In this document: positions 1 through 64,000 of the stretch, piece by piece | How the letters are laid out: each line of letters opens with the position of its first letter | How positions within the stretch are numbered: position 1 is the stretch's first letter | DNA from: Aequorivita sp. | Lineage (GTDB): Bacteria; Bacteroidota; Bacteroidia; Flavobacteriales; Flavobacteriaceae | DNA length: 64,000 bases | Assembly (NCBI GenBank): GCA_024637015.1 | Contig: JAGXGE010000032.1 | Coordinates: forward strand, 1-64,000 | Direction: 5' to 3' | Notes under the pieces: generated by a model | The model's input: only the letters and a program-made list of their open reading frames with translations | What the model was told of the DNA's origin: nothing | Databases searched by the model: none | Translations under genes and position numbers: made by a program

Positions 1-2
1 AC

Positions 3-326
3 GGGGTGGGGCAACAACTCCACATATATGATCTATTTGAATTATCAGCGACTTTTACGAATTACCCTCTTTCCTCTCCTGACATTGATTTAGTTAATAT
101 CGCTATTTATCCAAATCCAGTAAATGATATCTTAAATTTTTATTCTGAAAATAACGAAATTTTATCACTTATTATTTATGGTATTGACGGAAAAGAAATT
201 AGTAGTATAAACAAATTAAACCATGAAATAAAGGAAATCAGTTTGGCTAAACTAGATTCAGGAGTTTATTTTATAGAAATTCAAACCGATCTTGGTAAAG
301 TAACAAAAAGAATTGTCAAAAAATAA
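3..326 (+). CDS. C-terminal end of a T9SS-secreted protein (partial)
   Basis: The reading frame is open to the left edge, so this is the last ~107 residues of a longer protein whose function cannot be seen. The final ~75 residues form a type IX secretion type A sorting domain: an IYPNPVND motif, a central GIDGKEI turn, LDSGVYFIEI and a basic tail ending RIVKK. Known proteins with this tail cross the outer membrane of Bacteroidota through the type IX system and lose the tail on release or surface attachment. A GTG at position 6 is not a credible start because the domain needs an N-terminal passenger. Confidence 0.85.
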   Translation, partial: GVGQQLHIYDLFELSATFTNYPLSSPDIDLVNIAIYPNPVNDILNFYSENNEILSLIIYGIDGKEISSINKLNHEIKEISLAKLDSGVYFIEIQTDLGKVTKRIVKK

Positions 327-393
327 TACGGATCAAAATTGAAAAAGCCAGTTGCAAAAAAAGTATATAAGCTATGGCTCGGTCAGTTCACTC

Positions 394-418
394 TTGGAAA
401 ACAAGCATGATTTTCCAA
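394..418. repeat. Hairpin in the 327-498 gap
   Basis: TTGGAAAA and TTTTCCAA are perfect inverted arms around a 9-base loop, and CTCGG/CCGAG arms (378-382 and 447-451) can enclose it. There is no clear U-tract, so it may be a weak terminator for the secreted protein or a processed RNA structure before the lipoprotein gene. Nothing else is recognisable in this gap. Confidence 0.35.
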
Positions 419-498
419 AGCCAGTTTTTATCTGGAAAGGTCTGTGCCGAGACAAAAAACAGTTCATATAAATAACCGTTTCACCTCATAAAAAACAT

Positions 499-1008
499 AT
501 GAAGAAATCAGCATTATTATTTTTAACAATATTAGGTTTAATAGCTACAGCCTGTTCAAGTGATGATAAAAAAGAGGATAATAATTCCAAGCATAGTAAA
601 ATTGACGTAACTATAAATGGAACCGATTATACTTTTAACACCTTTGCTATTGAAAAACATTTTCAAGACCCAAATGACAGTTATTACTATGTTAAAGCCC
701 GAATAAACAACGAGCCCGATTTAGTACTTGATTTTGGCGTCGAATTGGGTTTGACAGGATATTGGGAAGAAGGTGAAATTATTGATGAATTCAATCTCTT
801 TATAGATTATAATGAAAACCCTTTATCTTACAGCTGTGTATATTTTGGAGTTGATATTCCATATCCTCAAATAAATGTTACTGTAAATAATGAAGAGGAA
901 TTAATTGCAACCTTTGGATTTACTTCGAATTATGGAGGTACTTGCACTAATTCTCCTTTTGGAGATGAAGTAACATATACAAATGGTACCATTTATATTA
1001 AGTTATAA
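499..1008 (+). CDS. Small secreted lipoprotein, unknown function
   Basis: A 169-residue protein with a short basic and hydrophobic signal peptide followed by a lipobox (IATAC, Cys19) and an acidic SSDDKKED stretch. In Bacteroidota this arrangement usually marks lipoproteins, often surface-exposed. The mature part is a small acidic, aromatic-rich domain with two late Cys residues and probable beta structure, including repeated I-D-V-T-I-N-G-type strands. I do not recognise a family. It stands alone between the T9SS protein end and the accessory island, with its own ATG and an A-rich leader rather than a Shine-Dalgarno, as is usual here. Confidence 0.75.
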   Translation: MKKSALLFLTILGLIATACSSDDKKEDNNSKHSKIDVTINGTDYTFNTFAIEKHFQDPNDSYYYVKARINNEPDLVLDFGVELGLTGYWEEGEIIDEFNLFIDYNENPLSYSCVYFGVDIPYPQINVTVNNEEELIATFGFTSNYGGTCTNSPFGDEVTYTNGTIYIKL

Positions 1009-1035
1009 TGTTTCAAATTATGGAATTATTTAGCA

Positions 1036-1536
1036 ATGATAGATTTTAACAACATTGAAACACTCAAGAAATTAGGTTTTGTGGGATTTAAATCTGTAAC
1101 TGATTTAAATCACAATCCTAATATTTTACCAAATCAAATGGGAGTATATATCGTTTTAAATCTATCGAAAAAGAAAACTGAATTCTTATTAAAAGGAGTG
1201 GGTGGATTTTTTAAAGGGAAAGATCCAAACATCACATTGGCTGAGTTAGAAAATAATTGGGTTAAAAATTGTAAAACAATATATATCGGAAAGGCTGGAG
1301 GTATAAGTGGAAAGGCATCTTTAAGAAGTAGAATTAATCAATATTTAAAGTTTGGACAAGGAAGAAATATTGGACATTATGGTGGCAGACTGATATGGCA
1401 ATTAAAAAATCATGCAGACTTAGTTTTTTGCTGGTTGCCACTTACAGATGTTGAACCCAGAGAACTAGAGGTACGATTATTAGCAGACTTTATCCAACAA
1501 TACGGTCAAAGACCCTTTGCAAACTTAACAGGATAA
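1036..1536 (+). CDS. GIY-YIG-like domain protein
   Basis: A 166-residue protein containing the two short motifs of the GIY-YIG fold: GVYIV near residue 37 and TIYIGKAG near residue 83. They are followed by LRSRINQYLKFG, whose Arg matches the conserved catalytic Arg of the helix after the YIG strand. A Glu (PRELEVRLL) near residue 140 is a candidate metal ligand. GIY-YIG proteins are single-domain nucleases found in repair enzymes, homing enzymes and restriction enzymes. This one is just upstream of a restriction-modification gene, so a role in the island is plausible but inferred. The gene follows the lipoprotein by 27 bases and could be co-transcribed. Confidence 0.7.
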   Translation: MIDFNNIETLKKLGFVGFKSVTDLNHNPNILPNQMGVYIVLNLSKKKTEFLLKGVGGFFKGKDPNITLAELENNWVKNCKTIYIGKAGGISGKASLRSRINQYLKFGQGRNIGHYGGRLIWQLKNHADLVFCWLPLTDVEPRELEVRLLADFIQQYGQRPFANLTG

Positions 1537-1601
1537 AAACGTTGTTAGCCTAATCCCCCAAAATTCCCTAAATTACCCAATAAACGCAACAAACCATTTT
1601 A

Positions 1602-4600
1602 ATGCAACCAACACCCCTAAAACCCAGAAAGGCAATAAACAAAGCCTTTTTAAAAATAAAACCTAACCGTACCGAGATTGAGGTCTTTAAGACCAACTTG
1701 ATTGAATTGCTGGACCGCACCAACGATACCGAAAGCGAGGAGTTCCACAAAAACCTGGTTTCGGATTTCCTAAAACGCACATACTACGAGCCCAATCACT
1801 ATATAAACACCAAAGGCAGGAACGATCTGGTTATCCACAACGGCAACAAGGCAAAGACCACCGTGGGCGTTATCATTGAAGCCAAAAAGCCTACCAATAA
1901 AGCCGAAATGGTTTCCAAGGATAAACTCAACACCAAAGCCTTTCAGGAGTTGGTGCTTTATTACCTGCGGGAGCGCATTACCCATAAAAATCTGGAGGTA
2001 AAATATTTGGTGGCAACCAACATTAATGAGTGGTTCATCTTTGATGCCAATAGCTTTGAAAAAAGCTTCGCCCAAAACAAAGCTTTGGTAAAACAGTTTA
2101 CGGATTTTGAGGGTGGCAGGATGGCAGGCAAAACAACCGATTTCTTCTACAAGGAAATCGCCGAACCCTTTATAAACTCACTAACACAGGAAATAGAGTT
2201 CACCTATTTTGATATTCGCGAATATGAAAAACCGTTGCGCAATGACAATCCAAAGGATGACAACATTCTCATCGCATTGTATAAACTCCTTTCGCCGGAG
2301 CATCTATTAAAACTTCCTTTTGCCAATGACAGCAACAGTCTGGACAAACGCTTTTACGGCGAACTGCTCCACATTATAGGTCTCTCAGAAACCAAGGAGG
2401 GCAGTAAAAAACTAATAGCCCGCAACAAAGCCGGGGAACGCAATACGGGCAGTCTGCTGGAAAATGCCATCATTCAGTTGGACAGTCTGGACAAGATAAA
2501 CAGACTGGACAACCCGTTGCATTTTGGTGCTACCCAAGACGAACGGCTGTTTAACGTAGGCTTGGAGCTTGCAATTACTTGGGTAAATAGAATTCTATTC
2601 TTAAAATTGTTGGAAGCACAACTCATAACATATCACAAAGGAGATAAAAGCTATGAGTTCCTCAGCATAGCCAAAATCCATAACTATGACGATCTTAATA
2701 GCCTCTTCTTTCAAGTGCTGGCAGCAAAGCATTCAGAACGCAATGAAGACATAAAAGACAGCTTCGCCAAAGTGCCTTACCTAAACAGTTCGCTTTTTGA
2801 ACCTACGGGCATTGAGCACGGCACTCTGTTTATAAGCAACCTGCGGGATGACAAAACCATTCCCATCTATTCCGCCACGGTGCTAAAGACTGATAAGGGC
2901 AAAAAACGCAGTGGCAACCTAAGCACTTTGGAATACCTCTTTAAATTTTTGGACGCCTACGACTTTAGCAGCGAAGGTTCCGAAGAAATACAGGAAGACA
3001 ACAAAACCCTTATAAACGCCTCGGTGCTCGGGCTTATTTTTGAAAAAATAAACGGTTATAAAGACGGCTCGTTCTTTACGCCCGGCTTTATCACGATGTA
3101 TATGTGCCGCGAAACCATCCGCAAGGCGGTGGTGCAAAAGTTTAACGAAACCAAAGGGTGGCAGTGCAAGGACATAGATGCGCTTTATGATAAAATTGAG
3201 ACAGGCGACAGGGCAGAAGCCAACCAGATTGTAAACAGCCTAAAAATATGCGACCCCGCAGTGGGCTCCGGCCATTTTCTTGTTTCTGCCCTCAATGAAA
3301 TGATTGCCATAAAGAACGATCTAAAAATATTGCAGGACCGCGATGGTAAGCGTTTAAAGGAATACCAGTTTGAAGTGGTAAATGACGAACTGATAGTAAC
3401 CGACGAAGACGGCGAGCTCTTTGAATACAACCCAACAAACAAGGAAAGCCAGCGAATCCAGCAAGCGCTCTTCCACGAAAAGCAAACCCTTATTGAAAAT
3501 TGCCTGTTTGGGGTGGATATAAACCCAAACTCAGTAAAAATATGCCGCCTACGGTTGTGGATAGAGCTACTTAAAAACGCCTATTATAAAGTAGTTCCCT
3601 CCCCGTCGGGGAGGGCGGAGGGTGGGGACTCCCCAGCAGGCGAGCTGGAAACATTACCCAACATAGACATAAACATAAAACGCGGCAACTCCCTAATAAG
3701 CCGCTTTGCGCTAGATGCCGACCTTAAAAAGGCATTAAAAAGTAGCAAATGGACCATTGATAGTTACCGTATAGCAGTGGACACCTACCGCAACGCCCAG
3801 AACAAGGAGCAGAAGCACGCCATGGAAAAGCTGATTGCCGATATAAAAAGTGATTTTAGAAGCGAAATTTCCAGCAACGACCCCAAGGTGAAAAAACTCA
3901 CCAAGCTAAAAGGCGAACTCTTTGGCATGACCAACCAGACCCAAATGTTTGAAATGGGCAAAAAGGAAAAGGCAGCCTGGAACAAAAAGCTAAAGCAACT
4001 GGCAGAAGCCACCACCAAGCTGGAAACCGAAATAGTGGAAATAAAAAACAACAAGATTTATGAAGATGCCTTTGAATGGCGCTTTGAGTTTCCTGAGGTG
4101 CTGGATGAAAATGGGGATTTTGTGGGCTTTGATGTTGTAATTGGGAATCCGCCATATATTTCTATTCAAGAGTTAAAGAAAGACGACTCTAACAAAGTTC
4201 ATTATTACGCTAAGAATTATCATACCGCCGCAAAAGGCAATTTTGATATTTATCTTCCTTTTATCGAAATGTCTTTTGCAATAACTAATACAAAAGGTAT
4301 AATTGATTTCATTATGCCCTCTCTTTGGATCTATAACGAGTATGGAGTAAATTTAAGGAACTTACTTCTGTCTAATAGATATTTGTCAAGATTTTTAGAT
4401 TTTGGCTCTAGCCAAGTCTTCGATGATGCTACGGTATATACAGCTTGCCAACAATTTATAAAAAAATTAAGCAAGGGTTTTAAGTATGCAAAGATTGACG
4501 TCGAAAATTTTGGTCAAGAAACGTGGAATGAAATAGAATACGATAGCCTAGAACATTCTAACTGGAATTTAGCTACTCATGAAGTGACTTCAATTTTAAA

Positions 4601-5432
4601 TAAGTTGCAAAAGGATTCTTTTAAGCTTGGTGATCTTTGCTCTATTTTTGTTGGTATACAGACAAGTGCTGATACTTTTTATCACTTAGCAAAAAAGGAA
4701 AATGGAAAATACTACAGCAAAATTCTAAAATGTGAGATTGAACTTGAAGAAGATTTGTTAAAACCTATTGTTACAGGAACGGATGCCAAAAGATATTTGC
4801 AACCTCAAATAAAGAAGTATTTGTTGCATCCTTACACTGATGAGGGAGTTTTAATTGACATAGAAAAAATAACAGAGACTTTACCCGAAACTTATCAATA
4901 TTTCAAAAAGAATGAGAAATTTCTTAGAGATAGAGAGAAAGGAAAAATGAATCACGAGAATTGGTATGGATATAATTATCCAAAGAATCTAAAAAAGCAA
5001 ACAATTTCCAAAATCGGAGTTGCACAAACAGTACAAAGCCTACAATGTTTTTTAGATGAAGAAGGTGAGTATTTTTTTCATAATGTAAGAGTTAATGGTA
5101 TCTTTCCTTTAGACGAAAGTTTAAAACTAAAATTCGTATTAGGTTTATTAAATTCATCAACTCTCAATTTTTATTTTATAAATACAGCAAAACCAAAGGA
5201 CAACGGTTTTTATGAGGCCAACAAACAGTTTATTTATCCTTTACCGATTAAAATAGCGACCGAAGCCATTCAAGAGAAAATTATAAGTTTAGTAACAAAT
5301 ATCTTAATCAAGAAAAAAGAGAGCACCAAAGCTGACACAAGCAATCTGGAAGCCCAAATAGACCAGCTAGTCTATCAACTCTACAACCTAACAGAGGAGG
5401 AGATTGCTATTGTGGAGGAGGCTACAAAGTAG
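1602..5432 (+). CDS. Type IIG-like restriction-modification enzyme (nuclease plus N6-adenine methyltransferase)
   Basis: A 1,276-residue fusion. The N-terminal ~200 residues carry a PD-(D/E)XK-type pattern (NDLVI near 75, then IIEAKKP near 92), expected for the cleavage domain. The methyltransferase core has the SAM-binding motif DPAVGSGHF near residue 551 and the catalytic NPPY motif near residue 849, typical of N6-adenine enzymes. The last ~400 residues resemble a TaqI-like target-recognition domain with a terminal coiled helix. One chain would therefore recognise, methylate and cut DNA, as in Eco57I/BREX-PglX-like families. Two oddities are a palindromic element inserted in frame at 3595-3650 and a sharp fall in G+C after ~4140, in the recognition domain. 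Confidence 0.88.
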   Translation: MQPTPLKPRKAINKAFLKIKPNRTEIEVFKTNLIELLDRTNDTESEEFHKNLVSDFLKRTYYEPNHYINTKGRNDLVIHNGNKAKTTVGVIIEAKKPTNKAEMVSKDKLNTKAFQELVLYYLRERITHKNLEVKYLVATNINEWFIFDANSFEKSFAQNKALVKQFTDFEGGRMAGKTTDFFYKEIAEPFINSLTQEIEFTYFDIREYEKPLRNDNPKDDNILIALYKLLSPEHLLKLPFANDSNSLDKRFYGELLHIIGLSETKEGSKKLIARNKAGERNTGSLLENAIIQLDSLDKINRLDNPLHFGATQDERLFNVGLELAITWVNRILFLKLLEAQLITYHKGDKSYEFLSIAKIHNYDDLNSLFFQVLAAKHSERNEDIKDSFAKVPYLNSSLFEPTGIEHGTLFISNLRDDKTIPIYSATVLKTDKGKKRSGNLSTLEYLFKFLDAYDFSSEGSEEIQEDNKTLINASVLGLIFEKINGYKDGSFFTPGFITMYMCRETIRKAVVQKFNETKGWQCKDIDALYDKIETGDRAEANQIVNSLKICDPAVGSGHFLVSALNEMIAIKNDLKILQDRDGKRLKEYQFEVVNDELIVTDEDGELFEYNPTNKESQRIQQALFHEKQTLIENCLFGVDINPNSVKICRLRLWIELLKNAYYKVVPSPSGRAEGGDSPAGELETLPNIDINIKRGNSLISRFALDADLKKALKSSKWTIDSYRIAVDTYRNAQNKEQKHAMEKLIADIKSDFRSEISSNDPKVKKLTKLKGELFGMTNQTQMFEMGKKEKAAWNKKLKQLAEATTKLETEIVEIKNNKIYEDAFEWRFEFPEVLDENGDFVGFDVVIGNPPYISIQELKKDDSNKVHYYAKNYHTAAKGNFDIYLPFIEMSFAITNTKGIIDFIMPSLWIYNEYGVNLRNLLLSNRYLSRFLDFGSSQVFDDATVYTACQQFIKKLSKGFKYAKIDVENFGQETWNEIEYDSLEHSNWNLATHEVTSILNKLQKDSFKLGDLCSIFVGIQTSADTFYHLAKKENGKYYSKILKCEIELEEDLLKPIVTGTDAKRYLQPQIKKYLLHPYTDEGVLIDIEKITETLPETYQYFKKNEKFLRDREKGKMNHENWYGYNYPKNLKKQTISKIGVAQTVQSLQCFLDEEGEYFFHNVRVNGIFPLDESLKLKFVLGLLNSSTLNFYFINTAKPKDNGFYEANKQFIYPLPIKIATEAIQEKIISLVTNILIKKKESTKADTSNLEAQIDQLVYQLYNLTEEEIAIVEEATK
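3595..3650 (+). repeat. Palindromic element inserted in frame in the restriction-modification gene
   Basis: CCCTCCCC-GTC-GGGGAGGG is a perfect 8-bp inverted repeat (3597-3615). It is followed by GGGGA-C-TCCCC (3624-3634) and CCAGC/GCTGG arms (3633-3648), with TTCC/GGAA at the ends. The element is read through as about 18 Pro/Ser/Gly-rich residues (PSPSGRAEGG is the start) between two otherwise conserved parts of the methyltransferase. Its composition is far more G+C-rich than the flanks. This resembles the protein-tolerated palindromic insertions known from Rickettsia, and similar G-rich repeats occur in Flavobacteria. Confidence 0.75.
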
Positions 5433-5516
5433 GATATTAGGGTTTGGTTTTTAATGAAAAATAATGATAGAGGATGAATCAATAATATATTATAACAAAT
5501 TGAAAAACACATTATA

Positions 5517-6503
5517 ATGCAAAACGAAAAATGGAATGAAATCTGCTTTTTACTCTCCGAAAACATTCGGACTGACATTAGTGAAAGTGATTTTGAACAG
5601 AATGTAATACAAGCATTGCGCGTTTTGGATTGGAAAGAATATTCAGGAGATATTATAATTCGTCCTTCATATCAAGTTGGTGCTGCCAATAAAATTACAC
5701 CTGATTTTGTAGTTCAATCTTCAGAAAATGTAAAATTGTTTGTGATAGAAATTAAGCAACCCAATATTCCGCTAAATTCAAGATTTCAACAACAATTGTT
5801 TTCATATATGCGTCAGCTAAAACTAGAATATGGGATTTTAATTGGACAAGGAATTCAAATCTTTTATGATGGAGCTCTTTCAAATCAAGAGGATCCGATA
5901 CTTTTAGAAACAATCAAGTTTACAAAAGAAAATGAAAAAGGATTAAAATTTGTTGAATTGTTTGCAAAAGAAAGTTTCAATGGAGAATCTTTAAAAATAT
6001 TTACACTAAGTGAACTTAAAAAAATAAACAGAAGAGAAGAACACAAACATTTAATAAAAAAAATACTTTCAGAAAGTTTCCAAGAAAGGCTTTCTGAATT
6101 AATAAAACAAGATTTTTTAAACGAATATGATGGAGAATTAATAGATTCTGTACTCAACGAATTAGACATTAAAATAAAGCAACATAATACAGAAGTCAGT
6201 AAAACGGATTTACATAAAAGCCAATTCAAAGAATCAAAAAATATTGACTATTCCAATGGAATATTACCAATTGGATTGAATCCATCATCAGAATATGAAT
6301 TTAAACGCCGTCTTTTAATAACAAAAACTGCATACATAACAACTTTTTATAAAAATGGAACGTCCAAACAAAGAACATGGAATGCTCAGAGATTTAGTGA
6401 AAGCTCTGGGGTTTTGGGAAATTTAAGATCACGTCCAGAGTTTAGAAATGGAGAATGGCAAAAATTAGGAATAGAAAAAGTTTTAGTTTCCATTGAGAAA
6501 TAA
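5517..6503 (+). CDS. HsdR-N-like nuclease-domain protein
   Basis: A 328-residue protein. The N-terminal ~150 residues look like the type I restriction R-subunit N-terminal domain: a strand with TPDFVV near 61-66, then FVIEIKQP near 75-82, which gives the D...ExK catalytic triad, followed by a Gln-rich helix (FQQQLFSYMRQ). There is no helicase portion. The middle is Lys/Glu-rich and helical. The last ~60 residues form a separate compact module with several aromatics. It lies 84 bases after the restriction-modification enzyme on the same strand, so it may be an accessory nuclease of that system. Function is inferred from the fold signature only. Confidence 0.65.
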   Translation: MQNEKWNEICFLLSENIRTDISESDFEQNVIQALRVLDWKEYSGDIIIRPSYQVGAANKITPDFVVQSSENVKLFVIEIKQPNIPLNSRFQQQLFSYMRQLKLEYGILIGQGIQIFYDGALSNQEDPILLETIKFTKENEKGLKFVELFAKESFNGESLKIFTLSELKKINRREEHKHLIKKILSESFQERLSELIKQDFLNEYDGELIDSVLNELDIKIKQHNTEVSKTDLHKSQFKESKNIDYSNGILPIGLNPSSEYEFKRRLLITKTAYITTFYKNGTSKQRTWNAQRFSESSGVLGNLRSRPEFRNGEWQKLGIEKVLVSIEK

Positions 6504-6515
6504 CAAACCCCCTCT

Positions 6516-6540
6516 GGGGCGGGCGTTACGCCCGTGCCCT
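6516..6540. repeat. REP-like palindrome after the HsdR-N-like gene
   Basis: GGGCG-TTA-CGCCC is nested within outer GGGC/GCCC arms directly after the stop codon. It is G+C-rich in an A+T-rich background and is the first of two related palindromes flanking the truncated gene copy at 6620-6778. It could also act as a 3' stabilising hairpin. Confidence 0.6.
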
Positions 6541-6619
6541 CTGTTGTGCTTTTTTGCAACTCATGACCAACAATGAATGATAACCTAAATATTAAAACTA
6601 CCAAAACTAACTACAAAAA

Positions 6620-6778
6620 ATGCAACCCGAATCATTTAAAAAAGGAGACTTATTTGAAAAATTCGTTGAAAATGAATTATTCAAAGCCACCGAATACACT
6701 TTAATACATAGAACCAATAATTACGACCAAAACCCCAACTGGCGCGCGTTTGCAACGCGTGCCCAACAATCAATCTAA
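6620..6778 (+). pseudogene. Truncated duplicate of the 5' end of the membrane nuclease-like gene
   Basis: The ATG and the next ~38 codons are almost identical to the start of the gene at 6815, including its leader (TATTAAAAC, CCAAA and the A-run before the ATG), at an offset of 195 bases. Identity stops after codon 38 (YDQN), where a REP-like palindrome (6741-6764) is read as NWRAFATRAQ before a TAA. The result is a 52-residue orphan. It is a tandem partial duplication whose unit includes palindrome, leader and gene start. It could be translated, but a separate function is unlikely. Confidence 0.75.
6741..6764. repeat. REP-like palindrome ending the truncated copy
   Basis: CGCGTT and AACGCG arms (6745-6750 and 6754-6759) lie inside GGC/GCC outer arms. 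The form, a G+C-rich palindrome ending in GTGCCC, matches the one at 6516-6540 and resembles REP sequences mobilised by REP-associated tyrosine transposases in Bacteroidota. No such transposase gene is present in the window. Confidence 0.6.
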
Positions 6779-6814
6779 AGCCTAATATTAAAACCACCAA
6801 ACCAAGTAAAAAAA

Positions 6815-7810
6815 ATGCAACCCGAATCATTTAAAAAAGGAGACTTATTCGAAAAATTTGTTGAAGATGAATTATTTAAAGCCACCGAATACACTTTAAT
6901 ACATAGAACCAATACTTACGATCAAAACGAATCTAGGTATGCGGAAGATACGCTAAAACCAGATTTTAAATTTAGATGCAAAAGTACTCAGCAAGAATTT
7001 TATGTAGAAGCCAAATACCGTTCAGGGTTTAATGCAGATAATAAGATTGATGTAATTAGCTATACTCAAATAGAACGTTTTAAAGTTTTCCAACAAGAAG
7101 AAAATATACCAATTTTTATAGCAATTGGTTATGGAGGTATTCCTGATAATCCTGATAATGTAAGTTTAATTCCATTAGACCAGTTAAGCTATTTAGAGCT
7201 TTACCCTACATTTTTAAAGCGTTACAATGTCAATAAGGGACTGATTGATAGCGCTTCTTTAAATTTACCAAGAAAGCAATCCAAAGTAAAATCTAAAAAG
7301 CCTTTGGAAAAGCAGCCAGAAAAACATGAAAGCGCTGTTAAGCACACTACAGTAGCACCTTTTAAAAACAACAAAATTCTAGTTGCAGCTGGTATTGGCT
7401 TGGTTTTATTGGCTTTTCTACTTTTTAATGTCTTCAACACTTCCATAGAAGGGACTTTAAAACAAAAAACAACGGAATATTACAGCACCCTTCATTCAGG
7501 AAATATAGATGCTTTGGAAAATTTCATTAACCCGAGTGTGGATAAATGGTACAGTCAAACGGACGTTACATTAGAGGAGATTAAAGAAGACACAAGAAGA
7601 TACATAAAACGCCATCCAGCAACAAGCACCGACATTCAATGGGACACTTTTAAAGTAACCCCCTTAAATGATGGCCATGCCGTAACCTACACTATGATTT
7701 ATAAATTACTAAAAGAAAACAAGGGCAAGGACATTATTTATCATTTAAAAATACACGCTGTTTGGGATAAAGACTTAAAAATAAAGAGTCTTTATGAGGA
7801 GAAAATTTAA
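6815..7810 (+). CDS. Membrane-anchored PD-(D/E)XK nuclease-like protein
   Basis: A 331-residue protein in three parts. Residues 1-130 look like a restriction-endonuclease-like fold with Asp50 (LKPDFKF), Glu65 and Lys67 (YVEAKYR) in the D...ExK arrangement. Then come a Lys-rich linker and one membrane helix (about residues 188-208, IGLVLLAFLLFNVF). The remainder (~120 residues) resembles an NTF2/SnoaL-like cone: a helix with YYSTLHSGN and several beta strands ending in a basic tail. The predicted topology puts the nuclease-like part in the cytoplasm and the C-terminal part in the periplasm. I know no characterised protein with this order. It could be a DNA-related sensor or a defence effector. 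Confidence 0.65.
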   Translation: MQPESFKKGDLFEKFVEDELFKATEYTLIHRTNTYDQNESRYAEDTLKPDFKFRCKSTQQEFYVEAKYRSGFNADNKIDVISYTQIERFKVFQQEENIPIFIAIGYGGIPDNPDNVSLIPLDQLSYLELYPTFLKRYNVNKGLIDSASLNLPRKQSKVKSKKPLEKQPEKHESAVKHTTVAPFKNNKILVAAGIGLVLLAFLLFNVFNTSIEGTLKQKTTEYYSTLHSGNIDALENFINPSVDKWYSQTDVTLEEIKEDTRRYIKRHPATSTDIQWDTFKVTPLNDGHAVTYTMIYKLLKENKGKDIIYHLKIHAVWDKDLKIKSLYEEKI

Positions 7811-7956
7811 AAAATAAAACACTGTAAAAACAACCCCGAACATCCTCTTCATCTGCTCCGCCACTAAAGACCGCTCCAAAACCGCACACGATGTTTTTAG
7901 TATAAGGAATATAGACTAGTTTATACATACTACACGCATACAGATACACTATAAAG

Positions 7957-7987
7957 TTGTTTAATATTAAAAAATAGATTATATTTG
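7957..7987 (+). promoter_or_regulatory. Promoter of the toxin-antitoxin pair
   Basis: A TTG box at 7957-7959 and a TATATTTG box at 7980-7987 (TAnnTTTG consensus), 20 bases apart, form a standard Bacteroidota sigma-ABfr promoter about 40 bases upstream of the ATG at 8029. The preceding gap (7811-7956) shows repeated TATAAAGTTG-like words but no gene. Confidence 0.6.
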
Positions 7988-8028
7988 CAATTATAAAGTT
8001 GATAATATGTAAAATTCCTGAAAATAAA

Positions 8029-8388
8029 ATGCAAGCAACAGAGGAAGAAGTTAAAATATTTTTACAGGAATTTATTGCTAAAATAAACGCTAATATAGGT
8101 GGAGTTGGTCTTGTTATAAAAAGAGAGAGAGCAGCTAACCTTCAGACAATATTGGATTTAGAGTTAACAAATATTACTGTCAGAGAACATTTAAAAAAGC
8201 TAACTTATAAAGATTTCTACAAAGGACCTACGGAAGAGAGTGATGGTGGTCCAAGCTTGTGGGAATTTGGCAAAGAAATAAAAGGCAAAGAAGTCTATAT
8301 AAAAATCACTCTGGGATACTTAAACAAGCCCACGATTTGCATCAGTTTTCATTATCCAGTAAGAACAATTAAATACCCATTCAAATGA
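8029..8388 (+). CDS. MqsR/RelE-fold-like toxin candidate
   Basis: 119 residues from the ATG at 8029. An upstream in-frame TTG overlaps the promoter, so the ATG is preferred. The C-terminal half has the strand pattern of small mRNA-interferase-like toxins: LTYKDFYKGP, a Gly/Asp-rich loop (SDGGPSLWEFGKEI), VYIKITL and CISFHYP with a late His. The gene overlaps the next one by ATGA (8385-8388), and that neighbour has an antitoxin architecture, so the pair is almost certainly a toxin-antitoxin operon. An RNA-cleaving activity is inferred from fold resemblance only. Confidence 0.7.
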   Translation: MQATEEEVKIFLQEFIAKINANIGGVGLVIKRERAANLQTILDLELTNITVREHLKKLTYKDFYKGPTEESDGGPSLWEFGKEIKGKEVYIKITLGYLNKPTICISFHYPVRTIKYPFK

Positions 8389-9401
8389 TTTACGAACAAA
8401 TAGAAAGCCCTTTTTCGACAGGTAAAGCGAATTTGCTAAAGAAATTGAATGTCTTAAACTTTCGTAAGAATGAATTTGAGATAACTGAACATTTTTATGT
8501 TTGTGAAGATACCAACGAAGAATTTACTACTAGTGAATTAGATGAGATAAATATAAATCAAGTCTACAATCAATATAGGGATAAGTTTGGTTTGCCTTTT
8601 CCTGATCAAATCAAAAAAATTCGAGAAAAGTATGGTGTTTCGGCAATTAAAATGTCTGAAATATTAGGCTTAGGAGCTAATAGTTATCGGCTTTATGAAC
8701 AAGGAGAGGTTCCAAGTGTTGGAAATGGTAGACAAATTTTAGGCGCAGAAGATCCCGAGACATTCAAGCGTTATTTAATATCAAATCAAGAATTGATTGA
8801 GCCTAAAGATTTTCAGAAATTAATTAAAAGGGTTGATGAATTAATTGACCTTGAAAGAATTAATAAATATCATAATCATGATTTGAAAGAATTATTTGGA
8901 AAAATAGCTTCTGATCAATATACAGGTTATAAGATGCCAAGTATTGAGAAAATTTCTCATATGATTCTTTTCTTTTCTGAAAATGCAGAAACGTGGAAAA
9001 CTAAACTTAATAAATTATTATTCTATACTGACTTTTTAGCATTTAAAAATTCTGGATTTGGTATTTCGGGATTAGACTATCGAGCTATTCAATATGGTCC
9101 AGTTCCTTCAAAATATGGAAAATTATATGATGAAATTAGTAAAGGAGAATGTCTTAATCGAGTTTGTATTGAGGAACGAGATTATGAAGGGTCATTTTTC
9201 ATTCCAAAATTAACTTTCAATGAAAAGCTTTTTGATGAATTTGAAATAGGAATAATGAAAACGGTATCAGATAGATTCAAATGGCACAGTGCAAATGAAA
9301 TAAAAGAGTTGAGCCATGAAGAATTAGCATGGAAAGAAAATAAAGAAGAACAAAAGATAATTAGTTATAAAGATTATGGATTTAATCTTCAGACTATCTA
9401 A
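8385..9401 (+). CDS. Panacea-domain (DUF4065) antitoxin with HTH
   Basis: A 338-residue protein. The N-terminal ~60 residues resemble a small adaptor domain (HFYVCEDTNEEF). Residues ~66-105 form a MqsA/XRE-type helix-turn-helix (IKKIREKYGVS, then SEILGLGANSYRLYEQG). Residues ~185-325 form the Panacea/SocA-like domain, with KLNKLLFYTDF, YRAIQYGPVPSKYG and a final SHEELAW helix. Panacea antitoxins are known to neutralise many unrelated toxins. The HTH suggests binding at the operon's own promoter. The start codon overlaps the toxin stop, so translation is coupled. Confidence 0.82.
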   Translation: MIYEQIESPFSTGKANLLKKLNVLNFRKNEFEITEHFYVCEDTNEEFTTSELDEININQVYNQYRDKFGLPFPDQIKKIREKYGVSAIKMSEILGLGANSYRLYEQGEVPSVGNGRQILGAEDPETFKRYLISNQELIEPKDFQKLIKRVDELIDLERINKYHNHDLKELFGKIASDQYTGYKMPSIEKISHMILFFSENAETWKTKLNKLLFYTDFLAFKNSGFGISGLDYRAIQYGPVPSKYGKLYDEISKGECLNRVCIEERDYEGSFFIPKLTFNEKLFDEFEIGIMKTVSDRFKWHSANEIKELSHEELAWKENKEEQKIISYKDYGFNLQTI

Positions 9402-9412
9402 AAAATATAATT

Positions 9413-9703
9413 ATGGAAAATGATAAAAAAAATGGAGGAGGAAATGAAAATGTTCCAGGACAAAATAAAGAGTTCAAAATTTTAGTAAATGCAAGAGAGA
9501 AAATTTGGACGGAAAAAATGATAACTTTTGATGAAGTTGTAATATTAGCTTTTGGAGTTGTTTCTTCAGACCCAAATGTTTCTTATACAGTCACCTATAA
9601 GAAAGGTGATAATAATAAGCCTGAAGGAATTATGGTAAAAGGAGATGAAGTAAAAGTTAAAGATGGAATGAGATTCAATGTTACACAAACTAATAGATCA
9701 TAG
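9413..9703 (+). CDS. Ubiquitin-like protein (multiubiquitin family, single domain)
   Basis: A 96-residue protein with a flexible Gly/Asn-rich head and one beta-grasp domain: KEFKILVNA, a helix with FDEVVILAFG, then YTVTYKKG and VKVKDGMRFNVTQT. This pattern matches the prokaryotic multiubiquitin family, which usually precedes an E1-like gene. The C-terminus is NRS, with no Gly-Gly to activate. The gene starts 11 bases after the antitoxin and overlaps the E1-like gene by 26 bases, so the two are probably translated together. It would be the modifier, or a scaffold, of the following enzymes. Confidence 0.8.
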   Translation: MENDKKNGGGNENVPGQNKEFKILVNAREKIWTEKMITFDEVVILAFGVVSSDPNVSYTVTYKKGDNNKPEGIMVKGDEVKVKDGMRFNVTQTNRS

Positions 9704-10865
9704 TCCAGACCTTAAGAAATTAAGGGACGAAGGATATGAAATTAAACTTGAGAATAATCATATTCTTATAAGTAGCGTTCCATATATTAATTCTAGTAGG
9801 CAAATTAAATTAGGAACCCTAGTAGCTGTACTTACAATAGCGGGAAATAAATCAGGTAAACCAGATAATCATGTCGCTTACTTTATAGGCGAACAACCAT
9901 GCAATAAAGATGGCTCGATAATTTCTTCCCTAGTTCATGGCCAAAATAGAACGGTTTTAGCTGGTGAAATTCAGGTTGATAGATCCTTTTCTAATAAACC
10001 ACAAGGTGGTTATGTAGATTATTTTCATAAAATGACTACATATATAAATATTATAAGTGGGCCTGCACAATCGATGGATAACTCTGTAACTCCGAAAACC
10101 TTTAGACTGGTTGAGAGTATTGATGGTGATTCAGAATTAAAATATCCTGATACAAATTCGAGTAGAGCTGGAATATCTTTTATTTCTGATAAATTAAAAG
10201 CACAAAAAGTTGGAATTATTGGTGTAGGTGGAACAGGATCGTATTTATTAGATTTTGTTTCAAAGTGTCCGGTAAAAGAAATAAGAATTTTTGACAATGA
10301 TGAATTCTTGCTTCATAATGCTTTTAGAGCCCCCGGCGCACCAGAAGAAGAAGTTCTTAAAGAGACACCAAAGAAAACTCATTATTTTCAAAGGATTTAC
10401 TCAAGAATGCATAGTAATATAGTCGTAAGGGATAAGTATATTATTGAATCAAACTTAAGTGAGTTACAAGATTTGAATTTCGTTTTTATTTGTATTGATA
10501 TAGGAAGTATAAAACAAATAATCATTGATTATTTATCAGTAAATAAGATTAGTTTTATAGATGTTGGAATGGGAATAGAATTGGCACCAAATAATTCTTT
10601 AATAGGAATGATTAGAACAACAACAAGCAAAAATGGCAATATAGATCATATATATTCTAATGGACGTATTTCTTTTGCAGATGGAAATGAAGATGATGAA
10701 TATGGTCAGAATATTCAAATTGCAGAATTGAATGCACTAAATGCATCTTTAGCGGTAATAAAATGGAAAAAGCTATGTGGCTTTTACTATGATGCAGAAC
10801 AAGAAAAGCATAGTCTTTTTTCAATTGATGATAATACAATATTAAATGAAGATTTTGAAACATAA
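9678..10865 (+). CDS. E2-like (DUF6791) plus ThiF/E1 fusion enzyme
   Basis: A 395-residue fusion. Residues 1-150 match the DUF6791-type domain that accompanies bacterial E1 enzymes (VPYINSSRQIKLGTL, HVAYFIGEQPC with Cys75, GGYVDYFHKMTTY). Residues 165-395 are a ThiF/E1 adenylation domain with the nucleotide loop GVGGTGSYLLD (182 on), an acidic strand end IRIFDNDEF and a downstream Arg (FRAPG). FICIDIGS contains the candidate catalytic Cys. E1 enzymes adenylate a Ubl C-terminus and pass it to E2, so one chain could do both. The gene is embedded between the Ubl and DUF6527 genes with overlaps at both ends. Confidence 0.85.
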   Translation: MLHKLIDHSPDLKKLRDEGYEIKLENNHILISSVPYINSSRQIKLGTLVAVLTIAGNKSGKPDNHVAYFIGEQPCNKDGSIISSLVHGQNRTVLAGEIQVDRSFSNKPQGGYVDYFHKMTTYINIISGPAQSMDNSVTPKTFRLVESIDGDSELKYPDTNSSRAGISFISDKLKAQKVGIIGVGGTGSYLLDFVSKCPVKEIRIFDNDEFLLHNAFRAPGAPEEEVLKETPKKTHYFQRIYSRMHSNIVVRDKYIIESNLSELQDLNFVFICIDIGSIKQIIIDYLSVNKISFIDVGMGIELAPNNSLIGMIRTTTSKNGNIDHIYSNGRISFADGNEDDEYGQNIQIAELNALNASLAVIKWKKLCGFYYDAEQEKHSLFSIDDNTILNEDFET

Positions 10866-11277
10866 ATTTGTCGATAATATACCAGATATAATAGAGGATA
10901 AAGTTTTATATGTTTCTATGGAGTATGAAACTGTCATTCATAAGTGTGCTTGCGGCTGTGGCAACGAAGTTGTTACACCTCTTTCACCAACGGATTGGCG
11001 TTTAATTTTTAATGGAGAAACTATTTCTCTTGAACCATCTATTGGTAGTTGGAGTTTAGATTGTAAATCACATTATTGGATTACCAACAATATTGTCAAT
11101 TGGTCATCTACATATAGACAAAAAGAGATTAATAAAGTTAGAAGGGTAGATTCTGAAGATAAGTATGAATACTACAAAATAAAAGGAAAAATGGAACAGC
11201 CGATGCCTGAAGAGATTGAAAAAGGAAAACAGAAGCAATCTTTTTGGCGGAGATTACTTTCTAAATTGTTGAGATAA
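10846..11277 (+). CDS. DUF6527-type metal-binding protein of the Ubl operon
   Basis: A 143-residue protein whose first half holds a CACGCG knuckle (near residues 31-36), a TDWRLIFNG strand, SLEPSIGSW, and then a DCKSHYWI motif. Three or four Cys plus the His could bind zinc. This order matches the family I know as DUF6527, repeatedly found next to multiubiquitin and DUF6791-ThiF genes. Its biochemical role is unknown to me; a ligase-like or protease-like partner has to be considered. The C-terminal ~30 residues are charged and basic. The start codon overlaps the E1 gene by 20 bases. Confidence 0.75.
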   Translation: MKILKHKFVDNIPDIIEDKVLYVSMEYETVIHKCACGCGNEVVTPLSPTDWRLIFNGETISLEPSIGSWSLDCKSHYWITNNIVNWSSTYRQKEINKVRRVDSEDKYEYYKIKGKMEQPMPEEIEKGKQKQSFWRRLLSKLLR

Positions 11278-11287
11278 TATATCATTA

Positions 11288-11971
11288 ATGGCTGCTAAAC
11301 GTGAAAATAGCAATTTTTATAGCTTATGGCATGACTTCATTCATTGCTCGAATTGTTATGGCATAGTTAAATTACACAAAGGTATTTGTCCTATTTGCAT
11401 GCATAACCATATCAAAAATGTAAGACATATAGAAATTCCAAGAGAGGGAGGTACGGTTGAAAAAATACCTCAAATGACTTTGATGGGTGCTATACCTTAT
11501 ACTGTTTATTCCTTACTCATATTAATTCAAAATGAATGGGAGCGCCCTCAACTGAATACGTTTTCTTTTTTAGAAGATAGTCATAAACCATCAGAAAAGC
11601 TTGTTATTGTGATTTTATTTTGGAGCCTGTTCGAATCATTAATGGAAGAGTTTTTTGCAGATTCTATGAAGGAATTGCCAGAAAAAATAAAAACTGATTT
11701 ATTAAAAAGGTACTTTTCAATTTCCATTAGAATGGAAAGACTCTATCCAATTCTGCATGATTCAAGGTTTAAAAAAGATTTCACTAAAGTTGGAAATGAA
11801 AATATAACAAAGTTTATAGAAAAAGTTCATAAGGCAAGAAATGAATTTATTCATGGCCAACCTGAAAAAATTACTGATGAATTGGTAAATGAAACTATTA
11901 AAATGCTAGATCCTGTTCAAAAAGTTTGGATTTCATTATATAATTTGAAGTGTGCTAGATATGATTTTTAA
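11288..11971 (+). CDS. Zinc-ribbon HEPN-domain protein (putative RNase effector)
   Basis: A 227-residue protein. The N-terminus has two CxxC pairs (Cys20/Cys23 and Cys34/Cys37), a zinc ribbon. Residues ~100-225 are all-helical and include ARNEFIHG (Arg184 to His189), the Rx4-6H signature of HEPN RNases. A long helical segment before it (FWSLFESLMEEFF) fits the dimer-forming helices of the fold. HEPN proteins are frequent RNA-cleaving effectors in toxin-antitoxin, abortive infection and CRISPR systems. The gene starts 10 bases after the DUF6527 gene on the same strand, so it is probably part of the Ubl operon. Function is inferred. Confidence 0.7.
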   Translation: MAAKRENSNFYSLWHDFIHCSNCYGIVKLHKGICPICMHNHIKNVRHIEIPREGGTVEKIPQMTLMGAIPYTVYSLLILIQNEWERPQLNTFSFLEDSHKPSEKLVIVILFWSLFESLMEEFFADSMKELPEKIKTDLLKRYFSISIRMERLYPILHDSRFKKDFTKVGNENITKFIEKVHKARNEFIHGQPEKITDELVNETIKMLDPVQKVWISLYNLKCARYDF

Positions 11972-11982
11972 AAAATAAAAAT

Positions 11983-12386
11983 ATGAAAAAAGGAATTAGT
12001 CTTGATCATATCTACGATTTAAGAAAAAAATTCACCTTACTTGGTCTAACGGGTGAGACAGTTTTAGGATGTTCAGATGTCGCAACTTGCTTAACAAATG
12101 GGTTTGGAGATGGTATGGAATTCGAAGACCCTATTATTGTATTTAAGAGGTTTCGAAGGTAATCTATACATAATGAGTACAGGAAACATAGAATTGTATA
12201 TAATTACGCAAAAGAAAATTTCAAGCCGTTTACTGAAATAAAATATAAGTATGTCATTACTCTTTGTCTGCTTGAATTTGATCTTAATCATTTAAATAGA
12301 AAAACTTGAAAGATGCTTTTGATTCTTGCGGTTTAAAACATCAAGAGTTAATAGAACTATTATTGGAGCGGGTGAAACTTTTATAA
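11983..12386 (+). pseudogene. Decayed gene after the Ubl operon
   Basis: An ATG at 11983 opens 59 codons (KKGISLDHIYDLRKKFTLLG...) that end in TAA. Plausible coding continues in other frames: a stretch reading RGFEGNLYIMSTGNIELY, one with FKPFTEIKYKYVITLCLLEF, and a final KDAFDSCGLKHQELIELLL to 12386. Three or more frameshifts are needed to join them, so this is a broken remnant of a small protein of ~130 residues that was probably the last gene of the operon. I do not recognise the family. The opposite strand offers only a 66-codon shadow. Confidence 0.55.
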
Positions 12387-12427
12387 TTAATAAAACTATT
12401 TCTTCCAAAAATCTAAAAATACAGAAA

Positions 12428-12829
12428 TTACTTCCCCCCAATCAACCTCTCCAACCGCCCCATCATATCGTCCTTCTCTTTTAGCATCCGTTCGTAAAGA
12501 GCGATTTTTTCGTCATGAAGTTTCATTAATTGGTCAATAGGATGGAAGGTAGGGTTGTTATTTATTACTGCTGCGTTATCGTTAAAAGTGTTGGAAATAA
12601 CATTCACCGCCTGCTCCTCATCAAAATTCCTAAAAGCCTCTACGGGTATATGCAGCACTTGCGATATTTGTTGGAGTAGGGGTGTTTCAACCTCCTCTTT
12701 TTGTTCCAGCAAGGAGATTTTCTTTTGGTTCCATTCCTCGCCCAGCTCGTAGGCCAGCGCCTCCTGCTTAATCCCAAGCATCTCGCGAAAGCGTTTTATG
12801 TTGCGGCCTTGGTGTATTTTTGTCTCCAT
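12428..12829 (-). CDS. XRE-family HTH regulator with coiled-coil tail
   Basis: A 133-residue protein. Residues ~8-70 are a classic XRE DNA-binding domain (GRNIKRFREMLGIKQEALA, then KKISLLEQ and VLHIPVEAFRNF). A linker rich in Asn follows (VISNTFNDNAAVINNN), then a Lys/Glu-rich helix (MKLHDEKIALYERMLKEKDD) that should form a coiled coil. Proteins like this are common stand-alone regulators in Flavobacteria. The gene faces the decayed end of the defence operon and may mark its edge. Codon use is richer in G+C than that of its island neighbours. Confidence 0.8.
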   Translation of the reverse strand: METKIHQGRNIKRFREMLGIKQEALAYELGEEWNQKKISLLEQKEEVETPLLQQISQVLHIPVEAFRNFDEEQAVNVISNTFNDNAAVINNNPTFHPIDQLMKLHDEKIALYERMLKEKDDMMGRLERLIGGK

Positions 12830-12837
12830 GTTTGGTT

Positions 12838-12953
12838 GTCTGTTTTCAGTTGTGGGTTATCTGTTGTAGGTTCTCGGTTGTCGGTTCTCGGTTGTCTGTT
12901 CTCGGTTCTCGGTTGTCTGTTCTCGGTTGTCGGTTGTTGGTTCTCGATACATT
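12838..12953. repeat. Degenerate tandem repeat of GGTT(G/C)TC(G/T)G-type words
   Basis: Fifteen or so copies of 7-8-base words such as GGTTGTCT, GTTCTC and GGTTCTCG lie in a row immediately upstream of the XRE gene's start. The phases and word order are irregular. The overlapping open frames are artefacts of the repeat. The copies sit where the XRE promoter should be, so length changes could affect its expression. Confidence 0.7.
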
Positions 12954-13042
12954 TTTATGTTCCGCTGTCACTCCACATAAAAACACTCGAACTGACAGTT
13001 ATCAAATTTAATATTTTTTTTAATAAATTCCAGCCTTGTGAG

Positions 13043-13081
13043 TTCTAAAATATCCTTTGGACTGGGATAAATTATGCTTTT
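13043..13081. repeat. 39-bp direct repeat, left copy
   Basis: This copy begins TTCTAAAATATCCTTTGG and ends GATAAATTATGCTTTT. It matches 15212-15250 except for about three substitutions. A shorter relative (TTCTAAAATACCCTTTCC) occurs at 16070. The pair brackets the histidine kinase and LuxR genes. Confidence 0.7.
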
Positions 13082-13162
13082 TGGCAGTTATGCACTCTGT
13101 GGTTAACAGTGGTCCCATCTTACCTTGGGATCTATCGAGGCCAAGAAAGTTCCCAAATTCCA

Positions 13163-13203
13163 AATCCCTAATCCCTAATCCCTCATCCCTAATCCCTCAT
13201 CTC
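13163..13203. repeat. Tandem AATCCCT heptamer array
   Basis: About six copies of AATCCCT/CATCCCT in tandem, inside the 12830-13491 gap. The remainder of that gap has no convincing reading frame on either strand. It contains one promoter-like box (13344) and a small dyad around 13395-13425 (GAAGCTT-type words). Confidence 0.65.
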
Positions 13204-13343
13204 TGAATAGTATCAAGTCAAGGAAACATGGAATTCCTTTAAGTGGCCAAGAAATAAAGTGATATCAGTATGACCGCCCCACCCGTTAATTTTAACTATT
13301 ACGATCTTTAAAATAAACATGTTAATGTAGCACCGATTATCAC

Positions 13344-13351
13344 TATATTTG
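13344..13351 (+). promoter_or_regulatory. Candidate -7 box upstream of the histidine kinase
   Basis: TATATTTG fits the TAnnTTTG consensus, but it is 140 bases from the ATG at 13492 and no clear TTG box precedes it. A long leader would be transcribed. Confidence 0.35.
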
Positions 13352-13491
13352 GCTTGAAGACAGTCCTATATCCCCTTTGTTCACCGTCCGCGTGTCGCTG
13401 AAGCTTTAGCGGAGGTACAAGCTTTATGCGTGAGTGAAGCTTCATTATCCGTTAGTCTTTGGCTTATTATAAACTAACCATAAACAAACCA

Positions 13492-14640
13492 ATGAGCAAA
13501 ACAGTGAAAGTTCTACGTGAGAATATTCCTGAAATAATGGATCTCTGGCAACATCAAGTTATAAAATCTGTTCCTGCTGCAAGGGATGCTAATGCAATTG
13601 CATTATTTGACCATCTACCTAATATCATCATGGATATTGCTGATCTAATGGAGCGAAGCGATGTAATGGCAGACATTAATATGGACAAAAAATATTCAGA
13701 AATTATAGACAATAGTGTTAACCACGGTAGGCACCGTGCGACTAGTGCGTATTATACTGTTGAACAAGTAGTTCACGAATACATTATTCTACACCGCACT
13801 TTGAGTAAATTTATAACTGTACATGGGGGCTACAATCAACAAATGTCAGATTTATTAAAGTTTGTAATTGAAACTTCCATTTTAAAATCTGTGGGTTCCT
13901 TTTCACTTGCAATTCAAGAAATGCAAGAAAAGCTAATAGGTACGCTTGCTCACGATATAAGAAACCCACTTGCAGCGGCGCAATTGTCTTTAGAAATGAT
14001 GGAACAAGACAAAACTGGAAAATGGGCAGAAAAAACAAGAAAAGCAGCGCAGCGCAGCGTAAAGAAAGCCATAAGCTTAATAGAAGGACTTATGAACGGA
14101 ATAACCGTTAAAGCTGGAGAAGGGATGATGTTGCATTTTGAAAGTATAGATTTAATAAAAGATATTAAATGGGTTTACGCAGAGAGTAAAGAGGTTTATA
14201 CCAATGAAATAAATTTAGAATGTGAAGTAGAAAAAATAGAAGGAATATTTGACAGTACTGCGGTAAGAAGATTGCTTGAAAACCTTATTGGCAATGCGGT
14301 TAAATATGGGTTTGCTAAAAAACCAATCACTATTTCCATTATGGATGAAGAAGGTGCTGTTGAAATAAAGGTCCATAATTTTGGAAACCCAATTCCTGAA
14401 GAAAAACAGGAACAGATTTTTAAGTTTATGGGTACTGCAAAAAAAAATATAAAATCAGTTTCTGGAAGTTGGGGAATGGGTTTGACATTAGCACAAATTG
14501 TTGCTGAGGCCCATGGGGGGGATATAAACCTTGTGAGCGATAAAAGAACGGGTACTACGTTTATAATTACGTTAATAAAACACTTCAACGAGCCAGGAAA
14601 GAAGCGTGCAAAACTATCTTTTGTTGTAGAAAGTATTTAA
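13492..14640 (+). CDS. Sensor histidine kinase, cytoplasmic
   Basis: 382 residues from the ATG at 13492; a TTG 33 bases upstream is a poorer start. The N-terminal ~140 residues are helical without membrane segments and resemble an RsbRD/globin-like sensor (HGRHRATSAYYTVEQVVHEY). The H-box TLAHDIRNPL puts the phosphoacceptor at His154. The ATPase domain has the N-box LLENLIGNAVKYG, a G1-like region around VEIKVHNFGNPI and the G2 loop SWGMGLTLAQ. It would phosphorylate itself and a response regulator; none with a receiver domain lies nearby. The small LuxR-type gene after it may belong to the same pathway. Confidence 0.87.
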   Translation: MSKTVKVLRENIPEIMDLWQHQVIKSVPAARDANAIALFDHLPNIIMDIADLMERSDVMADINMDKKYSEIIDNSVNHGRHRATSAYYTVEQVVHEYIILHRTLSKFITVHGGYNQQMSDLLKFVIETSILKSVGSFSLAIQEMQEKLIGTLAHDIRNPLAAAQLSLEMMEQDKTGKWAEKTRKAAQRSVKKAISLIEGLMNGITVKAGEGMMLHFESIDLIKDIKWVYAESKEVYTNEINLECEVEKIEGIFDSTAVRRLLENLIGNAVKYGFAKKPITISIMDEEGAVEIKVHNFGNPIPEEKQEQIFKFMGTAKKNIKSVSGSWGMGLTLAQIVAEAHGGDINLVSDKRTGTTFIITLIKHFNEPGKKRAKLSFVVESI

Positions 14641-14749
14641 TCTATAAAAATACGCTCTCAAAACAGTGAGCATCCAAGCAGGAACGGCAACAGCCAAACG
14701 TTAGCAGCTAGGCAAGTGAGAGTGGTATACTTGTGGTACCCGAATATTT

Positions 14750-15076
14750 ATGCAGGATGATGCTGGAAAGCCTTTTGCTACTATAACCATAGCTATTCCC
14801 GTAGAGGCCAAACATTATTTCACCGCAAAAATTGAAAGATTATTGGCGGAGAATACTTTTCTCCGGCAACATCACAGTCTTTTTAACCAATTGACAAAAA
14901 GAGAGATTGATGTTTTAAAATTTATGGCAACAGATACAAGTTCCCTCCAAATAGCGACAACATTAAATATTTCTGAAAATACGGTGAACACCCACCGCAG
15001 GAATATCAGGTCCAAGCTACAAGTAAAATCTCAATATGAGATTACAAAATTTGCTCAGGCATTTGATTTGATATAA
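14750..15076 (+). CDS. Small LuxR-type HTH regulator lacking a receiver domain
   Basis: A 108-residue protein. Residues ~45-108 are a LuxR/GerE DNA-binding domain: LTKREIDVLKFMA, LQIATTLNISENTVNTHRRN and IRSKLQVKSQYE. The first 40 residues (IPVEAKHYFTAKIERLLAEN) do not form a receiver or PAS domain. An in-frame stop 33 bases before the ATG rules out a longer start. Typical LuxR response regulators have ~210 residues, so this is either a minimal regulator or what remains of a larger one. It sits 109 bases after the histidine kinase on the same strand. Confidence 0.8.
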   Translation: MQDDAGKPFATITIAIPVEAKHYFTAKIERLLAENTFLRQHHSLFNQLTKREIDVLKFMATDTSSLQIATTLNISENTVNTHRRNIRSKLQVKSQYEITKFAQAFDLI

Positions 15077-15172
15077 TTCTTATTCGCAATTAACTCGCAT
15101 TAAATTATATAGAGAAAAGCGAATGAGGCTTTTCCTATATGTCAAATAGATTCCCATTCGTACTGAATTTCC

Positions 15173-15210
15173 CACTTCGTACTTCGTCGCTCGTACTTCA
15201 CACGTCCTTA
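15173..15210. repeat. Short CGTACTTCGT(CGCT) tandem repeat
   Basis: Copies of ACTTCGT and CGCTCGT in tandem. It is the same family as the long array at 15889-16069 and likewise abuts a TTCTAAAATA-type repeat on its right. Confidence 0.65.
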
Positions 15211-15211
15211 C

Positions 15212-15250
15212 TTCTAAAATATCCTTTGTATTGGGATAAATTATGCTTTT
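15212..15250. repeat. 39-bp direct repeat, right copy
   Basis: This is the second copy of the sequence at 13043-13081, in the same orientation. With the left copy it brackets the histidine kinase/LuxR pair, about 2.17 kb apart. Confidence 0.7.
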
Positions 15251-15351
15251 GGTATTCTTTCTCCTGCGGGTAGAAGTGGAGGAAATTTAGGGTTCAATGT
15301 AGTTAATCTGCGGGGGAGTGGTTTTTTTCATAATGGCAAGTGCCCTCAAAA

Positions 15352-15380
15352 GATTGCCACGCTGCGCTCGCAATGACGCC
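15352..15380. repeat. Dispersed REP-type word GATTGCCAC...CAATGACG
   Basis: GATTGCCACGCTGCG followed by CTCGCAATGACG is one strand of the widespread bacterial REP sequence whose other strand begins CGTCATTGCGAG. The stretch 15077-15393 otherwise holds no gene that I can support. Confidence 0.55.
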
Positions 15381-15393
15381 AAAAATCATGAAC

Positions 15394-15449
15394 GGTGACC
15401 GAGTGGATTCCAAGAAGCGCAGCGAATTGGAATTTGTATCGAGGCCACC
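15394..15449 (+). repeat. Hairpin element copy 1 (short form)
   Basis: It begins GGTGACCGAGTG and ends GTATCGAGGCCACC, with GGTGnCC/GGCCACC ends that can pair. The internal stem is GATTCCAA against TTGGAATT around a loop containing AGCGCAGCG. It lacks the second hairpin present in the long copies. Confidence 0.75.
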
Positions 15450-15455
15450 CCAGCC

Positions 15456-15500
15456 GGTGCCTTCGATACTTTTCGCCTATCGGCGAAACACTCAGGCACC
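15456..15500. repeat. Nested inverted repeat GGTGCC...GGCACC
   Basis: GGTGCCT/AGGCACC outer arms enclose a second perfect hairpin, TTTCGCC-TATC-GGCGAAA. It directly follows hairpin element copy 1 and has a terminal word similar to that element but a different inside. Confidence 0.6.
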
Positions 15501-15534
15501 TGTGTTCAGTATTTTAAAAGAACCAATCATGACC

Positions 15535-15613
15535 GGTGACCGAGTGAATTTTAGCAAGCGAAGCGGCTAAAATTTGTATAGTTTACCCTGAGCGAAGTCG
15601 AAGGGAGGCCACC
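15535..15613 (+). repeat. Hairpin element copy 2 (long form)
   Basis: GGTGACCGAGTG start, then a perfect 8-bp stem AATTTTAG/CTAAAATT around a loop with AAGCGAAGCG. A second hairpin CCCTGAGC...GAAGGG follows, and the copy ends GAGGCCACC. Confidence 0.8.
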
Positions 15614-15631
15614 TCAGCCGAATCCCGAACC

Positions 15632-15710
15632 GGTGACCGAGTGAATTCGAAATGCGCCAGCAATTTCAAATTAGTATAGTTTACCCTTAGCATAGTTGAA
15701 GGGAGCCACC
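15632..15710 (+). repeat. Hairpin element copy 3 (long form)
   Basis: GGTGACCGAGTG start. The stem is AATTCGAAAT/ATTTCAAATT (9 of 10 pairs) around a GCGCCAGCA loop. The second hairpin is slightly decayed (CCCTTAGC...GAAGGG) and the end is GAGCCACC, missing one G. Confidence 0.75.
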
Positions 15711-15810
15711 GCCTTACCAACTTCAATCCCATCTCAAATCCATTTTCAAATCCATTCCCCCTTTGAAGAGCCTGTCCCGAGCTTGACGAGGGAGGGCTAG
15801 GGGGATGTTT

Positions 15811-15870
15811 ACTTGCACAGCGAACTGGAATTTGCCTGTGCTGAGCCTGTCGAAGTGTATCGAGGCCACC
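15811..15870 (+). repeat. Partial or hybrid hairpin element
   Basis: Only the right end (GTATCGAGGCCACC) and an AGCGAACTGGAATTT segment match the element. A GCCTGTGCTGAGCCTG word replaces the second hairpin. To its left (15759-15808) lies a CCCCCTTT...AGGGGG G/C-rich word related to the palindrome inside the restriction-modification gene. Confidence 0.55.
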
Positions 15871-15888
15871 CCCGTTCCCAAAAATCAT

Positions 15889-16069
15889 TCGTACTTCGTA
15901 CCTCTAACCTCGTACATCGTCGTTCCTACTTAGTCTTTCGTACTTCGTCTTTCGTACTTTGTACTTCGTATTTCGTCGTTCGTACCTCGTCGCTCGTACC
16001 TCGTCGCTCGTACCTCGTCGCTCGTCGTTCGTACCTCGTCGCTCGTACCTCGTCGTTCGTACCTCGTCC
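15889..16069. repeat. Long tandem array of TCGTACCTCGTCGC-type units
   Basis: About 180 bases built from TCGTACTTCG, TCGTCGTTCG and TCGTACCTCGTCGC units of 7-15 bases. The open frames on both strands (RRTRYERRGTSDE-like peptides) are artefacts of the repeat. There is no spacer diversity, so it is not CRISPR. It ends at a TTCTAAAATACCC word related to the 39-bp repeats. Confidence 0.8.
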
Positions 16070-16149
16070 TTCTAAAATACCCTTTCCCAAACTTGAATAT
16101 CCCTTTGTTATAAAAGAGCTTTGCTAAAGCAATCCTTAAAAAGTATGTC

Positions 16150-17766
16150 ATGGAAACAATTCAAAACCAATCATTTCAGACCCTGCCGCCAGTATTGGCA
16201 GCCAAACTGCAACAGCTAACAAAAGAACTTACCATTGAGAAGATATTTTTCCACGCCCCGAAAGCCAAAGCCTCTGGCCACCTTATACTAATTTCCGGCA
16301 GTACTAAGAATGTTGAGGTAATAGCCGCCCGGAAATGGCTTCGGAATGCTTTTAAAAATCACCGAGTGTTGCTTCACGTATTGGGTTCAGAGCCCATGCG
16401 GTATGGGTATAAAAATGGCCATCCCTTTATAGCGGCTTATTGTGTTGCTGCTGCAAAAGTTTATCAAAATACCGATTATAAATTTAGTCCATCCACACTA
16501 TGGAAGGACTTTAAAAAGCGTTACAAAAAATTTGAACGGGACTATTTTTACGAACACGATGTGCTAATGACCCTGACCCATGATTTTTATGGCTTAGAGG
16601 CACGCACCAGTGTTTTTTTAACCTACATTTCCCTATACGAATATCACCTTACCTATTTGGAGAAGCTTTATATAGGTCAAAGTACGCTATTTAAATCCCT
16701 TACCCAAAGAATAAAATTCCTAGCCCAATACCTTCCATCCATTGAAGACTTATTTGTAAAACAAAATGGAAATACATACTACCTAATCGCCCAACTGGAA
16801 GTCGCGAGACAGGCGGCGGAGGATGGCGATGAAATGATAATTAACTGGGATCTGTACGCTGCGATTAAAGAAGTGGAGGCGCAATTGTACGCTATGGTCT
16901 CGGATCGCTTTCTGACATTGAAAAAAAGAATTAAGTCCAATAAACCCAGCAACGATACCTCAGTTGTTGTAGCGGAAAAATCACTTATGGACAAGCAATT
17001 GTTTGAGGTGATTGGCCAAATAAATAGGATAAAACAGCCAGAAGAGATTTATCTATTTCACAAAACCCAAACGGCTACCACTGCGCATTACTTTTTATTA
17101 TTGATAGGACAGGGGATAGACACTGCAATTTTGAATAGGATGCAACAATCCATAGCCGCAAAGGCTACTTCAGCCTGTGGTGTCATCCTAATAGGGCACA
17201 CACGGTTTTGGATACAAGACAACCTCTTTATCCATCAGGAATTCTTTAAAAAAATTGTGACATTAGAAAACAGGGTATTTAAAATCCCGGACAAACAATT
17301 TACAATGCATTGGGAAACATTCCGCAATCCATATTATGGCGACTTGGATTCTATGTACAAAGCCACTGATAAAATGGTTGCCCAATACTTTGTCCTGCGC
17401 GAGCATGCTGCTCAAGATAATGCGGAAGGTCTAAATACAATGTTCGCCACCGCCATCTTAAGAGCCTTTAGAACGCTGATATACGCACAGCTTTCCTATC
17501 AACCGCACTACCTGTCTGCCTACAATTTATGGATGCTATGCCTATATGCGCACCCCAATTTAAGGAATATGGAATATCTATTTGTAAAACTGAGCGGGGA
17601 TGCGTTTTTTAAAAGCATGGATTATAGTACCAAATTTAATCATGGCCTAGACAGAATACCCGAAGAAAAAGGGCTTATAATGGATGAGATATTGAATGTA
17701 TTGGCCGAAGAGCTAAAAACAGCTTGCGCAAACGCCAAGATTCCAGTACAAAGAAATATCGAATAA
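16150..17766 (+). CDS. Conserved-looking 538-residue protein of unknown function
   Basis: A full-length, frame-consistent gene with no recognised motif. The N-terminal ~100 residues look alpha/beta (HLILISGSTKN, VLLHVLGSEP, a Gly-rich GYKNGHPF turn). Residues 120-260 are helical and rich in Tyr and Phe. A second alpha/beta segment lies around 290-360 (EIYLFHKTQTATTAHYFLLL, CGVILIGHTRFW), and the C-terminal 150 residues are helical. The repeated strand-loop-helix layout hints at a nucleotide-handling or transferase-like fold, but I would not name one. It stands alone inside the repeat zone, with repeat copies beginning within 5 bases of its stop codon. Confidence 0.7.
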   Translation: METIQNQSFQTLPPVLAAKLQQLTKELTIEKIFFHAPKAKASGHLILISGSTKNVEVIAARKWLRNAFKNHRVLLHVLGSEPMRYGYKNGHPFIAAYCVAAAKVYQNTDYKFSPSTLWKDFKKRYKKFERDYFYEHDVLMTLTHDFYGLEARTSVFLTYISLYEYHLTYLEKLYIGQSTLFKSLTQRIKFLAQYLPSIEDLFVKQNGNTYYLIAQLEVARQAAEDGDEMIINWDLYAAIKEVEAQLYAMVSDRFLTLKKRIKSNKPSNDTSVVVAEKSLMDKQLFEVIGQINRIKQPEEIYLFHKTQTATTAHYFLLLIGQGIDTAILNRMQQSIAAKATSACGVILIGHTRFWIQDNLFIHQEFFKKIVTLENRVFKIPDKQFTMHWETFRNPYYGDLDSMYKATDKMVAQYFVLREHAAQDNAEGLNTMFATAILRAFRTLIYAQLSYQPHYLSAYNLWMLCLYAHPNLRNMEYLFVKLSGDAFFKSMDYSTKFNHGLDRIPEEKGLIMDEILNVLAEELKTACANAKIPVQRNIE

Positions 17767-17770
17767 TACC

Positions 17771-17871
17771 ATTTGAAATGCGCCAGAAATTTTAAATTAG
17801 ACTGTGCTGTGCTAAGTTTACCCTGAGCTTGGCTTGCCCTGAGCCTGTCGAAGGGTCGAAGGGAGACCACC
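17771..17871 (+). repeat. Hairpin element copy 4 (5'-truncated, expanded)
   Basis: It starts inside the stem (ATTTGAAAT/ATTTTAAAT around GCGCCAGAA). It then has an expanded second-hairpin region with two CCCTGAGC-type words and doubled GGGTCGAA, and ends GAGACCACC. It begins just after the stop of the unknown gene at 16150. Confidence 0.65.
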
Positions 17872-17892
17872 TCAATGAAAATCCAAATCATA

Positions 17893-17947
17893 GGTGTCCG
17901 AGTGAATTTGAAATGCGCAGCAATTTCAAATTAGTATCGAGGCCACC
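17893..17947 (+). repeat. Hairpin element copy 5 (short form)
   Basis: GGTGTCCGAGTG start, then a perfect 10-bp stem AATTTGAAAT/ATTTCAAATT around GCGCAGCA, ending GTATCGAGGCCACC. It is the cleanest short copy. Confidence 0.8.
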
Positions 17948-18019
17948 GGCTACTGCATCCCAACAAAGTTGACCAAGTAATTTCAAATCATATCAACTGA
18001 ACTCCCAAGAGCCTGTTCC

Positions 18020-18130
18020 CCTTCAAAGAGCCTGCCCTGCCCTGAGCTTGGCTTGCCCTGAGCTTGGCTTGCCCTGAGCCTAGCTTACCCTGAGCCTGTC
18101 GAAGGGTCGAAGGGTCGAAGAGTCGAAGCA
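18020..18130. repeat. Tandem CCCTGAGCTTGGCTTG and GGGTCGAA units
   Basis: Three to four CCCTGAGCTTGGCTTG units are followed by CCCTGAGCCTGTCGAAGG and three GGGTCGAA words. This is an expansion of the second hairpin of the dispersed element. The gap 17767-18395 holds only such repeats and no gene. Confidence 0.7.
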
Positions 18131-18164
18131 TACCAATGCCACCGTTAGCTTAACAAATTCCGAT

Positions 18165-18245
18165 TCAACGTTTCAACAATTAACCAATTAACCAATTAAA
18201 CAATTCACCATTTCAACAATTCCACAATTAACCAATTCCCAACCA
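18165..18245. repeat. Tandem CAATTAAC array
   Basis: About nine degenerate copies of CAATTAACC/CAATTCAC. A+T-rich and without coding potential. Confidence 0.7.
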
Positions 18246-18247
18246 AA

Positions 18248-18328
18248 GGTGTCCGAGTGAATCCCAAAGAGCGACAGCGAAGTGGGATTAGTATAGTTTA
18301 CCCTGAGCGAAGTCGAAGGGAGGCCACC
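18248..18328 (+). repeat. Hairpin element copy 6 (long form)
   Basis: GGTGTCCGAGTG start, then a perfect 7-bp stem AATCCCA/TGGGATT, unrelated in sequence to the other stems, around a loop with GAGCGACAGCG. The second hairpin CCCTGAGC...GAAGGG and the GAGGCCACC end follow. Confidence 0.8.
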
Positions 18329-18331
18329 GAC

Positions 18332-18395
18332 TCAACAATTAAACAATTAAACAATTAAACAATTCCACAATTAAACATTTACCCAATTCAACAAC
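18332..18395. repeat. Tandem CAATTAAA array
   Basis: Five or six CAATTAAA units, partly degenerate, running up to the stop codon of the minus-strand gene at 18396. Confidence 0.65.
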
Positions 18396-19145
18396 TCAAA
18401 AAACCCCCAAATTCCCAACCCCCACGGCATTCGCACTCTTAAAAAGATAAAACGTCTGCCCCACCTTATCATAAAACTTCATCCCCAAAACCGCAAGCGA
18501 CGTTCCACTTACATCAGGTAAATCCACACCCATTTGAAAGGAATCCCCTGTATAGGTCTTGTCCAAATAGAGGGGAGCAGTGGTTTTCAATTGATACTTC
18601 AATGTGTCAAAATCAAAATGCAACAACCCAAGGGTAAGCGCCATATGGGTAGCCCCAGAAGGGAATCCTACCGCGTGAATGTCAAAGTTTGTAACTTCTA
18701 GATTCCTGTTGGCAAAATCATAGTGTAGGGTGGCTCCCAAAACCTCAGCCACATTACAAACCGGAGTAAAATCAAACCTCCCCAGCAAGTCCTTTCCCCT
18801 ATCAGTGGTCAACCCTTGTCCCACGCTGCGTTGGCCCCTCACACTCACCGGATCCATTTTTTTTAAATCGGTAAATAAGGTCATCATCCGTCCGTGGAGC
18901 GTTCCATCTTTCCGCACACATAAAAATGGAGCCAACGCAATCCTAAAATGCTTTTTCACACTACTGCAATGCCCAAATTCACTGGCATTTTCCCTCGTGC
19001 GAACCATGCCTGGGCTATTTTTTATATTTTCAGTCGTAAAACCCCCTCCAGCGGCCCGCGCTAAATCCCCTCCATTTTTTGATCTGTAATAGGTAACATC
19101 CCCAAGGGTACCCTTAAGTCGAATAACTCCTATCTGTTTTGCCAT
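18396..19145 (-). CDS. Conserved-looking protein of unknown function, 249 residues
   Basis: The protein starts MAKQIGVIRLKGTLGDVTYY and has an early Gly-rich turn (AAGGGFTTENIK) and many short beta-like segments rich in Thr, Leu and Phe. There is no signal peptide or membrane helix. The first 110 residues contain a basic, Arg-rich stretch (RTRENASEF, then VKKHFRIALAPFL). I recall similar N-termini (IRLKGTLGD..YY) in flavobacterial proteins without assigned function, so I treat it as a family member but give no activity. It lies convergent to the repeat zone. Its upstream 40 bases are A+T-rich without a clear -7 box. Confidence 0.7.
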   Translation of the reverse strand: MAKQIGVIRLKGTLGDVTYYRSKNGGDLARAAGGGFTTENIKNSPGMVRTRENASEFGHCSSVKKHFRIALAPFLCVRKDGTLHGRMMTLFTDLKKMDPVSVRGQRSVGQGLTTDRGKDLLGRFDFTPVCNVAEVLGATLHYDFANRNLEVTNFDIHAVGFPSGATHMALTLGLLHFDFDTLKYQLKTTAPLYLDKTYTGDSFQMGVDLPDVSGTSLAVLGMKFYDKVGQTFYLFKSANAVGVGNLGVF

Positions 19146-19670
19146 AATTTAAATATTTAATACTAAGATACTATAAATAAGGGAAATAGCTATAGTGTAT
19201 TTAAAATAAGGTTATAACGTATATAAAATGTATTTATAGCGTATTTAAAGCGTGTTTATAACGATTATAAAGCATATAATATATTACCATATTATACAGT
19301 AACCCTCTTATTAACCCGCTTCAGTAACAGGAAATAGGTTGTTAAGTCAGGAATATATCCTGTAACCTACCCAGTAGCTGTAGAAAAAACAGGGGGGAGT
19401 AACTTGGAATGTAAAGTTTAGACTTGCCAAAAGGATGGAATTCAAATTTTAGTGCGGGGGCCTGCTGCCAATGTTTTTATAGAGAATGGAAACAAAATTT
19501 CAGCTACCCTTACCAAAATGGTCCATATTAATGCATACAAACAGCTTTACATTTTTACAGATGCCGCCCAAGTAGGGTCGCATTGAAAATGCTATTTATA
19601 AATGAACACGCTTTGCAAAAGCGCGCCAGAAGGGAATAAAAACGGGTGAAAAATTTTAAGTCTTGAATAA
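19146..19670. other. Intergenic stretch without a supported gene
   Basis: 19170-19290 holds degenerate TATAGCGTATTTAAA/TATAACG words. At ~19435-19583 a 45-codon fragment (starting KDGIQILVRGPAANVF and ending DAAQVGSH) reads on the + strand after a stop codon. It may be the end of a decayed gene but has no start. I see nothing else here. Confidence 0.4.
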
Positions 19671-19703
19671 AAAAAACTCCCGAAGATAATCCGGGAGTTT
19701 TTT
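19671..19703 (-). terminator. Rho-independent terminator of the trans-sulfuration gene
   Basis: AACTCCCG/CGGGAGTT is an 8-bp perfect stem with a 9-base loop. It is flanked by A-runs on the left and T-runs on the right, so it can act in both directions. It lies 20 bases past the stop of the minus-strand gene. Confidence 0.85.
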
Positions 19704-19723
19704 GTGGTACATAAATATTTCAA

Positions 19724-20923
19724 CTACAAAACCCCAACTTCAACCATACATTCCCGCATCATGTTGTAGGTACGAGCAATATCGTTATCCAGTCCAATAC
19801 TAAAACGAATCAAACCATCACTAAGTCCCATTTCCTTTTGCTCTTCTTCAGGAATTTCTGAAGATGTAGAAGAACCGGGAGCGCTGAAGAGCGTTTTGTA
19901 AAAACCTAAACTCACTGCCAAATAGCCAAGATTTTGCTTTTGCATTAGTTCCATTAACTCGTTGGCTTTATCAATACCGCCAACGTCAATGGTCAACATC
20001 CCGCCAAAGCCATACTCCTCATTCATCATTTTTTTGAAAAGCTCATGGCCTGTATGCGATTTCAATCCAGGGTAAACAGTTTTCAAACCATCCGCCTCAA
20101 ACTTTTCGGCTAAATACAATGCATTTTCACTGTGTTGTTTTATTCTAATGTGAAGTGTTCTCAAATTTTTCAGAATAGAAGCTGCGCGTAAGCTATCCAT
20201 CGCTGGCCCAAGAAGCATATTGGCGCCATCGTTTACACTTCTAAGGCTATCAATAAATTCCTGTGTGCCACAAGTTACGCCACCCATAGTGTCACTACTT
20301 CCGTTTATAAATTTTGTTAAACTGTGCAAAACAATATCAGCCCCTAATTCTGCTGGTGAAATGCTCAACGGCGAAAAGGTATTATCCACCAACAATTGGA
20401 GGTTGTGCTTTTTCGCAATTTTTGAAAGCGCATCAATATCGGCAATTTCTAAAAGTGGGTTACTAACGGTTTCGCAATAAATAATTTTTGTATTTTCAGA
20501 AATAGCGGCTTCAACTAAATCGAGTTTGGTAATATCTACAAATGAAGTTTCAATATTTAAGCGAGGTGCAAAATTTTTCAAAAAAGCATAGGTTCCGCCA
20601 TAAATAGTACGGCTGGAAACTATGTGGTCGCCCGCTTTGCAAAGTTGAAGAATAGCTGGTGTTATAGCGCCCATTCCACTAGCAGCAACGTTTGCGGTCT
20701 CGGTGCCTTCCATCGCGGCAAGGGCCTGTCCTAAATATAAATTAGAAGGGGTAGAGTGTCGAGAATAGAGATAACATCCATCTGCATTTCCTTCAAAAGT
20801 ATCGAACATTGTTTTTGCTGAAAGAAAGGTGTAGGTTGATGAATCTGAAATGGAAGGATTAACACCTCCAAATTCGCCAAAGTATTGTAAATCCTGAATT
20901 TTGTTTGCTGGTTTAAAAGCCAT
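19724..20923 (-). CDS. Cys/Met-metabolism PLP enzyme (methionine gamma-lyase/cystathionine gamma-synthase type)
   Basis: 399 residues from the ATG at 20923, rather than a TTG 18 bases upstream. Family hallmarks are the YLYSRHSTPSNLYLG substrate loop, the SGMGAI phosphate-binding turn, Tyr in RTIYGGTYAF, Asp in VDNTFSP and the PLP-binding Lys in HSLTKFINGSSD. Such enzymes use PLP to eliminate or exchange the gamma substituent of methionine, homocysteine or cystathionine. Sequence alone cannot choose between a methionine gamma-lyase and a synthase. The close FGEFGGVNPSISDSSTYTF start is typical of the Bacteroidota clade usually named methionine gamma-lyase. Cytoplasmic, single-gene unit. Confidence 0.88.
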   Translation of the reverse strand: MAFKPANKIQDLQYFGEFGGVNPSISDSSTYTFLSAKTMFDTFEGNADGCYLYSRHSTPSNLYLGQALAAMEGTETANVAASGMGAITPAILQLCKAGDHIVSSRTIYGGTYAFLKNFAPRLNIETSFVDITKLDLVEAAISENTKIIYCETVSNPLLEIADIDALSKIAKKHNLQLLVDNTFSPLSISPAELGADIVLHSLTKFINGSSDTMGGVTCGTQEFIDSLRSVNDGANMLLGPAMDSLRAASILKNLRTLHIRIKQHSENALYLAEKFEADGLKTVYPGLKSHTGHELFKKMMNEEYGFGGMLTIDVGGIDKANELMELMQKQNLGYLAVSLGFYKTLFSAPGSSTSSEIPEEEQKEMGLSDGLIRFSIGLDNDIARTYNMMRECMVEVGVL

Positions 20924-21003
20924 AATCGTAATTTTTAGCAAATTTGCAAAAATTTAAAATAGCTATCAAATTATAGCTCATCTCATTTGGTCATTCTTCC
21001 GTA

Positions 21004-21044
21004 ATCCACAAATCCACAAATCCACAAATCCACAAATCCACAAA
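21004..21044. repeat. Tandem AATCCACA array
   Basis: About five perfect AATCCACA units lie between the divergent trans-sulfuration and lpdA genes. It is another member of the short-tandem-repeat class seen in many gaps of this window. Confidence 0.8.
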
Positions 21045-21105
21045 CTGATCAATTAACACCTAAAATTTTTAAAGCACTAACCTTTTAAACTCTTAAACAG
21101 TATTG

Positions 21106-21113
21106 TACCTTTG
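21106..21113 (+). promoter_or_regulatory. lpdA -7 promoter box
   Basis: TACCTTTG matches TAnnTTTG, 33 bases before the ATG at 21139. No clear TTG box is visible ~20 bases upstream. Confidence 0.6.
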
Positions 21114-21138
21114 CATTTCCATTTTAAAATCAAAAAAT

Positions 21139-22542
21139 ATGAGCAAATATGATGTAGCAATAATAGGTTCAGGTCCTGGTGGATATGTAGCAGCAATTCG
21201 TTGTGCACAATTGGGAATGAAAACTGCAATCATTGAAAAATATGATGTTTTAGGTGGAACCTGCCTAAACGTGGGATGTATTCCAAGCAAGGCCTTGTTA
21301 GATTCTTCACATCATTACGAAGATGCCATGAAACATTTTGAAGAGCATGGTATCGAAATTCCAGGCGAAATAAAATTGAACTTCAAAAAAATGATAGAGC
21401 GCAAAGCCTCGGTAGTGGATCAAACCACTAAAGGAATTGCGTTTTTGATGGATAAAAACAAAATTGATGTTTTCACCGGAATGGGTGCCTTTAAGGATGC
21501 AACCCATATTGAAATTACAAACGGGAAGAAAAAAGAAACCATTGAAGCTACAAATACTATCATAGCTACGGGCAGCAAGCCTGCAACGCTTCCTTTTATA
21601 AAACTAGATAAGGATAGAATTATAACTTCTACTGAAGCGTTGAGCTTAAAAGAAATACCAAAACATCTCGTGGTTATTGGAGGTGGTGTGATTGGCCTTG
21701 AATTGGGTCAAGTGTACCATCGTTTGGGTGCCGAAGTTTCTGTGGTTGAATATATGGATCGAATCATTCCAACAATGGATTCATCACAGAGTAAGGAATT
21801 GATGAAAGTAATGAAGAAACAAGGTGTTAAATTCTTTGTTTCACACAAAGTTTCCGCAGTTTCCAAAAAAGGGAAAGAAGTAACTGTTACTGCTACCGAT
21901 AAAAATGATAAAAAAGTAACTTTCAAGGGTGATTATTGCTTAGTTTCCGTTGGAAGAAAACCCTATACCGATGGCTTAAAAGCCGAAAACGCTGGTGTGA
22001 AAATTACCGAGCGCGGAATGATTGACGTTAACGACCACCTTCAAACAAACATTAATAACATTTATGCAATTGGCGATGTAGTTCGCGGCGCTATGCTAGC
22101 ACACAAAGCTTCGGAAGAGGGAGTTTTGGTTGCAGAAATACTTGCTGGACAAAAGCCGCATATTGATTATAACCTAATTCCCGGCGTAGTTTATACTTGG
22201 CCAGAAGTCGCTTCCGTTGGAAAGACAGAAGAACAATTGAAAGATGCCAAAGTAGAATATAAAGTAGGCCAATTCCCCATGCGTGCGTTAGGAAGAAGCC
22301 GTGCAAGTGGTGATACTGATGGTTTTGTGAAAATTCTATCAGACAAAAAAACCGATGAGGTTTTGGGAGTACATATGGTTGGCGCACGCGTTGCAGACTT
22401 AATTGCAGAAGCAGTTACAGCAATGGAATTTCGCGCGAGTGCTGAAGATATAGCTAGAATGAGCCATGCACATCCAACGTATGCTGAAGCTGTAAAAGAA
22501 GCTGCACTTGCTGCAACAGATGACAGATCATTACATGTTTAA
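21139..22542 (+). CDS. lpdA: Dihydrolipoyl dehydrogenase (E3)
   Basis: 467 residues from the ATG at 21139. The FAD-binding GSGPGGYVAA (residues 11-20) is followed by the redox disulfide GGTCLNVGCIPSK with Cys42 and Cys47. A second Rossmann loop, IGGGVIGLELG, binds NAD, and the terminal HAHPTYAEA gives the catalytic His445/Glu450 pair. The enzyme reoxidises dihydrolipoamide in the pyruvate, 2-oxoglutarate and branched-chain dehydrogenase complexes and the glycine system. Length and motif spacing are normal. It is transcribed alone and ends at a strong hairpin. Confidence 0.97.
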   Translation: MSKYDVAIIGSGPGGYVAAIRCAQLGMKTAIIEKYDVLGGTCLNVGCIPSKALLDSSHHYEDAMKHFEEHGIEIPGEIKLNFKKMIERKASVVDQTTKGIAFLMDKNKIDVFTGMGAFKDATHIEITNGKKKETIEATNTIIATGSKPATLPFIKLDKDRIITSTEALSLKEIPKHLVVIGGGVIGLELGQVYHRLGAEVSVVEYMDRIIPTMDSSQSKELMKVMKKQGVKFFVSHKVSAVSKKGKEVTVTATDKNDKKVTFKGDYCLVSVGRKPYTDGLKAENAGVKITERGMIDVNDHLQTNINNIYAIGDVVRGAMLAHKASEEGVLVAEILAGQKPHIDYNLIPGVVYTWPEVASVGKTEEQLKDAKVEYKVGQFPMRALGRSRASGDTDGFVKILSDKKTDEVLGVHMVGARVADLIAEAVTAMEFRASAEDIARMSHAHPTYAEAVKEAALAATDDRSLHV

Positions 22543-22560
22543 TGTCTAATATGCCATAAT

Positions 22561-22592
22561 AAAAAAGTCCCGCTTTTAGCGGGACTTTTTTA
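22561..22592. terminator. Bidirectional terminator between lpdA and sodC
   Basis: AAAAAAGTCCCGC-tttta-GCGGGACTTTTTT forms a near-perfect 13-bp stem. It serves the convergent lpdA and sodC genes. Confidence 0.9.
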
Positions 22593-22611
22593 TTAGATAG
22601 TATACAATTTA

Positions 22612-23208
22612 TTATTGTATGATTCCTCCACAGGAAACTCTGCTTCCTGCAGCACCACTTGGCTGAGAAACAAAATCATCTGTTCCCTCGTGTACTATTA
22701 CTGATTTACCTAAAATATCTTTGTTTTCATCGCCGCAACCTATACACCATTGGTCCGTTTGCATTGCAATTTTGCCATTTCCGTCGGCATCAACTTCAAA
22801 ATTACCTATATCACCTTTATGGTATCCTTCCGCATCACCCCACTTTCCGTGTTTTTGGTGAGTTGGATTCCAATGTCCACCTGCCGATGTGCCGTCAGCG
22901 GCACTACAATCTGCTTTTTCATGAATGTGTATGGCATGCATTCCAGGTTTTAAACCATTGAATTTAGCCTCCATTGTTACCATTCCGTTTTCTTCTGATA
23001 AATAGACTTCACCTTTTGCCGTACTTCCACTTTTTGATTCCATAGAAACGGAAACAGTTTTTGGCGCTTCTTTCATGGCATCTTGGTCAGAGTCCATTTG
23101 AATGGAATCATTCATTCCGTCCATTTTGTCCATATCCTTTTTTTCATTTTTACAGCCTACAAATGCAGTTAGTGCAATGGCTACAAATAATATTCCTAAT
23201 TTTTTCAT
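22612..23208 (-). CDS. sodC: Cu-Zn superoxide dismutase lipoprotein
   Basis: A 198-residue protein with a lipoprotein signal (FVGC, Cys19) and a charged linker rich in Asp, Met and Lys that could help hold metal. The Cu-Zn SOD fold follows: HIHEKADC gives the paired copper His, GGHWNP the bridging His, YHKGDIGN a zinc His and Asp, and VIVHEGTDDF the last copper His. Near the end, GSRVSCGG holds the active-site Arg and the disulfide Cys. It converts superoxide to peroxide outside the cytoplasm, anchored to a membrane. All metal ligands appear present. Confidence 0.95.
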   Translation of the reverse strand: MKKLGILFVAIALTAFVGCKNEKKDMDKMDGMNDSIQMDSDQDAMKEAPKTVSVSMESKSGSTAKGEVYLSEENGMVTMEAKFNGLKPGMHAIHIHEKADCSAADGTSAGGHWNPTHQKHGKWGDAEGYHKGDIGNFEVDADGNGKIAMQTDQWCIGCGDENKDILGKSVIVHEGTDDFVSQPSGAAGSRVSCGGIIQ

Positions 23209-23344
23209 TTGGAAATTTTTTTAATAGTTAATGTTGGTTTTAATAATATTAAAGGTAAGATTTCAATTTGCAGTTAGCAAAATTTTATACAAATCTTAGC
23301 ATTTGAATTACACCTTGATTTATTGACAATTTTGCTTCTAAAAA

Positions 23345-24556
23345 TTAAATTAACGTGGTAATTACCTGGGTTTTGGTGTGCAATGTTTTGTGCACCGGAC
23401 ATTTATCGGCAATTTCAAGTAGCTTTTTTTTCTGTTCTTCTGAAAGATTTCCTGATAGTTTTATTTCGCGGGTAAAGGTGTCAATTTTTGCTGAATCTTC
23501 TTCACAATGCTCACAATCAAACGCATGATCTTTTAAGTAATTGATATGACAAGTAACATTTTTAACTTCCCACTTTTTTCTTCTAGCATACATCTGTATG
23601 GTCATCACGGTGCAGGCGGCGAGTCCTGCAGAAAGAAATTCATAGGGCGAGGGGCCGAAGTTGTTTCCCCCAAACTCAATAGGTTCATCGGCTATAAAAT
23701 GATGGTCCCCCAATTTTAAATTTGTAGAAAACTTATTATCACTATCCAAACTTGCTGCAACTTTACTTTTGCTTTTTATGTATTCTGGAGGTGGAATATC
23801 TACATAGCGTGATGCCCAGCCCGCAATAACGCTGCCTACATATTTTGAATCTTCTTTTTTGGTTAGCATGTGATCCACACCATCTAGTGAAACAAAACTT
23901 TTTGGGTGTTTTGCAGCTTTATAAATTTCTTCGGCATTTTTTATTCCTACTATGGTATCCTGTGGCGAATGTAAAATTAAGATTGCTTTGTGAAAGTTTT
24001 TAACCATATCTTCCAGCGATTTGTTTTCAAGATCGTCCAAAAACTGTTTTTTTATGGTGAAATCAATTCCTCCTAAATTCACTTTTGCCTTTCCGTTTTT
24101 GGTTATTTCGTGTGTACTATCCTTTAGCAAATGCATCACATGCGTTGGGTGGCTGGGCGAATTGATTATTGCAACCGCTTTTATGGATTTAATTTTTGAA
24201 GATGCAAATATAGCTGCCGCTCCACCTAAAGAATGGCCAATCAATAGGGTGGGAGCCATATAATTTTTTTCTAAAAAAGTAGCAGCATCAACAAGATCTT
24301 CCACGTTTCCGGAAAAATTTGTGTTTTCAAAATCACCTTCGCTTTCTCCCAAACCCGTAAAGTCAAACCGAAGCACACCAAAGCCAGAATCGGTTAGTGC
24401 ACGGCCAATATTCTTGATGGCAGTCAAGTTTTTGGTACACGTAAAACAGTGTGCGAAAATTGCAAAGTTATGTGGTCTTTGGTCCAAAGGAAGCTCCAAA
24501 CGGCCGGCGAGCTGTTCTTCGTCTTTGTTTGTGAAAGATACTTTTTGAATTTTCAT
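23345..24556 (-). CDS. Alpha/beta hydrolase fused to OsmC domain
   Basis: A 403-residue fusion. Residues 1-255 are an alpha/beta hydrolase with the nucleophile elbow GHSLGG (Ser109) and a later His in SLDGVDHML. Residues ~265-403 are an OsmC/Ohr-like domain with two Cys (LAACTVMTIQM and ADKCPVHKTL), the thiol pair that reduces organic hydroperoxides in this family. CEHCEE is an unusual extra Cys cluster between them. The same fusion is known in many bacteria, with unproven substrates; peroxidised lipid or ester removal is plausible. Its start overlaps the lipid-kinase stop by 4 bases, so the two form an operon. Confidence 0.9.
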   Translation of the reverse strand: MKIQKVSFTNKDEEQLAGRLELPLDQRPHNFAIFAHCFTCTKNLTAIKNIGRALTDSGFGVLRFDFTGLGESEGDFENTNFSGNVEDLVDAATFLEKNYMAPTLLIGHSLGGAAAIFASSKIKSIKAVAIINSPSHPTHVMHLLKDSTHEITKNGKAKVNLGGIDFTIKKQFLDDLENKSLEDMVKNFHKAILILHSPQDTIVGIKNAEEIYKAAKHPKSFVSLDGVDHMLTKKEDSKYVGSVIAGWASRYVDIPPPEYIKSKSKVAASLDSDNKFSTNLKLGDHHFIADEPIEFGGNNFGPSPYEFLSAGLAACTVMTIQMYARRKKWEVKNVTCHINYLKDHAFDCEHCEEDSAKIDTFTREIKLSGNLSEEQKKKLLEIADKCPVHKTLHTKTQVITTLI

Positions 24557-25467
24557 GATTGTTGTTTTTTGGTATGTAATTTAAAGAAGGAGGCAGGTAA
24601 AGCTATCAAAAGTTTTTCTTTTTCTATAATTGCAGTGGCTTTGTCAATTTCACCCAAAAACTCACCGTCTATTTGGAAAGGCACTTTTTTTCTTGAGCTA
24701 ATTTTAGCTTTTTGGGTTGAAATAACACGAACAAAATCTGGTGACATTTCAGGTTGCTCGTTTATGGTTTTGAAAATTTCAACGAAATCAAGGTTTTTAA
24801 AAATGAGTATTTCAAACTTACCGTCGTTCATTTTTCCATGGGGGTTAATGGTGGCGCCAGTTCCGAATTTGTTGGCATTAGCAATGGCAAGTAGAATTCC
24901 GGTTTCTTCAACTGTTCCTTTATCGGTTTCAACAGTAAAATGAAAAGGCGATTCGGAATTTAAAAGCGTGGGAAATGATTGTAAAAAATATCCAAATTTT
25001 CCACGTATGCCTGATTCCTCATAATTTTTTATGAGTTCTGCGTTTATGCCCATATCGGCAATGTGAAGACAAATCTTTTCATTTATAAAAATCACATCCA
25101 GTTTCATCGTGCAATCAGACAGAGCAATCTCAATTTGTTCCGAAAGGCTTTGCGGCAGGTTAAAGTTTACCGCTATTCCATTAGCCGAACCTGCGGGAAT
25201 TATTCCTAAGCAGATTTCTGATCCCAGAATACATTGTGCCACCAACGAAATTGTCCCGTCACCACCCGCTACCAATATTCGTAACGGCTTTTCTTCTTTT
25301 ATTAGTGACTCAATATTTTCTTTGTCTTTTTTTCCGCTGGTTTCAAAAAGTTTGAAACCGTAACTTCTTTTGGCTACTTCGTTTTTTACCGAACTTATAA
25401 TTGGTGCTTTGTCGGAATCACCTGAGATAGGGTTGACTACAAGCAAAATATAATTTTCTGAATTCAT
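24553..25467 (-). CDS. Diacylglycerol/lipid kinase family protein
   Basis: A 304-residue protein with the DAGK catalytic signature: VNPISG at 11-16, AGGDGTI around 67-73 and IPAGSANGIA around 97. The C-terminal beta-rich domain includes GKMNDGKFEIL and PFQIDGEFLG, both normal for YegS/DgkB-like enzymes. The family phosphorylates diacylglycerol, sphingosine-like or related lipids with ATP. It is co-transcribed with the hydrolase-OsmC gene and lies divergent, 65 bases apart, from an App1-type phosphatase that would carry out a reverse reaction. Confidence 0.9.
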   Translation of the reverse strand: MNSENYILLVVNPISGDSDKAPIISSVKNEVAKRSYGFKLFETSGKKDKENIESLIKEEKPLRILVAGGDGTISLVAQCILGSEICLGIIPAGSANGIAVNFNLPQSLSEQIEIALSDCTMKLDVIFINEKICLHIADMGINAELIKNYEESGIRGKFGYFLQSFPTLLNSESPFHFTVETDKGTVEETGILLAIANANKFGTGATINPHGKMNDGKFEILIFKNLDFVEIFKTINEQPEMSPDFVRVISTQKAKISSRKKVPFQIDGEFLGEIDKATAIIEKEKLLIALPASFFKLHTKKQQS

Positions 25468-25532
25468 TAGTAGAGATTGTTTTTAAAATTAAGTAATTTG
25501 GAAATGCTAAACCGTTAATGAAATCTCAATAA

Positions 25533-26498
25533 ATGAAGCTTGATTTAAAACTCTACCGGGGTTATGTAAACGACGAAGAACTGGTTGTTTTTGGCCACGT
25601 TTTCAAATCCTGGGCTCCGGATAAATACAGACTGGACCGCAAAGGAATTCGCCATGCGGTTTCGGTTATTCATATGTTTAGAATAAAACCATTGGAAAAT
25701 GTTGAGGTTAAACTGAATTTTAAAAATATTCAGATTACTACAAAAACATTGGCAGATGGTTACTTTCGCTTTACAGTCCCATATTCTGAAAAACTTGAAA
25801 GTGGCTGGCATCCCTATGAAGTGAGCTGTGAACTTTATGATTATGGCATTGTTGAAAACTCTGAAATATTAAAACCATTTGAAAGTAAAGTAGCTGTCAT
25901 TTCTGATATTGACGATACCTTCTTGGTTTCGCACAGTGGAAATTTTCTGAAGAAACTCTACGTTCTGCTTCTTAAAAACATTAATAAACGTAAGGTTTTT
26001 GATGATGTGGTTCCATATTATCAAGCGCTGAGCAAAGCAGGGCAAGAGAATGAAATAGCCTCCAATTCATTCTTTTATGTTTCCAGCAGCGAGTGGAACC
26101 TATATGAGTTCATTGATTCCTTCGCACGGTTGCATAAACTTCCAAAAGCGGTCATCAAATTGAAAAAAATCAAAACGGGAATCTCAGATTTTCTTTTTAC
26201 CGGAAGAGGAAGCCACGACCACAAGTTCGAAAAGATAAAGGATATTATTATGTTTTATCCAAAACTTGAGTACGTTTTGATGGGCGATGATTCACAGAAA
26301 GACCCAGATCTATATGAACGCGTTGTGAAGATTTTTCCGGAAAACATTAAGGCAGTTTACATACGGCAGACCTCGAAACACCAAAAAGCCAGTGCCCAAC
26401 TAATTTTAAAAAATATTGAAAGCATGAACGTGACAACCTGTTATTTTAAAAATAGCGAAAAGGCAATAGTCCATTCCAAACGCATTGGGATTATTTAA
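25533..26498 (+). CDS. App1-like phosphatidate phosphatase (DUF2183)
   Basis: A 321-residue protein. The first ~115 residues form an immunoglobulin-like beta domain (VEVKLNFKNIQITTKTLADG). The catalytic part has SDIDDTF (Asp125 and Asp127), a later SSSEWNLYEF and GDDSQKDPDLY, the HAD-type motifs of App1. In yeast, App1 removes phosphate from phosphatidate; bacterial members are uncharacterised but share the core. Its position opposite the lipid kinase suggests a phospholipid or phosphate-ester balance, which is inference. It ends at a strong terminator. Confidence 0.88.
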   Translation: MKLDLKLYRGYVNDEELVVFGHVFKSWAPDKYRLDRKGIRHAVSVIHMFRIKPLENVEVKLNFKNIQITTKTLADGYFRFTVPYSEKLESGWHPYEVSCELYDYGIVENSEILKPFESKVAVISDIDDTFLVSHSGNFLKKLYVLLLKNINKRKVFDDVVPYYQALSKAGQENEIASNSFFYVSSSEWNLYEFIDSFARLHKLPKAVIKLKKIKTGISDFLFTGRGSHDHKFEKIKDIIMFYPKLEYVLMGDDSQKDPDLYERVVKIFPENIKAVYIRQTSKHQKASAQLILKNIESMNVTTCYFKNSEKAIVHSKRIGII

Positions 26499-26500
26499 TT

Positions 26501-26533
26501 ACAAAAAGGAGGAATTTTTTTCCTCCTTTTTGT
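26501..26533 (+). terminator. Terminator after the App1-like gene
   Basis: ACAAAAAGGAGGAA pairs perfectly with TTCCTCCTTTTTGT (14 bp) around a T-rich loop. Confidence 0.85.
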
Positions 26534-26637
26534 AACATTTTGGTCTATTGTTTTGGGTAAGGGTTTCTTTCAAACTCATCCCTCTCATAAAATCGATCTT
26601 CATCATAGTTTGATTGGGAGGATTTTTTATCTCGATT

Positions 26638-27066
26638 TTAGGTGTCCATTACCAATACTTCATAGTCCCTGTTAATGGTATCGCCTTTTCGGTAGCGTTT
26701 GGTTTCGGCAAATGTACGCTGGTTTATTCCGTTTGCGAGTACCGTTTCATTTTCCTTGTCAAGATTTACCATCCCAATGGGAATGATAATATGTGTATCC
26801 CCCTCATTGTTTACAAATTCACGTATTTCCGGATTTTTTGGCCTGCCGTAGGGATCATGGTTTGCGTCTATAATGGTTTTATCTACTTCCACATCTAAAT
26901 AAACCACCCGTTTGGCGACCTTGTTTACCAATATGTTATCTACCTTTCCCACAATCCGATTATCTACATCGCGAACTTCCCAATTGCGAACATCGGGATT
27001 GTCACTTGCTACTTCATAGTCTGAGAGTTCGTCGAGTGTGTTTAAATGTTTTTCTTCTTTTTTCAT
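26638..27066 (-). CDS. PRC-barrel domain protein
   Basis: A 142-residue protein with no signal peptide. The core matches a PRC barrel (VRNWEVRDVDNRIVGKV, VDNILVNKVAKRVVYLDVEV, HIIIPIGMV), a small beta barrel used in ribosome maturation, photosynthetic reaction centres and stress proteins. Stand-alone flavobacterial copies have no fixed role. A downstream IREFVNNEG loop and a charged TKRYRKGDTINRD tail follow. It precedes a broken gene on the same strand, possibly in one stress-response unit. Confidence 0.8.
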   Translation of the reverse strand: MKKEEKHLNTLDELSDYEVASDNPDVRNWEVRDVDNRIVGKVDNILVNKVAKRVVYLDVEVDKTIIDANHDPYGRPKNPEIREFVNNEGDTHIIIPIGMVNLDKENETVLANGINQRTFAETKRYRKGDTINRDYEVLVMDT

Positions 27067-27077
27067 AGTTTCTTTTT

Positions 27078-27736
27078 TTAGAGTTCTTTCCTTTCAGATT
27101 CATTCATTTTTTGGAGTAAGATTCCAGCTTTTTCAAAAAAACTTTTTACATCTTTTCTTTGTTCAAGGGTAGGTGTTCTCATTCCAATTTTTGCCGCAGC
27201 TGCCGTTACTTCATCCGCTTCGGATGCAAGGTTTTCATATTTCTGCTCCTGTATGGTGTTTAGTGCCGTGGCAATTTCAACAGAGGCATTTTTTATTTTG
27301 TCAGCGTGTTCTAAAGACTGTGGGTCTTTCGTAACAAAAAAGGCATTTTCACGCGCTTTTTTCCAAATTAGCCGAAATATCTACGCCCAAGTTATTGGCT
27401 TCTGCCTCAGTGGCGGTAATTAAATGGATTAAAGCCCCGTTGGTATATTCATGTTCCAAGCCCATTTTGCTATTATTTATATAGGTAAGATAGTTGGAAA
27501 TAGCTTTTTCCGTAACCACAGTTCCGTATTTACCGGTATATAGGGTGGTGGAATCGCGGTCCATATCCATCTCCGCATCTCGTGTTCGTATTGTGTCCTG
27601 AACAACGGTTTCATCAACAAGAGTATCGTAATCATCACTGTAAGCCCAGAAAAAAATAAACAATTGCCAAAATGACCAAAACCAAGATTATCCAGGGCCA
27701 AATGGGTTTTTTCTTTTCAATTTTATTTTCTGCCAT
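27078..27736 (-). pseudogene. Membrane-anchored protein gene with two homopolymer frameshifts
   Basis: A start at 27736 reads MAENKIEKKKPIWPW plus a membrane helix (IILVLVILAIVYFF) and shifts in a T-run near 27655. Frame continues with DDYDTLVDETVVQDT through TEAEANNLGVDISANLEK and shifts again in an A-run near 27355. It then reads ARENAFFVTKDPQSLEH to KKMNESERKEL at 27078. Removing one base from each run restores one ~219-residue protein with a single N-terminal membrane helix and a helical soluble domain. This is either a sequencing error or a fresh pseudogene. No family recognised. Confidence 0.75.
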
Positions 27737-27943
27737 AATAAATGCTTTTTGGTTGATACTAATTTGTTTTCATTCCTAAAAGTAAAAAATCTGCAAACGT
27801 CCCTGCGCTAGTGAATTGTTAACTAAACTGTTAAATGATGCTAATTGACGTAATCCGTTTAATTTTTAATCCATATCAATTTTTTGGTAGTAGTTTAACG
27901 TTTTCATTTATATTTTAAACAACTAATGTTTTATTTTTAGAAT

Positions 27944-29065
27944 ATGAATAAGAAAGATGGCAAAAGCGGATTTATCTTCACAAAACATACTCCCAAAGAC
28001 CAATCACCCTTCGAGAAACTTTTCGATGTTTTTCAGGAATTGATTACGCACACATCTGGAGATTTCGACGAAGCAATGGACTGGTTGAAACAGATAGATG
28101 AAGAATATAAGCTTACAACTGACGATTACACTTTGGATGATTTTGTTGAAGACCTTAAAAAAAAGGGGTACCTCCGCGAAGAAATAAAAATGGATGGTTC
28201 AAGCGGTCTGGCCATTACTGAAAAAACCGAGCGAGCACTTCGGAAGAGAGCTTTGGAACAAATCTTTGGAAAACTTCGGAAGAGCGGTGCTGGAAACCAC
28301 CGTACAAAGCAAACGGGCAGGGGAGATGAACAGGCTGGAGAGTTTCGAGATTACCGATTTGGCGATTCCCTAGAACAAATATCAATGACAGAAAGCTTCA
28401 AAAATGCACAGATTAATCATGGCTTGGGAGATTTTACGCTGTCTGAAAATGATTTGGTGGTTGAAGAAACTATGTACAAAACCCAGATGAGTACGGTTTT
28501 AATGATAGACATCAGCCACAGTATGATTCTTTACGGGGAAGATAGAATTACGCCAGCAAAGAAAGTAGCAATGGCACTTTCGGAATTTATTACAACCCGT
28601 TATCCAAAAGATACTTTAGATATTTTAGTCTTCGGAAATGATGCGTGGCCTATTAAAATTAAGGATTTGCCGTATTTGAATGTGGGGCCATACCATACTA
28701 ACACAGTGGCTGGACTTCAATTGGCTATGGATTTGCTTCGCAGAAAACGAAACACCAACAAACAGATTTTTATGATCACCGATGGAAAACCTAGCTGCGT
28801 GCGGCTATCGGATGGACGTTATTATAAAAACAGCAATGGCCTTGACAGTTATATTGTAAACAAATGTTACGCAATGGCTTCACAGGCAAGGAAACTTCAT
28901 ATACCAATAACAACTTTTATGATTGCCGAGGATCCATATTTAATGCAATTTATTGAACATTTTACGGCAGCCAATCAAGGCAAGGCATTTTACACAGGCT
29001 TAAAAGGTTTGGGAGAAATGATTTTTAGTGATTACGAAACAAATAGAAAAAAAAGAATTAGATAA
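27944..29065 (+). CDS. vWA-domain protein (CoxE/BatA-like) paired with a MoxR ATPase
   Basis: A 373-residue protein. The first ~180 residues are helical and charged, with a GAGNHRTKQTGRGDE loop. Residues 180-373 are a von Willebrand A domain with the MIDAS motif DISHS (189-193), a Thr in the NTVAGLQLAM region and the ITDGKPS strand. Such proteins act with MoxR/RavA-type AAA ATPases in chaperone-like insertion or assembly of cofactors, and sometimes in defence. It is cytoplasmic, without a signal. The stop codon is immediately followed by the start of the ATPase gene. Confidence 0.85.
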   Translation: MNKKDGKSGFIFTKHTPKDQSPFEKLFDVFQELITHTSGDFDEAMDWLKQIDEEYKLTTDDYTLDDFVEDLKKKGYLREEIKMDGSSGLAITEKTERALRKRALEQIFGKLRKSGAGNHRTKQTGRGDEQAGEFRDYRFGDSLEQISMTESFKNAQINHGLGDFTLSENDLVVEETMYKTQMSTVLMIDISHSMILYGEDRITPAKKVAMALSEFITTRYPKDTLDILVFGNDAWPIKIKDLPYLNVGPYHTNTVAGLQLAMDLLRRKRNTNKQIFMITDGKPSCVRLSDGRYYKNSNGLDSYIVNKCYAMASQARKLHIPITTFMIAEDPYLMQFIEHFTAANQGKAFYTGLKGLGEMIFSDYETNRKKRIR

Positions 29066-30532
29066 ATGATGAATATAGAAAAAATCAAAACATTCGGCGA
29101 ACTCAAAAAAGCGGGTTACGAACCAAAATCAATAAAAGAAGAATTGCGCCGCAATCTGCTTCAAAAAATAATGAAGAAGGAAGCTCCTTTTGTGGGTATT
29201 CATGGATATGAACTTACAGTAATTCCAGAATTGGAGCGCGCCATTCTTTCAAAGCATAATATCAATCTTTTGGGACTCCGTGGACAAGCTAAGACACGCT
29301 TGGCGCGACAAATGATTGGACTTTTGGACGAATACGTTCCCGTGGTAGAAGGCAGTGAAATAAACGACGATCCTTTCAGCCCAATTTCCCGTTATGCCAA
29401 AAACTTAATGCACGATAAGGGTGATGATACACCTATAAGTTGGCTTCATCGGAACGATCGTTTTTCAGAAAAACTTGCAACACCAGATGTTACAGTAGCA
29501 GATTTAATTGGAGATGTGGACCCGATAAAAGCTGCGAATTTAAAACTGACTTATGCAGATGACCGCGTGATTCATTTTGGGATGATACCGCGTAGCAACC
29601 GATGTATTTTCGTTATTAATGAATTGCCCGATTTGCAACCGCGAATTCAAGTAGCGCTTTTTAATATTTTGCAGGAGGGTGATATACAGATTCGTGGTTT
29701 TGCAGTGCGTTTGCCGTTGGATATTCAATTTGTTTTTACGGCAAATCCGGAGGATTACACAAATCGAGGAAGTATTGTAACTCCGTTAAAAGATAGGATT
29801 GGTTCACAGATTTTGACACATTATCCTGAAGATATTAAAACGGCAAGAACCATTACAGAACAGGAAACCACAGAAGCAGTAAAAGCTAAATCAAATATTT
29901 ATGTACCCGAATTGGCGAAAGATATTTTGGAACAAATAAGTTTTGAAGCTCGTGAAAATGATTTTATTGATGCAAAAAGCGGTGTGAGTGCACGTTTAAG
30001 TATTACTGCTTTTGAAAATCTTTTGAGTACTGCAGAAAGACGTGCTTTGCAAAATGGTGAAGAAAAAGCTACAGTGCGGTTGGGAGATTTTATTGGTGTA
30101 ATTCCTTCAATTACTGGAAAAATTGAATTGGTTTACGAAGGCGAACAGGAAGGCGTTTCCCAAGTTGCGCAACAATTAATTGTGGATGCTGTAAATACTA
30201 CCTTTAAGGAACGATTTCCAAAAATTGAAAAGCTCACAAAAGAGGGTGATCCAGATCCGTATGCTGAAATAGTAGCGTGGTTCTTTGAAGAAAATGATTT
30301 TGAGCTTCTCGATTCCTATTCTGATGAGGAATATAAAAACGAATTAGACAGAATTATTCCGTTGCAACAATTAATTGAAAAATACCAACCAGAAACTTCA
30401 AAAAAGGATAGTTATTTTTTAAAAGAATTAATTCTTTGGGCATTGGCTGAGAACAAAAAACTGAGCAAATTCAGTTTGGGGAATGGACTTCATTTTAAAG
30501 ACATGTACGGAAGTTATATCAGTGGACTTTAA
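29066..30532 (+). CDS. MoxR/Mg-chelatase-type AAA ATPase
   Basis: A 488-residue protein with Walker A GLRGQAKT (70-77) and a Walker B-like CIFVINELPDL near residue 180. A helix-hairpin (QEGDIQIRG) and sensor FTANPEDYTNRGS follow. This is the MoxR/ChlI subgroup, which remodels partner proteins with ATP. It starts directly after the vWA gene's stop (ATGATG), so expression is coupled. A long C-terminal helical extension (LDRIIPLQQLIEKY...) goes beyond the usual core. Its substrate is unknown. Confidence 0.88.
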   Translation: MMNIEKIKTFGELKKAGYEPKSIKEELRRNLLQKIMKKEAPFVGIHGYELTVIPELERAILSKHNINLLGLRGQAKTRLARQMIGLLDEYVPVVEGSEINDDPFSPISRYAKNLMHDKGDDTPISWLHRNDRFSEKLATPDVTVADLIGDVDPIKAANLKLTYADDRVIHFGMIPRSNRCIFVINELPDLQPRIQVALFNILQEGDIQIRGFAVRLPLDIQFVFTANPEDYTNRGSIVTPLKDRIGSQILTHYPEDIKTARTITEQETTEAVKAKSNIYVPELAKDILEQISFEARENDFIDAKSGVSARLSITAFENLLSTAERRALQNGEEKATVRLGDFIGVIPSITGKIELVYEGEQEGVSQVAQQLIVDAVNTTFKERFPKIEKLTKEGDPDPYAEIVAWFFEENDFELLDSYSDEEYKNELDRIIPLQQLIEKYQPETSKKDSYFLKELILWALAENKKLSKFSLGNGLHFKDMYGSYISGL

Positions 30533-30545
30533 AATTTTTAGCACT

Positions 30546-30583
30546 AAAAAACCGCCAGTTTTATTTAAAACTAGCGGTTTTTT
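30546..30583. terminator. Terminator between the AAA ATPase and LysM genes
   Basis: AAAAAACCGCCAGTTTT pairs with AAAACTAGCGGTTTTTT (one mismatch) across a short loop. It is convergent-facing and works on both strands. Confidence 0.88.
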
Positions 30584-30599
30584 CTTTTTTTAATGGATA

Positions 30600-30977
30600 T
30601 TAAATATTTGGAATTACCAATTCATCGCCTGGATGAATCAAGTCTGCGGATTTCAATTTTCCTTTGTTCGCTTCAAAAATAGCGTTGTATTTATTCGCAT
30701 CTCCATAATAGTGCTTAGCAATTTTACTTAAAGATTCTCCGCTTTGTACAGTATGGTTTGCAAACACCGAAGAGTCGGCTACTTTTATATCGGCCATAAT
30801 ATCCGTAGGATTTTCACCACCAACTTTTTTTATTTCGTCCCATAGAAGGTTTTTCTCATAAGGAGTTTTTGCAGTTCCCCAAACTTTAAGTTGGCCGTTT
30901 TCTTCTTTTACATCACCGTTTTGAATATTTAGTTTTTCACCTAAATCCAAAACACTTTGATATTTTGATTTGATCAT
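30600..30977 (-). CDS. BON-LysM cell-wall/cation-binding protein (YgaU/Kbp-like)
   Basis: A 125-residue protein. The N-terminal half resembles a BON domain (VLDLGEKLNIQNGDVKEENG, LKVWGTAKT). Residues ~75-125 are a LysM domain (HTVQSGESLSKIAKHYYG, IHPGDELVIP). The same order occurs in E. coli YgaU/Kbp, a cytoplasmic potassium-binding protein. No signal peptide is seen, so a cytoplasmic place is likely here too. The potassium role is inferred by analogy. Confidence 0.85.
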   Translation of the reverse strand: MIKSKYQSVLDLGEKLNIQNGDVKEENGQLKVWGTAKTPYEKNLLWDEIKKVGGENPTDIMADIKVADSSVFANHTVQSGESLSKIAKHYYGDANKYNAIFEANKGKLKSADLIHPGDELVIPNI

Positions 30978-31148
30978 TTTTTTAAATTTTAAAAATTAAT
31001 TATTAAATATAACATTTTATGGTTTGTATTTTTTGCAGTTAATAAAACTTTAATATTTATGTAATATAATTGAAAAACCCTCAGAAAATTTACCAAAAAA
31101 TTAACTAAAGATTAATTACAATTAATAAAAATTTCACTGCACTTAGAA

Positions 31149-31156
31149 TATCTTTG
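31149..31156 (+). promoter_or_regulatory. -7 promoter box of the fasciclin lipoprotein gene
   Basis: TATCTTTG fits TAnnTTTG, 30 bases before the ATG at 31187. Confidence 0.55.
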
Positions 31157-31186
31157 ATGTAAATATTTAAATCAACGAAAACTATT

Positions 31187-31819
31187 ATGAAACTTAAAAC
31201 AATTGTAATGTCTCTAGCAGTAGTAGCAATGCTTTTTGCTAGCTGTGAAGACTCAAAAAAGAAAGAAGCTGAAGCACAAGCACAAGCTGAAGAGATGCGT
31301 ATGGAACGCGAAAAAGATTCTTTAATGAAAGTTGAAGAAATGAATACAGCTAAAATGGCCGAAATGGAAGCTAACTCAATTGCTGCAAAAGCAATGGGTA
31401 ATGCAGATTTGTCAACTTTAGTTAGTGCACTTCAAGCTGCAGACTTAGCCCAAACGTTTAAATCTGAAGGTGAATATACCGTTTTTGCACCGACAAATGA
31501 GGCTTTCAATAAAGTTCCGAAGGCAACAATGGAAAATTTAATGAAACCTGAGAACAAAGAGCAACTTCAAGGATTGCTTAAATATCACGTTCTTCAAGGA
31601 AAAATGAATGCTACAGATGTTTTGGCTAAAATTAAAGCAGCCAATAACAAACTTGATGTTACTACACTTAACGGTGAAGTTTTAACTTTGTCTGAAAAAG
31701 GAGGAAAAGTAATGATCAAGGATGCAAAAGGCAACACTGCTACTGTAACAACTGCCGATGTGGATGCATCTAATGGCGTTGTACACGTTATTAATAAAGT
31801 GTTAATGCCAAAGATGTAA
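31187..31819 (+). CDS. Fasciclin (FAS1) domain lipoprotein
   Basis: A 210-residue protein with a lipoprotein signal (LFASC, Cys20). An acidic coiled helix follows (KKKEAEAQAQAEEMRMER, residues 25-60), then one FAS1 domain (LSTLVSALQAADLAQTF, TVFAPTNEAF, LLKYHVLQGKM, GVVHVINKVLMP). FAS1 domains mediate adhesion or ligand contact at the cell surface, and this one is anchored to a membrane by its lipid. The coiled helix probably spaces the domain from the membrane. It ends at a strong terminator. Confidence 0.9.
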   Translation: MKLKTIVMSLAVVAMLFASCEDSKKKEAEAQAQAEEMRMEREKDSLMKVEEMNTAKMAEMEANSIAAKAMGNADLSTLVSALQAADLAQTFKSEGEYTVFAPTNEAFNKVPKATMENLMKPENKEQLQGLLKYHVLQGKMNATDVLAKIKAANNKLDVTTLNGEVLTLSEKGGKVMIKDAKGNTATVTTADVDASNGVVHVINKVLMPKM

Positions 31820-31835
31820 TTCATTTTTATGAATT

Positions 31836-31865
31836 TAAAAAGCCCCAGAAATGGGGCTTTTTTTT
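31836..31865. terminator. Terminator after the fasciclin gene
   Basis: AAAAAGCCCC-agaaat-GGGGCTTTTT with T-rich and A-rich flanks. It also serves the convergent amidohydrolase gene. Confidence 0.88.
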
Positions 31866-31938
31866 ATGTAGATTTTTTACTTAAATATTCAAGTTTCCGC
31901 AAGTCTTCCTTATTTTTTATAGCATAACTGATGTCGTG

Positions 31939-34900
31939 TTAATGACAGCTACAGCCACCGTCCATAAACCCGTGGGTTTCTTGATGCCAAGGAAAAGCTT
32001 GGTTGTATTTATCCATTTCCCAGAAAAAGGGAAGACGCTCTTTTGGATTGTTGCCAATTTCATTCATTGTTTCGGTATCGTACAATCTGCCGTTAATCAT
32101 CACCATTTGTATGGATTGTGGATTTTCTATGTTTTCCAGTGGATTTTCATCCATTATAATTATATCAGCCAGTTTTCCTTCTTTTAATGAGCCAATCTCT
32201 TCTCCAGCACCAATATATTCCGCAGAATTAATAGTAGCAGATTTCAAGGCTTCCAAATTACTCATCCCACCTTGCTGTAACATCCAAGTTTCCCAATGTG
32301 CTCCCAAACCTTGCAACTGTCCATGCGCTCCCATATTTACCTTTACTCCTGCATCGCTCAAATTTTTTGCGGTTTCTGAAACTAGAATATGACCATTTTT
32401 ATATTCTTCCTGTGGCGTTTTCATTCTATGCCGAGAACGGCTGTCTACAATGCTACGAGGCGTGAACGTTAACAGTTTTTTGTTTTCCCAAACATTATCA
32501 CGTTCATAATAATACTCACCATTCATCCCACCATAGTTTACAATAAGAGTAGGTGTGTATCCAGTTCCACTTTTGCCCCAAACTTCAAGTACATCTTTAT
32601 AATCTGGAGCCACGGGAATGTTATGTTCTACGCCCGTGTGTCCATCAATAACCATCGTTAAATTATGATAGAATGTAGAACCACCTTCGGGAACCACGTT
32701 AATACCCATTTCTCGAGCAGCTTGTAGCACTTGTTGGCGTTGGTCTCGACGTGGTTGGTTATAGCTTTTCACACTCTTTGCTCCAAAGGCCTTTGTGCGA
32801 CGAATACTGCTTCTTGCATCATCCAAATTATTTATAACGGCTTTAAAATCGCCATCGGCACCGTAAAGAATGAAACCTGTAGAAAATAATCGCGGCCCCA
32901 CCAACTCACCACTTTTTTGAAATTCAGAAAGCGTAAAAACAGTTTCGGTATTAGCTGAAGGATCGTGCGATGTTGTTACACCAAATGCCAGATTGGCCAT
33001 AAAAGGCCAGTATTGTTGCGAGGGCAATCCATCACGGAACGCTCCCACGTGTGCGTGAGCATCTACCATTCCCGGCATTATAGTTTTTCCTTCTGCGGAA
33101 TAAACTTTTGTGCCTGCAGGAACAGAAACTTTATCGGCTTCGCCAACAGCTTCTATTTTATTACCGTTAATAACGATGGTTCCGTTTTCAATTACTTGAT
33201 CGTTTTCCATTGTAATGATGCGTGCGTTAGTGAAAGCAATCCTTCCGTTGGGTTTATCCACAGGAGCCTGCAAGCCAATCTTTGTCCCAGAGGAAATTAC
33301 ATCTGGAACTTTTTCTGGGGAACCAGTTAAAAAAGTAAATCTGTTTTTTAATTCATTACTGAAATATTCATCGCCCAAGGTCCACATTACTTTTTGGCTG
33401 TTTGGCGACCAATGAATATTAATTCCAACATCTTTGGCGAGTTGTGAAACTGGTAACGCCTTGGTTTTGTCATCCAAATCAAAAGTTTGTCCGGTAAGTG
33501 CCAAAGGCGCTACAAATAGTTTATGAAGGTTTGTAAAGGCTATCCATTCGTTGTCTGGACTTGGTATTAATCTATTGGCATATTTAGAAGTGATGTGTGT
33601 TTTTTCATCATTTCCGTCAATGTTTACACTTATCAATTTTTTTTCAATATCCCCAAAATAGGTCCCCCCCGGTTTGCAGAAAAACTCGTTTTCCATCTTT
33701 ACTAAACATAGGATATTCACCTTTATCAATAACGAACTTTTCATTATTTCCATTGGAATCCATCAAATAAATACCTTTATTTTTTGTAAAAGTGAAACCT
33801 TGATCGGTGTTTCCAATTTCTTTTTTATATGCAATTTGCATCCCATTAGGAGAGAAAGAGGGGGGTTCTATAAATACCTTTTTTTGATGTTAATTTTACA
33901 GGATTTCCACCGCTAGCAGCAATTTTATAAATAGCGCCTTTTTCCAAATCGTTCCAAGTAACGTACACTATTTCAGACCCATTTGGTGAAAAGGTGGGCT
34001 CGAATTCAAAATCGTTACTGTTAGTAAGTCGTTGCGGTTCGCCATTAGGCAAAGTCTTTTTGTATAAATGACCCAAAGCACTGAAAACGATATATTTTCC
34101 ATCAGGCGAAGTGACAGCATGTCGAATCATTTTTGGGGTAAAAGTTTCGGTTTCAATTTTATTATTGAAATGAACGGTTTCCGCTAAATCAATATTTACG
34201 TTTGCTGTAAATGGAATGTTGGTAACCGCCAAAGATTTCACATCAATTTTATTGATTTTTCCCCCACTCCAAAAAATGATTTCGCTATTGTTTGGCATCC
34301 AACTAAAATTGGGATAAACGCCAAAAAGCGCCCAAGCTTCCTGTTGATCTTTATTTAGTTGATCGTAAATAGGCCATTCCTCACCAGTTTCCAAATCTTG
34401 AATAAAAAGCACGCTTTTGGTACGTACTCGTTTAACGAAAGCCAACTTTTTGCCATCGCGTGAAATTGTTGGTCGAGCAGCGCCTCCTGGGCCGCCAGTT
34501 ATTGTTTCTGTTTTCCCCGTTTCAAATTCATACCGTTTTATAACATAAATTTGGTCGTTGGGGTCTTTGTTGTATTGAAAATTACCGCCCGGATACATAT
34601 CTTCACAGTAATACAGGTATTTTCCATCAGGAGAAACAAAAGGCTCGTTTACATCCTGTTGATCGTTTTTGCGTTTAGTGAGTTGCAGACCCGTTCCACC
34701 AGATTTGTGATACTGCCACATTTCACCAGCCCCTAAACTTCGTTCAGAAGAAAAATGTTTTCTGGCAATTAAATAATTGCCGTCTGCGCTCCAAACGGCA
34801 TTGTTCAACAATCTAAAATCTTCTTTCGTAACTTGTTTTGCATTGCTGCCATCCACATTCATAACTCAAATGTTGTCGCCACCACCCGCATCACTAGTAA

Positions 34901-35229
34901 ACGAAATTTTTGTACCGTCCGGACTGAACCTTGGTTGAATTTCAAAAGGAATTCCCGTTCTAATTGCTTTCGCTGTTCCACCCGAAATAGGCATCGTATA
35001 AATATCGCCCAGCATATCAAAAGCAATGGTTTTACCGTCTGGACTTACATCCAAATTCATCCAAGTACCTTCATATGTAGTGAAAGAATGGGTTTTATAG
35101 TTGAAATCTTTTCCAGGATTGGCAACTTCCCATTTTGGTTCTTCTTTTTCTTTGTTCTTCTTTTTCTTTTTTTTGGGCTGTGATTGTCAGTGTAAACGTT
35201 AAAAGGACTAGTGTTGATAGTATTTTCAT
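31939..35229 (-). pseudogene. TolB-propeller amidohydrolase, interrupted by three frameshifts and a stop
   Basis: From an ATG at 35229 a signal peptide (MKILSTLVLLTFTLTITA) is followed by a Lys-rich stretch, then a WD40/TolB-like propeller (DVSPDGKTIAFD, FSPDGTKISF, TRPTISRDGKKLAF). The C-terminal ~420 residues are an amidohydrolase with MVDAHAHVG metal ligands and a late VNMGAHGQ. Frame breaks are in an A-run near 35170, an A-run near 33890 (one base removal gives VFIEPPSFSPNG) and a G-run near 33664, plus TGA for Trp at 34866 (DNI*VMNVDG). Restored length would be ~1,095 residues, normal for secreted flavobacterial members. As given it is not translatable in one piece. Confidence 0.85.
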
Positions 35230-35280
35230 AGTTGGTTAGTTTCAATATTTATATCATTAATGTATATGAAAGTATTTATT

Positions 35281-36909
35281 TTATTCAACTTGCTCGTTAT
35301 TCACATAGAAGTCTTTTTTTATCTGAAAAGTTTGAATTGGCGAAGAAACGGTTTTTGTTTTCCATTCTGAAGTAGGAGAGATCCATTCTTCTTTGCCATT
35401 TATTATTGCAATTACGGGCATATCAAAGTTTTCAATAATATCGGTATATCGGAATTTTAAGAAATTTCCATCGATTGAGTATTCCACTTTCGGAACCATT
35501 GTGGTTCGGAGATATTGGTCAAAAAACTCTGTAAGATTTATTCCAGTTTTTTCACTGATGTAATTTTCAACCTGTTTACTTGTTACTATTTGATGATAAA
35601 ACTCTTGGTTCAACCCACGAAGAATCTGTCGCCATTTTTCATCATCTTCAATAAGTTGACGAATCATGTGGAGCAGGTTTCCGCCTTTGTAATACATATC
35701 GCTACTTCCAGAATTGTCTACATTGTACTGCCCAATAATTGGACGATCATTCAAAATCTTTTTTCTAGTGCCGATAACATATTCCGAAGAAGCTTCTTTT
35801 CCGAAGTAATAATCCAAATACAGATTTTCGGAATAATTTGTAAATCCTTCGTGAACCCACATATCCGCCACATCTTTACTGGTTATACTGTTGGCAAACC
35901 ACTCATGACCGCTTTCGTGAATAATTATAAAATCAAACTTCATTCCCCAGCCGGTTGCTGAAAGATCGCGACCCAAATAACCGTTTTCAAATTTGTTTCC
36001 GTAAGTCACGCTGCTTTGATGTTCCATTCCCAAATAAGGTGCTTCAATGAGCTTGTAACCATCTTCGTAAAAAGGGTAGGGGCCAAACCAATGCTCAAAG
36101 GCTTCCATCATCATTGGCGCCTGTTTGAATTGCTCTTTTGCCTTCGCTTCATTTTCGTGAAGCACATAATAATCCATATCCAGCATTCCTTTTTCGCCTT
36201 TGTATTTTTCGCCCCAATGTATGTAATCGCCAATATTTATGTCTATACCGTAAGCGTTTATGGGGTTTACAACCTGCCAAACCCAGGTTTTTGTGTTTTC
36301 GTGTTCAATTACTTCTTTCAATCTTCCGTTGCTCACGTCCATCAAATCTTTTGGAGCAGTGACTGAAATTGTGATACCATTATCAGGCTCATCAGAAGGG
36401 TGGTCTTTCAGTGGCCACCAGACGCTAGAGCCAATGCCTTCGTTGGAAGTTGCAATAAAATCCTTTCCGTTGCTGTCTTTGGCCCAAGTGAAACCACCGT
36501 CCCATGGCGGACGTCTAGCTACAATAGGTTTTCCGGAGAAGTAAACTGTAATTTTCTCTTCCTTTCCTTTTAGCTGTTTCTTCTGAAGTTTTAAAAAATG
36601 TGCATTTCCTTCGGAAGTATATGAAATTTCTTTTCCGTCCTGAATAATTTTATCAATCTTCATCGGCGTTTGTAAGTCTATCTGCATAATTTCATTTGGC
36701 TCCAAAACTTTATATGAAATGGTATTGCTGCCATTAATGGATTTCTCGGAAGAATTTACTGCAACTTTCAAGTCGTAATACGTAACATCAAACCAAGCCC
36801 TTTCGGGAGTTATGCTACCGCGAAGCGTGTCAGCGCGGGAGAATTCTTGTGAAAAAATTGAACTTACTGAAAAAACACAAAATGAAATAAATAATAATTT
36901 TTTCAACAT
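35281..36909 (-). CDS. Secreted M1-family metallopeptidase
   Basis: A 542-residue protein with a cleavable signal peptide (LLFISFCVFSVSSIFSQ). Catalytic HESGH is at 331-335 and the third zinc ligand Glu354 is in WVHEGF. The substrate loop GMEHQ at 294-298 is a variant of the M1 GAMEN motif. M1 enzymes remove N-terminal residues from peptides, and export suggests extracellular peptide degradation. It is shorter than the classical PepN and lacks the long C-terminal helical part, as is common in the secreted Bacteroidota subgroup. It lies 51 bases upstream of the broken amidohydrolase on the same strand. Confidence 0.92.
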   Translation of the reverse strand: MLKKLLFISFCVFSVSSIFSQEFSRADTLRGSITPERAWFDVTYYDLKVAVNSSEKSINGSNTISYKVLEPNEIMQIDLQTPMKIDKIIQDGKEISYTSEGNAHFLKLQKKQLKGKEEKITVYFSGKPIVARRPPWDGGFTWAKDSNGKDFIATSNEGIGSSVWWPLKDHPSDEPDNGITISVTAPKDLMDVSNGRLKEVIEHENTKTWVWQVVNPINAYGIDINIGDYIHWGEKYKGEKGMLDMDYYVLHENEAKAKEQFKQAPMMMEAFEHWFGPYPFYEDGYKLIEAPYLGMEHQSSVTYGNKFENGYLGRDLSATGWGMKFDFIIIHESGHEWFANSITSKDVADMWVHEGFTNYSENLYLDYYFGKEASSEYVIGTRKKILNDRPIIGQYNVDNSGSSDMYYKGGNLLHMIRQLIEDDEKWRQILRGLNQEFYHQIVTSKQVENYISEKTGINLTEFFDQYLRTTMVPKVEYSIDGNFLKFRYTDIIENFDMPVIAIINGKEEWISPTSEWKTKTVSSPIQTFQIKKDFYVNNEQVE

Positions 36910-36921
36910 AATAATTTTATT

Positions 36922-36950
36922 AAATCACAAATCACAAATCACAAATCACA
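36922..36950. repeat. Tandem AAATCAC array
   Basis: Four AAATCACA units lie between the M1 peptidase and four-helix-bundle genes. The complementary word GTGATTTG occurs on the other side of the small gene near 37350. Confidence 0.7.
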
Positions 36951-36957
36951 TATCTCT

Positions 36958-37314
36958 TTATCTCGATTTTCTTTTTTCTACAATTGCTGAAAAAATCTTT
37001 CTTAGTTCATCTGCCTCATTAATTAATTCGACCAATTTAATATCATATTGTTTATTAAAATCATTTTGCAGCAATTTTAACCAAAGAAGCGATTCTTTTG
37101 CTTCCTTCCTGCATATTTTAATTCTGAAATCAAAATCTTTATCACTTACATGTTCATTTGATTCTATATAATTAGCCGCAACAGACCCTGAAGATCTAAT
37201 TAGTTGTTTCCCATCTTCTATATTTGCAATACTTTTCTGAAATGAATAAACTAATTTTCGCACAGATTTTGCAAACAAGTAAGTTCTAATTTCCAAATCA
37301 TAAGGTTTTTCCAT
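36958..37314 (-). CDS. Four-helix bundle protein (S23/intervening-sequence family)
   Basis: A 118-residue all-helical protein matching the four-helix-bundle family found in 23S rRNA intervening sequences and as isolated genes across Bacteroidota. Marks are YLFAKSVRKLVYSF, a Ser-rich SSGSVAANYIESNE turn, FRIKICRKEAKES and ELRKIFSAIV. Members are known as structures but their role is unsettled. It is bracketed by short AAATCAC-type repeats, suggesting it came in as a small mobile unit; this is inference. Confidence 0.88.
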   Translation of the reverse strand: MEKPYDLEIRTYLFAKSVRKLVYSFQKSIANIEDGKQLIRSSGSVAANYIESNEHVSDKDFDFRIKICRKEAKESLLWLKLLQNDFNKQYDIKLVELINEADELRKIFSAIVEKRKSR

Positions 37315-37375
37315 AAAACGAATTTTTCTTATGTCTTTCTTTTGTTATTTGTGATTTGTATTTTTTTGAGATTTT

Positions 37376-38707
37376 TTATCTAAACACTGTATTGGGGAAA
37401 ACAACAACACTCTCGAACCCATTTTTTCCAACGGAAGCAACCCCAAAAAATGAATTATCAATCACAATTCCTTCCAAAGTAAATTCTGAAACATCGCCTA
37501 CGTAACGGCTATGATCCCAAGTGGGGGAGGTGGTGTCTCGCCAATATATTTTATAGCCCGCAGCACCATCAACTTTGTCCCATTTCAATTTTGCAGAGGG
37601 TTCCACAACGCCACCAATGGCAACATTTTTTGGTTCGGGTGGAGCAGATGCTATACTTGCTAAGTTAATCGCATTGACTGCAGTGAGTTTTGCGGCATAA
37701 TCAAAGTTTACAAACTCCAGTTTATCACCGTACTCAATGCCATTCTCGGTTCTTAAATCTTGGTGTTGGTGGTTGTAATCTTCGTGCGATTCCATAATCC
37801 GGATTCCTGCCCAACCTAAATCATTGAATGGCCTGTGATGGCCACCGCGGCCAAAACGATCCAGTCTGTAAACCATCATTGGATTCATTTCTGGCATATA
37901 AGTCTGTGTGTTTTTAAAAACGTAACGGGCAAGTTGGCGTGAAATTCCGTCCACTTCACCACCATAAAAGCGTCGCAATTCACGTTCGCGTTCCGTTTCG
38001 GTTGGGGGCACTGGTTCACTGAAAATTCTGAAATCGCGATTACTGATTACACCGTCAACTCCTTTTATGTTACCGATCATATCATTATTGAAAACCCCGA
38101 TGATTTCCCAACCGTTCTTTTTGGCATATTCAGCAAAACCTTTTCCGCCGAAAAGACCTTGTTCTTCGCCACTTAACCCTAAATAAACGATGCTGCTTTC
38201 AAATTTATATTTTGAAAGCACACGAGCTGCTTCAATGGCTCCCGCCATGCCACTGGCGTTATCGTTGGCGCCGGGCGCATCTTTGGTGAAATCACTGCCA
38301 TCACTGTTTCGGGAATCGATATCGCCACTCATAATGATATAACGGTTTGGGTATTTTGTGCCTTTTTGAACAGCCGCTACATTCACAATCCAAGTATCTT
38401 GGGGGATGCGATCATTTGCCTCGGCTTTTACGAAATCTTTTTGATAAAAAACATTTAAACAGTTACTGCAATTTTTTGAAACTTTTTCAAATTCAGATTT
38501 TATCCATCGTCGCGCGGCACCAATTCCACGGGTGTTGCTAATGGTATCACTAAAAGTATTCCGGGTTCCGAAATTGGCAAGTGTAGTTATATCTGATTTA
38601 ATTCTTTCCGAAGAAACGGAATTAATAATATCGTAGATTTTTTGATCGGTTTGGGAATAACAAAAAGAGAACATCAATAAGGCTACTAAAAGGGAAAATA
38701 TTTTCAT
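37376..38707 (-). CDS. Secreted M28-family aminopeptidase with C-terminal FN3-like domain
   Basis: A 443-residue protein with a signal peptide (LLVALLMFSFCYS). The M28 zinc motifs are visible: SGDIDSR (normally SGHxDS), GANDNASG, SGEEQGLFGG and a late ESHEDYNHQHQD. The His-to-Asp change in SGDIDS removes one of the usual metal ligands, so activity needs a check. Residues ~350-443 are a fibronectin-III-like module (AKLKWDKVDGAAGYKIYW). The family releases N-terminal residues outside the cell. It sits in a run of secreted hydrolases. Confidence 0.9.
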   Translation of the reverse strand: MKIFSLLVALLMFSFCYSQTDQKIYDIINSVSSERIKSDITTLANFGTRNTFSDTISNTRGIGAARRWIKSEFEKVSKNCSNCLNVFYQKDFVKAEANDRIPQDTWIVNVAAVQKGTKYPNRYIIMSGDIDSRNSDGSDFTKDAPGANDNASGMAGAIEAARVLSKYKFESSIVYLGLSGEEQGLFGGKGFAEYAKKNGWEIIGVFNNDMIGNIKGVDGVISNRDFRIFSEPVPPTETERERELRRFYGGEVDGISRQLARYVFKNTQTYMPEMNPMMVYRLDRFGRGGHHRPFNDLGWAGIRIMESHEDYNHQHQDLRTENGIEYGDKLEFVNFDYAAKLTAVNAINLASIASAPPEPKNVAIGGVVEPSAKLKWDKVDGAAGYKIYWRDTTSPTWDHSRYVGDVSEFTLEGIVIDNSFFGVASVGKNGFESVVVFPNTVFR

Positions 38708-38782
38708 TTTAAAAAAGTTTCCCTAAAAATACTCAAAAGAAGGTACAACGTCTAAAAACTTTTAAATTTTGTAAATGCTGAA

Positions 38783-39649
38783 TTACATAGGCTCTGCCAC
38801 TACAGCTAGTTTCTTTCCGTTGGGGCTAATTGCCATTCGAGTTAAGTTTTTAATACCATATTCTTCCAATGAAGCCACCCTGTTCCATTCAGATTCACCC
38901 AATGTGTCATACATATAGAGTTTGTTGCCGCTGCCAACAAGAACTTGTGTGTCGTTGATCCAAACACAATCCTGAATGCCGATTGGCAATTCGGTTACAA
39001 AAAAGCTTTCATAGGAATTCATATCTAAAAGATAAAGGTCTAAATTCCCTTCTTCGTTTACTAAAGAATAACTCATGGAACTTGTATTTGGGACTTTTTG
39101 GAGAGATCTTCCAGCATTATAAAACAAGGTGTCTGCTTTTTTTGATGGCAAATCAATCATTACTAAATCCATATTATCACCATCTAAAACTGTAGAAAGA
39201 ATTTTTTTGTCATCATAAAAGGCGAAATAGGCTACTTGTAAATTTTCAATTAGTTCTGATGAATTGCCCTTTTCTGAATTGTAACGATAGAAGCGTTGCA
39301 GCCCATCTTTGTCCAGCCGAACTGCCGCTAAATCATTATTTGAAGGAAATTTTTGTGGGGAATATTCACCACCTTCGGTTTTTTTATTGATCCATTTTTG
39401 AAGTTTTGAAGTCAAGTTATATTCTGAAATGTCTGTCTGTCCATCATTGTTTCCAGCAAAAACAAGGGTTTCGTTTGAGATGAAAGAAGGCTGGTTGTCA
39501 TAACCTTCGTTGTTTGAAATATTCTGCGAATTCAGCAACTCAATGCCTTCATAAGAAGGGGCAATATCAAAAACATATACTTCGGTGTTGTTCTGTGAGA
39601 AAGTGAGTTGGGTGATGAAGATGACAAAAAGGAAAAGGAGCTTTTTCAT
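38783..39649 (-). CDS. Secreted TolB/PD40-like beta-propeller protein
   Basis: A 288-residue protein with a signal peptide (LLFLFVIFITQLTFSQ). Repeated propeller blades read PSFISNETLVFAGNNDGQ, DLAAVRLDKDGLQRFYRY and MAISPNGKKLAVV. There is no sorting tail or catalytic motif. Propellers of this class bind peptides or sugars or serve as scaffolds. The repeats are degenerate and their number (about five) is low for a closed propeller. Exact ligand unknown. Confidence 0.78.
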   Translation of the reverse strand: MKKLLFLFVIFITQLTFSQNNTEVYVFDIAPSYEGIELLNSQNISNNEGYDNQPSFISNETLVFAGNNDGQTDISEYNLTSKLQKWINKKTEGGEYSPQKFPSNNDLAAVRLDKDGLQRFYRYNSEKGNSSELIENLQVAYFAFYDDKKILSTVLDGDNMDLVMIDLPSKKADTLFYNAGRSLQKVPNTSSMSYSLVNEEGNLDLYLLDMNSYESFFVTELPIGIQDCVWINDTQVLVGSGNKLYMYDTLGESEWNRVASLEEYGIKNLTRMAISPNGKKLAVVAEPM

Positions 39650-39705
39650 TTAATTCAATTTTAATTAAAGAATAACAAATTTCGCACCAAATTATGGATA
39701 AAAAT

Positions 39706-39734
39706 AAAAACGCCCCATTTCTGGAGCGTTTTTA
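39706..39734 (-). terminator. Terminator after the beta-oxidation operon
   Basis: AAAAACGCcCCA pairs with TGGaGCGTTTTT (one mismatch) around TTTC, just past the acyl-CoA dehydrogenase stop. Confidence 0.82.
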
Positions 39735-39753
39735 TAAATAATTTAAGGTTTAA

Positions 39754-41562
39754 TTAAAAAGGATAATTATTTTCTGAAATTAGCTTATGGGCTATTGTTT
39801 TTCTCAACTCGCCAATGTTTGGCATGTTTTGGTATTTGGTAAAACGCTTAAGTCCCATCAACATTGCACGTTGTTCGTCACCTTCAGAGAAAGAAAGAAT
39901 GGCTTCTTTTGCTTTAACTGTAATTATATCAACGGCGTGATATAGGTATAATTGCGACATTGCAATTTGTTCTTTTTGTGAATCTTTACCAGAGCGTTTT
40001 GCGTTTTTTTCAGTTCGTAAAATGGCACTTTCTGCCATATAGATTTCAATTAAGATATCTGCGGCTGCCAATAGTGTCTGCTGATGTTCTTCTAGTTCTG
40101 TTCCATATTTTTGAACAGCACTTCCAGCAACCATTAAGAAAACTTTTTTAAGTTTGGCAATCATTGCTTTTTCTTCTGAAAGTAATTCGGAAAAATCTGG
40201 AGTTTCAAATGATGGTATACCCATCAATTCTGAAGCTACTTCCTGCGCAGGATTCAATAGATCAACGTGACCTTTCATTGCTTTCTTTACTAACATTCCA
40301 ACGGCCAACATTCGGTTGATTTCATTGGTACCTTCGTAAATACGGGCAATTCGGGCATCACGCCAAGCAGATTCCATAGGTGTGTCGGCACTATAGCCCA
40401 TACCACCGTAAATTTGGATTCCTTCGTCACTACAGTTTTGGATGTCTTCAGAAACAGCTACTTTTAGGATTGAACACTCAATAGCATATTCTTCAACACC
40501 TTTTAGTTCAGCTTCGTGGTGGCTGTTACCATTTTTAATACGAAGCGCAATTCTGTCTTCAATATTTTTTCCGGCACGATAGCTAGCACTTTCACCAACA
40601 TAGGAGCTAGTTGCCATTTCGGCCAATTTTAGTTTTATAGCACCAAAAGAGGAAATCGGCACGTTAAACTGAATTCGTTCATTTGCATACTGAACAGCAT
40701 TAGCAATCACACGGCGTTGTGCGTCAAGACTAGCTGCTGCAAGCTTAATTCTACCAACGTTCAAAGCGTTCATAGCAATTTTGAAGCCTTCGCCTCGCTC
40801 GCCCAACATATTTTCAACAGGAACTTTTGTTTCGTTAAAGAAAACCTGACGGGTAGAGGAGGAGTGAATACCTAATTTCTTTTCTTCTTCGCCCATAGAA
40901 ATTCCATTTTCAGGATCATTTTCAACAATAAATCCTGTGATGTATTTATCGTCTTCAATACGCGCGAAAACAATCATAGTGTGACAAAAACCTGAATTTG
41001 AAATCCACATCTTTTGTCCGCTGATGGAATATGTTTTTCCATCTTCAGAAAGAACTGCTTTTGTTTTACCACTATTGGCATCGCTTCCAGCTCCGGGCTC
41101 AGTTAAAGCATAAGCTCCAAACCATTCACCTGTGGCAAGTTTTGGAACGTATTTTTTCTTTTGTTCCTCGGTTCCATAAAGAGTGATCGGCAAAGTTCCA
41201 ATTCCTGTATGTGCACCAAATGCTGTAGCAACAGAACCTGTTGCTCCTGATATATAATCACACACCAACATTGTGGTTACGAAGCCCATTCCAAGCCCAC
41301 CATATTCCTCTGGCACCGAAACGCCGAGTAGGCCCATTTCGCCAGCTTTGCGCATAACTTCTTCGGTCAGGGCATAGTCTTTATGCTCAAAACGCTCTTT
41401 GTTTGGCCAAATTTCGCGGTCAACAAATTCCTTTACGGAATCGCGCATCATTTTCTGCTCTTCGGAAAAATCTTCCGGAGTGAAGACGTCTTCTGCTTTG
41501 GTTTCTTTTACCAAAAACTGGCCTCCGCGGAGTATTTCTTTATCTTTTGTTTCAGTTTCCAT
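39754..41562 (-). CDS. Acyl-CoA dehydrogenase, long form
   Basis: A 602-residue flavoprotein. The acyl-CoA dehydrogenase core has YALTEPGAGSDA, the WISNSGFC/FIVEND strands, and the late IQIYGGMGYSADTP with IYEGTNEINR. The extra ~160 C-terminal helical residues place it with the long FadE/VLCAD-like forms common in Bacteroidota. It catalyses the first oxidation of fatty acyl-CoA, passing electrons to ETF. The catalytic Glu is probably the one in the IYEGTNE loop, as in the family. It is the last gene of the operon, 26 bases after the thiolase gene. Confidence 0.93.
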   Translation of the reverse strand: METETKDKEILRGGQFLVKETKAEDVFTPEDFSEEQKMMRDSVKEFVDREIWPNKERFEHKDYALTEEVMRKAGEMGLLGVSVPEEYGGLGMGFVTTMLVCDYISGATGSVATAFGAHTGIGTLPITLYGTEEQKKKYVPKLATGEWFGAYALTEPGAGSDANSGKTKAVLSEDGKTYSISGQKMWISNSGFCHTMIVFARIEDDKYITGFIVENDPENGISMGEEEKKLGIHSSSTRQVFFNETKVPVENMLGERGEGFKIAMNALNVGRIKLAAASLDAQRRVIANAVQYANERIQFNVPISSFGAIKLKLAEMATSSYVGESASYRAGKNIEDRIALRIKNGNSHHEAELKGVEEYAIECSILKVAVSEDIQNCSDEGIQIYGGMGYSADTPMESAWRDARIARIYEGTNEINRMLAVGMLVKKAMKGHVDLLNPAQEVASELMGIPSFETPDFSELLSEEKAMIAKLKKVFLMVAGSAVQKYGTELEEHQQTLLAAADILIEIYMAESAILRTEKNAKRSGKDSQKEQIAMSQLYLYHAVDIITVKAKEAILSFSEGDEQRAMLMGLKRFTKYQNMPNIGELRKTIAHKLISENNYPF

Positions 41563-41588
41563 TGCTATATAAGTTTGTTAAGTTGTTG

Positions 41589-42779
41589 TTATTTCAAAAA
41601 TTCATATACTCCCGCAGCACCTTGTCCGGTTCCTACGCACATTGTCACCATTCCGTACTTACCTTGCAGGTCTCGTTTGCGCATTTCATCAAAAAGTTGA
41701 ACCGAAAGTTTGGTTCCTGTACAACCCAATGGGTGACCCATTGCAATTGCACCTCCGTTTACATTTACCTTTTCTTTGTCTAAACCAAGTTCTCGAATAA
41801 CAGCTAATGATTGTGAAGCAAAAGCTTCATTTAATTCTATAAGCTCTATTTGATCTTGTTTTAATCCAGCTTGCTTTAACGCTTTTGGAATAGCATATAA
41901 TGGACCTATACCCATAATTTTGGGTTCTACACCAACTGCGGCATAGCTTACCATCCTTGCAATTGGTTCAAGATTTAGTTCTTTTACCATTTCTTCGCTC
42001 ATAATTACAGCGAAAGCAGCCCCATCACTCATCTGTGATGAATTTCCAGCGGTAACGCTTCCACCCTCTGCAAATACAGGCCTAAGTTTTGATAGCGCTT
42101 CTATATTGGTTCCTTTTCTTGGCCCTTCATCTTTATTCACCGTATATTTTTCGGTCACTTTTTTTCCGGCATCATTCACAAAAGTATGTTCCACTTCAAT
42201 AGGAACTATTTGATCTTGAAAGCGATTTTCGTCTTGTGCTTTCAACGCTCGCATTTGACTCGTATAAGCGAACTCATCTTGGTCTTCTCGGGAAACGTTG
42301 TATTTTTTTGCAACGGCTTCTGCGGTTAAACCCATATTCCAGTAGTAATCTTCGTGACCTTCTTTTGCCAACTTATAATCAGGGACAGGTTTGTAACCTC
42401 CCATTGGAATATAGCTCATGCTTTCCGCACCACCTGCAATAATACAATCTGCCATTCCACTTTGAATTTTAGCTGCAGCAATGGAAATAGTTTCAAGTCC
42501 CGAAGCGCAATAACGGTTTACCGTCATACCAGGAATTTCAACAATATCCAATCCCATTAGCGAAATCAATCGGCCCATGTTTAGACCTTGTTCAGCTTCG
42601 GGCATTGCATTCCCTACGATTACATCGTCAATCCGTTTTTTGTCGAGTTGCGGCAATTCGTTCATTATATATTTAATGGTTTCCGCGGCCAACTCATCAG
42701 GTCTTTTGAAGCGGAAAACTCCGCGAGGAGCTTTTCCCACCGCGGTTCTGTATGCTTTTACTATATATGCTGTTTTCAT
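41589..42779 (-). CDS. fadA: Acetyl-CoA acyltransferase (thiolase)
   Basis: A 396-residue thiolase. The nucleophilic Cys91 is in [10 protein letters not shown], the His is in GHPLGCTG and the second Cys in [10 protein letters not shown], all with normal spacing. It performs thiolytic cleavage of 3-ketoacyl-CoA, the last step of each beta-oxidation cycle. It lies between the dehydrogenase/hydratase and acyl-CoA dehydrogenase genes in one minus-strand operon. The 90-base gap before it holds only a TTAAGC/TATAGC tandem repeat. Confidence 0.95.
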
Positions 42780-42789
42780 TTTTTTATTT

Positions 42790-42860
42790 GGCTTTAGGCT
42801 TTAAGCTGTATGCTTTAAGCGGTTAAGTAAATAGCCTATAGCTTATAGCTTATGGCTAGT
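42790..42860. repeat. Tandem GGCTTTAAGC/ATAGCTTATAGC words
   Basis: Degenerate 8-10-base units fill the gap between the thiolase and the multifunctional gene. A CGAAAC-TCTA-GTTTCG hairpin overlaps the latter's stop codon. Confidence 0.6.
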
Positions 42861-42869
42861 AGCGAAACT

Positions 42870-45278
42870 CTAGTTTCGTAATGGTTTCCCTTTTTGAATC
42901 ATATGTTGAAGTCTTTCCAAAGTCTTTCGTTCTCCAGTTAAACTTAAGAAAGCCTCTCTTTCAAGGTCAAGTAAATATTGCTCGCTCACGTAGTTCGCTT
43001 CGCTCAAATCGCCACCTGCCATAACGTAGGCAAGCTTGTTTGCGATTTTTTTGTCGTGCTCGCTGATGTAGTTTCCAGCTTTCATTTGATCGGTTCCTAC
43101 TAGGAACATTCCTAATGCTTGTTTTCCAAGTACTTTAATGTCTGTTCTCGGAATTGGTTTTGTATAACCCTGATCTGCCATAAATCGCGCTACTTCTTTA
43201 GCTGCAGCAATCTGTCTATTTTGATTAACGATTACAATATCTTTACCTTTTTGAAGTATTCCGGTATCGTAAGCTTCATACGCCGAAGTGGATACTTTTG
43301 CCATCGCAATGGTCAAGAAATATTCTTGAAGCCTATTCAATTCAACATCATCTTTTTTAAAGGAATCGCTAGCGCGCATCGTCATTTCTTTGGAACCGCC
43401 ACCGCCAGGAATTACACCAACGCCGAACTCTACCAAACCAATGTAACTTTCAGCTGAAGCAACTACTCTGTCTGCGTGGAGTGTAAATTCACAACCGCCA
43501 CCCAAAGTCATTCCGTGTGGTGCAACCACAACTGGAATAGAGGAGTAGCGAATACGCATACTAGTATCCTGAAAATATTTAACTGCGGCGTTCAATTCTT
43601 CATATTCCTGTTCAACCGCCATCATAAAGATCATCCCGACATTCGCACCTACTGAGAAATTTTTGCCGTTATTGGCAATTACCAAGCCATCAAAACTGGC
43701 CTCTGCTAAGTCGATTGCTTTGTTTACTCCGGCAAGCACATCACCACCGATGCTGTTCATTTTGCTTCGGAATTCTACATTTAAAATGCCATCTCCTAAA
43801 TCTTCCACAACAACGTCTTTATTGCTCCAAACTTCCTTAGATTTTCTAATGTTGTCTAAAATAATAAAGGCATCCTGTCCAGGGATTTTTTTATGTGTTT
43901 TGTCTGGGATACTGTAATAATAGGAATTGCCTTCACGAACGTCATAAAAATTTTCCACCCCGTTTTCCAGCATTTCATTTACCCAAGGTGCTGGTTCTTT
44001 TCCTAAATCTTTTATAAGTTCAATTCCTTTTTTAACTCCAATGGCATCCCAAATTTCGAAAGGACCGTTATCCCAACCAAAACCGGCTTTCATTGCATCA
44101 TCAATCTTGTAAAGCTCGTCTGTTATTTCAGGAATTCTTTTGGAAACATAGGCGAACATCGCTCCGAAATTTTTTCGGTAGAATTCGCCTGCTTTATCAT
44201 CTCCTTTTATAAGAATTGGGAAACGTTCCGTTACTTTATCAACCGATTTTGTTTTTTCCAAAGTATCGAAAGAAGCTTTTTTGCTTTTTCGGTATTCCAA
44301 AGAATCCAGATCGAGCGTCAGGATTTCACTACTGCCGTCATCATTTTTTACTTTTTTGTAAAAACCTTGGCCGCTTTTGCTTCCCAGCCATTTGTTTTCC
44401 ATCATTTTGTCGATGAAGCCCGGAAGCTTAAATGTTTCGTGTTCTTCGTCTTCAGGCACGTTTTCGTAGATTCCGTTTGCAACGTGAACCAAAGTGTCAA
44501 GACCAACAACATCAACAGTTCTAAAAGTTGCGGATTTTGGTCGGCCAATTACTGGGCCGGTAAGTTTATCAACTTCTTCCACAGTCAGGCCCATTTCCTT
44601 CACTTGATGAAAGAGACTTTGTATGCCGAAAATTCCAATTCGGTTTCCGATAAATGCGGGTGTGTCTTTTGCAACCACAGAAGTTTTTCCGAGGAATTTT
44701 TCACCGTAACCATTTAAGAAATCCAGCACCTCGGTGGAAGTCTTTGGTCCAGGAATAATTTCAAAAAGTTTTAAGTATCGCGGTGGATTAAAAAAGTGGG
44801 TTCCGCAGAAGTGCTTCTGAAAATCTTCACTTCGTCCTTCACTCATAAACTTTATTGGAATACCAGAAGTATTTGAAGTAATTAGCGTTCCGGGTGTTCT
44901 GTGTTTATCAAGATTTTCAAAAACCTGTTTTTTGATATCCAAGCGTTCAACGACAACCTCAATTATCCAATCGGCAGTTTTCACTTTGGAAATATCGTCT
45001 TCCAAGTTTCCGGTTGAAATACGTTTTGCAAAATCCTTGTGGTAGAGTGGGGCAGGATTGCTTTTAATAGCTTTTTGCAAATCGTTATTCACAATTCTAT
45101 TTCGGACTACTTTATCTTCAAGTGTAAGTCCTTTTTTCTTCTCATCGTCCGTAAGTTCGCGGGGAATAATGTCCAGCAAAAGCACTTCCACTCCAATGTT
45201 AGCGAAATGGCAGGCAATGCCGCTTCCCATAATTCCGGAACCGATTACCGTTACTTTGTTAATTCTTCTTTTTGACAT
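42870..45278 (-). CDS. 3-hydroxyacyl-CoA dehydrogenase/enoyl-CoA hydratase
   Basis: An 802-residue bifunctional protein. Residues 1-310 are the NAD-binding dehydrogenase domain (VTVIGSGIMGSGIA at 9-22) and ~320-450 its C-terminal helical part. The rest is an enoyl-CoA hydratase/isomerase domain (ANNGKNFSVGANVGM, HGMTLGGGCEFTLHA, GVGVIPGGGGSKE). Domain order is reversed relative to E. coli FadB, as is usual in this phylum. It carries out the hydration and second oxidation of beta-oxidation. The operon start is just downstream of the MarR gene (6-base gap), so it shares that promoter. Confidence 0.95.
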   Translation of the reverse strand: MSKRRINKVTVIGSGIMGSGIACHFANIGVEVLLLDIIPRELTDDEKKKGLTLEDKVVRNRIVNNDLQKAIKSNPAPLYHKDFAKRISTGNLEDDISKVKTADWIIEVVVERLDIKKQVFENLDKHRTPGTLITSNTSGIPIKFMSEGRSEDFQKHFCGTHFFNPPRYLKLFEIIPGPKTSTEVLDFLNGYGEKFLGKTSVVAKDTPAFIGNRIGIFGIQSLFHQVKEMGLTVEEVDKLTGPVIGRPKSATFRTVDVVGLDTLVHVANGIYENVPEDEEHETFKLPGFIDKMMENKWLGSKSGQGFYKKVKNDDGSSEILTLDLDSLEYRKSKKASFDTLEKTKSVDKVTERFPILIKGDDKAGEFYRKNFGAMFAYVSKRIPEITDELYKIDDAMKAGFGWDNGPFEIWDAIGVKKGIELIKDLGKEPAPWVNEMLENGVENFYDVREGNSYYYSIPDKTHKKIPGQDAFIILDNIRKSKEVWSNKDVVVEDLGDGILNVEFRSKMNSIGGDVLAGVNKAIDLAEASFDGLVIANNGKNFSVGANVGMIFMMAVEQEYEELNAAVKYFQDTSMRIRYSSIPVVVAPHGMTLGGGCEFTLHADRVVASAESYIGLVEFGVGVIPGGGGSKEMTMRASDSFKKDDVELNRLQEYFLTIAMAKVSTSAYEAYDTGILQKGKDIVIVNQNRQIAAAKEVARFMADQGYTKPIPRTDIKVLGKQALGMFLVGTDQMKAGNYISEHDKKIANKLAYVMAGGDLSEANYVSEQYLLDLEREAFLSLTGERKTLERLQHMIQKGKPLRN

Positions 45279-45284
45279 AATATA

Positions 45285-45728
45285 TTATTTTTCTGAGTCG
45301 TATATTTTCTTTGAATTGATCAATTCGTTGATCGCGTTTGCCACTTTTCTAAAGGTATGCAATTCTTCTTCGGAAACATTTCTTTGAACAGCTTCGTCAA
45401 AACCTAAAACCACTCCTTTTGAAAACTCACGCATTTCCTTCCCGAAAGGTGTTAAATGAATCAGCACACCTCGACCATCTTCTGGATTCGGTTTGCGTTC
45501 TATTAGTCCTTTTTGCTCCATAGTTTTCAAGGTGCGCGAAAGACTTGTAGCTTCCATTCCCATTTTGGGCCCAAGCGCCGTTGAAGGTGTTCCCTCTTCG
45601 GGGTCAATACTTATAAGTGCAAAGCCTGTGGCCATCGAGCTTCCTTTTTTTCTGGCTTCTTCATTGTACATTTTGGTTACGTTCATCCACGTGGATCGTA
45701 GAATATAATCTATTGTTTTTTCCTTCAT
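45285..45728 (-). CDS. MarR-family regulator of the beta-oxidation operon
   Basis: A 147-residue protein with the MarR winged helix: LGPKMGMEATSLSRTLKTME (recognition helix region) and KGLIERKPNPEDGRGVLIHL (wing). It is the first gene of the unit, 6 bases before the multifunctional fatty-acid gene, so it probably controls its own operon in response to a fatty acyl derivative; this is inferred from context. A TATATTTG box lies 26 bases upstream with a short inverted repeat beside it. Confidence 0.9.
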   Translation of the reverse strand: MKEKTIDYILRSTWMNVTKMYNEEARKKGSSMATGFALISIDPEEGTPSTALGPKMGMEATSLSRTLKTMEQKGLIERKPNPEDGRGVLIHLTPFGKEMREFSKGVVLGFDEAVQRNVSEEELHTFRKVANAINELINSKKIYDSEK

Positions 45729-45754
45729 TAAAAAAATTTGAAAAAGTGGAATTT

Positions 45755-45762
45755 CAAATATA
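45755..45762 (-). promoter_or_regulatory. -7 promoter box of the MarR/beta-oxidation operon
   Basis: On the minus strand TATATTTG fits TAnnTTTG, 26 bases before the MarR ATG. Confidence 0.6.
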
Positions 45763-45773
45763 CAAAAATATAT

Positions 45774-45785
45774 TATGCGTGCATA
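45774..45785. promoter_or_regulatory. Candidate MarR operator
   Basis: TATGC-GT-GCATA is a perfect 5-bp inverted repeat in an A+T-rich stretch, 12 bases upstream of the -7 box, placed where a repressor would block the polymerase. No second copy is seen in the window. Confidence 0.4.
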
Positions 45786-45823
45786 GTAAATAATTGTTAT
45801 TTATTTGTTAGGAAATTATGTGT

Positions 45824-46150
45824 TTAAGCTGAAACAAATTTCAAACCAACAATAGAAAAAATAAGCGTTGAAAGGAAAAACACACGCCAAAAAGTAGCAG
45901 GTTCATTAAAATAGAAGATGCCTACCAGAACAGTGCCTACTGCGCCAATACCAGTCCAAACTGCGTAAGCAGTGCCAATAGGTAAGGTTTTGGTCACTTT
46001 GATAAGCAAAAACATACTTACAAAAAGACAAAGCAGAAATCCGCCAAACCATAGTTTTGATTCCCAGCCTGAAGTTTCTTTTACTTTTCCTAAACATGTG
46101 GCGAAGCCTATTTCAAAGAGGCCGGCGATTATGAGAAGTAGCCAGTTCAT
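45824..46150 (-). CDS. sugE: SMR-family small multidrug/guanidinium exporter
   Basis: 108 residues with four membrane helices. The conserved Glu in AGLFEIGFA (helix 1) couples to protons, and GTAYAVWTGIGAVGTVL in helix 3 is the signature shared with SugE/Gdx-type guanidinium exporters. A single-gene SMR is expected to work as a dual-topology dimer. The substrate is inferred from the subgroup motif only. No guanidine riboswitch is visible upstream, but a -7 box is. Confidence 0.85.
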   Translation of the reverse strand: MNWLLLIIAGLFEIGFATCLGKVKETSGWESKLWFGGFLLCLFVSMFLLIKVTKTLPIGTAYAVWTGIGAVGTVLVGIFYFNEPATFWRVFFLSTLIFSIVGLKFVSA

Positions 46151-46170
46151 GCGTTATTGTTGTTTTTTTA

Positions 46171-46178
46171 CAAATATA
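46171..46178 (-). promoter_or_regulatory. -7 promoter box of the SMR gene
   Basis: On the minus strand TATATTTG fits TAnnTTTG, ~21 bases before the ATG. The remainder of 46151-46367 is A+T-rich and has no gene. Confidence 0.55.
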
Positions 46179-46367
46179 AATGTTTTTACCATCTATTTTG
46201 ATGAACAGTTCTGCTCCCCATATGTAATAGAACTTTATTCAAGAGTTATAGCACCAATAAAACGTAGAAAAATATACCTTCTAAAAAAAGTAGTATATAT
46301 TTATAAAAACTTTAAAATGTAAATTAAGTATGAAGCTTTGTCTAAATAGATAAACATAAATTTTTTT

Positions 46368-48605
46368 ATGAAAAATCCTTTTCAGAAAAGCAGACTAAAA
46401 AGCCGTGCGGTTATTCCATCGGTTTCAACTGGTTTGGGAACTTTTGGAGGTGTTTTTACACCTTCCATACTCACTATTCTCGGCGTTATTATGTATCTGC
46501 GCTTTGGTTGGGTCGTAGGGAATGTGGGACTTTTAGGCACACTCATTATTGTTACCCTTGCTACTTCCATTACTTTTTTGACGGCACTATCCATAGCCGC
46601 CATTGCTACAGATCAGCAGGTCAGGACGGGAGGAGCATACTACATGATCAGCCGTTCTTTGGGCATTGAGCCTGGAGGTGCCATCGGGATTCCTTTATAT
46701 ATTGCTTTAGCTCTTTCCGTTGCACTTTATACTGTTGGTTTTGCTGAAAGTCTTGTAAGTGTATTCCCTACTTTAGATTTCAAAATAGTTGGCTTATTGA
46801 CTACTGTTGGGGTTGCTGTTCTGGCTATGATATCGGCCAAAGTCGCCATTAAGGCACAGTATTTTATTATGTTTGGGATTTTGCTCTCACTGCTTTCCTT
46901 AATTTTTGGCAGCCCCATAGAAGAAACCACAGTAGAAATGTGGGGTGCTTCAGAAAGAAATTCTGAAAGTTTCTGGGTTGTGTTCGCTGTATTTTTCCCT
47001 GCTGTAACAGGTATTATGGCTGGAGTAAATATGTCTGGCGACCTTAAAAACCCTTCCAAATCCATTCCGCGTGGAACCTTTGCTGCTATTGGCGTAGGCT
47101 ATGTAATTTATATGGCTTTACCTATTATGCTTGCAAACCGCGCAGATGCACTTACACTTATAGAAGACCCAATGATTATGCGGAAGATGGCTTATTGGGG
47201 CGATGCTATCCTTATTGGGGTTTGGGGAGCTACGTTATCAAGCGCCGTTGGAAGTATTCTAGGTGCCCCCAGGGTATTGCAGGCTTTAGCTCGAGATCGG
47301 GTTTTACCCCGCGGGCTAGGTTGGTTGGGAAATGGATCTGGTAAAGATGACTCCCCAAGGTATGGTACGCTTTTTACTATGTTCATTGCATTGGCGGCTG
47401 TGTATTTGGGAAATTTAAATATTATTGCACCTATTCTCACCATGTTTTTTCTTACCACTTATGGAGTTCTAAATGCCGTAGCAGGAATTGAGGGTATATT
47501 GGACAGTCCCTCATTTCGACCTTCTTTTAAAGTACATTGGATTTTTTCGCTTTTGGGAACTGTTGGATGTATTTCCGTTATGTTTCTAATTAATGCATTA
47601 GCTACCGGCTTGGCTTTCCTTTTTATTGTTATTATATATTTATGGCTGCAAAGCCGTGAAATGAAAACTGCTTGGGGCGATGTACGCCGTGGTCTTTGGA
47701 TGGCAGTTATCCGGGCTGGGTTGTTGAACTTGGGACAAAAAAAAGAAACTAAAACTTGGCGCCCTAACCCTTTGGTACTTTCAGGCGCTCCCACAAAACG
47801 TTGGCACCTAATTGATTTTGCCTCTTCAGTAACCCATAATCGTGGGATTTTAACGATAGCAACGGTACTTACTAGCAAGAATATTAGCAGTGATAGGCGC
47901 AAAAAAATGGAGTATAATATCCAGGATTTTTTGGCAAGGGAAAGTACACGAGGTTTTGCCCGAGTTATTACTGCCAGCGATGCATTTAAGGGAGCGGTGA
48001 ATTTTGTAAGATCCTATGGACTCGGAGTTTTAGTCCCTAATACTATAATTTTGGGCGACAGTGAAAATGAAGAGGTTCGAAAGAAATATTGTGATATGAT
48101 TGCTCAGTTTTTTGAAATGAACCGCAATATTATCATTGTTCATGAAAATAAGGAAAATGGATTCGGTGACCGGCAAAAAATAGATCTTTGGTGGAGCGGA
48201 CTTAAAGGGAATGGAGGATTTTTACTGGTCTTGGCCTATCTTTTACGCAGTAGTCTTTCTTGGTATGACGCCACAATAAATATAAAAATGATGGTCCAAA
48301 ATGAAAAAGGAGCAAAGGAAGCACAAAAGAATCTTTCGACGGTCATAAGGAAATTGCGCACAGGCGCTACCCTTGAGGTAATAGTGGCAAATGGGCGTAC
48401 TTTCGATGAAGTCTTACATGAGTCTTCCGCAAATGCAGATTTGATTTTTATGGGAATGGCCACTCCCGATGAAAACTTTATGGAATATTACAAAACCCTG
48501 CAAGAGCGAATCCATAATTTACCTACAACCATTCTTGTTTTAGCGGCCGAGGAAATTTCCTTCGGGGAAGTACTCATGCAACAAGATGCTTTTAGGAAAG
48601 ATTAA
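46368..48605 (+). CDS. SLC12-like cation-chloride/amino-acid transporter
   Basis: A 745-residue protein. Residues ~20-440 hold about twelve membrane helices of the APC/SLC12 fold: FGGVFTPSILTILGVIMYLRFGW, TGGAYYMISRSLG and FFPAVTGIMAGVNMSGDLKNP are the conserved entry motifs. The ~280-residue C-terminal cytoplasmic domain resembles that of Na-K-Cl cotransporters, including VPNTIILGDSE and universal-stress-like strands. Bacterial members are largely uncharacterised; ion or amino-acid co-transport is the family role. Its last 4 bases overlap the convergent T9SS gene's stop. Confidence 0.88.
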   Translation: MKNPFQKSRLKSRAVIPSVSTGLGTFGGVFTPSILTILGVIMYLRFGWVVGNVGLLGTLIIVTLATSITFLTALSIAAIATDQQVRTGGAYYMISRSLGIEPGGAIGIPLYIALALSVALYTVGFAESLVSVFPTLDFKIVGLLTTVGVAVLAMISAKVAIKAQYFIMFGILLSLLSLIFGSPIEETTVEMWGASERNSESFWVVFAVFFPAVTGIMAGVNMSGDLKNPSKSIPRGTFAAIGVGYVIYMALPIMLANRADALTLIEDPMIMRKMAYWGDAILIGVWGATLSSAVGSILGAPRVLQALARDRVLPRGLGWLGNGSGKDDSPRYGTLFTMFIALAAVYLGNLNIIAPILTMFFLTTYGVLNAVAGIEGILDSPSFRPSFKVHWIFSLLGTVGCISVMFLINALATGLAFLFIVIIYLWLQSREMKTAWGDVRRGLWMAVIRAGLLNLGQKKETKTWRPNPLVLSGAPTKRWHLIDFASSVTHNRGILTIATVLTSKNISSDRRKKMEYNIQDFLARESTRGFARVITASDAFKGAVNFVRSYGLGVLVPNTIILGDSENEEVRKKYCDMIAQFFEMNRNIIIVHENKENGFGDRQKIDLWWSGLKGNGGFLLVLAYLLRSSLSWYDATINIKMMVQNEKGAKEAQKNLSTVIRKLRTGATLEVIVANGRTFDEVLHESSANADLIFMGMATPDENFMEYYKTLQERIHNLPTTILVLAAEEISFGEVLMQQDAFRKD

Positions 48606-49651
48606 ATCTTTACCAATTGTTTTGTGGTAAATATATTTTCAGAAGTAATCTTAACGAAATAAATTCCAGAGGATAATTCTGAAATAGAAAAACTATTTCC
48701 ATTTGGAATCATCTGTTTAACGGTTCTGCCTTGACTGTCAATGATTTCAATAGTTCCTATTTTTAAACCTGAAATTTCAAAAGTACCGTTGGTTGGGTTT
48801 GGATAGATTTTGAGTTCTACTCGTTGGTTTTCTTCTGAGCCTAGGGCGCAGGCGGCTTCTACTTCATATCTGTTATGACATCCTGTATTGTTTGCTTCAA
48901 TTACTCCATTATAATTTGAAAGACCCAAATATTCACAAATGCTTTGAACATCACAAATTGATAGTTCATAATTGTTTGAAAGTTGCAAACGTTGAATTGT
49001 AGTAGGGTCAATATTTCTTATTCCTTCAATATTAATTAAAGCAAAATTAATTTCAACGGATAAAATCCCTCTTATGGTTGTTAAATTATCCAATCCATCT
49101 AATGATGCAAGTGTATTTTGATTTTGGATAAATAAACTCCCATCAATTTCATTAAGGCCCGAAAGCCCATTTAGAGATATAAGCTCTGGGTTATGCAGTA
49201 TAGTAACTGCTTCGCCTATGAATGCTAAATTATTTATTCCATCTAATGAAACAAGTGAATGATTGTTATTGATAAGTAACAGTCCGTGTAATAATGATAA
49301 ATTACTTAAACCATCTAAATTCGGAAGTGCATGATTTCTTTCTATTAAAAGATCGTTAGCAGTTTCTAAATTATTTAGCCCATTTAAAGTTGTTAGTAAT
49401 ATATTATCTTTAATATTTAAATTTAATCCTATTGATTCTATTTGAGATAGACCATTTAAATTGGTAATAGGGGTTTGCTGTATAATTAAATTTGCTTGTA
49501 AATTAGTACAATTAGGATAATTAACAGCAAAATTGTCCACATCTTCTTGTGTTGCCAAAATAATATTTCCAGGAGGACATTGTCCGTTAATAAAGAACAC
49601 ATTCCCAACCAACAATACTGCAAAAAATACCTTTAAAATAGAACTTTTCAT
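48602..49651 (-). CDS. T9SS-secreted leucine-rich repeat protein
   Basis: A 349-residue protein with a signal peptide (FFAVLLVGNVFFINGQ). About eight ~24-residue repeats follow with the pattern LxxLxGLxNLxxIxGxLxIxxN, which resembles the L-domain/LRR fold of receptor proteins. A Cys-containing cap (CDVQSICEYLGLSN) ends the repeats. The last ~75 residues are a T9SS sorting domain (LKIYPNPTNGTFEISGL to TKQLVKI). It is a probable surface ligand-binding or adhesion protein. Its stop overlaps the transporter's stop by 4 bases. Confidence 0.88.
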   Translation of the reverse strand: MKSSILKVFFAVLLVGNVFFINGQCPPGNIILATQEDVDNFAVNYPNCTNLQANLIIQQTPITNLNGLSQIESIGLNLNIKDNILLTTLNGLNNLETANDLLIERNHALPNLDGLSNLSLLHGLLLINNNHSLVSLDGINNLAFIGEAVTILHNPELISLNGLSGLNEIDGSLFIQNQNTLASLDGLDNLTTIRGILSVEINFALINIEGIRNIDPTTIQRLQLSNNYELSICDVQSICEYLGLSNYNGVIEANNTGCHNRYEVEAACALGSEENQRVELKIYPNPTNGTFEISGLKIGTIEIIDSQGRTVKQMIPNGNSFSISELSSGIYFVKITSENIFTTKQLVKI

Positions 49652-49675
49652 AAAAATTTGGATTCAGATTTAATC

Positions 49676-51451
49676 TTAATGCCCATAAATTTTATAATAT
49701 AAATCTTTATACTGCTCTTTTATAACCTTACGTTTCATTTTCATTGTTGGGGTTAATTGCCCGCCTTCAATGCTCCAAACATCTGGGGTCAATTCAAACT
49801 TTTTCACCTTTTCCCATTGGCCGAAACGTTCGTTATAAAAATCAACATCTTTTTGTATTCTATCAATTACAGCTTGATTTTTCACCATTTCTTTTGGGTC
49901 GTCAGAAATATTTCTTCCTTTTTTGTTCCCCCATTCTTTTATAAAATCAAAGTCGGGCTGGATTAGTGCTGCCGGCATTTTTTCGCCATCGCCTATTACC
50001 ATTATTTGGTCAATAAAACGGGACTGTTTCATGGCATTTTCCAAAAGTTGTGGAGCCACATACTTTCCACCACTGGTTTTGAACATTTCTTTTTTGCGGT
50101 CAGTGATTTTTAGGAAACCTTCGCTGTCAATCTCACCAATATCACCGGTGTGGAAGTATTCGTCTTTCAAGACTTCGTCGGTCTGTTCCTGGTTTTTGTA
50201 GTAGCCCATCATTACCTGTGGCCCCTTTACCAGTATTTCTCCATCTTCCGCGATTTTTATTTCAGTTTCTTTCAATGCTTTCCCCACGGTTCCAATTTTA
50301 AATCCGTGATTGCGCATGTCGTTCACGGAAACCACGGGAGAGGTTTCTGTAAGGCCATAACCTTCCATAACAGGGATTTGGGCAGCATTGAAAACCCGAG
50401 CTAGACGAGGCTGAAGTGCCGCACTGCCAGAGGCAACAGCTTTAAGATTGCCACCCAGCGCTTCCCGCCATTTGTTAAAAATTAACTTGTTGGCAAGTTT
50501 TAATTGCGTTTCATACCACCAACCATTTTCACCGTAAGGCTCGTATTTAAGCCCCAAATCTATGGCCCAAAAGAAAAGTTTTTTCTTAATACCTGTAAGC
50601 TCGGCACCTTTAGCGTAAATTTTATCGTAGACTTTTTCCAGCAAACGTGGTACGGCACTCATTACCTCTGGTTTAACTTCTTTGAGATTTTCGCTTATGG
50701 TGTCTAAAGATTCAGCAAAATGTATTTCAACACCGCAAAATTGATACATATATTGAAGCATGCGCTCATAAATGTGGCAAACGGGAAGAAAGCTAAGCGC
50801 TTTTGATTTTCCAAGTTCGAGGGGCAAACGCTCGGAACTGTATTTTGCATTTGATGCTATATTTTTGTGAGAAAGCATCACACCTTTAGGTTTTCCAGTG
50901 GTTCCGGAGGTATATATTAATGTTGCTAAATCGTCTTCGTGTATTGCTTGCTTTCGCTTTTCAACTTCGTCCTGATTACTATCATCCTTTCCTTCTTCAA
51001 GAACTTCTTTCCAATTTTTTGCGCCTTCTATTTCATCAAAAGTGTAAACTTCTTTTAGAGAGGGCACATTGTTTCGTATCATTTGCACCTTTTCATACAC
51101 CTCTTTACAGGAAACAAAACAAAAAATGGCCTCACTATGGTTTAATACATATTCATATTCGTCTTCAGAAATAGTAGGATAAATAGGAACATCCTGTGCT
51201 CCCGTCTGCATAATCCCAATGTCGCAAATGTTCCATTCCGTGCGGTTTGTCATGGAAATTATTGCAATTTTCTCGTTGGGTTTTACGCCCATTCGCATTA
51301 AGCCACGGCTAAGGCCGTTAGCTTTATCTATATATTCCTGCGTGGAAGTGGCCTTCCATTCGCCATTATATTTTGTTACGAATGCTTTTTCCTGAGGATA
51401 TTTTTCAAGCTGATAGTATGGGAAGTCAAAGAGTCTTTTTGGATCTGTCAT
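49676..51451 (-). CDS. Long-chain fatty-acid-CoA ligase (AMP-forming)
   Basis: A 591-residue adenylate-forming enzyme. The phosphate loop is YTSGTTGKPKGVMLSH (near 182), followed by GYGLTETSP and YFHTGDIGEIDSEGFLKITDRKKE. The C-terminal catalytic Lys probably lies in the final QLTPTMKMKRK. It activates free fatty acids to acyl-CoA and so feeds the beta-oxidation operon 4 kb away. There is no signal or membrane helix. It is read alone on the minus strand. Confidence 0.94.
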   Translation of the reverse strand: MTDPKRLFDFPYYQLEKYPQEKAFVTKYNGEWKATSTQEYIDKANGLSRGLMRMGVKPNEKIAIISMTNRTEWNICDIGIMQTGAQDVPIYPTISEDEYEYVLNHSEAIFCFVSCKEVYEKVQMIRNNVPSLKEVYTFDEIEGAKNWKEVLEEGKDDSNQDEVEKRKQAIHEDDLATLIYTSGTTGKPKGVMLSHKNIASNAKYSSERLPLELGKSKALSFLPVCHIYERMLQYMYQFCGVEIHFAESLDTISENLKEVKPEVMSAVPRLLEKVYDKIYAKGAELTGIKKKLFFWAIDLGLKYEPYGENGWWYETQLKLANKLIFNKWREALGGNLKAVASGSAALQPRLARVFNAAQIPVMEGYGLTETSPVVSVNDMRNHGFKIGTVGKALKETEIKIAEDGEILVKGPQVMMGYYKNQEQTDEVLKDEYFHTGDIGEIDSEGFLKITDRKKEMFKTSGGKYVAPQLLENAMKQSRFIDQIMVIGDGEKMPAALIQPDFDFIKEWGNKKGRNISDDPKEMVKNQAVIDRIQKDVDFYNERFGQWEKVKKFELTPDVWSIEGGQLTPTMKMKRKVIKEQYKDLYYKIYGH

Positions 51452-51607
51452 GATAGTATTGTTAAGGAAGTGAAAATAGTAATTTTTTTTAAGTTTCTCT
51501 TTGAAACAAAAAAGGAATGAAAATTTTTACCTTCCTATAAAAATAAAGAATCTTTTTAAATTTCTCCACATTGATTGTGGCTATTTAATTTGGAGAAGTA
51601 AGTTCTA

Positions 51608-52138
51608 TTAGAAAATTGGTTTTTCAGGCCTGCCAAAATCATCAGTTGTAAAACATGTATCTAAATAAATATTACAGTTGGGCATGCGCTCTTTTAAAGC
51701 GAATGCTTTTTCAAGTAGGTTTTCTTCATTTTCTTCAGACGATAAAAACACTTCTTTAAGACTTTGATTATCCAAATGATTGTAGAGATCTGTCAGCCTA
51801 ATCTTGGTTAAAGTGATGTTCAAACTTTCTAAAGAGTTCATTTGATTGAAAAATGGAATGCTTTTTTTAGTGATTTCTTTATGTTTTCTCAAATAAAGCA
51901 ACCTCAATTCTTTAAAATTAGCCATATGTTTTACACCTTCATCGGTAACATAGGATTCTTTTAAAATAATTTCATGCACTATAGGAACACGTAAGCTGAT
52001 ATAATAGAAATATTCATCAAATTGTTCATCACCAAAACCATAGCCTCCAATGAGCGGCCATTCTCTAGGGATGTCTTGAAGCTTTTCAATACGAAAATAA
52101 CGCTGCCAGAATTTTTTTTCTTCTTTTGAAAGGATCAT
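51608..52138 (-). CDS. Small leucine-rich-repeat-like protein, unknown function
   Basis: A 176-residue cytoplasmic protein (no signal). Residues 55-140 show three to four LRR-like repeats (HEIILKESYVTDEGVKHM, FKELRLLYLRKHKEITKKS, NSLESLNITLTKI). The N-terminal ~50 residues contain two Trp and many Tyr. Alternatively the repeats are part of an Imm-like protein; several immunity proteins have this look. The gap beyond it (52139-52346) contains nothing that I can name. Confidence 0.6.
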   Translation of the reverse strand: MILSKEEKKFWQRYFRIEKLQDIPREWPLIGGYGFGDEQFDEYFYYISLRVPIVHEIILKESYVTDEGVKHMANFKELRLLYLRKHKEITKKSIPFFNQMNSLESLNITLTKIRLTDLYNHLDNQSLKEVFLSSEENEENLLEKAFALKERMPNCNIYLDTCFTTDDFGRPEKPIF

Positions 52139-52346
52139 TTTTATTTTAAAATAACAGCTTCCGTTTCGATAAAGTTGTTAAACCTAAGAGGGGAACCTTA
52201 TAATATTAAACCTGCAGTATTTTATAAAGAAGTATTGTAAAAACTTCTTCTGTTCTTAGGCTTTATATTGACAATTATTTTTTTGAGGTAAATCATAAAT
52301 CAACTCCCTTTTACAAATTCCAAACCACTGCTAAGAATGCTATAAT

Positions 52347-54284
52347 TTATTGCCATTCAGCCAAATTAGCTCCAATGATAGATACATAATCACTATTGTT
52401 TGCAGCTTTGGCTCCTTCTAGAGCTCGTTTAGCAATATTAATGGCTTCTTTTTTATCGCCAATTTTATAGTAAATAATGGATTTTTGATTCAATATCCAA
52501 AACTTATCTGGGTTCATTGCATCGGCTTTATCAATATATTTTTTGGCAATGTTAATATCTAAATCTTTATCATAGTAATAAATAGCGAAATTAGTATAAT
52601 CTCCACTAGTTGCTGCATCTATTTCTTCTATAGCCTTTATAACTTCAAAAACTTTTTCATCAGTTGGGACTTTAATCTCAAATTTGTATTTTTTTGAATC
52701 AATGTAGAAATTTAGCGTTGCTTCTATATCAGTAAGATCATTGACATTCACATAATAAGTGGATTCTGCTCTGTCTGTTCTTAAAGCAGGTATTCTGCAG
52801 ATGTCTATGATCGATGTGCCTGTGACTTCTTTAGAACCAATTTTTCTATTCTTCTGCTCTAGTTGTACTGAAAGTGAACCGTCCTTATCTCGCTTGCCTA
52901 ATATTTTATAAGTACCTGCTTTTATATTCTTATCGCATAAGCTTATATCATCATCAAATGTAATTGTCTCAACTAACTTTGTGTACGATTTATCTATATC
53001 TGTAATTACATTATTATATTCTAACTGTATTTGTGTTAAACCAACTTGTTGTATTTCCTTTGTATTAGTAGTTAAATTATTTGCTGAAGTTGCTGTTTCA
53101 AACGCAACTTTAATTTTAGTATTCTCCCACATCAATATTAACTCTCCAGTGTTTTTTCCTGTGGCTTCCAAGAGTATCGAAAATGATTCTTGAGTGTCAC
53201 TCAAAGTAATTTTTGGTACTTCAATGCTTAGTTTTATTTTTTTAGAATCCCAATTTTCCGGTGTGCCCCAATTATCATAATCACTATAAAAATAAACTGT
53301 CCAACTTGAAGTATTTGGTGTTGTATATAATGCATATGTTCCTTTTTTTAATAGCTTACCGTCAATATAAATATCTTGTGTGAAGCTAATTGTAGTATTT
53401 TCATTTGCTCCTGTTCTCCAAAATGCATTATACGGAATTACATCGCCAAAAATTGTTCTCTCTTTGATTGAAGGTCTTGAATAATTTAATGAAAAGTAAG
53501 TTCCTCCAATTTCTTTAGTATAACTAAATCTGGGGCTTGACATAGGCACTTTCACTTTATTATAATTTTCTTTTGCCTTTTCAAAAATAGGATTGCCAAA
53601 TAAATTAAACTCTTCAGAAGAAACTACATTTTCTGAATTTAAACTGTTATTTCCTCCTCCAGCAATCCAGCCTTTTTCAATTTCGATTAATCTATTTGCT
53701 TTTGATGGATGTGTGCTGGTTTCTTTTTCGTATCTCAAGGTTTGAATGGCACTTTGCGATTCCTCAAGGGATGCACCCATTTTTGCGAGAGAAACTCCAC
53801 TAAAATAGTCTGCCTCCAATTCCCATTTGTGATTACTTCCTTTATTGTTAAGCGAATGACCACTCAGATGATGGCCTATCTCATGGGCCAACACGCTAAT
53901 TGCTGACCAATCGTTTTGAGCATTATCGCTTATACGTTTCATAAAATTGATATCGTATAAAATATACCGCTCATAGTTACCATTAGCATCTTTAATGTTT
54001 TTAGCAATAGCGTTATTAATGTTGGGGCAACTTCTTAGTTTAAAACTTTTTGAAGGAATACCCATTTCATTTAATATCTTATCAACGGCTATTTGTGCTT
54101 CTTCATCACTAGCAAATCCAAGTTGGGAGCAAATGTTGTCTACTTCTTCTACGGTTTGGTAGTTTTGGGAAAAAATAGTTGGTGAAAATATAATTGAAAA
54201 AATCAATATGATTATAAACATAAGAATATCCAAACGCTTGGCGTTTTTAGTTTCTATATTGTAGATAGTTTCTCTGTAGTTCAT
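52347..54284 (-). CDS. M48-like metalloprotease with DUF2911 and TPR tail (paralogue A)
   Basis: A 645-residue protein. The signal helix runs ~20-40 (FIIILIFSIIFSP); a second Met at residue 22 is an alternative start. The shared module carries LAHEIGHHLSGH with HEIGH near 140 and ELEADYFSG (third ligand Glu). Residues ~240-410 are a DUF2911 domain (GGTYFSLNYSRPS, IPYNAFWRTGANENTT). A further ~100-residue beta domain follows, and the final ~60 residues form a TPR-like helical pair (NPDKFWILNQKSIIYYKIGDKKEA). It is the last gene of the operon and has a C-terminal half unlike its five paralogues. Confidence 0.82.
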   Translation of the reverse strand: MNYRETIYNIETKNAKRLDILMFIIILIFSIIFSPTIFSQNYQTVEEVDNICSQLGFASDEEAQIAVDKILNEMGIPSKSFKLRSCPNINNAIAKNIKDANGNYERYILYDINFMKRISDNAQNDWSAISVLAHEIGHHLSGHSLNNKGSNHKWELEADYFSGVSLAKMGASLEESQSAIQTLRYEKETSTHPSKANRLIEIEKGWIAGGGNNSLNSENVVSSEEFNLFGNPIFEKAKENYNKVKVPMSSPRFSYTKEIGGTYFSLNYSRPSIKERTIFGDVIPYNAFWRTGANENTTISFTQDIYIDGKLLKKGTYALYTTPNTSSWTVYFYSDYDNWGTPENWDSKKIKLSIEVPKITLSDTQESFSILLEATGKNTGELILMWENTKIKVAFETATSANNLTTNTKEIQQVGLTQIQLEYNNVITDIDKSYTKLVETITFDDDISLCDKNIKAGTYKILGKRDKDGSLSVQLEQKNRKIGSKEVTGTSIIDICRIPALRTDRAESTYYVNVNDLTDIEATLNFYIDSKKYKFEIKVPTDEKVFEVIKAIEEIDAATSGDYTNFAIYYYDKDLDINIAKKYIDKADAMNPDKFWILNQKSIIYYKIGDKKEAINIAKRALEGAKAANNSDYVSIIGANLAEWQ

Positions 54285-54292
54285 ACGCTAAA

Positions 54293-55687
54293 TTAATCTT
54301 TTACTTTATAGTCTTTTGGGTTAATTTCCGGATTGGCTAGCATTGATTTATATTTCATTGTCATTGTGGTTACATTTGGGCCTGTTGTTGTTTTCATTTC
54401 GTGATTAAAAGCAAATAGCACACCATCTACTTCGCGGTAGTCTGAATAGGTTGTAATTAATTCGCTTGTGGTCTCTGTATCTTTTAAATATTCGGTGTTC
54501 TCCTTATAATCAATAAATGAGTGGGTGATAGTTTTTCCGAACTGTAATAATCCGGTTTCAACGTTATAATAATTTATACGCTCTGCGTTAGATTTCATCC
54601 TAAATAGATCCTGATCCATATCAATATTAAAATCTGGTAATTGAATTACATGACATTCCACACCACTTACAGTCTCTCTTCCTAGATATTCTACTTCTTG
54701 ATTATTTAACAACAGGCTATATTCCCAAATAAAACTAGGTTGACTTTCCTCAGCCTCATTGAATGACAAAAACTTCCATGCCTCGTTTTTCTTTGTCTTT
54801 GAGTACATTTTACCATCAATCTTCAATGAATAGTATGATGTTCCACTCGCTGCAGTTTCAGTAATGAAGTTATTAGGTGTAATCATTGATATTTTCATAT
54901 CCATAGTTGTATTGTATGGCGTGCCATTCACTTCAGACGACATATTGTAATTTAATTCTTGATAAAGAGATTTTATCTTTAAAATATTCTCTTGCCCTCC
55001 AACAACCTCCAAATAATTAGCTATAACCTTCTGGGCGGCTACTTTACTTACTTCTTCCTCTATGGGTTCATCTTCAACGACTGTAATCTCTTCCAGATTT
55101 ACTTCCTGAACAGTTATGGTTTTCCCGCTGCCACGACTCCAACCTTTTGCTATTGCATTCAGCCGATCTGCTTTAGCCGGATGCGTACGGGTTGCTTCTT
55201 CCCTTTTTAGGGTTTTTATAGCGCTTTGTGCATCTTCTAATGAACTTCCCATTCTTGCCAATACAAATCCAGAAAACTCATCCGCCTCTAACTCCCATTG
55301 GTGATTACTGCCTTCGTTATTTAGCGAATGTCCGTTTAAATGGTGCCCAATCTCGTGTGCCAAAATACTTGTGGCCGCCCAATCGTTTGAGGCTTTATCT
55401 GAAATTTTTTCAAAAAATTCATTGTCATATAAAATATAGCGTGCTTTTTTACCATCGCCCACATCAATATTCTTGGCTACCGCATTATTTATATCGGGAC
55501 ATTCCTGGATAGTAAAATTTCGAAATAAGCCAATTTGGGAAAGTATTTTGTCTACGGCATCTTCAGCTTCTTCATCGCCCATAAAACCTAATTGGGTGCA
55601 GGCGGTGTCTATCTCTTCGATGGATTGGTAATTTTGAGCGCTAAATATCTGTGTAATAAGTAATAACAGTAAATAGAGATTTTTCAT
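54293..55687 (-). CDS. M48-like metalloprotease with LolA-like tail (paralogue B)
   Basis: A 464-residue protein with a signal peptide (LLLLLITQIFSAQ). HEIGH is at 111-115 and the third ligand is Glu132 in WELEAD. A shared SNHQWELEAD/FVLARMGSSLEDAQSAI stretch follows. From ~215 an AQKVIANYLEVVGGQENI helix starts a beta-rich LolA/LppX-like domain (YYSLKIDGKMYSKT, WEYSLLLNNQEVEYLG, ECHVIQLPDFNID). Family M48 enzymes cleave proteins at or near the membrane. The tail probably binds a lipid or a partner. The gene starts 4 bases after paralogue C. Confidence 0.85.
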   Translation of the reverse strand: MKNLYLLLLLITQIFSAQNYQSIEEIDTACTQLGFMGDEEAEDAVDKILSQIGLFRNFTIQECPDINNAVAKNIDVGDGKKARYILYDNEFFEKISDKASNDWAATSILAHEIGHHLNGHSLNNEGSNHQWELEADEFSGFVLARMGSSLEDAQSAIKTLKREEATRTHPAKADRLNAIAKGWSRGSGKTITVQEVNLEEITVVEDEPIEEEVSKVAAQKVIANYLEVVGGQENILKIKSLYQELNYNMSSEVNGTPYNTTMDMKISMITPNNFITETAASGTSYYSLKIDGKMYSKTKKNEAWKFLSFNEAEESQPSFIWEYSLLLNNQEVEYLGRETVSGVECHVIQLPDFNIDMDQDLFRMKSNAERINYYNVETGLLQFGKTITHSFIDYKENTEYLKDTETTSELITTYSDYREVDGVLFAFNHEMKTTTGPNVTTMTMKYKSMLANPEINPKDYKVKD

Positions 55688-55691
55688 AAAT

Positions 55692-56864
55692 TTATTTTTT
55701 ATTCCAACTATCCAATGGTATCTGGTTAATACTTCTTATAAAATCTTTAAATTGAGCTTCTATTAACTTTGTATCTATATTTCCCTTTCCGAAATTATTA
55801 ATAAAATCGCTTGAGAATATATCATCACCATAAATTTGCTTCAATTCCTTACAAATATCTTTATCTTCATTACTCCAATTACCTATATAAATACAACCAT
55901 AAGAGACATTTCCTTCTTGTACTCCTAAGAAATTAGAGGGATTTGAACCATCAATATAAGTATCAATGTAAGGATAAGCTACTTTTCCGTTGACAAAATA
56001 TAATAGAATATTCTGTTTCTCTATTTTTTGTGTCCCATTGGCCTCTAACAAAACTAATCCATTTAAAAATCCATTTTTAATGAAGCCCCCTTTGTAATTT
56101 GATAAATCTAATTTTTCCTTTTTGTACATAAAGTCATCTGTATTTGATTCACTACCAATAAACGCCTCTATTTTAACTGGTCCATACTCGCCATTTATGG
56201 TAACCATTTCTCGATTTTCCCCTGAAAAACGGAACCCTTTAGATTCTAATTGCGCTTGTGAATATATTCCTAATTCCATTTGATTGATTATTCCTCCGCC
56301 ATCATCCCATCCCTTTTCAATCTCCAATAAACGATCTTTTTTTGCAGGATGCGTGGAAGTAGCTTTCTCATATCGCAATGATTGTATAGCACTTTGTGCC
56401 TCCGTTAGAGAAGCACCTAATTTGGCCAAAGCCCACCCAGACCAATAATCGGCTTCCAACTCGTACGTATGGTTACTTCCTTCATTGTTTAATGAATGGC
56501 CAATTAAATGGTGGCCAATTTCATGGGCCAAAATACTTATTGCAGACCAATCTGTATTTGCGCTGTTTTCAATCCTACTCATAAATTGATTATCGTACAA
56601 TATGTAGCGATGGTACTTCCCGTTACTACCCTTTATGTTTTTGGCAACCGCATTATTGATGTTCGGACAGCTTTTAAGGGTAAATCCCTTGCTGGGCAAA
56701 CCAATTTGCTTTAAAATGCGGTCTACTGCCAATTGCGCATCCTCATCACTGGCAAAACCCAGTTGGGAGCAAATAGTGTCTACTTCTTCTACTGTTTGGT
56801 AGTTTTGGGAATAGCTAAACTGCATTAAAAAGCAATTTATGAGTAAAAAAATCAATCTTTTCAT
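55692..56864 (-). CDS. M48-like metalloprotease with unique C-terminal domain (paralogue C)
   Basis: A 390-residue protein with a signal peptide (FLLINCFLMQFSYS). HEIGHH lies near 113 and YELEADYWSG supplies the third ligand. The N-terminal ~190 residues match paralogue A most closely (CSQLGFASDEDAQLAVDRIL). The C-terminal ~180 residues have no LolA-like or DUF2911 signature. They read as beta strands with VYIDTYIDGSNP-like and YGCIYIGNWSNEDK stretches. It was probably rearranged from a common ancestor. It lies 17 bases after the CHASE2-partner gene. Confidence 0.83.
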   Translation of the reverse strand: MKRLIFLLINCFLMQFSYSQNYQTVEEVDTICSQLGFASDEDAQLAVDRILKQIGLPSKGFTLKSCPNINNAVAKNIKGSNGKYHRYILYDNQFMSRIENSANTDWSAISILAHEIGHHLIGHSLNNEGSNHTYELEADYWSGWALAKLGASLTEAQSAIQSLRYEKATSTHPAKKDRLLEIEKGWDDGGGIINQMELGIYSQAQLESKGFRFSGENREMVTINGEYGPVKIEAFIGSESNTDDFMYKKEKLDLSNYKGGFIKNGFLNGLVLLEANGTQKIEKQNILLYFVNGKVAYPYIDTYIDGSNPSNFLGVQEGNVSYGCIYIGNWSNEDKDICKELKQIYGDDIFSSDFINNFGKGNIDTKLIEAQFKDFIRSINQIPLDSWNKK

Positions 56865-56881
56865 AGTTTACTTTTTCAGCA

Positions 56882-57673
56882 TTAATAACAAATTTTATAA
56901 TCGTTGCACAGCATTATTTTTACTTCCGAAGCTGTAAAGCCCATTGAAAGTAAATCTTTTTTGAACAAATCTATGTCTGGTTCCAATGCCTTAAATTCCT
57001 CATTGGAAAGCAACGAAAAATTGTAGAATGTCAATGCATCCATATCTGGAAATTTGGTTTCCGAAACCGCCCATTGATAAATTTTTCCTTTCTTTAATAA
57101 TTGGTCATCAACAAAAAGCGTAAGGTTTTTCCCCATAACTCCAAATTTTACCGTGTGGCCAGTTTCCATTTCTTTCAGAAAGAAATATTTTTCTTCGGAA
57201 TCGAGGTTCCATACAAATTTTATTTCTGGAAAATAAATCTTCACACTGTCTGAGGGTTGCAAAAGAATTAGATTGTCGTTTCTATATACAACGCCCGTCT
57301 TAGAAGGGTTGGAGGTGTTTTTAGCGAACTGGTTCCAAACATAGCTCAAATATTTTTTGGTGAATGAGGAATTGTCCACTGAGGCAGGGATTTTCTTTAT
57401 AGCTGAAAAGGAATAGTCGCCAATCTCTTTGATCTCGAAACAATATCCTGCATCATTTATTAACAACAACTTATCATTGGCTTTTACAGTGACTATTGAA
57501 TTTGCAATAATGGGGGAGCCCTTGGAAAGCGATTTTGTGGTTTTGTCAATTTTTAAAACTGGAGTACCTTCAACTTTAAATACCATTAAATTGTCCTGAG
57601 CCGAACCTCCAAGGGTGTAAAATAACAATAGAATAAGCAGTATAGCGGTTTTTAACGAAAATAACTTTCCCAT
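56882..57673 (-). CDS. FecR-like secreted partner of the CHASE2 protein
   Basis: A 263-residue protein with a signal helix (ILLILLLFYTLGGSA). Residues ~28-95 resemble a FecR-type beta domain (VFKVEGTPVLKIDK, SIVTVKANDKLLLIND, YCFEI). After that it is beta-rich with a helical C-terminus (EFKALEPDIDLFKKDLL) and two late Cys. The start overlaps the CHASE2 gene by 22 bases, so the two proteins are probably made and act together. FecR-like domains often sense envelope ligands and pass the state to a membrane partner; that role is inferred. Confidence 0.6.
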   Translation of the reverse strand: MGKLFSLKTAILLILLLFYTLGGSAQDNLMVFKVEGTPVLKIDKTTKSLSKGSPIIANSIVTVKANDKLLLINDAGYCFEIKEIGDYSFSAIKKIPASVDNSSFTKKYLSYVWNQFAKNTSNPSKTGVVYRNDNLILLQPSDSVKIYFPEIKFVWNLDSEEKYFFLKEMETGHTVKFGVMGKNLTLFVDDQLLKKGKIYQWAVSETKFPDMDALTFYNFSLLSNEEFKALEPDIDLFKKDLLSMGFTASEVKIMLCNDYKICY

Positions 57674-58827
57674 GACATTTTTGTTTTTATATAATCAATT
57701 AAATGCTTGTAATAGCTAATGTAGCTGCTCCCTAATAGAGTTATACCAATAATTGGAACCACTTTTAGGATAATACCCATTTTAAAAAGCCATAAGGCCA
57801 AGCCTGTAAGGATAATTGTAAATGAAAAAAGAACAATTTTCTTTACGGTGCTTTCTGTAATTTTTTTACGCTTTCCCAACCACAGAAAATACATAATGGT
57901 AAAAAAGGTACATATAAAGCTCAACACTCCTATCCAAAAGTTGGAAACCCGATACATTAAATCGTTTTTAAGGAGCATGTTGATAATATTGGCATGGATG
58001 ACAACCCCAAACATATCGGGCACACTTTTTCCTGCGGTTATTTTATTAAGGGGAGTAAAAAGTTTGTCTTCCACATCATAAATATTTCCGGTGGGGCTGC
58101 CCAAATATCCTAATAAAACGATTTTGTTTTTAAGTATTGCCTTGTTTTCGCTTTCCATAAACTCCTCATAGCCAAAGTTCAAAAAAGAAGTGTAATCGCC
58201 CGTATATTTTATAGGGGTGGTTCCGTGAAACTTATCATCGTAACTATAGGCTTCCCAAGCCTCCTTGCCGAGCACTTTATGGGCAATTTTTGAGGCGAAG
58301 GATAAATGCTTTTGATTTTGAAACTGGGTAATGCCTACAAATTCGCGAACCACGGATTCTTGGTTTTCAAAGTTTAAATTAACGAAACCCGAATTTTTCT
58401 TATTTAAGAAAAGTGAATCATTGTTAATAAGACTGTCTTTGCCAATAATGTATGAAGTTATCACTTTGTCATTGTGCAGCGCTTTAGCCAACAGCGTATC
58501 TATAAAACCTTCTTTTCTGTCTTTGAAAATAATATCCACCCCAACTACTTTTGGGTCTGCCTTGAGAACCTCACTTAATAGCTGGGCGAGCTCAAAGCGG
58601 TCCCGGTGTTCTATGTTTATTAATACAATATCTTGATTTACCGTATGGGTTGGGTTAAAATTTTCGGCATAATATACATCCAGAAAGCTGAAATCCTTAA
58701 CCACTTTTTTTAAGGGGTCGAAAAAAGACATATTAATCACCAAAAAAGAAAGCACAAATATGATGAGAAAGGCAAAGAGCGTGCATAGCAGTGAATCTTT
58801 CAACAATAATTTAGTGCTTCTTTTCAT
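57652..58827 (-). CDS. CHASE2-domain membrane protein without an output domain
   Basis: A 391-residue protein. A membrane helix (LFAFLIIFVLSFLVINM, ~15-33) leads to a ~230-residue extracellular CHASE2 domain. Its marks are QDIVLINIEHRDRFELAQL, PKVVGVDIIFKD, FVNLNFENQESVVREF and LLGYLGSPTGNIYDVED with PLNKITAGKSVPDMFGV. Three membrane helices close the protein (~296-375). CHASE2 domains sense external signals, usually for a kinase or cyclase; here no such domain is attached. The chain stops ~16 residues after the last helix, so output must lie in other proteins. Confidence 0.85.
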   Translation of the reverse strand: MKRSTKLLLKDSLLCTLFAFLIIFVLSFLVINMSFFDPLKKVVKDFSFLDVYYAENFNPTHTVNQDIVLINIEHRDRFELAQLLSEVLKADPKVVGVDIIFKDRKEGFIDTLLAKALHNDKVITSYIIGKDSLINNDSLFLNKKNSGFVNLNFENQESVVREFVGITQFQNQKHLSFASKIAHKVLGKEAWEAYSYDDKFHGTTPIKYTGDYTSFLNFGYEEFMESENKAILKNKIVLLGYLGSPTGNIYDVEDKLFTPLNKITAGKSVPDMFGVVIHANIINMLLKNDLMYRVSNFWIGVLSFICTFFTIMYFLWLGKRKKITESTVKKIVLFSFTIILTGLALWLFKMGIILKVVPIIGITLLGSSYISYYKHLIDYIKTKMSWESYFR

Positions 58828-58848
58828 ATATGTTAAGATATTTCTTAT

Positions 58849-60276
58849 CTATTTTGTTATAAAATTTTCTTTGTTGATAGGTGGGTTAATCTCTATATTA
58901 ATTAAATTAGAAATTAAAGTTGATGTATTAGTTAATTTTCCATCAGAATAATTCATAATTTCAATTACTGTTTTTTCAGGAAACTGAATCCCGTCTACAG
59001 TTTTATAACTTACATGTTTTGACCTATGCACCATATTCATCTTTGTGTCCTGTAGATTCTTAGTTTCATTTTTATAATCTATATCTGCAATAGTTGTCAT
59101 TTCTTCAATAAAAAGTAAACCCGTGTCCACCTGATAATACCTATCGAAATATATTTTTGTATCTATTTTAAATGACCCACTCTCACTACTGAATATCTCT
59201 GGTTCAGGAATCGAAATTTTATAGCAATCTATCCCATCTATATTTTCAATTCCTTTGTAAATCAATTCATTATTGTTAACCAAATAACTATATTCTTTAA
59301 AGTAACTAATGTCTATTGAAGCTGATTCCGATTGTGTATTCTTAAATTTTTTCCATTGTTTACCTATTTTATTTTTAAGATACAATTTCCCATCAGCTAT
59401 CAAGATATAGGTATACTTATCAGAAGACGTTTCGGTTTTTGTTATAAACTTGGTGGGTGTTAAATAAATTAACTCTTGACTAGAAATCTCTTCTTTTTCA
59501 TTGCCATCTTTACGAATTGTCGTGACAAGTTCATTAGTTTTAATCAGTGTTTTAATTTGAGTAATTTTTTCTTGCCCACCTATAGCATACAAATAATTAG
59601 CTATTACCTGTTCTGCTGTAATTTCACTCGGGTCTTTAACTTCTTCGATTTTCTTAACCACAATGGTTTTACCATTGCCACGGTTCCAACCTATTTCAAT
59701 GGCGTTTAATCGGTCCTGTTTTGCAGGGTGGGTAGGGGAGGCTTCATCTGGCAATAACTTGCTTACCGCGCTTTGAGCATCGGCAAGACTACAACCCATG
59801 CGGGCTAACACAAAGCCTGAGAATTCATCGGCTTGCAACTCTACTTTATGATTGCTGCCTCCGCCTTTTAGCGTATGTCCGTTAAGGTGATGCCCAACTT
59901 CGTGGGCCAAAATGCTGGTCAAGCCCCAATCGGTGCCTGTAGAGGCGGATACTTTTGTAAAAAAAGCCTCATCATACAGAATATATCTATCAATATCGCC
60001 CCCTTCCAAGGGCATGGTTACCGCAAGGGCGTTGTTAATGTTGTCACATTCCTCTATCAGGAAATTTCTGAACAGGCCAACTTTATCCAAAATATTATCT
60101 ACCACCACCGTAGCTTCTCTTGTATCGTTAATAGAAGTGGTTGCGCCTTGCAGATCACAGGCAGAGGTTACTTCTTCAACGGTCTGGTAGCCTTGGTACC
60201 CACACATTTTAAGCTCCTGTGCCAAGGTGGGCTGCATTACAATCAATAAAAAGAAAATTATTAATATAGATTTCAT
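58849..60276 (-). CDS. M48-like metalloprotease with LolA-like tail (paralogue D)
   Basis: A 475-residue protein with a signal peptide (IIFFLLIVMQPTLA) and a CGYQGYQTVEEV start shared with paralogues E and F. HEVGHH is at 125-130 and the third ligand is Glu146 in VELQAD. Residues 20-225 are almost the same as in E and F. The C-terminal half (KTLIKTNELVTTI onward) is a LolA-like domain of a different sequence. A YLYAIGGQEKI helix marks the joint. The gene is 21 bases upstream of the CHASE2 gene. Confidence 0.87.
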   Translation of the reverse strand: MKSILIIFFLLIVMQPTLAQELKMCGYQGYQTVEEVTSACDLQGATTSINDTREATVVVDNILDKVGLFRNFLIEECDNINNALAVTMPLEGGDIDRYILYDEAFFTKVSASTGTDWGLTSILAHEVGHHLNGHTLKGGGSNHKVELQADEFSGFVLARMGCSLADAQSAVSKLLPDEASPTHPAKQDRLNAIEIGWNRGNGKTIVVKKIEEVKDPSEITAEQVIANYLYAIGGQEKITQIKTLIKTNELVTTIRKDGNEKEEISSQELIYLTPTKFITKTETSSDKYTYILIADGKLYLKNKIGKQWKKFKNTQSESASIDISYFKEYSYLVNNNELIYKGIENIDGIDCYKISIPEPEIFSSESGSFKIDTKIYFDRYYQVDTGLLFIEEMTTIADIDYKNETKNLQDTKMNMVHRSKHVSYKTVDGIQFPEKTVIEIMNYSDGKLTNTSTLISNLINIEINPPINKENFITK

Positions 60277-60281
60277 AGGCT

Positions 60282-61703
60282 CTATTTGTTTGGATTGAAA
60301 AGGGCAGGGTCGATTGTTGGGTTTACTTTTATTTCTAGATATTCCGTAACAGCTTCAGTGGTATAATTGCCCCATGAAGCAATGTCAATAATTGATTCTT
60401 CTTGTCTAAAGGAAAATAACACACCTTCAACTAGCCTGTAGTCGGAGTAAAACTTTTTGGAAGTGCGAGTTGCACTGAATAGTATTTGGTGTCCAATGGA
60501 ATCATTACCATCGGGCTTCGTCTTTATATTATATTCCTCATAATATAAAAGTCCTGTACTAATTTCATAAAATTTAGTACTCTGTTGGCTAATAACCCCA
60601 GTTAAAGAATTTCGGTATATCTCCACTTCTGGAAACTCAATTACAAAACATTCCTTTCCATTTATATTTTTTGACCTTAATAATTTCATATTAATATTAT
60701 TAGTAAGCGCACCAAATTCCGGAATGTAGCTTACTCCTTTACCCTCAAGTGAGGCCTTTTTCGATCCTTTAACTAATGACCAAGGTTTCTTTGATTTGGA
60801 TCGAATGTAAAATTTGTTGTTAACCGATAATGTGGAAATAGGCTTTTCTGACTCGATTGATATTGTTTCCAATAATTTTGAAGGTGTAGCAAAAAGCATT
60901 TGTCTATTTTCTTCGCTTTTTGTTTTGCCCTTAGTGCCATTAGAACGGGAAGTAATATTTAGTTTTTGAGAAAAAGTCTTTATCTCCATTATTTTTTCTT
61001 GGCCCCCAATGGCATCAAGATAATTCGCAATTACCTGTTCTGGCGTAATATCACTCGGATTCTCAACTTCTTCTATTTTCTTAACTACAATCGTTTTACC
61101 ATTGCCGCGGTTCCAACCAATTTCAATGGCAGCCAACCGATCTACTTTGGCAGGGTGCGTAGTTGAAGCCTCATCTGGTAATAATTTGCTTACCGCACTT
61201 TGGGCATCGGCAATACTACACCCCATACGGGCTAACACAAATCCCGAAAATTCATCGGCTTGCAACTCTACTTTATGATTGCTGCCTCCGCCCTTTAGAG
61301 TATGGCCGTTAAGGTGATGTCCAACTTCGTGGGCCAAAATGCTGGTCAAACCCCAATCGGTGCCTGTAGAGGCAGATACTTTTGTAAAAAAAGCCTCATC
61401 ATACAGAATATATCTATCAATATCGCCCCCTTCCAAAGGCATGGTCACCGCTAGCGCATTGTTGATGTTTTCACATTCCTCAATCAGGAAATTTCGAAAC
61501 AGGCCAACCTTGTCCAGGATATTATCTACCACTATGGTAGCTTCTTGTGTATCGTTAATAGAAGTGGTTGCGCCTTGTAGATCACAGGCTGAGGTAACTT
61601 CTTCAATGGTTTGGTAGCCTTGGTACCCGCAAATTTTAAGCTCTTGTGCCAAAATGGGATCCAATACTATCAGCGCAAAGAAAAGTACTAATTTAAATTT
61701 CAT
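60282..61703 (-). CDS. M48-like metalloprotease with LolA-like tail (paralogue E)
   Basis: A 473-residue protein with a signal peptide (LVLFFALIVLDPILA). The same N-terminal block as D and F includes LAHEVGHHLNGH and VELQADEFSG. From ~225 (DAIGGQEKIMEIK) the beta-rich tail shares GKGVSYIPEFGALTNN with paralogue F, so D, E and F differ mostly beyond that point. It is 5 bases from its neighbours on each side, with very tight operon spacing. Confidence 0.87.
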   Translation of the reverse strand: MKFKLVLFFALIVLDPILAQELKICGYQGYQTIEEVTSACDLQGATTSINDTQEATIVVDNILDKVGLFRNFLIEECENINNALAVTMPLEGGDIDRYILYDEAFFTKVSASTGTDWGLTSILAHEVGHHLNGHTLKGGGSNHKVELQADEFSGFVLARMGCSIADAQSAVSKLLPDEASTTHPAKVDRLAAIEIGWNRGNGKTIVVKKIEEVENPSDITPEQVIANYLDAIGGQEKIMEIKTFSQKLNITSRSNGTKGKTKSEENRQMLFATPSKLLETISIESEKPISTLSVNNKFYIRSKSKKPWSLVKGSKKASLEGKGVSYIPEFGALTNNINMKLLRSKNINGKECFVIEFPEVEIYRNSLTGVISQQSTKFYEISTGLLYYEEYNIKTKPDGNDSIGHQILFSATRTSKKFYSDYRLVEGVLFSFRQEESIIDIASWGNYTTEAVTEYLEIKVNPTIDPALFNPNK

Positions 61704-61708
61704 AGGCT

Positions 61709-63109
61709 TTAATTGTTTGGATTGAAAAGAGCTGGGTCGATTGTTGGGTTTACTTTTATTTCTGAGTATTCGGTAACGGTTGTTGATGGAGTTACTGCTC
61801 CAGCTATAGTTATTAACATTGTCATATCTTGTTTAAAAGAAAACAATACACCATTAACAGGACGGTAATCAGAATAAATTGTTTTAGAATTGACAATGCT
61901 GTTTCCGTAATTACTTTTGGAAGAGGTTGATTCAAGGACGGTTTCTTCATAATACAGCAAACCGGTACTTACATCATAATATTTAGTTGATTTATAGTTC
62001 ATTATTCCTGATTCATCTCTTTTCAGTTCTAGTTCTGGAAAATCAATTACATAACAATCTTTTTTATCTATATTTTTTACACCCAAATATTTCATGCTTA
62101 AGTTATTCGTTAAAACCCCAAATTCAGGGATATAGCTCACTCCTTTTCCCTCATTGTAGCTAACATTGGTACCCGGTTTTAAAATCCATTGGGAGTTTGG
62201 TTTGTCTTTTTGATATAATTTATTGTTAAGTATCAGAACATATAGGTTGGTGCCCGAAACCTTTATTTTAGTATATTGATTGATTGGGGACGCATAAAGT
62301 AACTCTCTATTGGTTTTGGAATCCATTTTTATTCCGCTCGCTTTCATTTTCATAGTCATGGTTTCGTTCTTAAAAAGAGTTTTTATCTCCATTATCTTTT
62401 CCTGTCCCCCAATGGCATCCAGATAATTTGCAATTACTTGTTCTGCTGTTATTTCATTTGGATTTTCAACTTCTTCAATTTTCTTAACTACAATTGTTTT
62501 TCCATTGCCACGATTCCAACCAATTTCAATGGCGTTTAATCGGTCCTGTTTTGCAGGGTGGGTAGCGGAAGCTTCATCTGGCAATAACTTGCTTACCGCG
62601 CTTTGGGCATCGGCCAGACTACAACCCATACGTGCTAACACAAATCCCGAAAATTCATCGGCCTGCAATTCTACCTTATGGTTGCTCCCTCCACCTTTTA
62701 GTGTATGTCCGTTTAGGTGATGTCCAACTTCGTGGGCCAATATGCTGGTCAAGCCCCAGTCGGTACCTGTAGAGGCAGATACTTTTGTAAAAAAAGCCTC
62801 ATCATACAGAATATATCTATCAATATCGCCCCCTTCCAGAGGCATGGTTACCGCAAGGGCATTGTTAATGTTGTCGCATTCCTCTATCAGGAAATTTCGA
62901 AACAAACCAACCTTGTCCAAGATATTATCTACCACCACCGTAGCTTGTCTTGTATCGTTGATAGAAGTGGTTGCGCCTTGCAGATTGCAGGCAGAGGTAA
63001 CTTCTTCAACGGTTTGGTAGCCTTGATACCCACACATTTTTAACTCTTGGGCCTGAAAGATTTGACTTACCCCAAAAAAAACACTTAAAAAAAGAAATAA
63101 TTTTTTCAT
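61709..63109 (-). CDS. M48-like metalloprotease with LolA-like tail (paralogue F)
   Basis: 467 residues from the ATG at 63109. An upstream in-frame ATG would give a 21-residue polar leader before the signal, so the MKKLFLFLSVFFG start is preferred. The constant block (CGYQGYQTVEEV, LAHEVGHHLNGH, VELQADEFSG) runs to ~220 and a LolA-like tail (MSYNEGKGVSYIPEF-type) completes it. It is the first of the metalloprotease genes in transcription order, with a 94-base gap to the lipoprotein gene. The gap contains no obvious hairpin. Confidence 0.87.
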   Translation of the reverse strand: MKKLFLFLSVFFGVSQIFQAQELKMCGYQGYQTVEEVTSACNLQGATTSINDTRQATVVVDNILDKVGLFRNFLIEECDNINNALAVTMPLEGGDIDRYILYDEAFFTKVSASTGTDWGLTSILAHEVGHHLNGHTLKGGGSNHKVELQADEFSGFVLARMGCSLADAQSAVSKLLPDEASATHPAKQDRLNAIEIGWNRGNGKTIVVKKIEEVENPNEITAEQVIANYLDAIGGQEKIMEIKTLFKNETMTMKMKASGIKMDSKTNRELLYASPINQYTKIKVSGTNLYVLILNNKLYQKDKPNSQWILKPGTNVSYNEGKGVSYIPEFGVLTNNLSMKYLGVKNIDKKDCYVIDFPELELKRDESGIMNYKSTKYYDVSTGLLYYEETVLESTSSKSNYGNSIVNSKTIYSDYRPVNGVLFSFKQDMTMLITIAGAVTPSTTVTEYSEIKVNPTIDPALFNPNN

Positions 63110-63203
63110 ATGTAGATATTTATTTTTTTTATCGGTCACATGCAATTCGCATATCATCATTTGATTTTGCATCCAGTTAACGTTATGCTCATTTCATATT
63201 GAC

Positions 63204-63689
63204 CTATAGATTAATTAAAATGTGATGAAAAGCTTTAGTGACGGGCAAAATCTGCTGGCCTTCCAAATTGATAAAGCCCAAAAGCTGTGCTGTGGGATCG
63301 TACATTAAATTGAGTTGTCCCGAAGTATTCTTAACGATAATCTGTTTAGTAGGCGAAAAAGACGATTGATGGTCTTTGTATAATGACCAATCGTAGGATG
63401 CATCGCTTAAAACAACATTCACAAAATTGCTTGCTGTTTCCTCTTCCAGTTTTTTTTGAAATACTAGTTTATTTGAATATTCGTCTGTAGTGCCTTCAAT
63501 CAAACTATTTTTTATGAAGTAAATAGCTATTTCAGATGAAGAAGAAACCAAGTTGAAGCTAGGCTCCATTAAGAATCCTTCAATTTTGGTGTTTGAAGCT
63601 TTCATTTCGACATCTACAATATCTTTCTGGCATGTACATCCCGCTATGATATAAATGGATAGTACTGTCAATAAATAGTAAAAGCGCAA
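63204..63689 (-). CDS. Small lipoprotein at the head of the protease operon
   Basis: A 161-residue protein with a lipoprotein signal (YIIAGC, Cys18) followed by Thr-Cys. The mature part is mostly beta (SSSEIAIYFIKNSL, QIIVKNTSGQLNLMYD). It ends with a hydrophobic FHHILINL. I do not recognise it. Its start lies 1 base from the stop of the partial gene to the right, so the two are read together. A surface-anchored accessory protein is the simplest view. Confidence 0.7.
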   Translation of the reverse strand: MRFYYLLTVLSIYIIAGCTCQKDIVDVEMKASNTKIEGFLMEPSFNLVSSSSEIAIYFIKNSLIEGTTDEYSNKLVFQKKLEEETASNFVNVVLSDASYDWSLYKDHQSSFSPTKQIIVKNTSGQLNLMYDPTAQLLGFINLEGQQILPVTKAFHHILINL

Positions 63690-63690
63690 A

Positions 63691-64000
63691 TTAGCTGCGT
63701 TTAATGTCCAAAACCATCATTGCCATAGTGCCCTGTTCATATTGGGCAGAAAAGCCCATTTTGTCTTTGCTTAGACTAATGCTTTCCTTATTAATAAGTT
63801 CATCCTTAAAGATGATATAAAGTTTGTCCATCAATTCGCCTTCCATGGTATCCATGCGTTGCTTGACTTCATTGATGTCTATCTTTTTTTCAGAAAAAAT
63901 AACTATTGAAAAATCTGAAGCCACATCGCTGTTCAGGCGGAACCAGTACTTTTCACCGGGCACCAGTACTGAAGTGTTCTCATAAGCTATATATGGGCTA
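63691..64000 (-). CDS. C-terminal part of a protein running off the right edge
   Basis: The frame is open to the right edge. A GTG in the middle is not needed as a start, since the frame continues with SPYIAYENTSVLV before PGEKYWFRLNSD. The visible ~102 residues are alpha/beta (VASDFSIVIFSEKKIDINEV, MDKLYIIFKDELI). The YWFRLNSDVASDF word faintly recalls DUF4384-type domains that accompany caspase-like proteins, but this is too weak to name. It belongs to the same operon. Confidence 0.6.
   Translation of the reverse strand, partial: SPYIAYENTSVLVPGEKYWFRLNSDVASDFSIVIFSEKKIDINEVKQRMDTMEGELMDKLYIIFKDELINKESISLSKDKMGFSAQYEQGTMAMMVLDIKRS

Follow-up and report, generated by a model that had tools for sequence, protein, structure and literature searches.

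A bacterial ubiquitin-like operon with a Ser-ended Ubl and a DUF6791-ThiF homologue of BubCD

Introduction

Ubiquitin-like conjugation is usually taken to be defined by two features, a modifier that ends in Gly and an E1 that carries a Cys. Among the bacterial operons encoding ubiquitin-like proteins (Ubls), type 6e of Iyer et al. (2006; PMC1779556) comprises a polyUbl, an E1 domain and the metal-binding protein Y, and its note b states that a distinct domain X replaces JAB in some E1 versions; the passages on type 6e describe no HEPN or MqsR partner and say nothing on a Ser end of the Ubl. In the Bub pathway of Citrobacter (BubA/BubB/BubCD; PDB 9ea4-9eav), a JAB/JAMM peptidase is fused to the E1, the E2-like protein is separate or Ubl-fused (BubB / Prok-E2_E), and the Ubl tail ends in Gly. 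The multi-ubiquitin protein ZDHYS365 (PDB 9cd2) is a 222-aa multi-domain protein ending VTQTDKS.

Two further systems involve toxin-antitoxin (TA) genes. The section of PMC10440598 on MqsR:PanA describes a two-gene system, in which the antitoxin of the MqsR toxin combines an MqsA zinc-binding domain, an HTH and a Panacea domain. The multiubiquitin cassette of Synechocystis plasmid pSYSX adjoins a TA-type pair; in its account of this cassette, PMC4963859 proposes a stabilisation role and reports that 70% of Multi_ubiq proteins adjoin DUF955 TA loci. Here we describe an operon from a widespread bacterial branch that keeps the Ubl/E1 pair, yet has a Ser-ended Ubl in every locus examined and an E1 without a conserved Cys.

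Organization of the operon

The window, the whole stretch of 64,000 nucleotides of Aequorivita sp. that we analysed, carries the following features:

8029..8388, + strand: MqsR-like toxin gene (ORF from TTG 7999; likely ATG 8029)
8385..9401, + strand: MqsA-like antitoxin, HTH and C-terminal SocA/Panacea domain (PanA; Panacea 1.1e-17)
9413..9703, + strand: single-domain ubiquitin-like protein, Ubl (Pfam Multi_ubiq 1.8e-15)
9674..9700, + strand: Ubl tail FNVTQTNRS, last 9 codons
9698..9700, + strand: invariant C-terminal Ser codon of the Ubl (Ser in all loci counted)
9678..10865, + strand: DUF6791 (domain X)-ThiF E1-like fusion (Pfam DUF6791 1.4e-53, ThiF 3.3e-12)
9705..10154, + strand: DUF6791 / domain X, possible E2-like scaffold (Pfam stretch 10-159)
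10701..10703, + strand: codon of invariant Tyr342 in loop 338-344 (80/80 rows)
10846..11277, + strand: DUF6527 protein, candidate metal ligands CxCxC and C-x2-H (Pfam 3.2e-24)
11288..11971, + strand: accessory zinc-ribbon HEPN-like protein (HEPN_Apea sub-threshold)
11345..11398, + strand: zinc ribbon C20-C23 / C34-C37 of the HEPN-like protein (alignment with two homologues)
11837..11854, + strand: RNEFIH (Rx4H) motif of the HEPN-like protein (same alignment)

The four tightly packed + strand genes described in an earlier, sequence-only reading are confirmed by their ORF coordinates (9413-9703, 96 aa; 9678-10865, 395 aa; 10846-11277, 143 aa; 11288-11971, 227 aa), with overlaps of 26 and 20 bases and then a 10-base gap. 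The operon is probably longer than the span given there, with the co-directional MqsR and MqsA-Panacea genes upstream. That reading had also recognised a known conserved neighbourhood of Ubl, ThiF and DUF6527, and this matches the operon type of Iyer et al.: the window has a Ubl, an E1 with a non-JAB N-terminal domain and metal-binding Y, as set out for the E1-X variant in the passages on type 6e.

This arrangement is conserved. The Ubl precedes the E1 in 94/94 sequences with a DUF6791-type E1, and DUF6527 is recognised after the E1 in 89 of the 94. Because the same 26-base Ubl/E1 overlap recurs in 90/90 sequences with an E1 alignment that begins at the first residue (two of them duplicating loci in the count) and in 15/15 further loci, the gene cluster is beyond chance. 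The DUF6791-E1 branch comprises 80 kept loci and is represented by 13 named phyla in the tree, and DUF6791-type operons also occur on plasmids; a single-protein query found no JAB-E1 in viral contigs.

The window's E1 is a homologue of BubCD, which is the closest solved E1 by both sequence and fold (Foldseek with X-E1, 9eav, E 3.5e-15; sequence search, E 7.7e-10, ThiF part only), and the two systems have a Multi_ubiq Ubl in common. We therefore regard the window system as a JAB-less cousin of Bub. Unlike Bub, it has no JAB/JAMM peptidase on its E1 (no Pfam Prok-JAB match; the HxH JAMM motif is absent from all four aligned X-E1 rows), no recognisable E2-like gene in 9413-11971, and a Ubl tail that ends in Ser instead of Gly. 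An Enterobacter roggenkampii plasmid encodes an E1 nearly identical to BubCD (1.2e-253), followed by DUF6527. We favour, with a probability of roughly 0.6, the reading in which a mobile relative of Bub without JAB forms the core, tags with a Ser-ended Ubl, is expressed in this lineage from a TA promoter and has the HEPN gene as an accessory.

The Ser-ended Ubl

The assignment of 9413-9703 as ubiquitin-like, first made from the sequence alone, is upheld by the profile match to Multi_ubiq, and the family profile matches the solved structure 9cd2 at 1.1e-47. The window Ubl and ZDHYS365 belong to the same family, the window protein having a single domain.

Its last residue is Ser in 84/84 distinct loci, which use four TCN codons. 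This count started from 94 sequences, from which we removed L001 and L002 as copies of the window (WIN) and L018 (leaving 92), and then eight loci with identical 120 bases around the Ubl end. Ser is also last in 17/17 loci of a further set, reduced from 24 by excluding L117 and L118 (copies), L116 (no E1) and L102, L105, L106 and L107 (no Ubl found). The 26 bases common to the end of the Ubl gene and the start of the E1 gene offer an unusual natural test of selection on the terminal Ser: synonymous Ser codons at this position alter the overlapped E1 residue, so the Ser itself is selected. By contrast, nine JAB-type operons picked from 168 plasmid records have Gly at the corresponding tail position in 9/9 cases; in five of these a Ubl-E2 fusion makes the Gly internal, with an inferred cut site, and in L109, where no Ubl is annotated, three further residues come after the Gly. 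The Ser-ended Ubl thus has neither the C-terminal Gly nor the peptidase-exposed Gly of a canonical modifier, and its invariant Ser end in DUF6791-E1 operons is possibly new. This tail and the MqsR:MqsA-Panacea pair were both missing from the sequence-only reading.

The E1, domain X and DUF6527

In the E1 alignment (L055 left out; L004-L007 are other ThiF proteins), adenylation-site residues G182, G184, G185, G187, D206, D208, R217 and K233 are invariant in 80/80 rows, and T186 is kept in at least 90% of rows. With the Pfam and Foldseek matches given above, the E1-like nature of the ThiF domain, as originally called, is well supported. None of the conserved columns of the ThiF part is a Cys, including those in the crossover loop that holds the canonical E1 catalytic Cys. 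Tyr342 is invariant and lies in this loop, which is disordered or of low confidence in the AlphaFold model (pLDDT < 50).

Calling this protein an E2-E1 fusion holds for its E1 half; the E2 half is putative. The AlphaFold model of DUF6791 has an alpha-beta4-alpha layout, and its alignment with Prok-E2_E is colinear and non-significant (hhalign best P 0.16). A PDB profile search gave no match below E 0.7 (top hit unrelated, E 0.71), and the Foldseek list for X-E1 was filled with E1 proteins. H65 and S105 are invariant (80/80 rows). The Cys at the E2-like site, C75, is present in 78/80 closer rows and is replaced by R, H or F in three diverged members (L012, L015, L016), so that DUF6791 lacks the conserved catalytic Cys expected of E2 (UBC-fold) enzymes; a role as an E2-like scaffold is possible. 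One alignment, which carries no statistics, pairs the FS of the JAMM motif with the invariant FS of domain X, which a decayed JAB might explain.

The third protein had been read as a metal-binding protein with a CACGCG motif. Its Pfam match to DUF6527 agrees with this, and C34, C36, C38, C73 and H76 are invariant in 76/76 aligned rows (L076 left out). Its model has a pLDDT of 85, and no PDB fold match was found (best E 1.1). Neither DUF6527 nor DUF6791 is named in the literature searched.

We propose that the ThiF domain would adenylate the C-terminal Ser of a Ubl encoded in finished form, that domain X would position the Ubl or the acceptor, and that DUF6527, metal-bound and either structural or target-recognising, would assist in coupling the Ubl to a target protein, probably as part of a stress or phage response. 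Counting against this, a ThiF-like enzyme that does not use thioester chemistry could make a nucleotidyl-peptide instead. MccB makes such a product and acts on a C-terminal Asn; the 50 fold matches listed for X-E1 include MccB and PaaA, and TcdA-type dehydratases occur among the sequence matches. These matches, the missing conserved Cys and the non-Gly Ubl end would all fit MccB/TcdA-like chemistry that leaves the Ubl C terminus adenylated, or modified in some other way, to act by itself without target transfer. We nevertheless consider this improbable, as BubCD, the top match, is an E1 whose structures include Ubl- and BubB-bound forms according to PDB entry titles, and the Ubl fold and E1 layout are retained.

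A more tentative and rather doubtful reading is that DUF6791-E1 operons form a separate branch of Ubl conjugation, with a Ubl synthesised in final form and with an obligatory Ser end, an E1 without a conserved Cys, perhaps Tyr342 as an ester carrier, and no deconjugating peptidase, JAB loss being coupled to the Gly-to-Ser change in the tail. If so, conjugation would differ from eukaryotic ubiquitin systems in its C-terminal residue, carrier bond and reversibility.

An upstream toxin-antitoxin pair

Upstream of the Ubl, an MqsR gene overlaps an MqsA-HTH-Panacea gene by 4 bases, and the pair ends 11 bases before the Ubl. MqsR_toxin scores just below its Pfam cut-off (3.8e-05, 24.5 bits against 26.2); in PanA, Panacea is above its cut-off, and MqsA (0.0022, 18.5 bits) and CxxCG_CxxCG_HTH (1.3e-13, 50.9 bits against 61.8) are below theirs. 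The pair has the domains of the two-gene MqsR:PanA system as PMC10440598 outlines it, but here precedes a Ubl operon. It lies directly upstream of the Ubl in the window, L018, L019, L020 and L003, and is a conserved upstream partner in this lineage. The pSYSX cassette (L113), as depicted in PMC4963859, likewise adjoins a TA-type pair; it has a JAB-type E1 and a DUF955 TA, whereas the window has an X-E1 and a different TA family.

Elsewhere the upstream module varies between lineages: among 104 genes scanned of 158 picked, 22 match Peptidase_M78, 27 HTH_3 and only one a WYL (CapW-type) regulator. In this lineage the Ubl unit would be co-transcribed from the MqsR:MqsA-Panacea promoter, the HTH antitoxin substituting for the HTH and ImmA/IrrE-peptidase regulators found upstream of many relatives. 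Promoter scans, including one for the Bacteroidota promoter, gave sites at or below chance level, and a terminator scan found no terminator-like site; neither result speaks for a single transcript. Through the MqsR:Panacea link, and occasionally an HEPN-like protein, Ubl signalling is connected with toxin-antitoxin control in a directly testable way.

The adjacent TA pair also suggests that the operon could be addiction or stabilisation cargo, the Ubl genes being passengers on a mobile element that MqsR:Panacea protects. The stabilisation proposal and DUF955 adjacency in the cited part of PMC4963859 point this way, as does the downstream side, where phage integrases are the commonest family (6/102 scanned genes, of 137 picked). 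Resolvases account for 3/102, and no other shared family occurs after DUF6527 among the families listed (the first 25 of 109). We give the cargo explanation little weight: the Ubl tail and E1 residues are conserved across phyla, which speaks for a function of their own, and the upstream module differs between lineages.

The HEPN-like gene

The fourth protein matches HEPN_Apea below the cut-off (E 0.0045, 17.8 bits against 24.4). Because two homologues (35% and 33% identical) retain both cysteine pairs and R-N-x-F-x-H, the motifs give good grounds for describing it as a zinc-ribbon HEPN-like protein with Rx4H, much as the sequence-only reading had it; the Rx4H motif is present in 3/3 of these proteins, two of which have sub-cut-off Pfam matches and the third none. 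RNase activity is predicted.

That reading had further taken the HEPN gene to suggest an RNA-cutting output; as the general output of the system, it is not supported. The gene follows the operon in 2/81 loci and is absent from 15/15 other genomes with an E1 match (two partial), ruling it out as a core effector in general. A second match, in G102, had E 6e-4 and two stops and was too weak to keep. Nor is the gene found only in the window: L020 carries it at the same position after the operon, and the sole homologue found among 72,556 plasmids, the same one with all three homologues as queries, lies on a Methylocystis plasmid at a distance of 1.6 kb from a Ubl operon of the JAB type. The link to Ubl operons is therefore rare but perhaps recurrent. 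No HEPN was confirmed in viral contigs (single-protein query and 3-row profile) or found in phages (Methylocystis homologue as query).

HEPN identity is 44% between L020 and Methylocystis and 35% between the window and L020, whose operon cores are 53-74% identical. This discordance suggests repeated pairing and, with the placement 10 bases after DUF6527 and the plasmid neighbour, would fit a dedicated RNase effector held or released by Ubl conjugation. Set against the scarcity of the gene, we judge such a role unlikely. Clustering in islands also explains the copies, because each of the three has large R-M-type methyltransferase genes no more than some 6 kb away (by analysis of the window, by annotation in L099 and by motif only in L020). 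The zinc-ribbon HEPN looks like a rare add-on, an accessory RNase-type gene acquired by few copies of the operon. The defence-island setting originally proposed is borne out by a type IIG R-M at 1602-5432 of the same window.

Organisation of the operon and its island

The sequence-only reading had described a compact run of four plus-strand genes, and the ORF listing bears this out: the first three genes overlap by 26 and then 20 bases, and a 10-base gap precedes the fourth; the Multi_ubiq, DUF6791-ThiF and DUF6527 assignments of the first three proteins likewise exceed the Pfam threshold. Two genes absent from that account, encoding an MqsR-like toxin and an MqsA-HTH-Panacea antitoxin, lie 5' of the ubiquitin-like protein (Ubl) gene in the same direction.

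1602-5432: type IIG restriction-modification gene (PADLOC, 1.3e-261)
5517-6503: HSDR_N-type nuclease gene (Pfam, 6.2e-06)
7999-8388, plus strand (likely start 8029): MqsR-like toxin, directly upstream in the operon (Pfam)
8385-9401, plus strand: MqsA-HTH-Panacea antitoxin, stopping 11 bases ahead of the Ubl gene
9413-9703, plus strand: Ubl (Multi_ubiq)
9678-10865, plus strand: E1 (DUF6791-ThiF fusion)
10846-11277, plus strand: DUF6527 protein
11288-11971, plus strand: HEPN-like gene

Because consecutive genes from 8029 to 11971 are never more than 11 bases apart, the set from mqsR through the HEPN gene is likely carried on a single transcript; promoter and terminator scans added nothing in favor of this. 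The label "defense island" is fair, since the window holds the type IIG restriction-modification and HSDR_N-type nuclease genes.

Immediately 5' of mqsR, a 331-aa protein (6815-7810) has a weak SnoaL-like match (0.0032) and, judged by eye, a nuclease-like N-terminus and a probable membrane segment. Bordering the operon region on the right, the window (12428-12829, minus strand) and locus L020 (13433-13858, minus strand) carry homologous-looking HTH genes with a GRNxKRFREMLGIKQ start; the intervening genes differ between the two genomes, and the HTH pair may mark an insertion hotspot.

Spread of the operon

The operon core is of a known, little-studied kind. Its closest E1 relative, from Aequorivita antarctica, is 97% identical, and the operon also occurs in G004, a genome of the window's own genus. 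That genome holds a second, diverged copy (L008, 861-3082), whose Ubl is multi-domain and longer (221 aa) and which lacks the HEPN gene. A scan of the genomes of 84,980 species, from which 80 loci were kept, yields at least 547 coding stretches related to the E1 among at least 594 pattern matches. Of 395 Bacteroidota genomes sampled, 14 match the E1 with an E-value no higher than 1e-60; in two of these the match covers the C-terminal part only. The plasmid collection contributes 115 matching records (a wider set of 168 takes in other ThiF proteins) and viral contigs seven, one solely through the generic ThiF part; the phage collection gave no E1 match. Phyla are interleaved in a tree of 80 E1 proteins, the pattern of mobile genes.

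We compared 98 sequences and set aside four unrelated ThiF proteins (L004-L007). The Ubl precedes the E1 in all 94 that remain, and a recognized DUF6527 follows it in 89; one of the other five, L016, carries DUF6527 by annotation.

The C-terminal residue of the Ubl

The last Ubl residue is serine in 94/94 sequences. Among loci that differ from one another around the end of the Ubl gene (84), the final codon is TCG (33), TCA (31), TCT (18) or TCC (2), and the E1 residue encoded in the overlap shifts accordingly (R 33, H 31, L 18, P 2). In the E1 frame, the first base of the serine codon falls at a third codon position where C could replace T without altering the amino acid; even so, only T occurs. 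This pattern indicates that the E1 frame tolerates change whereas the Ubl serine does not, and thus that the terminal serine is under selection, an observation that may be new. Two further tail positions, -9 (Phe) and -4 (Thr), are each kept in 83/84. Another 17 loci, including three viral contigs, all have a Ubl ending in serine, and among them the 26-base Ubl/E1 overlap is present at all 15 loci whose E1 aligns from residue 1. The solved Multi_ubiq family member 9cd2 is Ser-ended likewise (TDKS).

Nine plasmid operons in which a JAB peptidase is fused to ThiF (assigned by Pfam for L099 and by a motif in alignment A10 for the remaining eight) all have glycine at the tail position: tails read TEG or TTTEG in L099, L113 and L115, and TTEG plus three residues in L109, while the glycine precedes a fused E2 in L108, L110, L111, L112 and L114. 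With glycine in JAB-type operons and serine in those lacking JAB, peptidase loss and the change of tail residue coincide among the sampled operons, which may also be new.

The E1 and DUF6527 proteins

Adenylation-site residues of the E1 are conserved in the alignment, and no conserved Cys was found in the ThiF part of the aligned E1s. The AlphaFold model (mean pLDDT 89.5) falls below 50 at residues 338-344, immediately before helix 349-366, in the region of E1 crossover loops; Tyr342 within this loop is invariant (80/80). Fold comparison ranks Citrobacter BubCD first; this is the E1 of the Bub pathway, whose mechanism is reported to involve an ester intermediate. One BubCD entry is titled D104A/Y370F. 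Counting along the alignment with a near-identical plasmid E1, and assuming the two-residue shift suggested by the position of D104, Y370 would be the Tyr of an E-R-G-Y-I-T-G stretch, a position that is Tyr in all nine JAB-type rows. The alignment places Tyr342 out of register with this residue, so their equivalence is uncertain.

The sequence-only reading of DUF6791 as an E2 is possible: residues 10-84 align in order with Prok-E2_E 12-85, though not significantly (hhalign P 0.16). The domain's AlphaFold layout is alpha-beta4-(insert)-alpha, and Iyer et al. (2006) described it as a separate domain, X, standing in place of JAB.

Five candidate metal ligands of DUF6527 are invariant in 76/76 rows; its model is fairly confident (mean 85) and matched no solved fold (best E 1.1). 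DUF6527 is part of Bub neighborhoods too, since it is the next gene after an Enterobacter roggenkampii plasmid E1 near-identical to BubCD (1.2e-253).

Upstream partners

MqsR and MqsA-Panacea genes lie directly 5' of the Ubl gene in the window, L018 (A. antarctica), L019 (Allomuricauda), L003 and L020; in Hymenobacter L041 and L046, one 124-aa gene intervenes. On the E1 tree, which does not include L003, this label requires two changes. Many other lineages have an HTH protein and/or an ImmA/IrrE-type peptidase upstream; of 158 upstream genes picked, the 104 that were scanned gave Peptidase_M78 22 times, HTH_3 27 times and WYL once. Earlier work places DUF955 toxin-antitoxin pairs beside 70% of Multi_ubiq proteins (PMC4963859), and CapW or CapH+CapP next to 219/544 Bub operons (PMC13373217); a further study describes MqsR:PanA as a validated toxin-antitoxin pair and puts Panacea forward as a sensor (PMC10440598). 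MqsA-Panacea would then stand in for the usual upstream regulator, and its link with MqsR to the Ubl operon may be a new observation.

Eight loci (L011, L014, L061, L063, L084, L086, L090 and L093) share a different three-gene module ahead of the Ubl, of ~260-300, ~190 and ~1130-1150 aa, annotated in L011 and L014 as a sigma factor or regulator, a hypothetical protein and a UvrD-type helicase. Two proteins encoded upstream of the Allomuricauda operon (L019, 1628-5728), one ATP-binding and nuclease-like (734 aa) and the other UvrD-like (629 aa), look Gabija-like by eye.

The HEPN gene and other downstream neighbors

The HEPN identity of the fourth protein stands in part: its HEPN_Apea match is below the Pfam threshold, but two homologues retain its Cys pairs and R-N-x-F-x-H motif. 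As a standing operon member the gene did not hold up. A phmmer search with the window protein returned one further locus, L020, so the gene is an add-on found after the operon in 2/81 loci (the window plus 80, in some of which the contig ends before the position is fully visible). None occurs in the 1 kb downstream of the two nearest first-search relatives (97% and 85% E1 identity). By a three-row profile, it is present in one of 16 genomes with an E1 match (partial in G435 and G454, containing a stop in G350), the window's own. Of the 395 phylum genomes, one carries it.

Nor is the gene confined to the window and L020. Among 72,556 plasmid records the single homologue, on a Methylocystis rosea plasmid (L099), adjoins AbiV and DNA methyltransferase genes 1.6 kb from a Multi_ubiq/Prok-E2_E/JAB-ThiF/DUF6527 operon. 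This neighborhood is suggestive because such E1 genes are rare on plasmids, but it is one event, and large methyltransferase genes likewise occur close to all three HEPN copies (in L099 by annotation, in L020 by motifs alone). HEPN identities (L020-Methylocystis 44%, window-L020 35%, window-Methylocystis 33%) run unlike those of the core proteins (53-74% between window and L020), so by sequence comparison the gene has probably joined Ubl operons more than once. This rare partnership may be new. Downstream of the operon in L021 is a Hypoth_Ymh gene, of a family grouped with HEPN.

Other operons have different downstream neighbors: a TIR-TPR protein in A. antarctica (L018, 13120-14349); a transglutaminase-like (DUF553) protein, second past DUF6527, on a contig labeled uncultured archaeon (L023, 11834-13123); and, on a Nostoc plasmid, CBASS-like genes for a nucleotidyltransferase and a SAVED-domain protein that follow a JAB-type operon (L115, 6236-9250).
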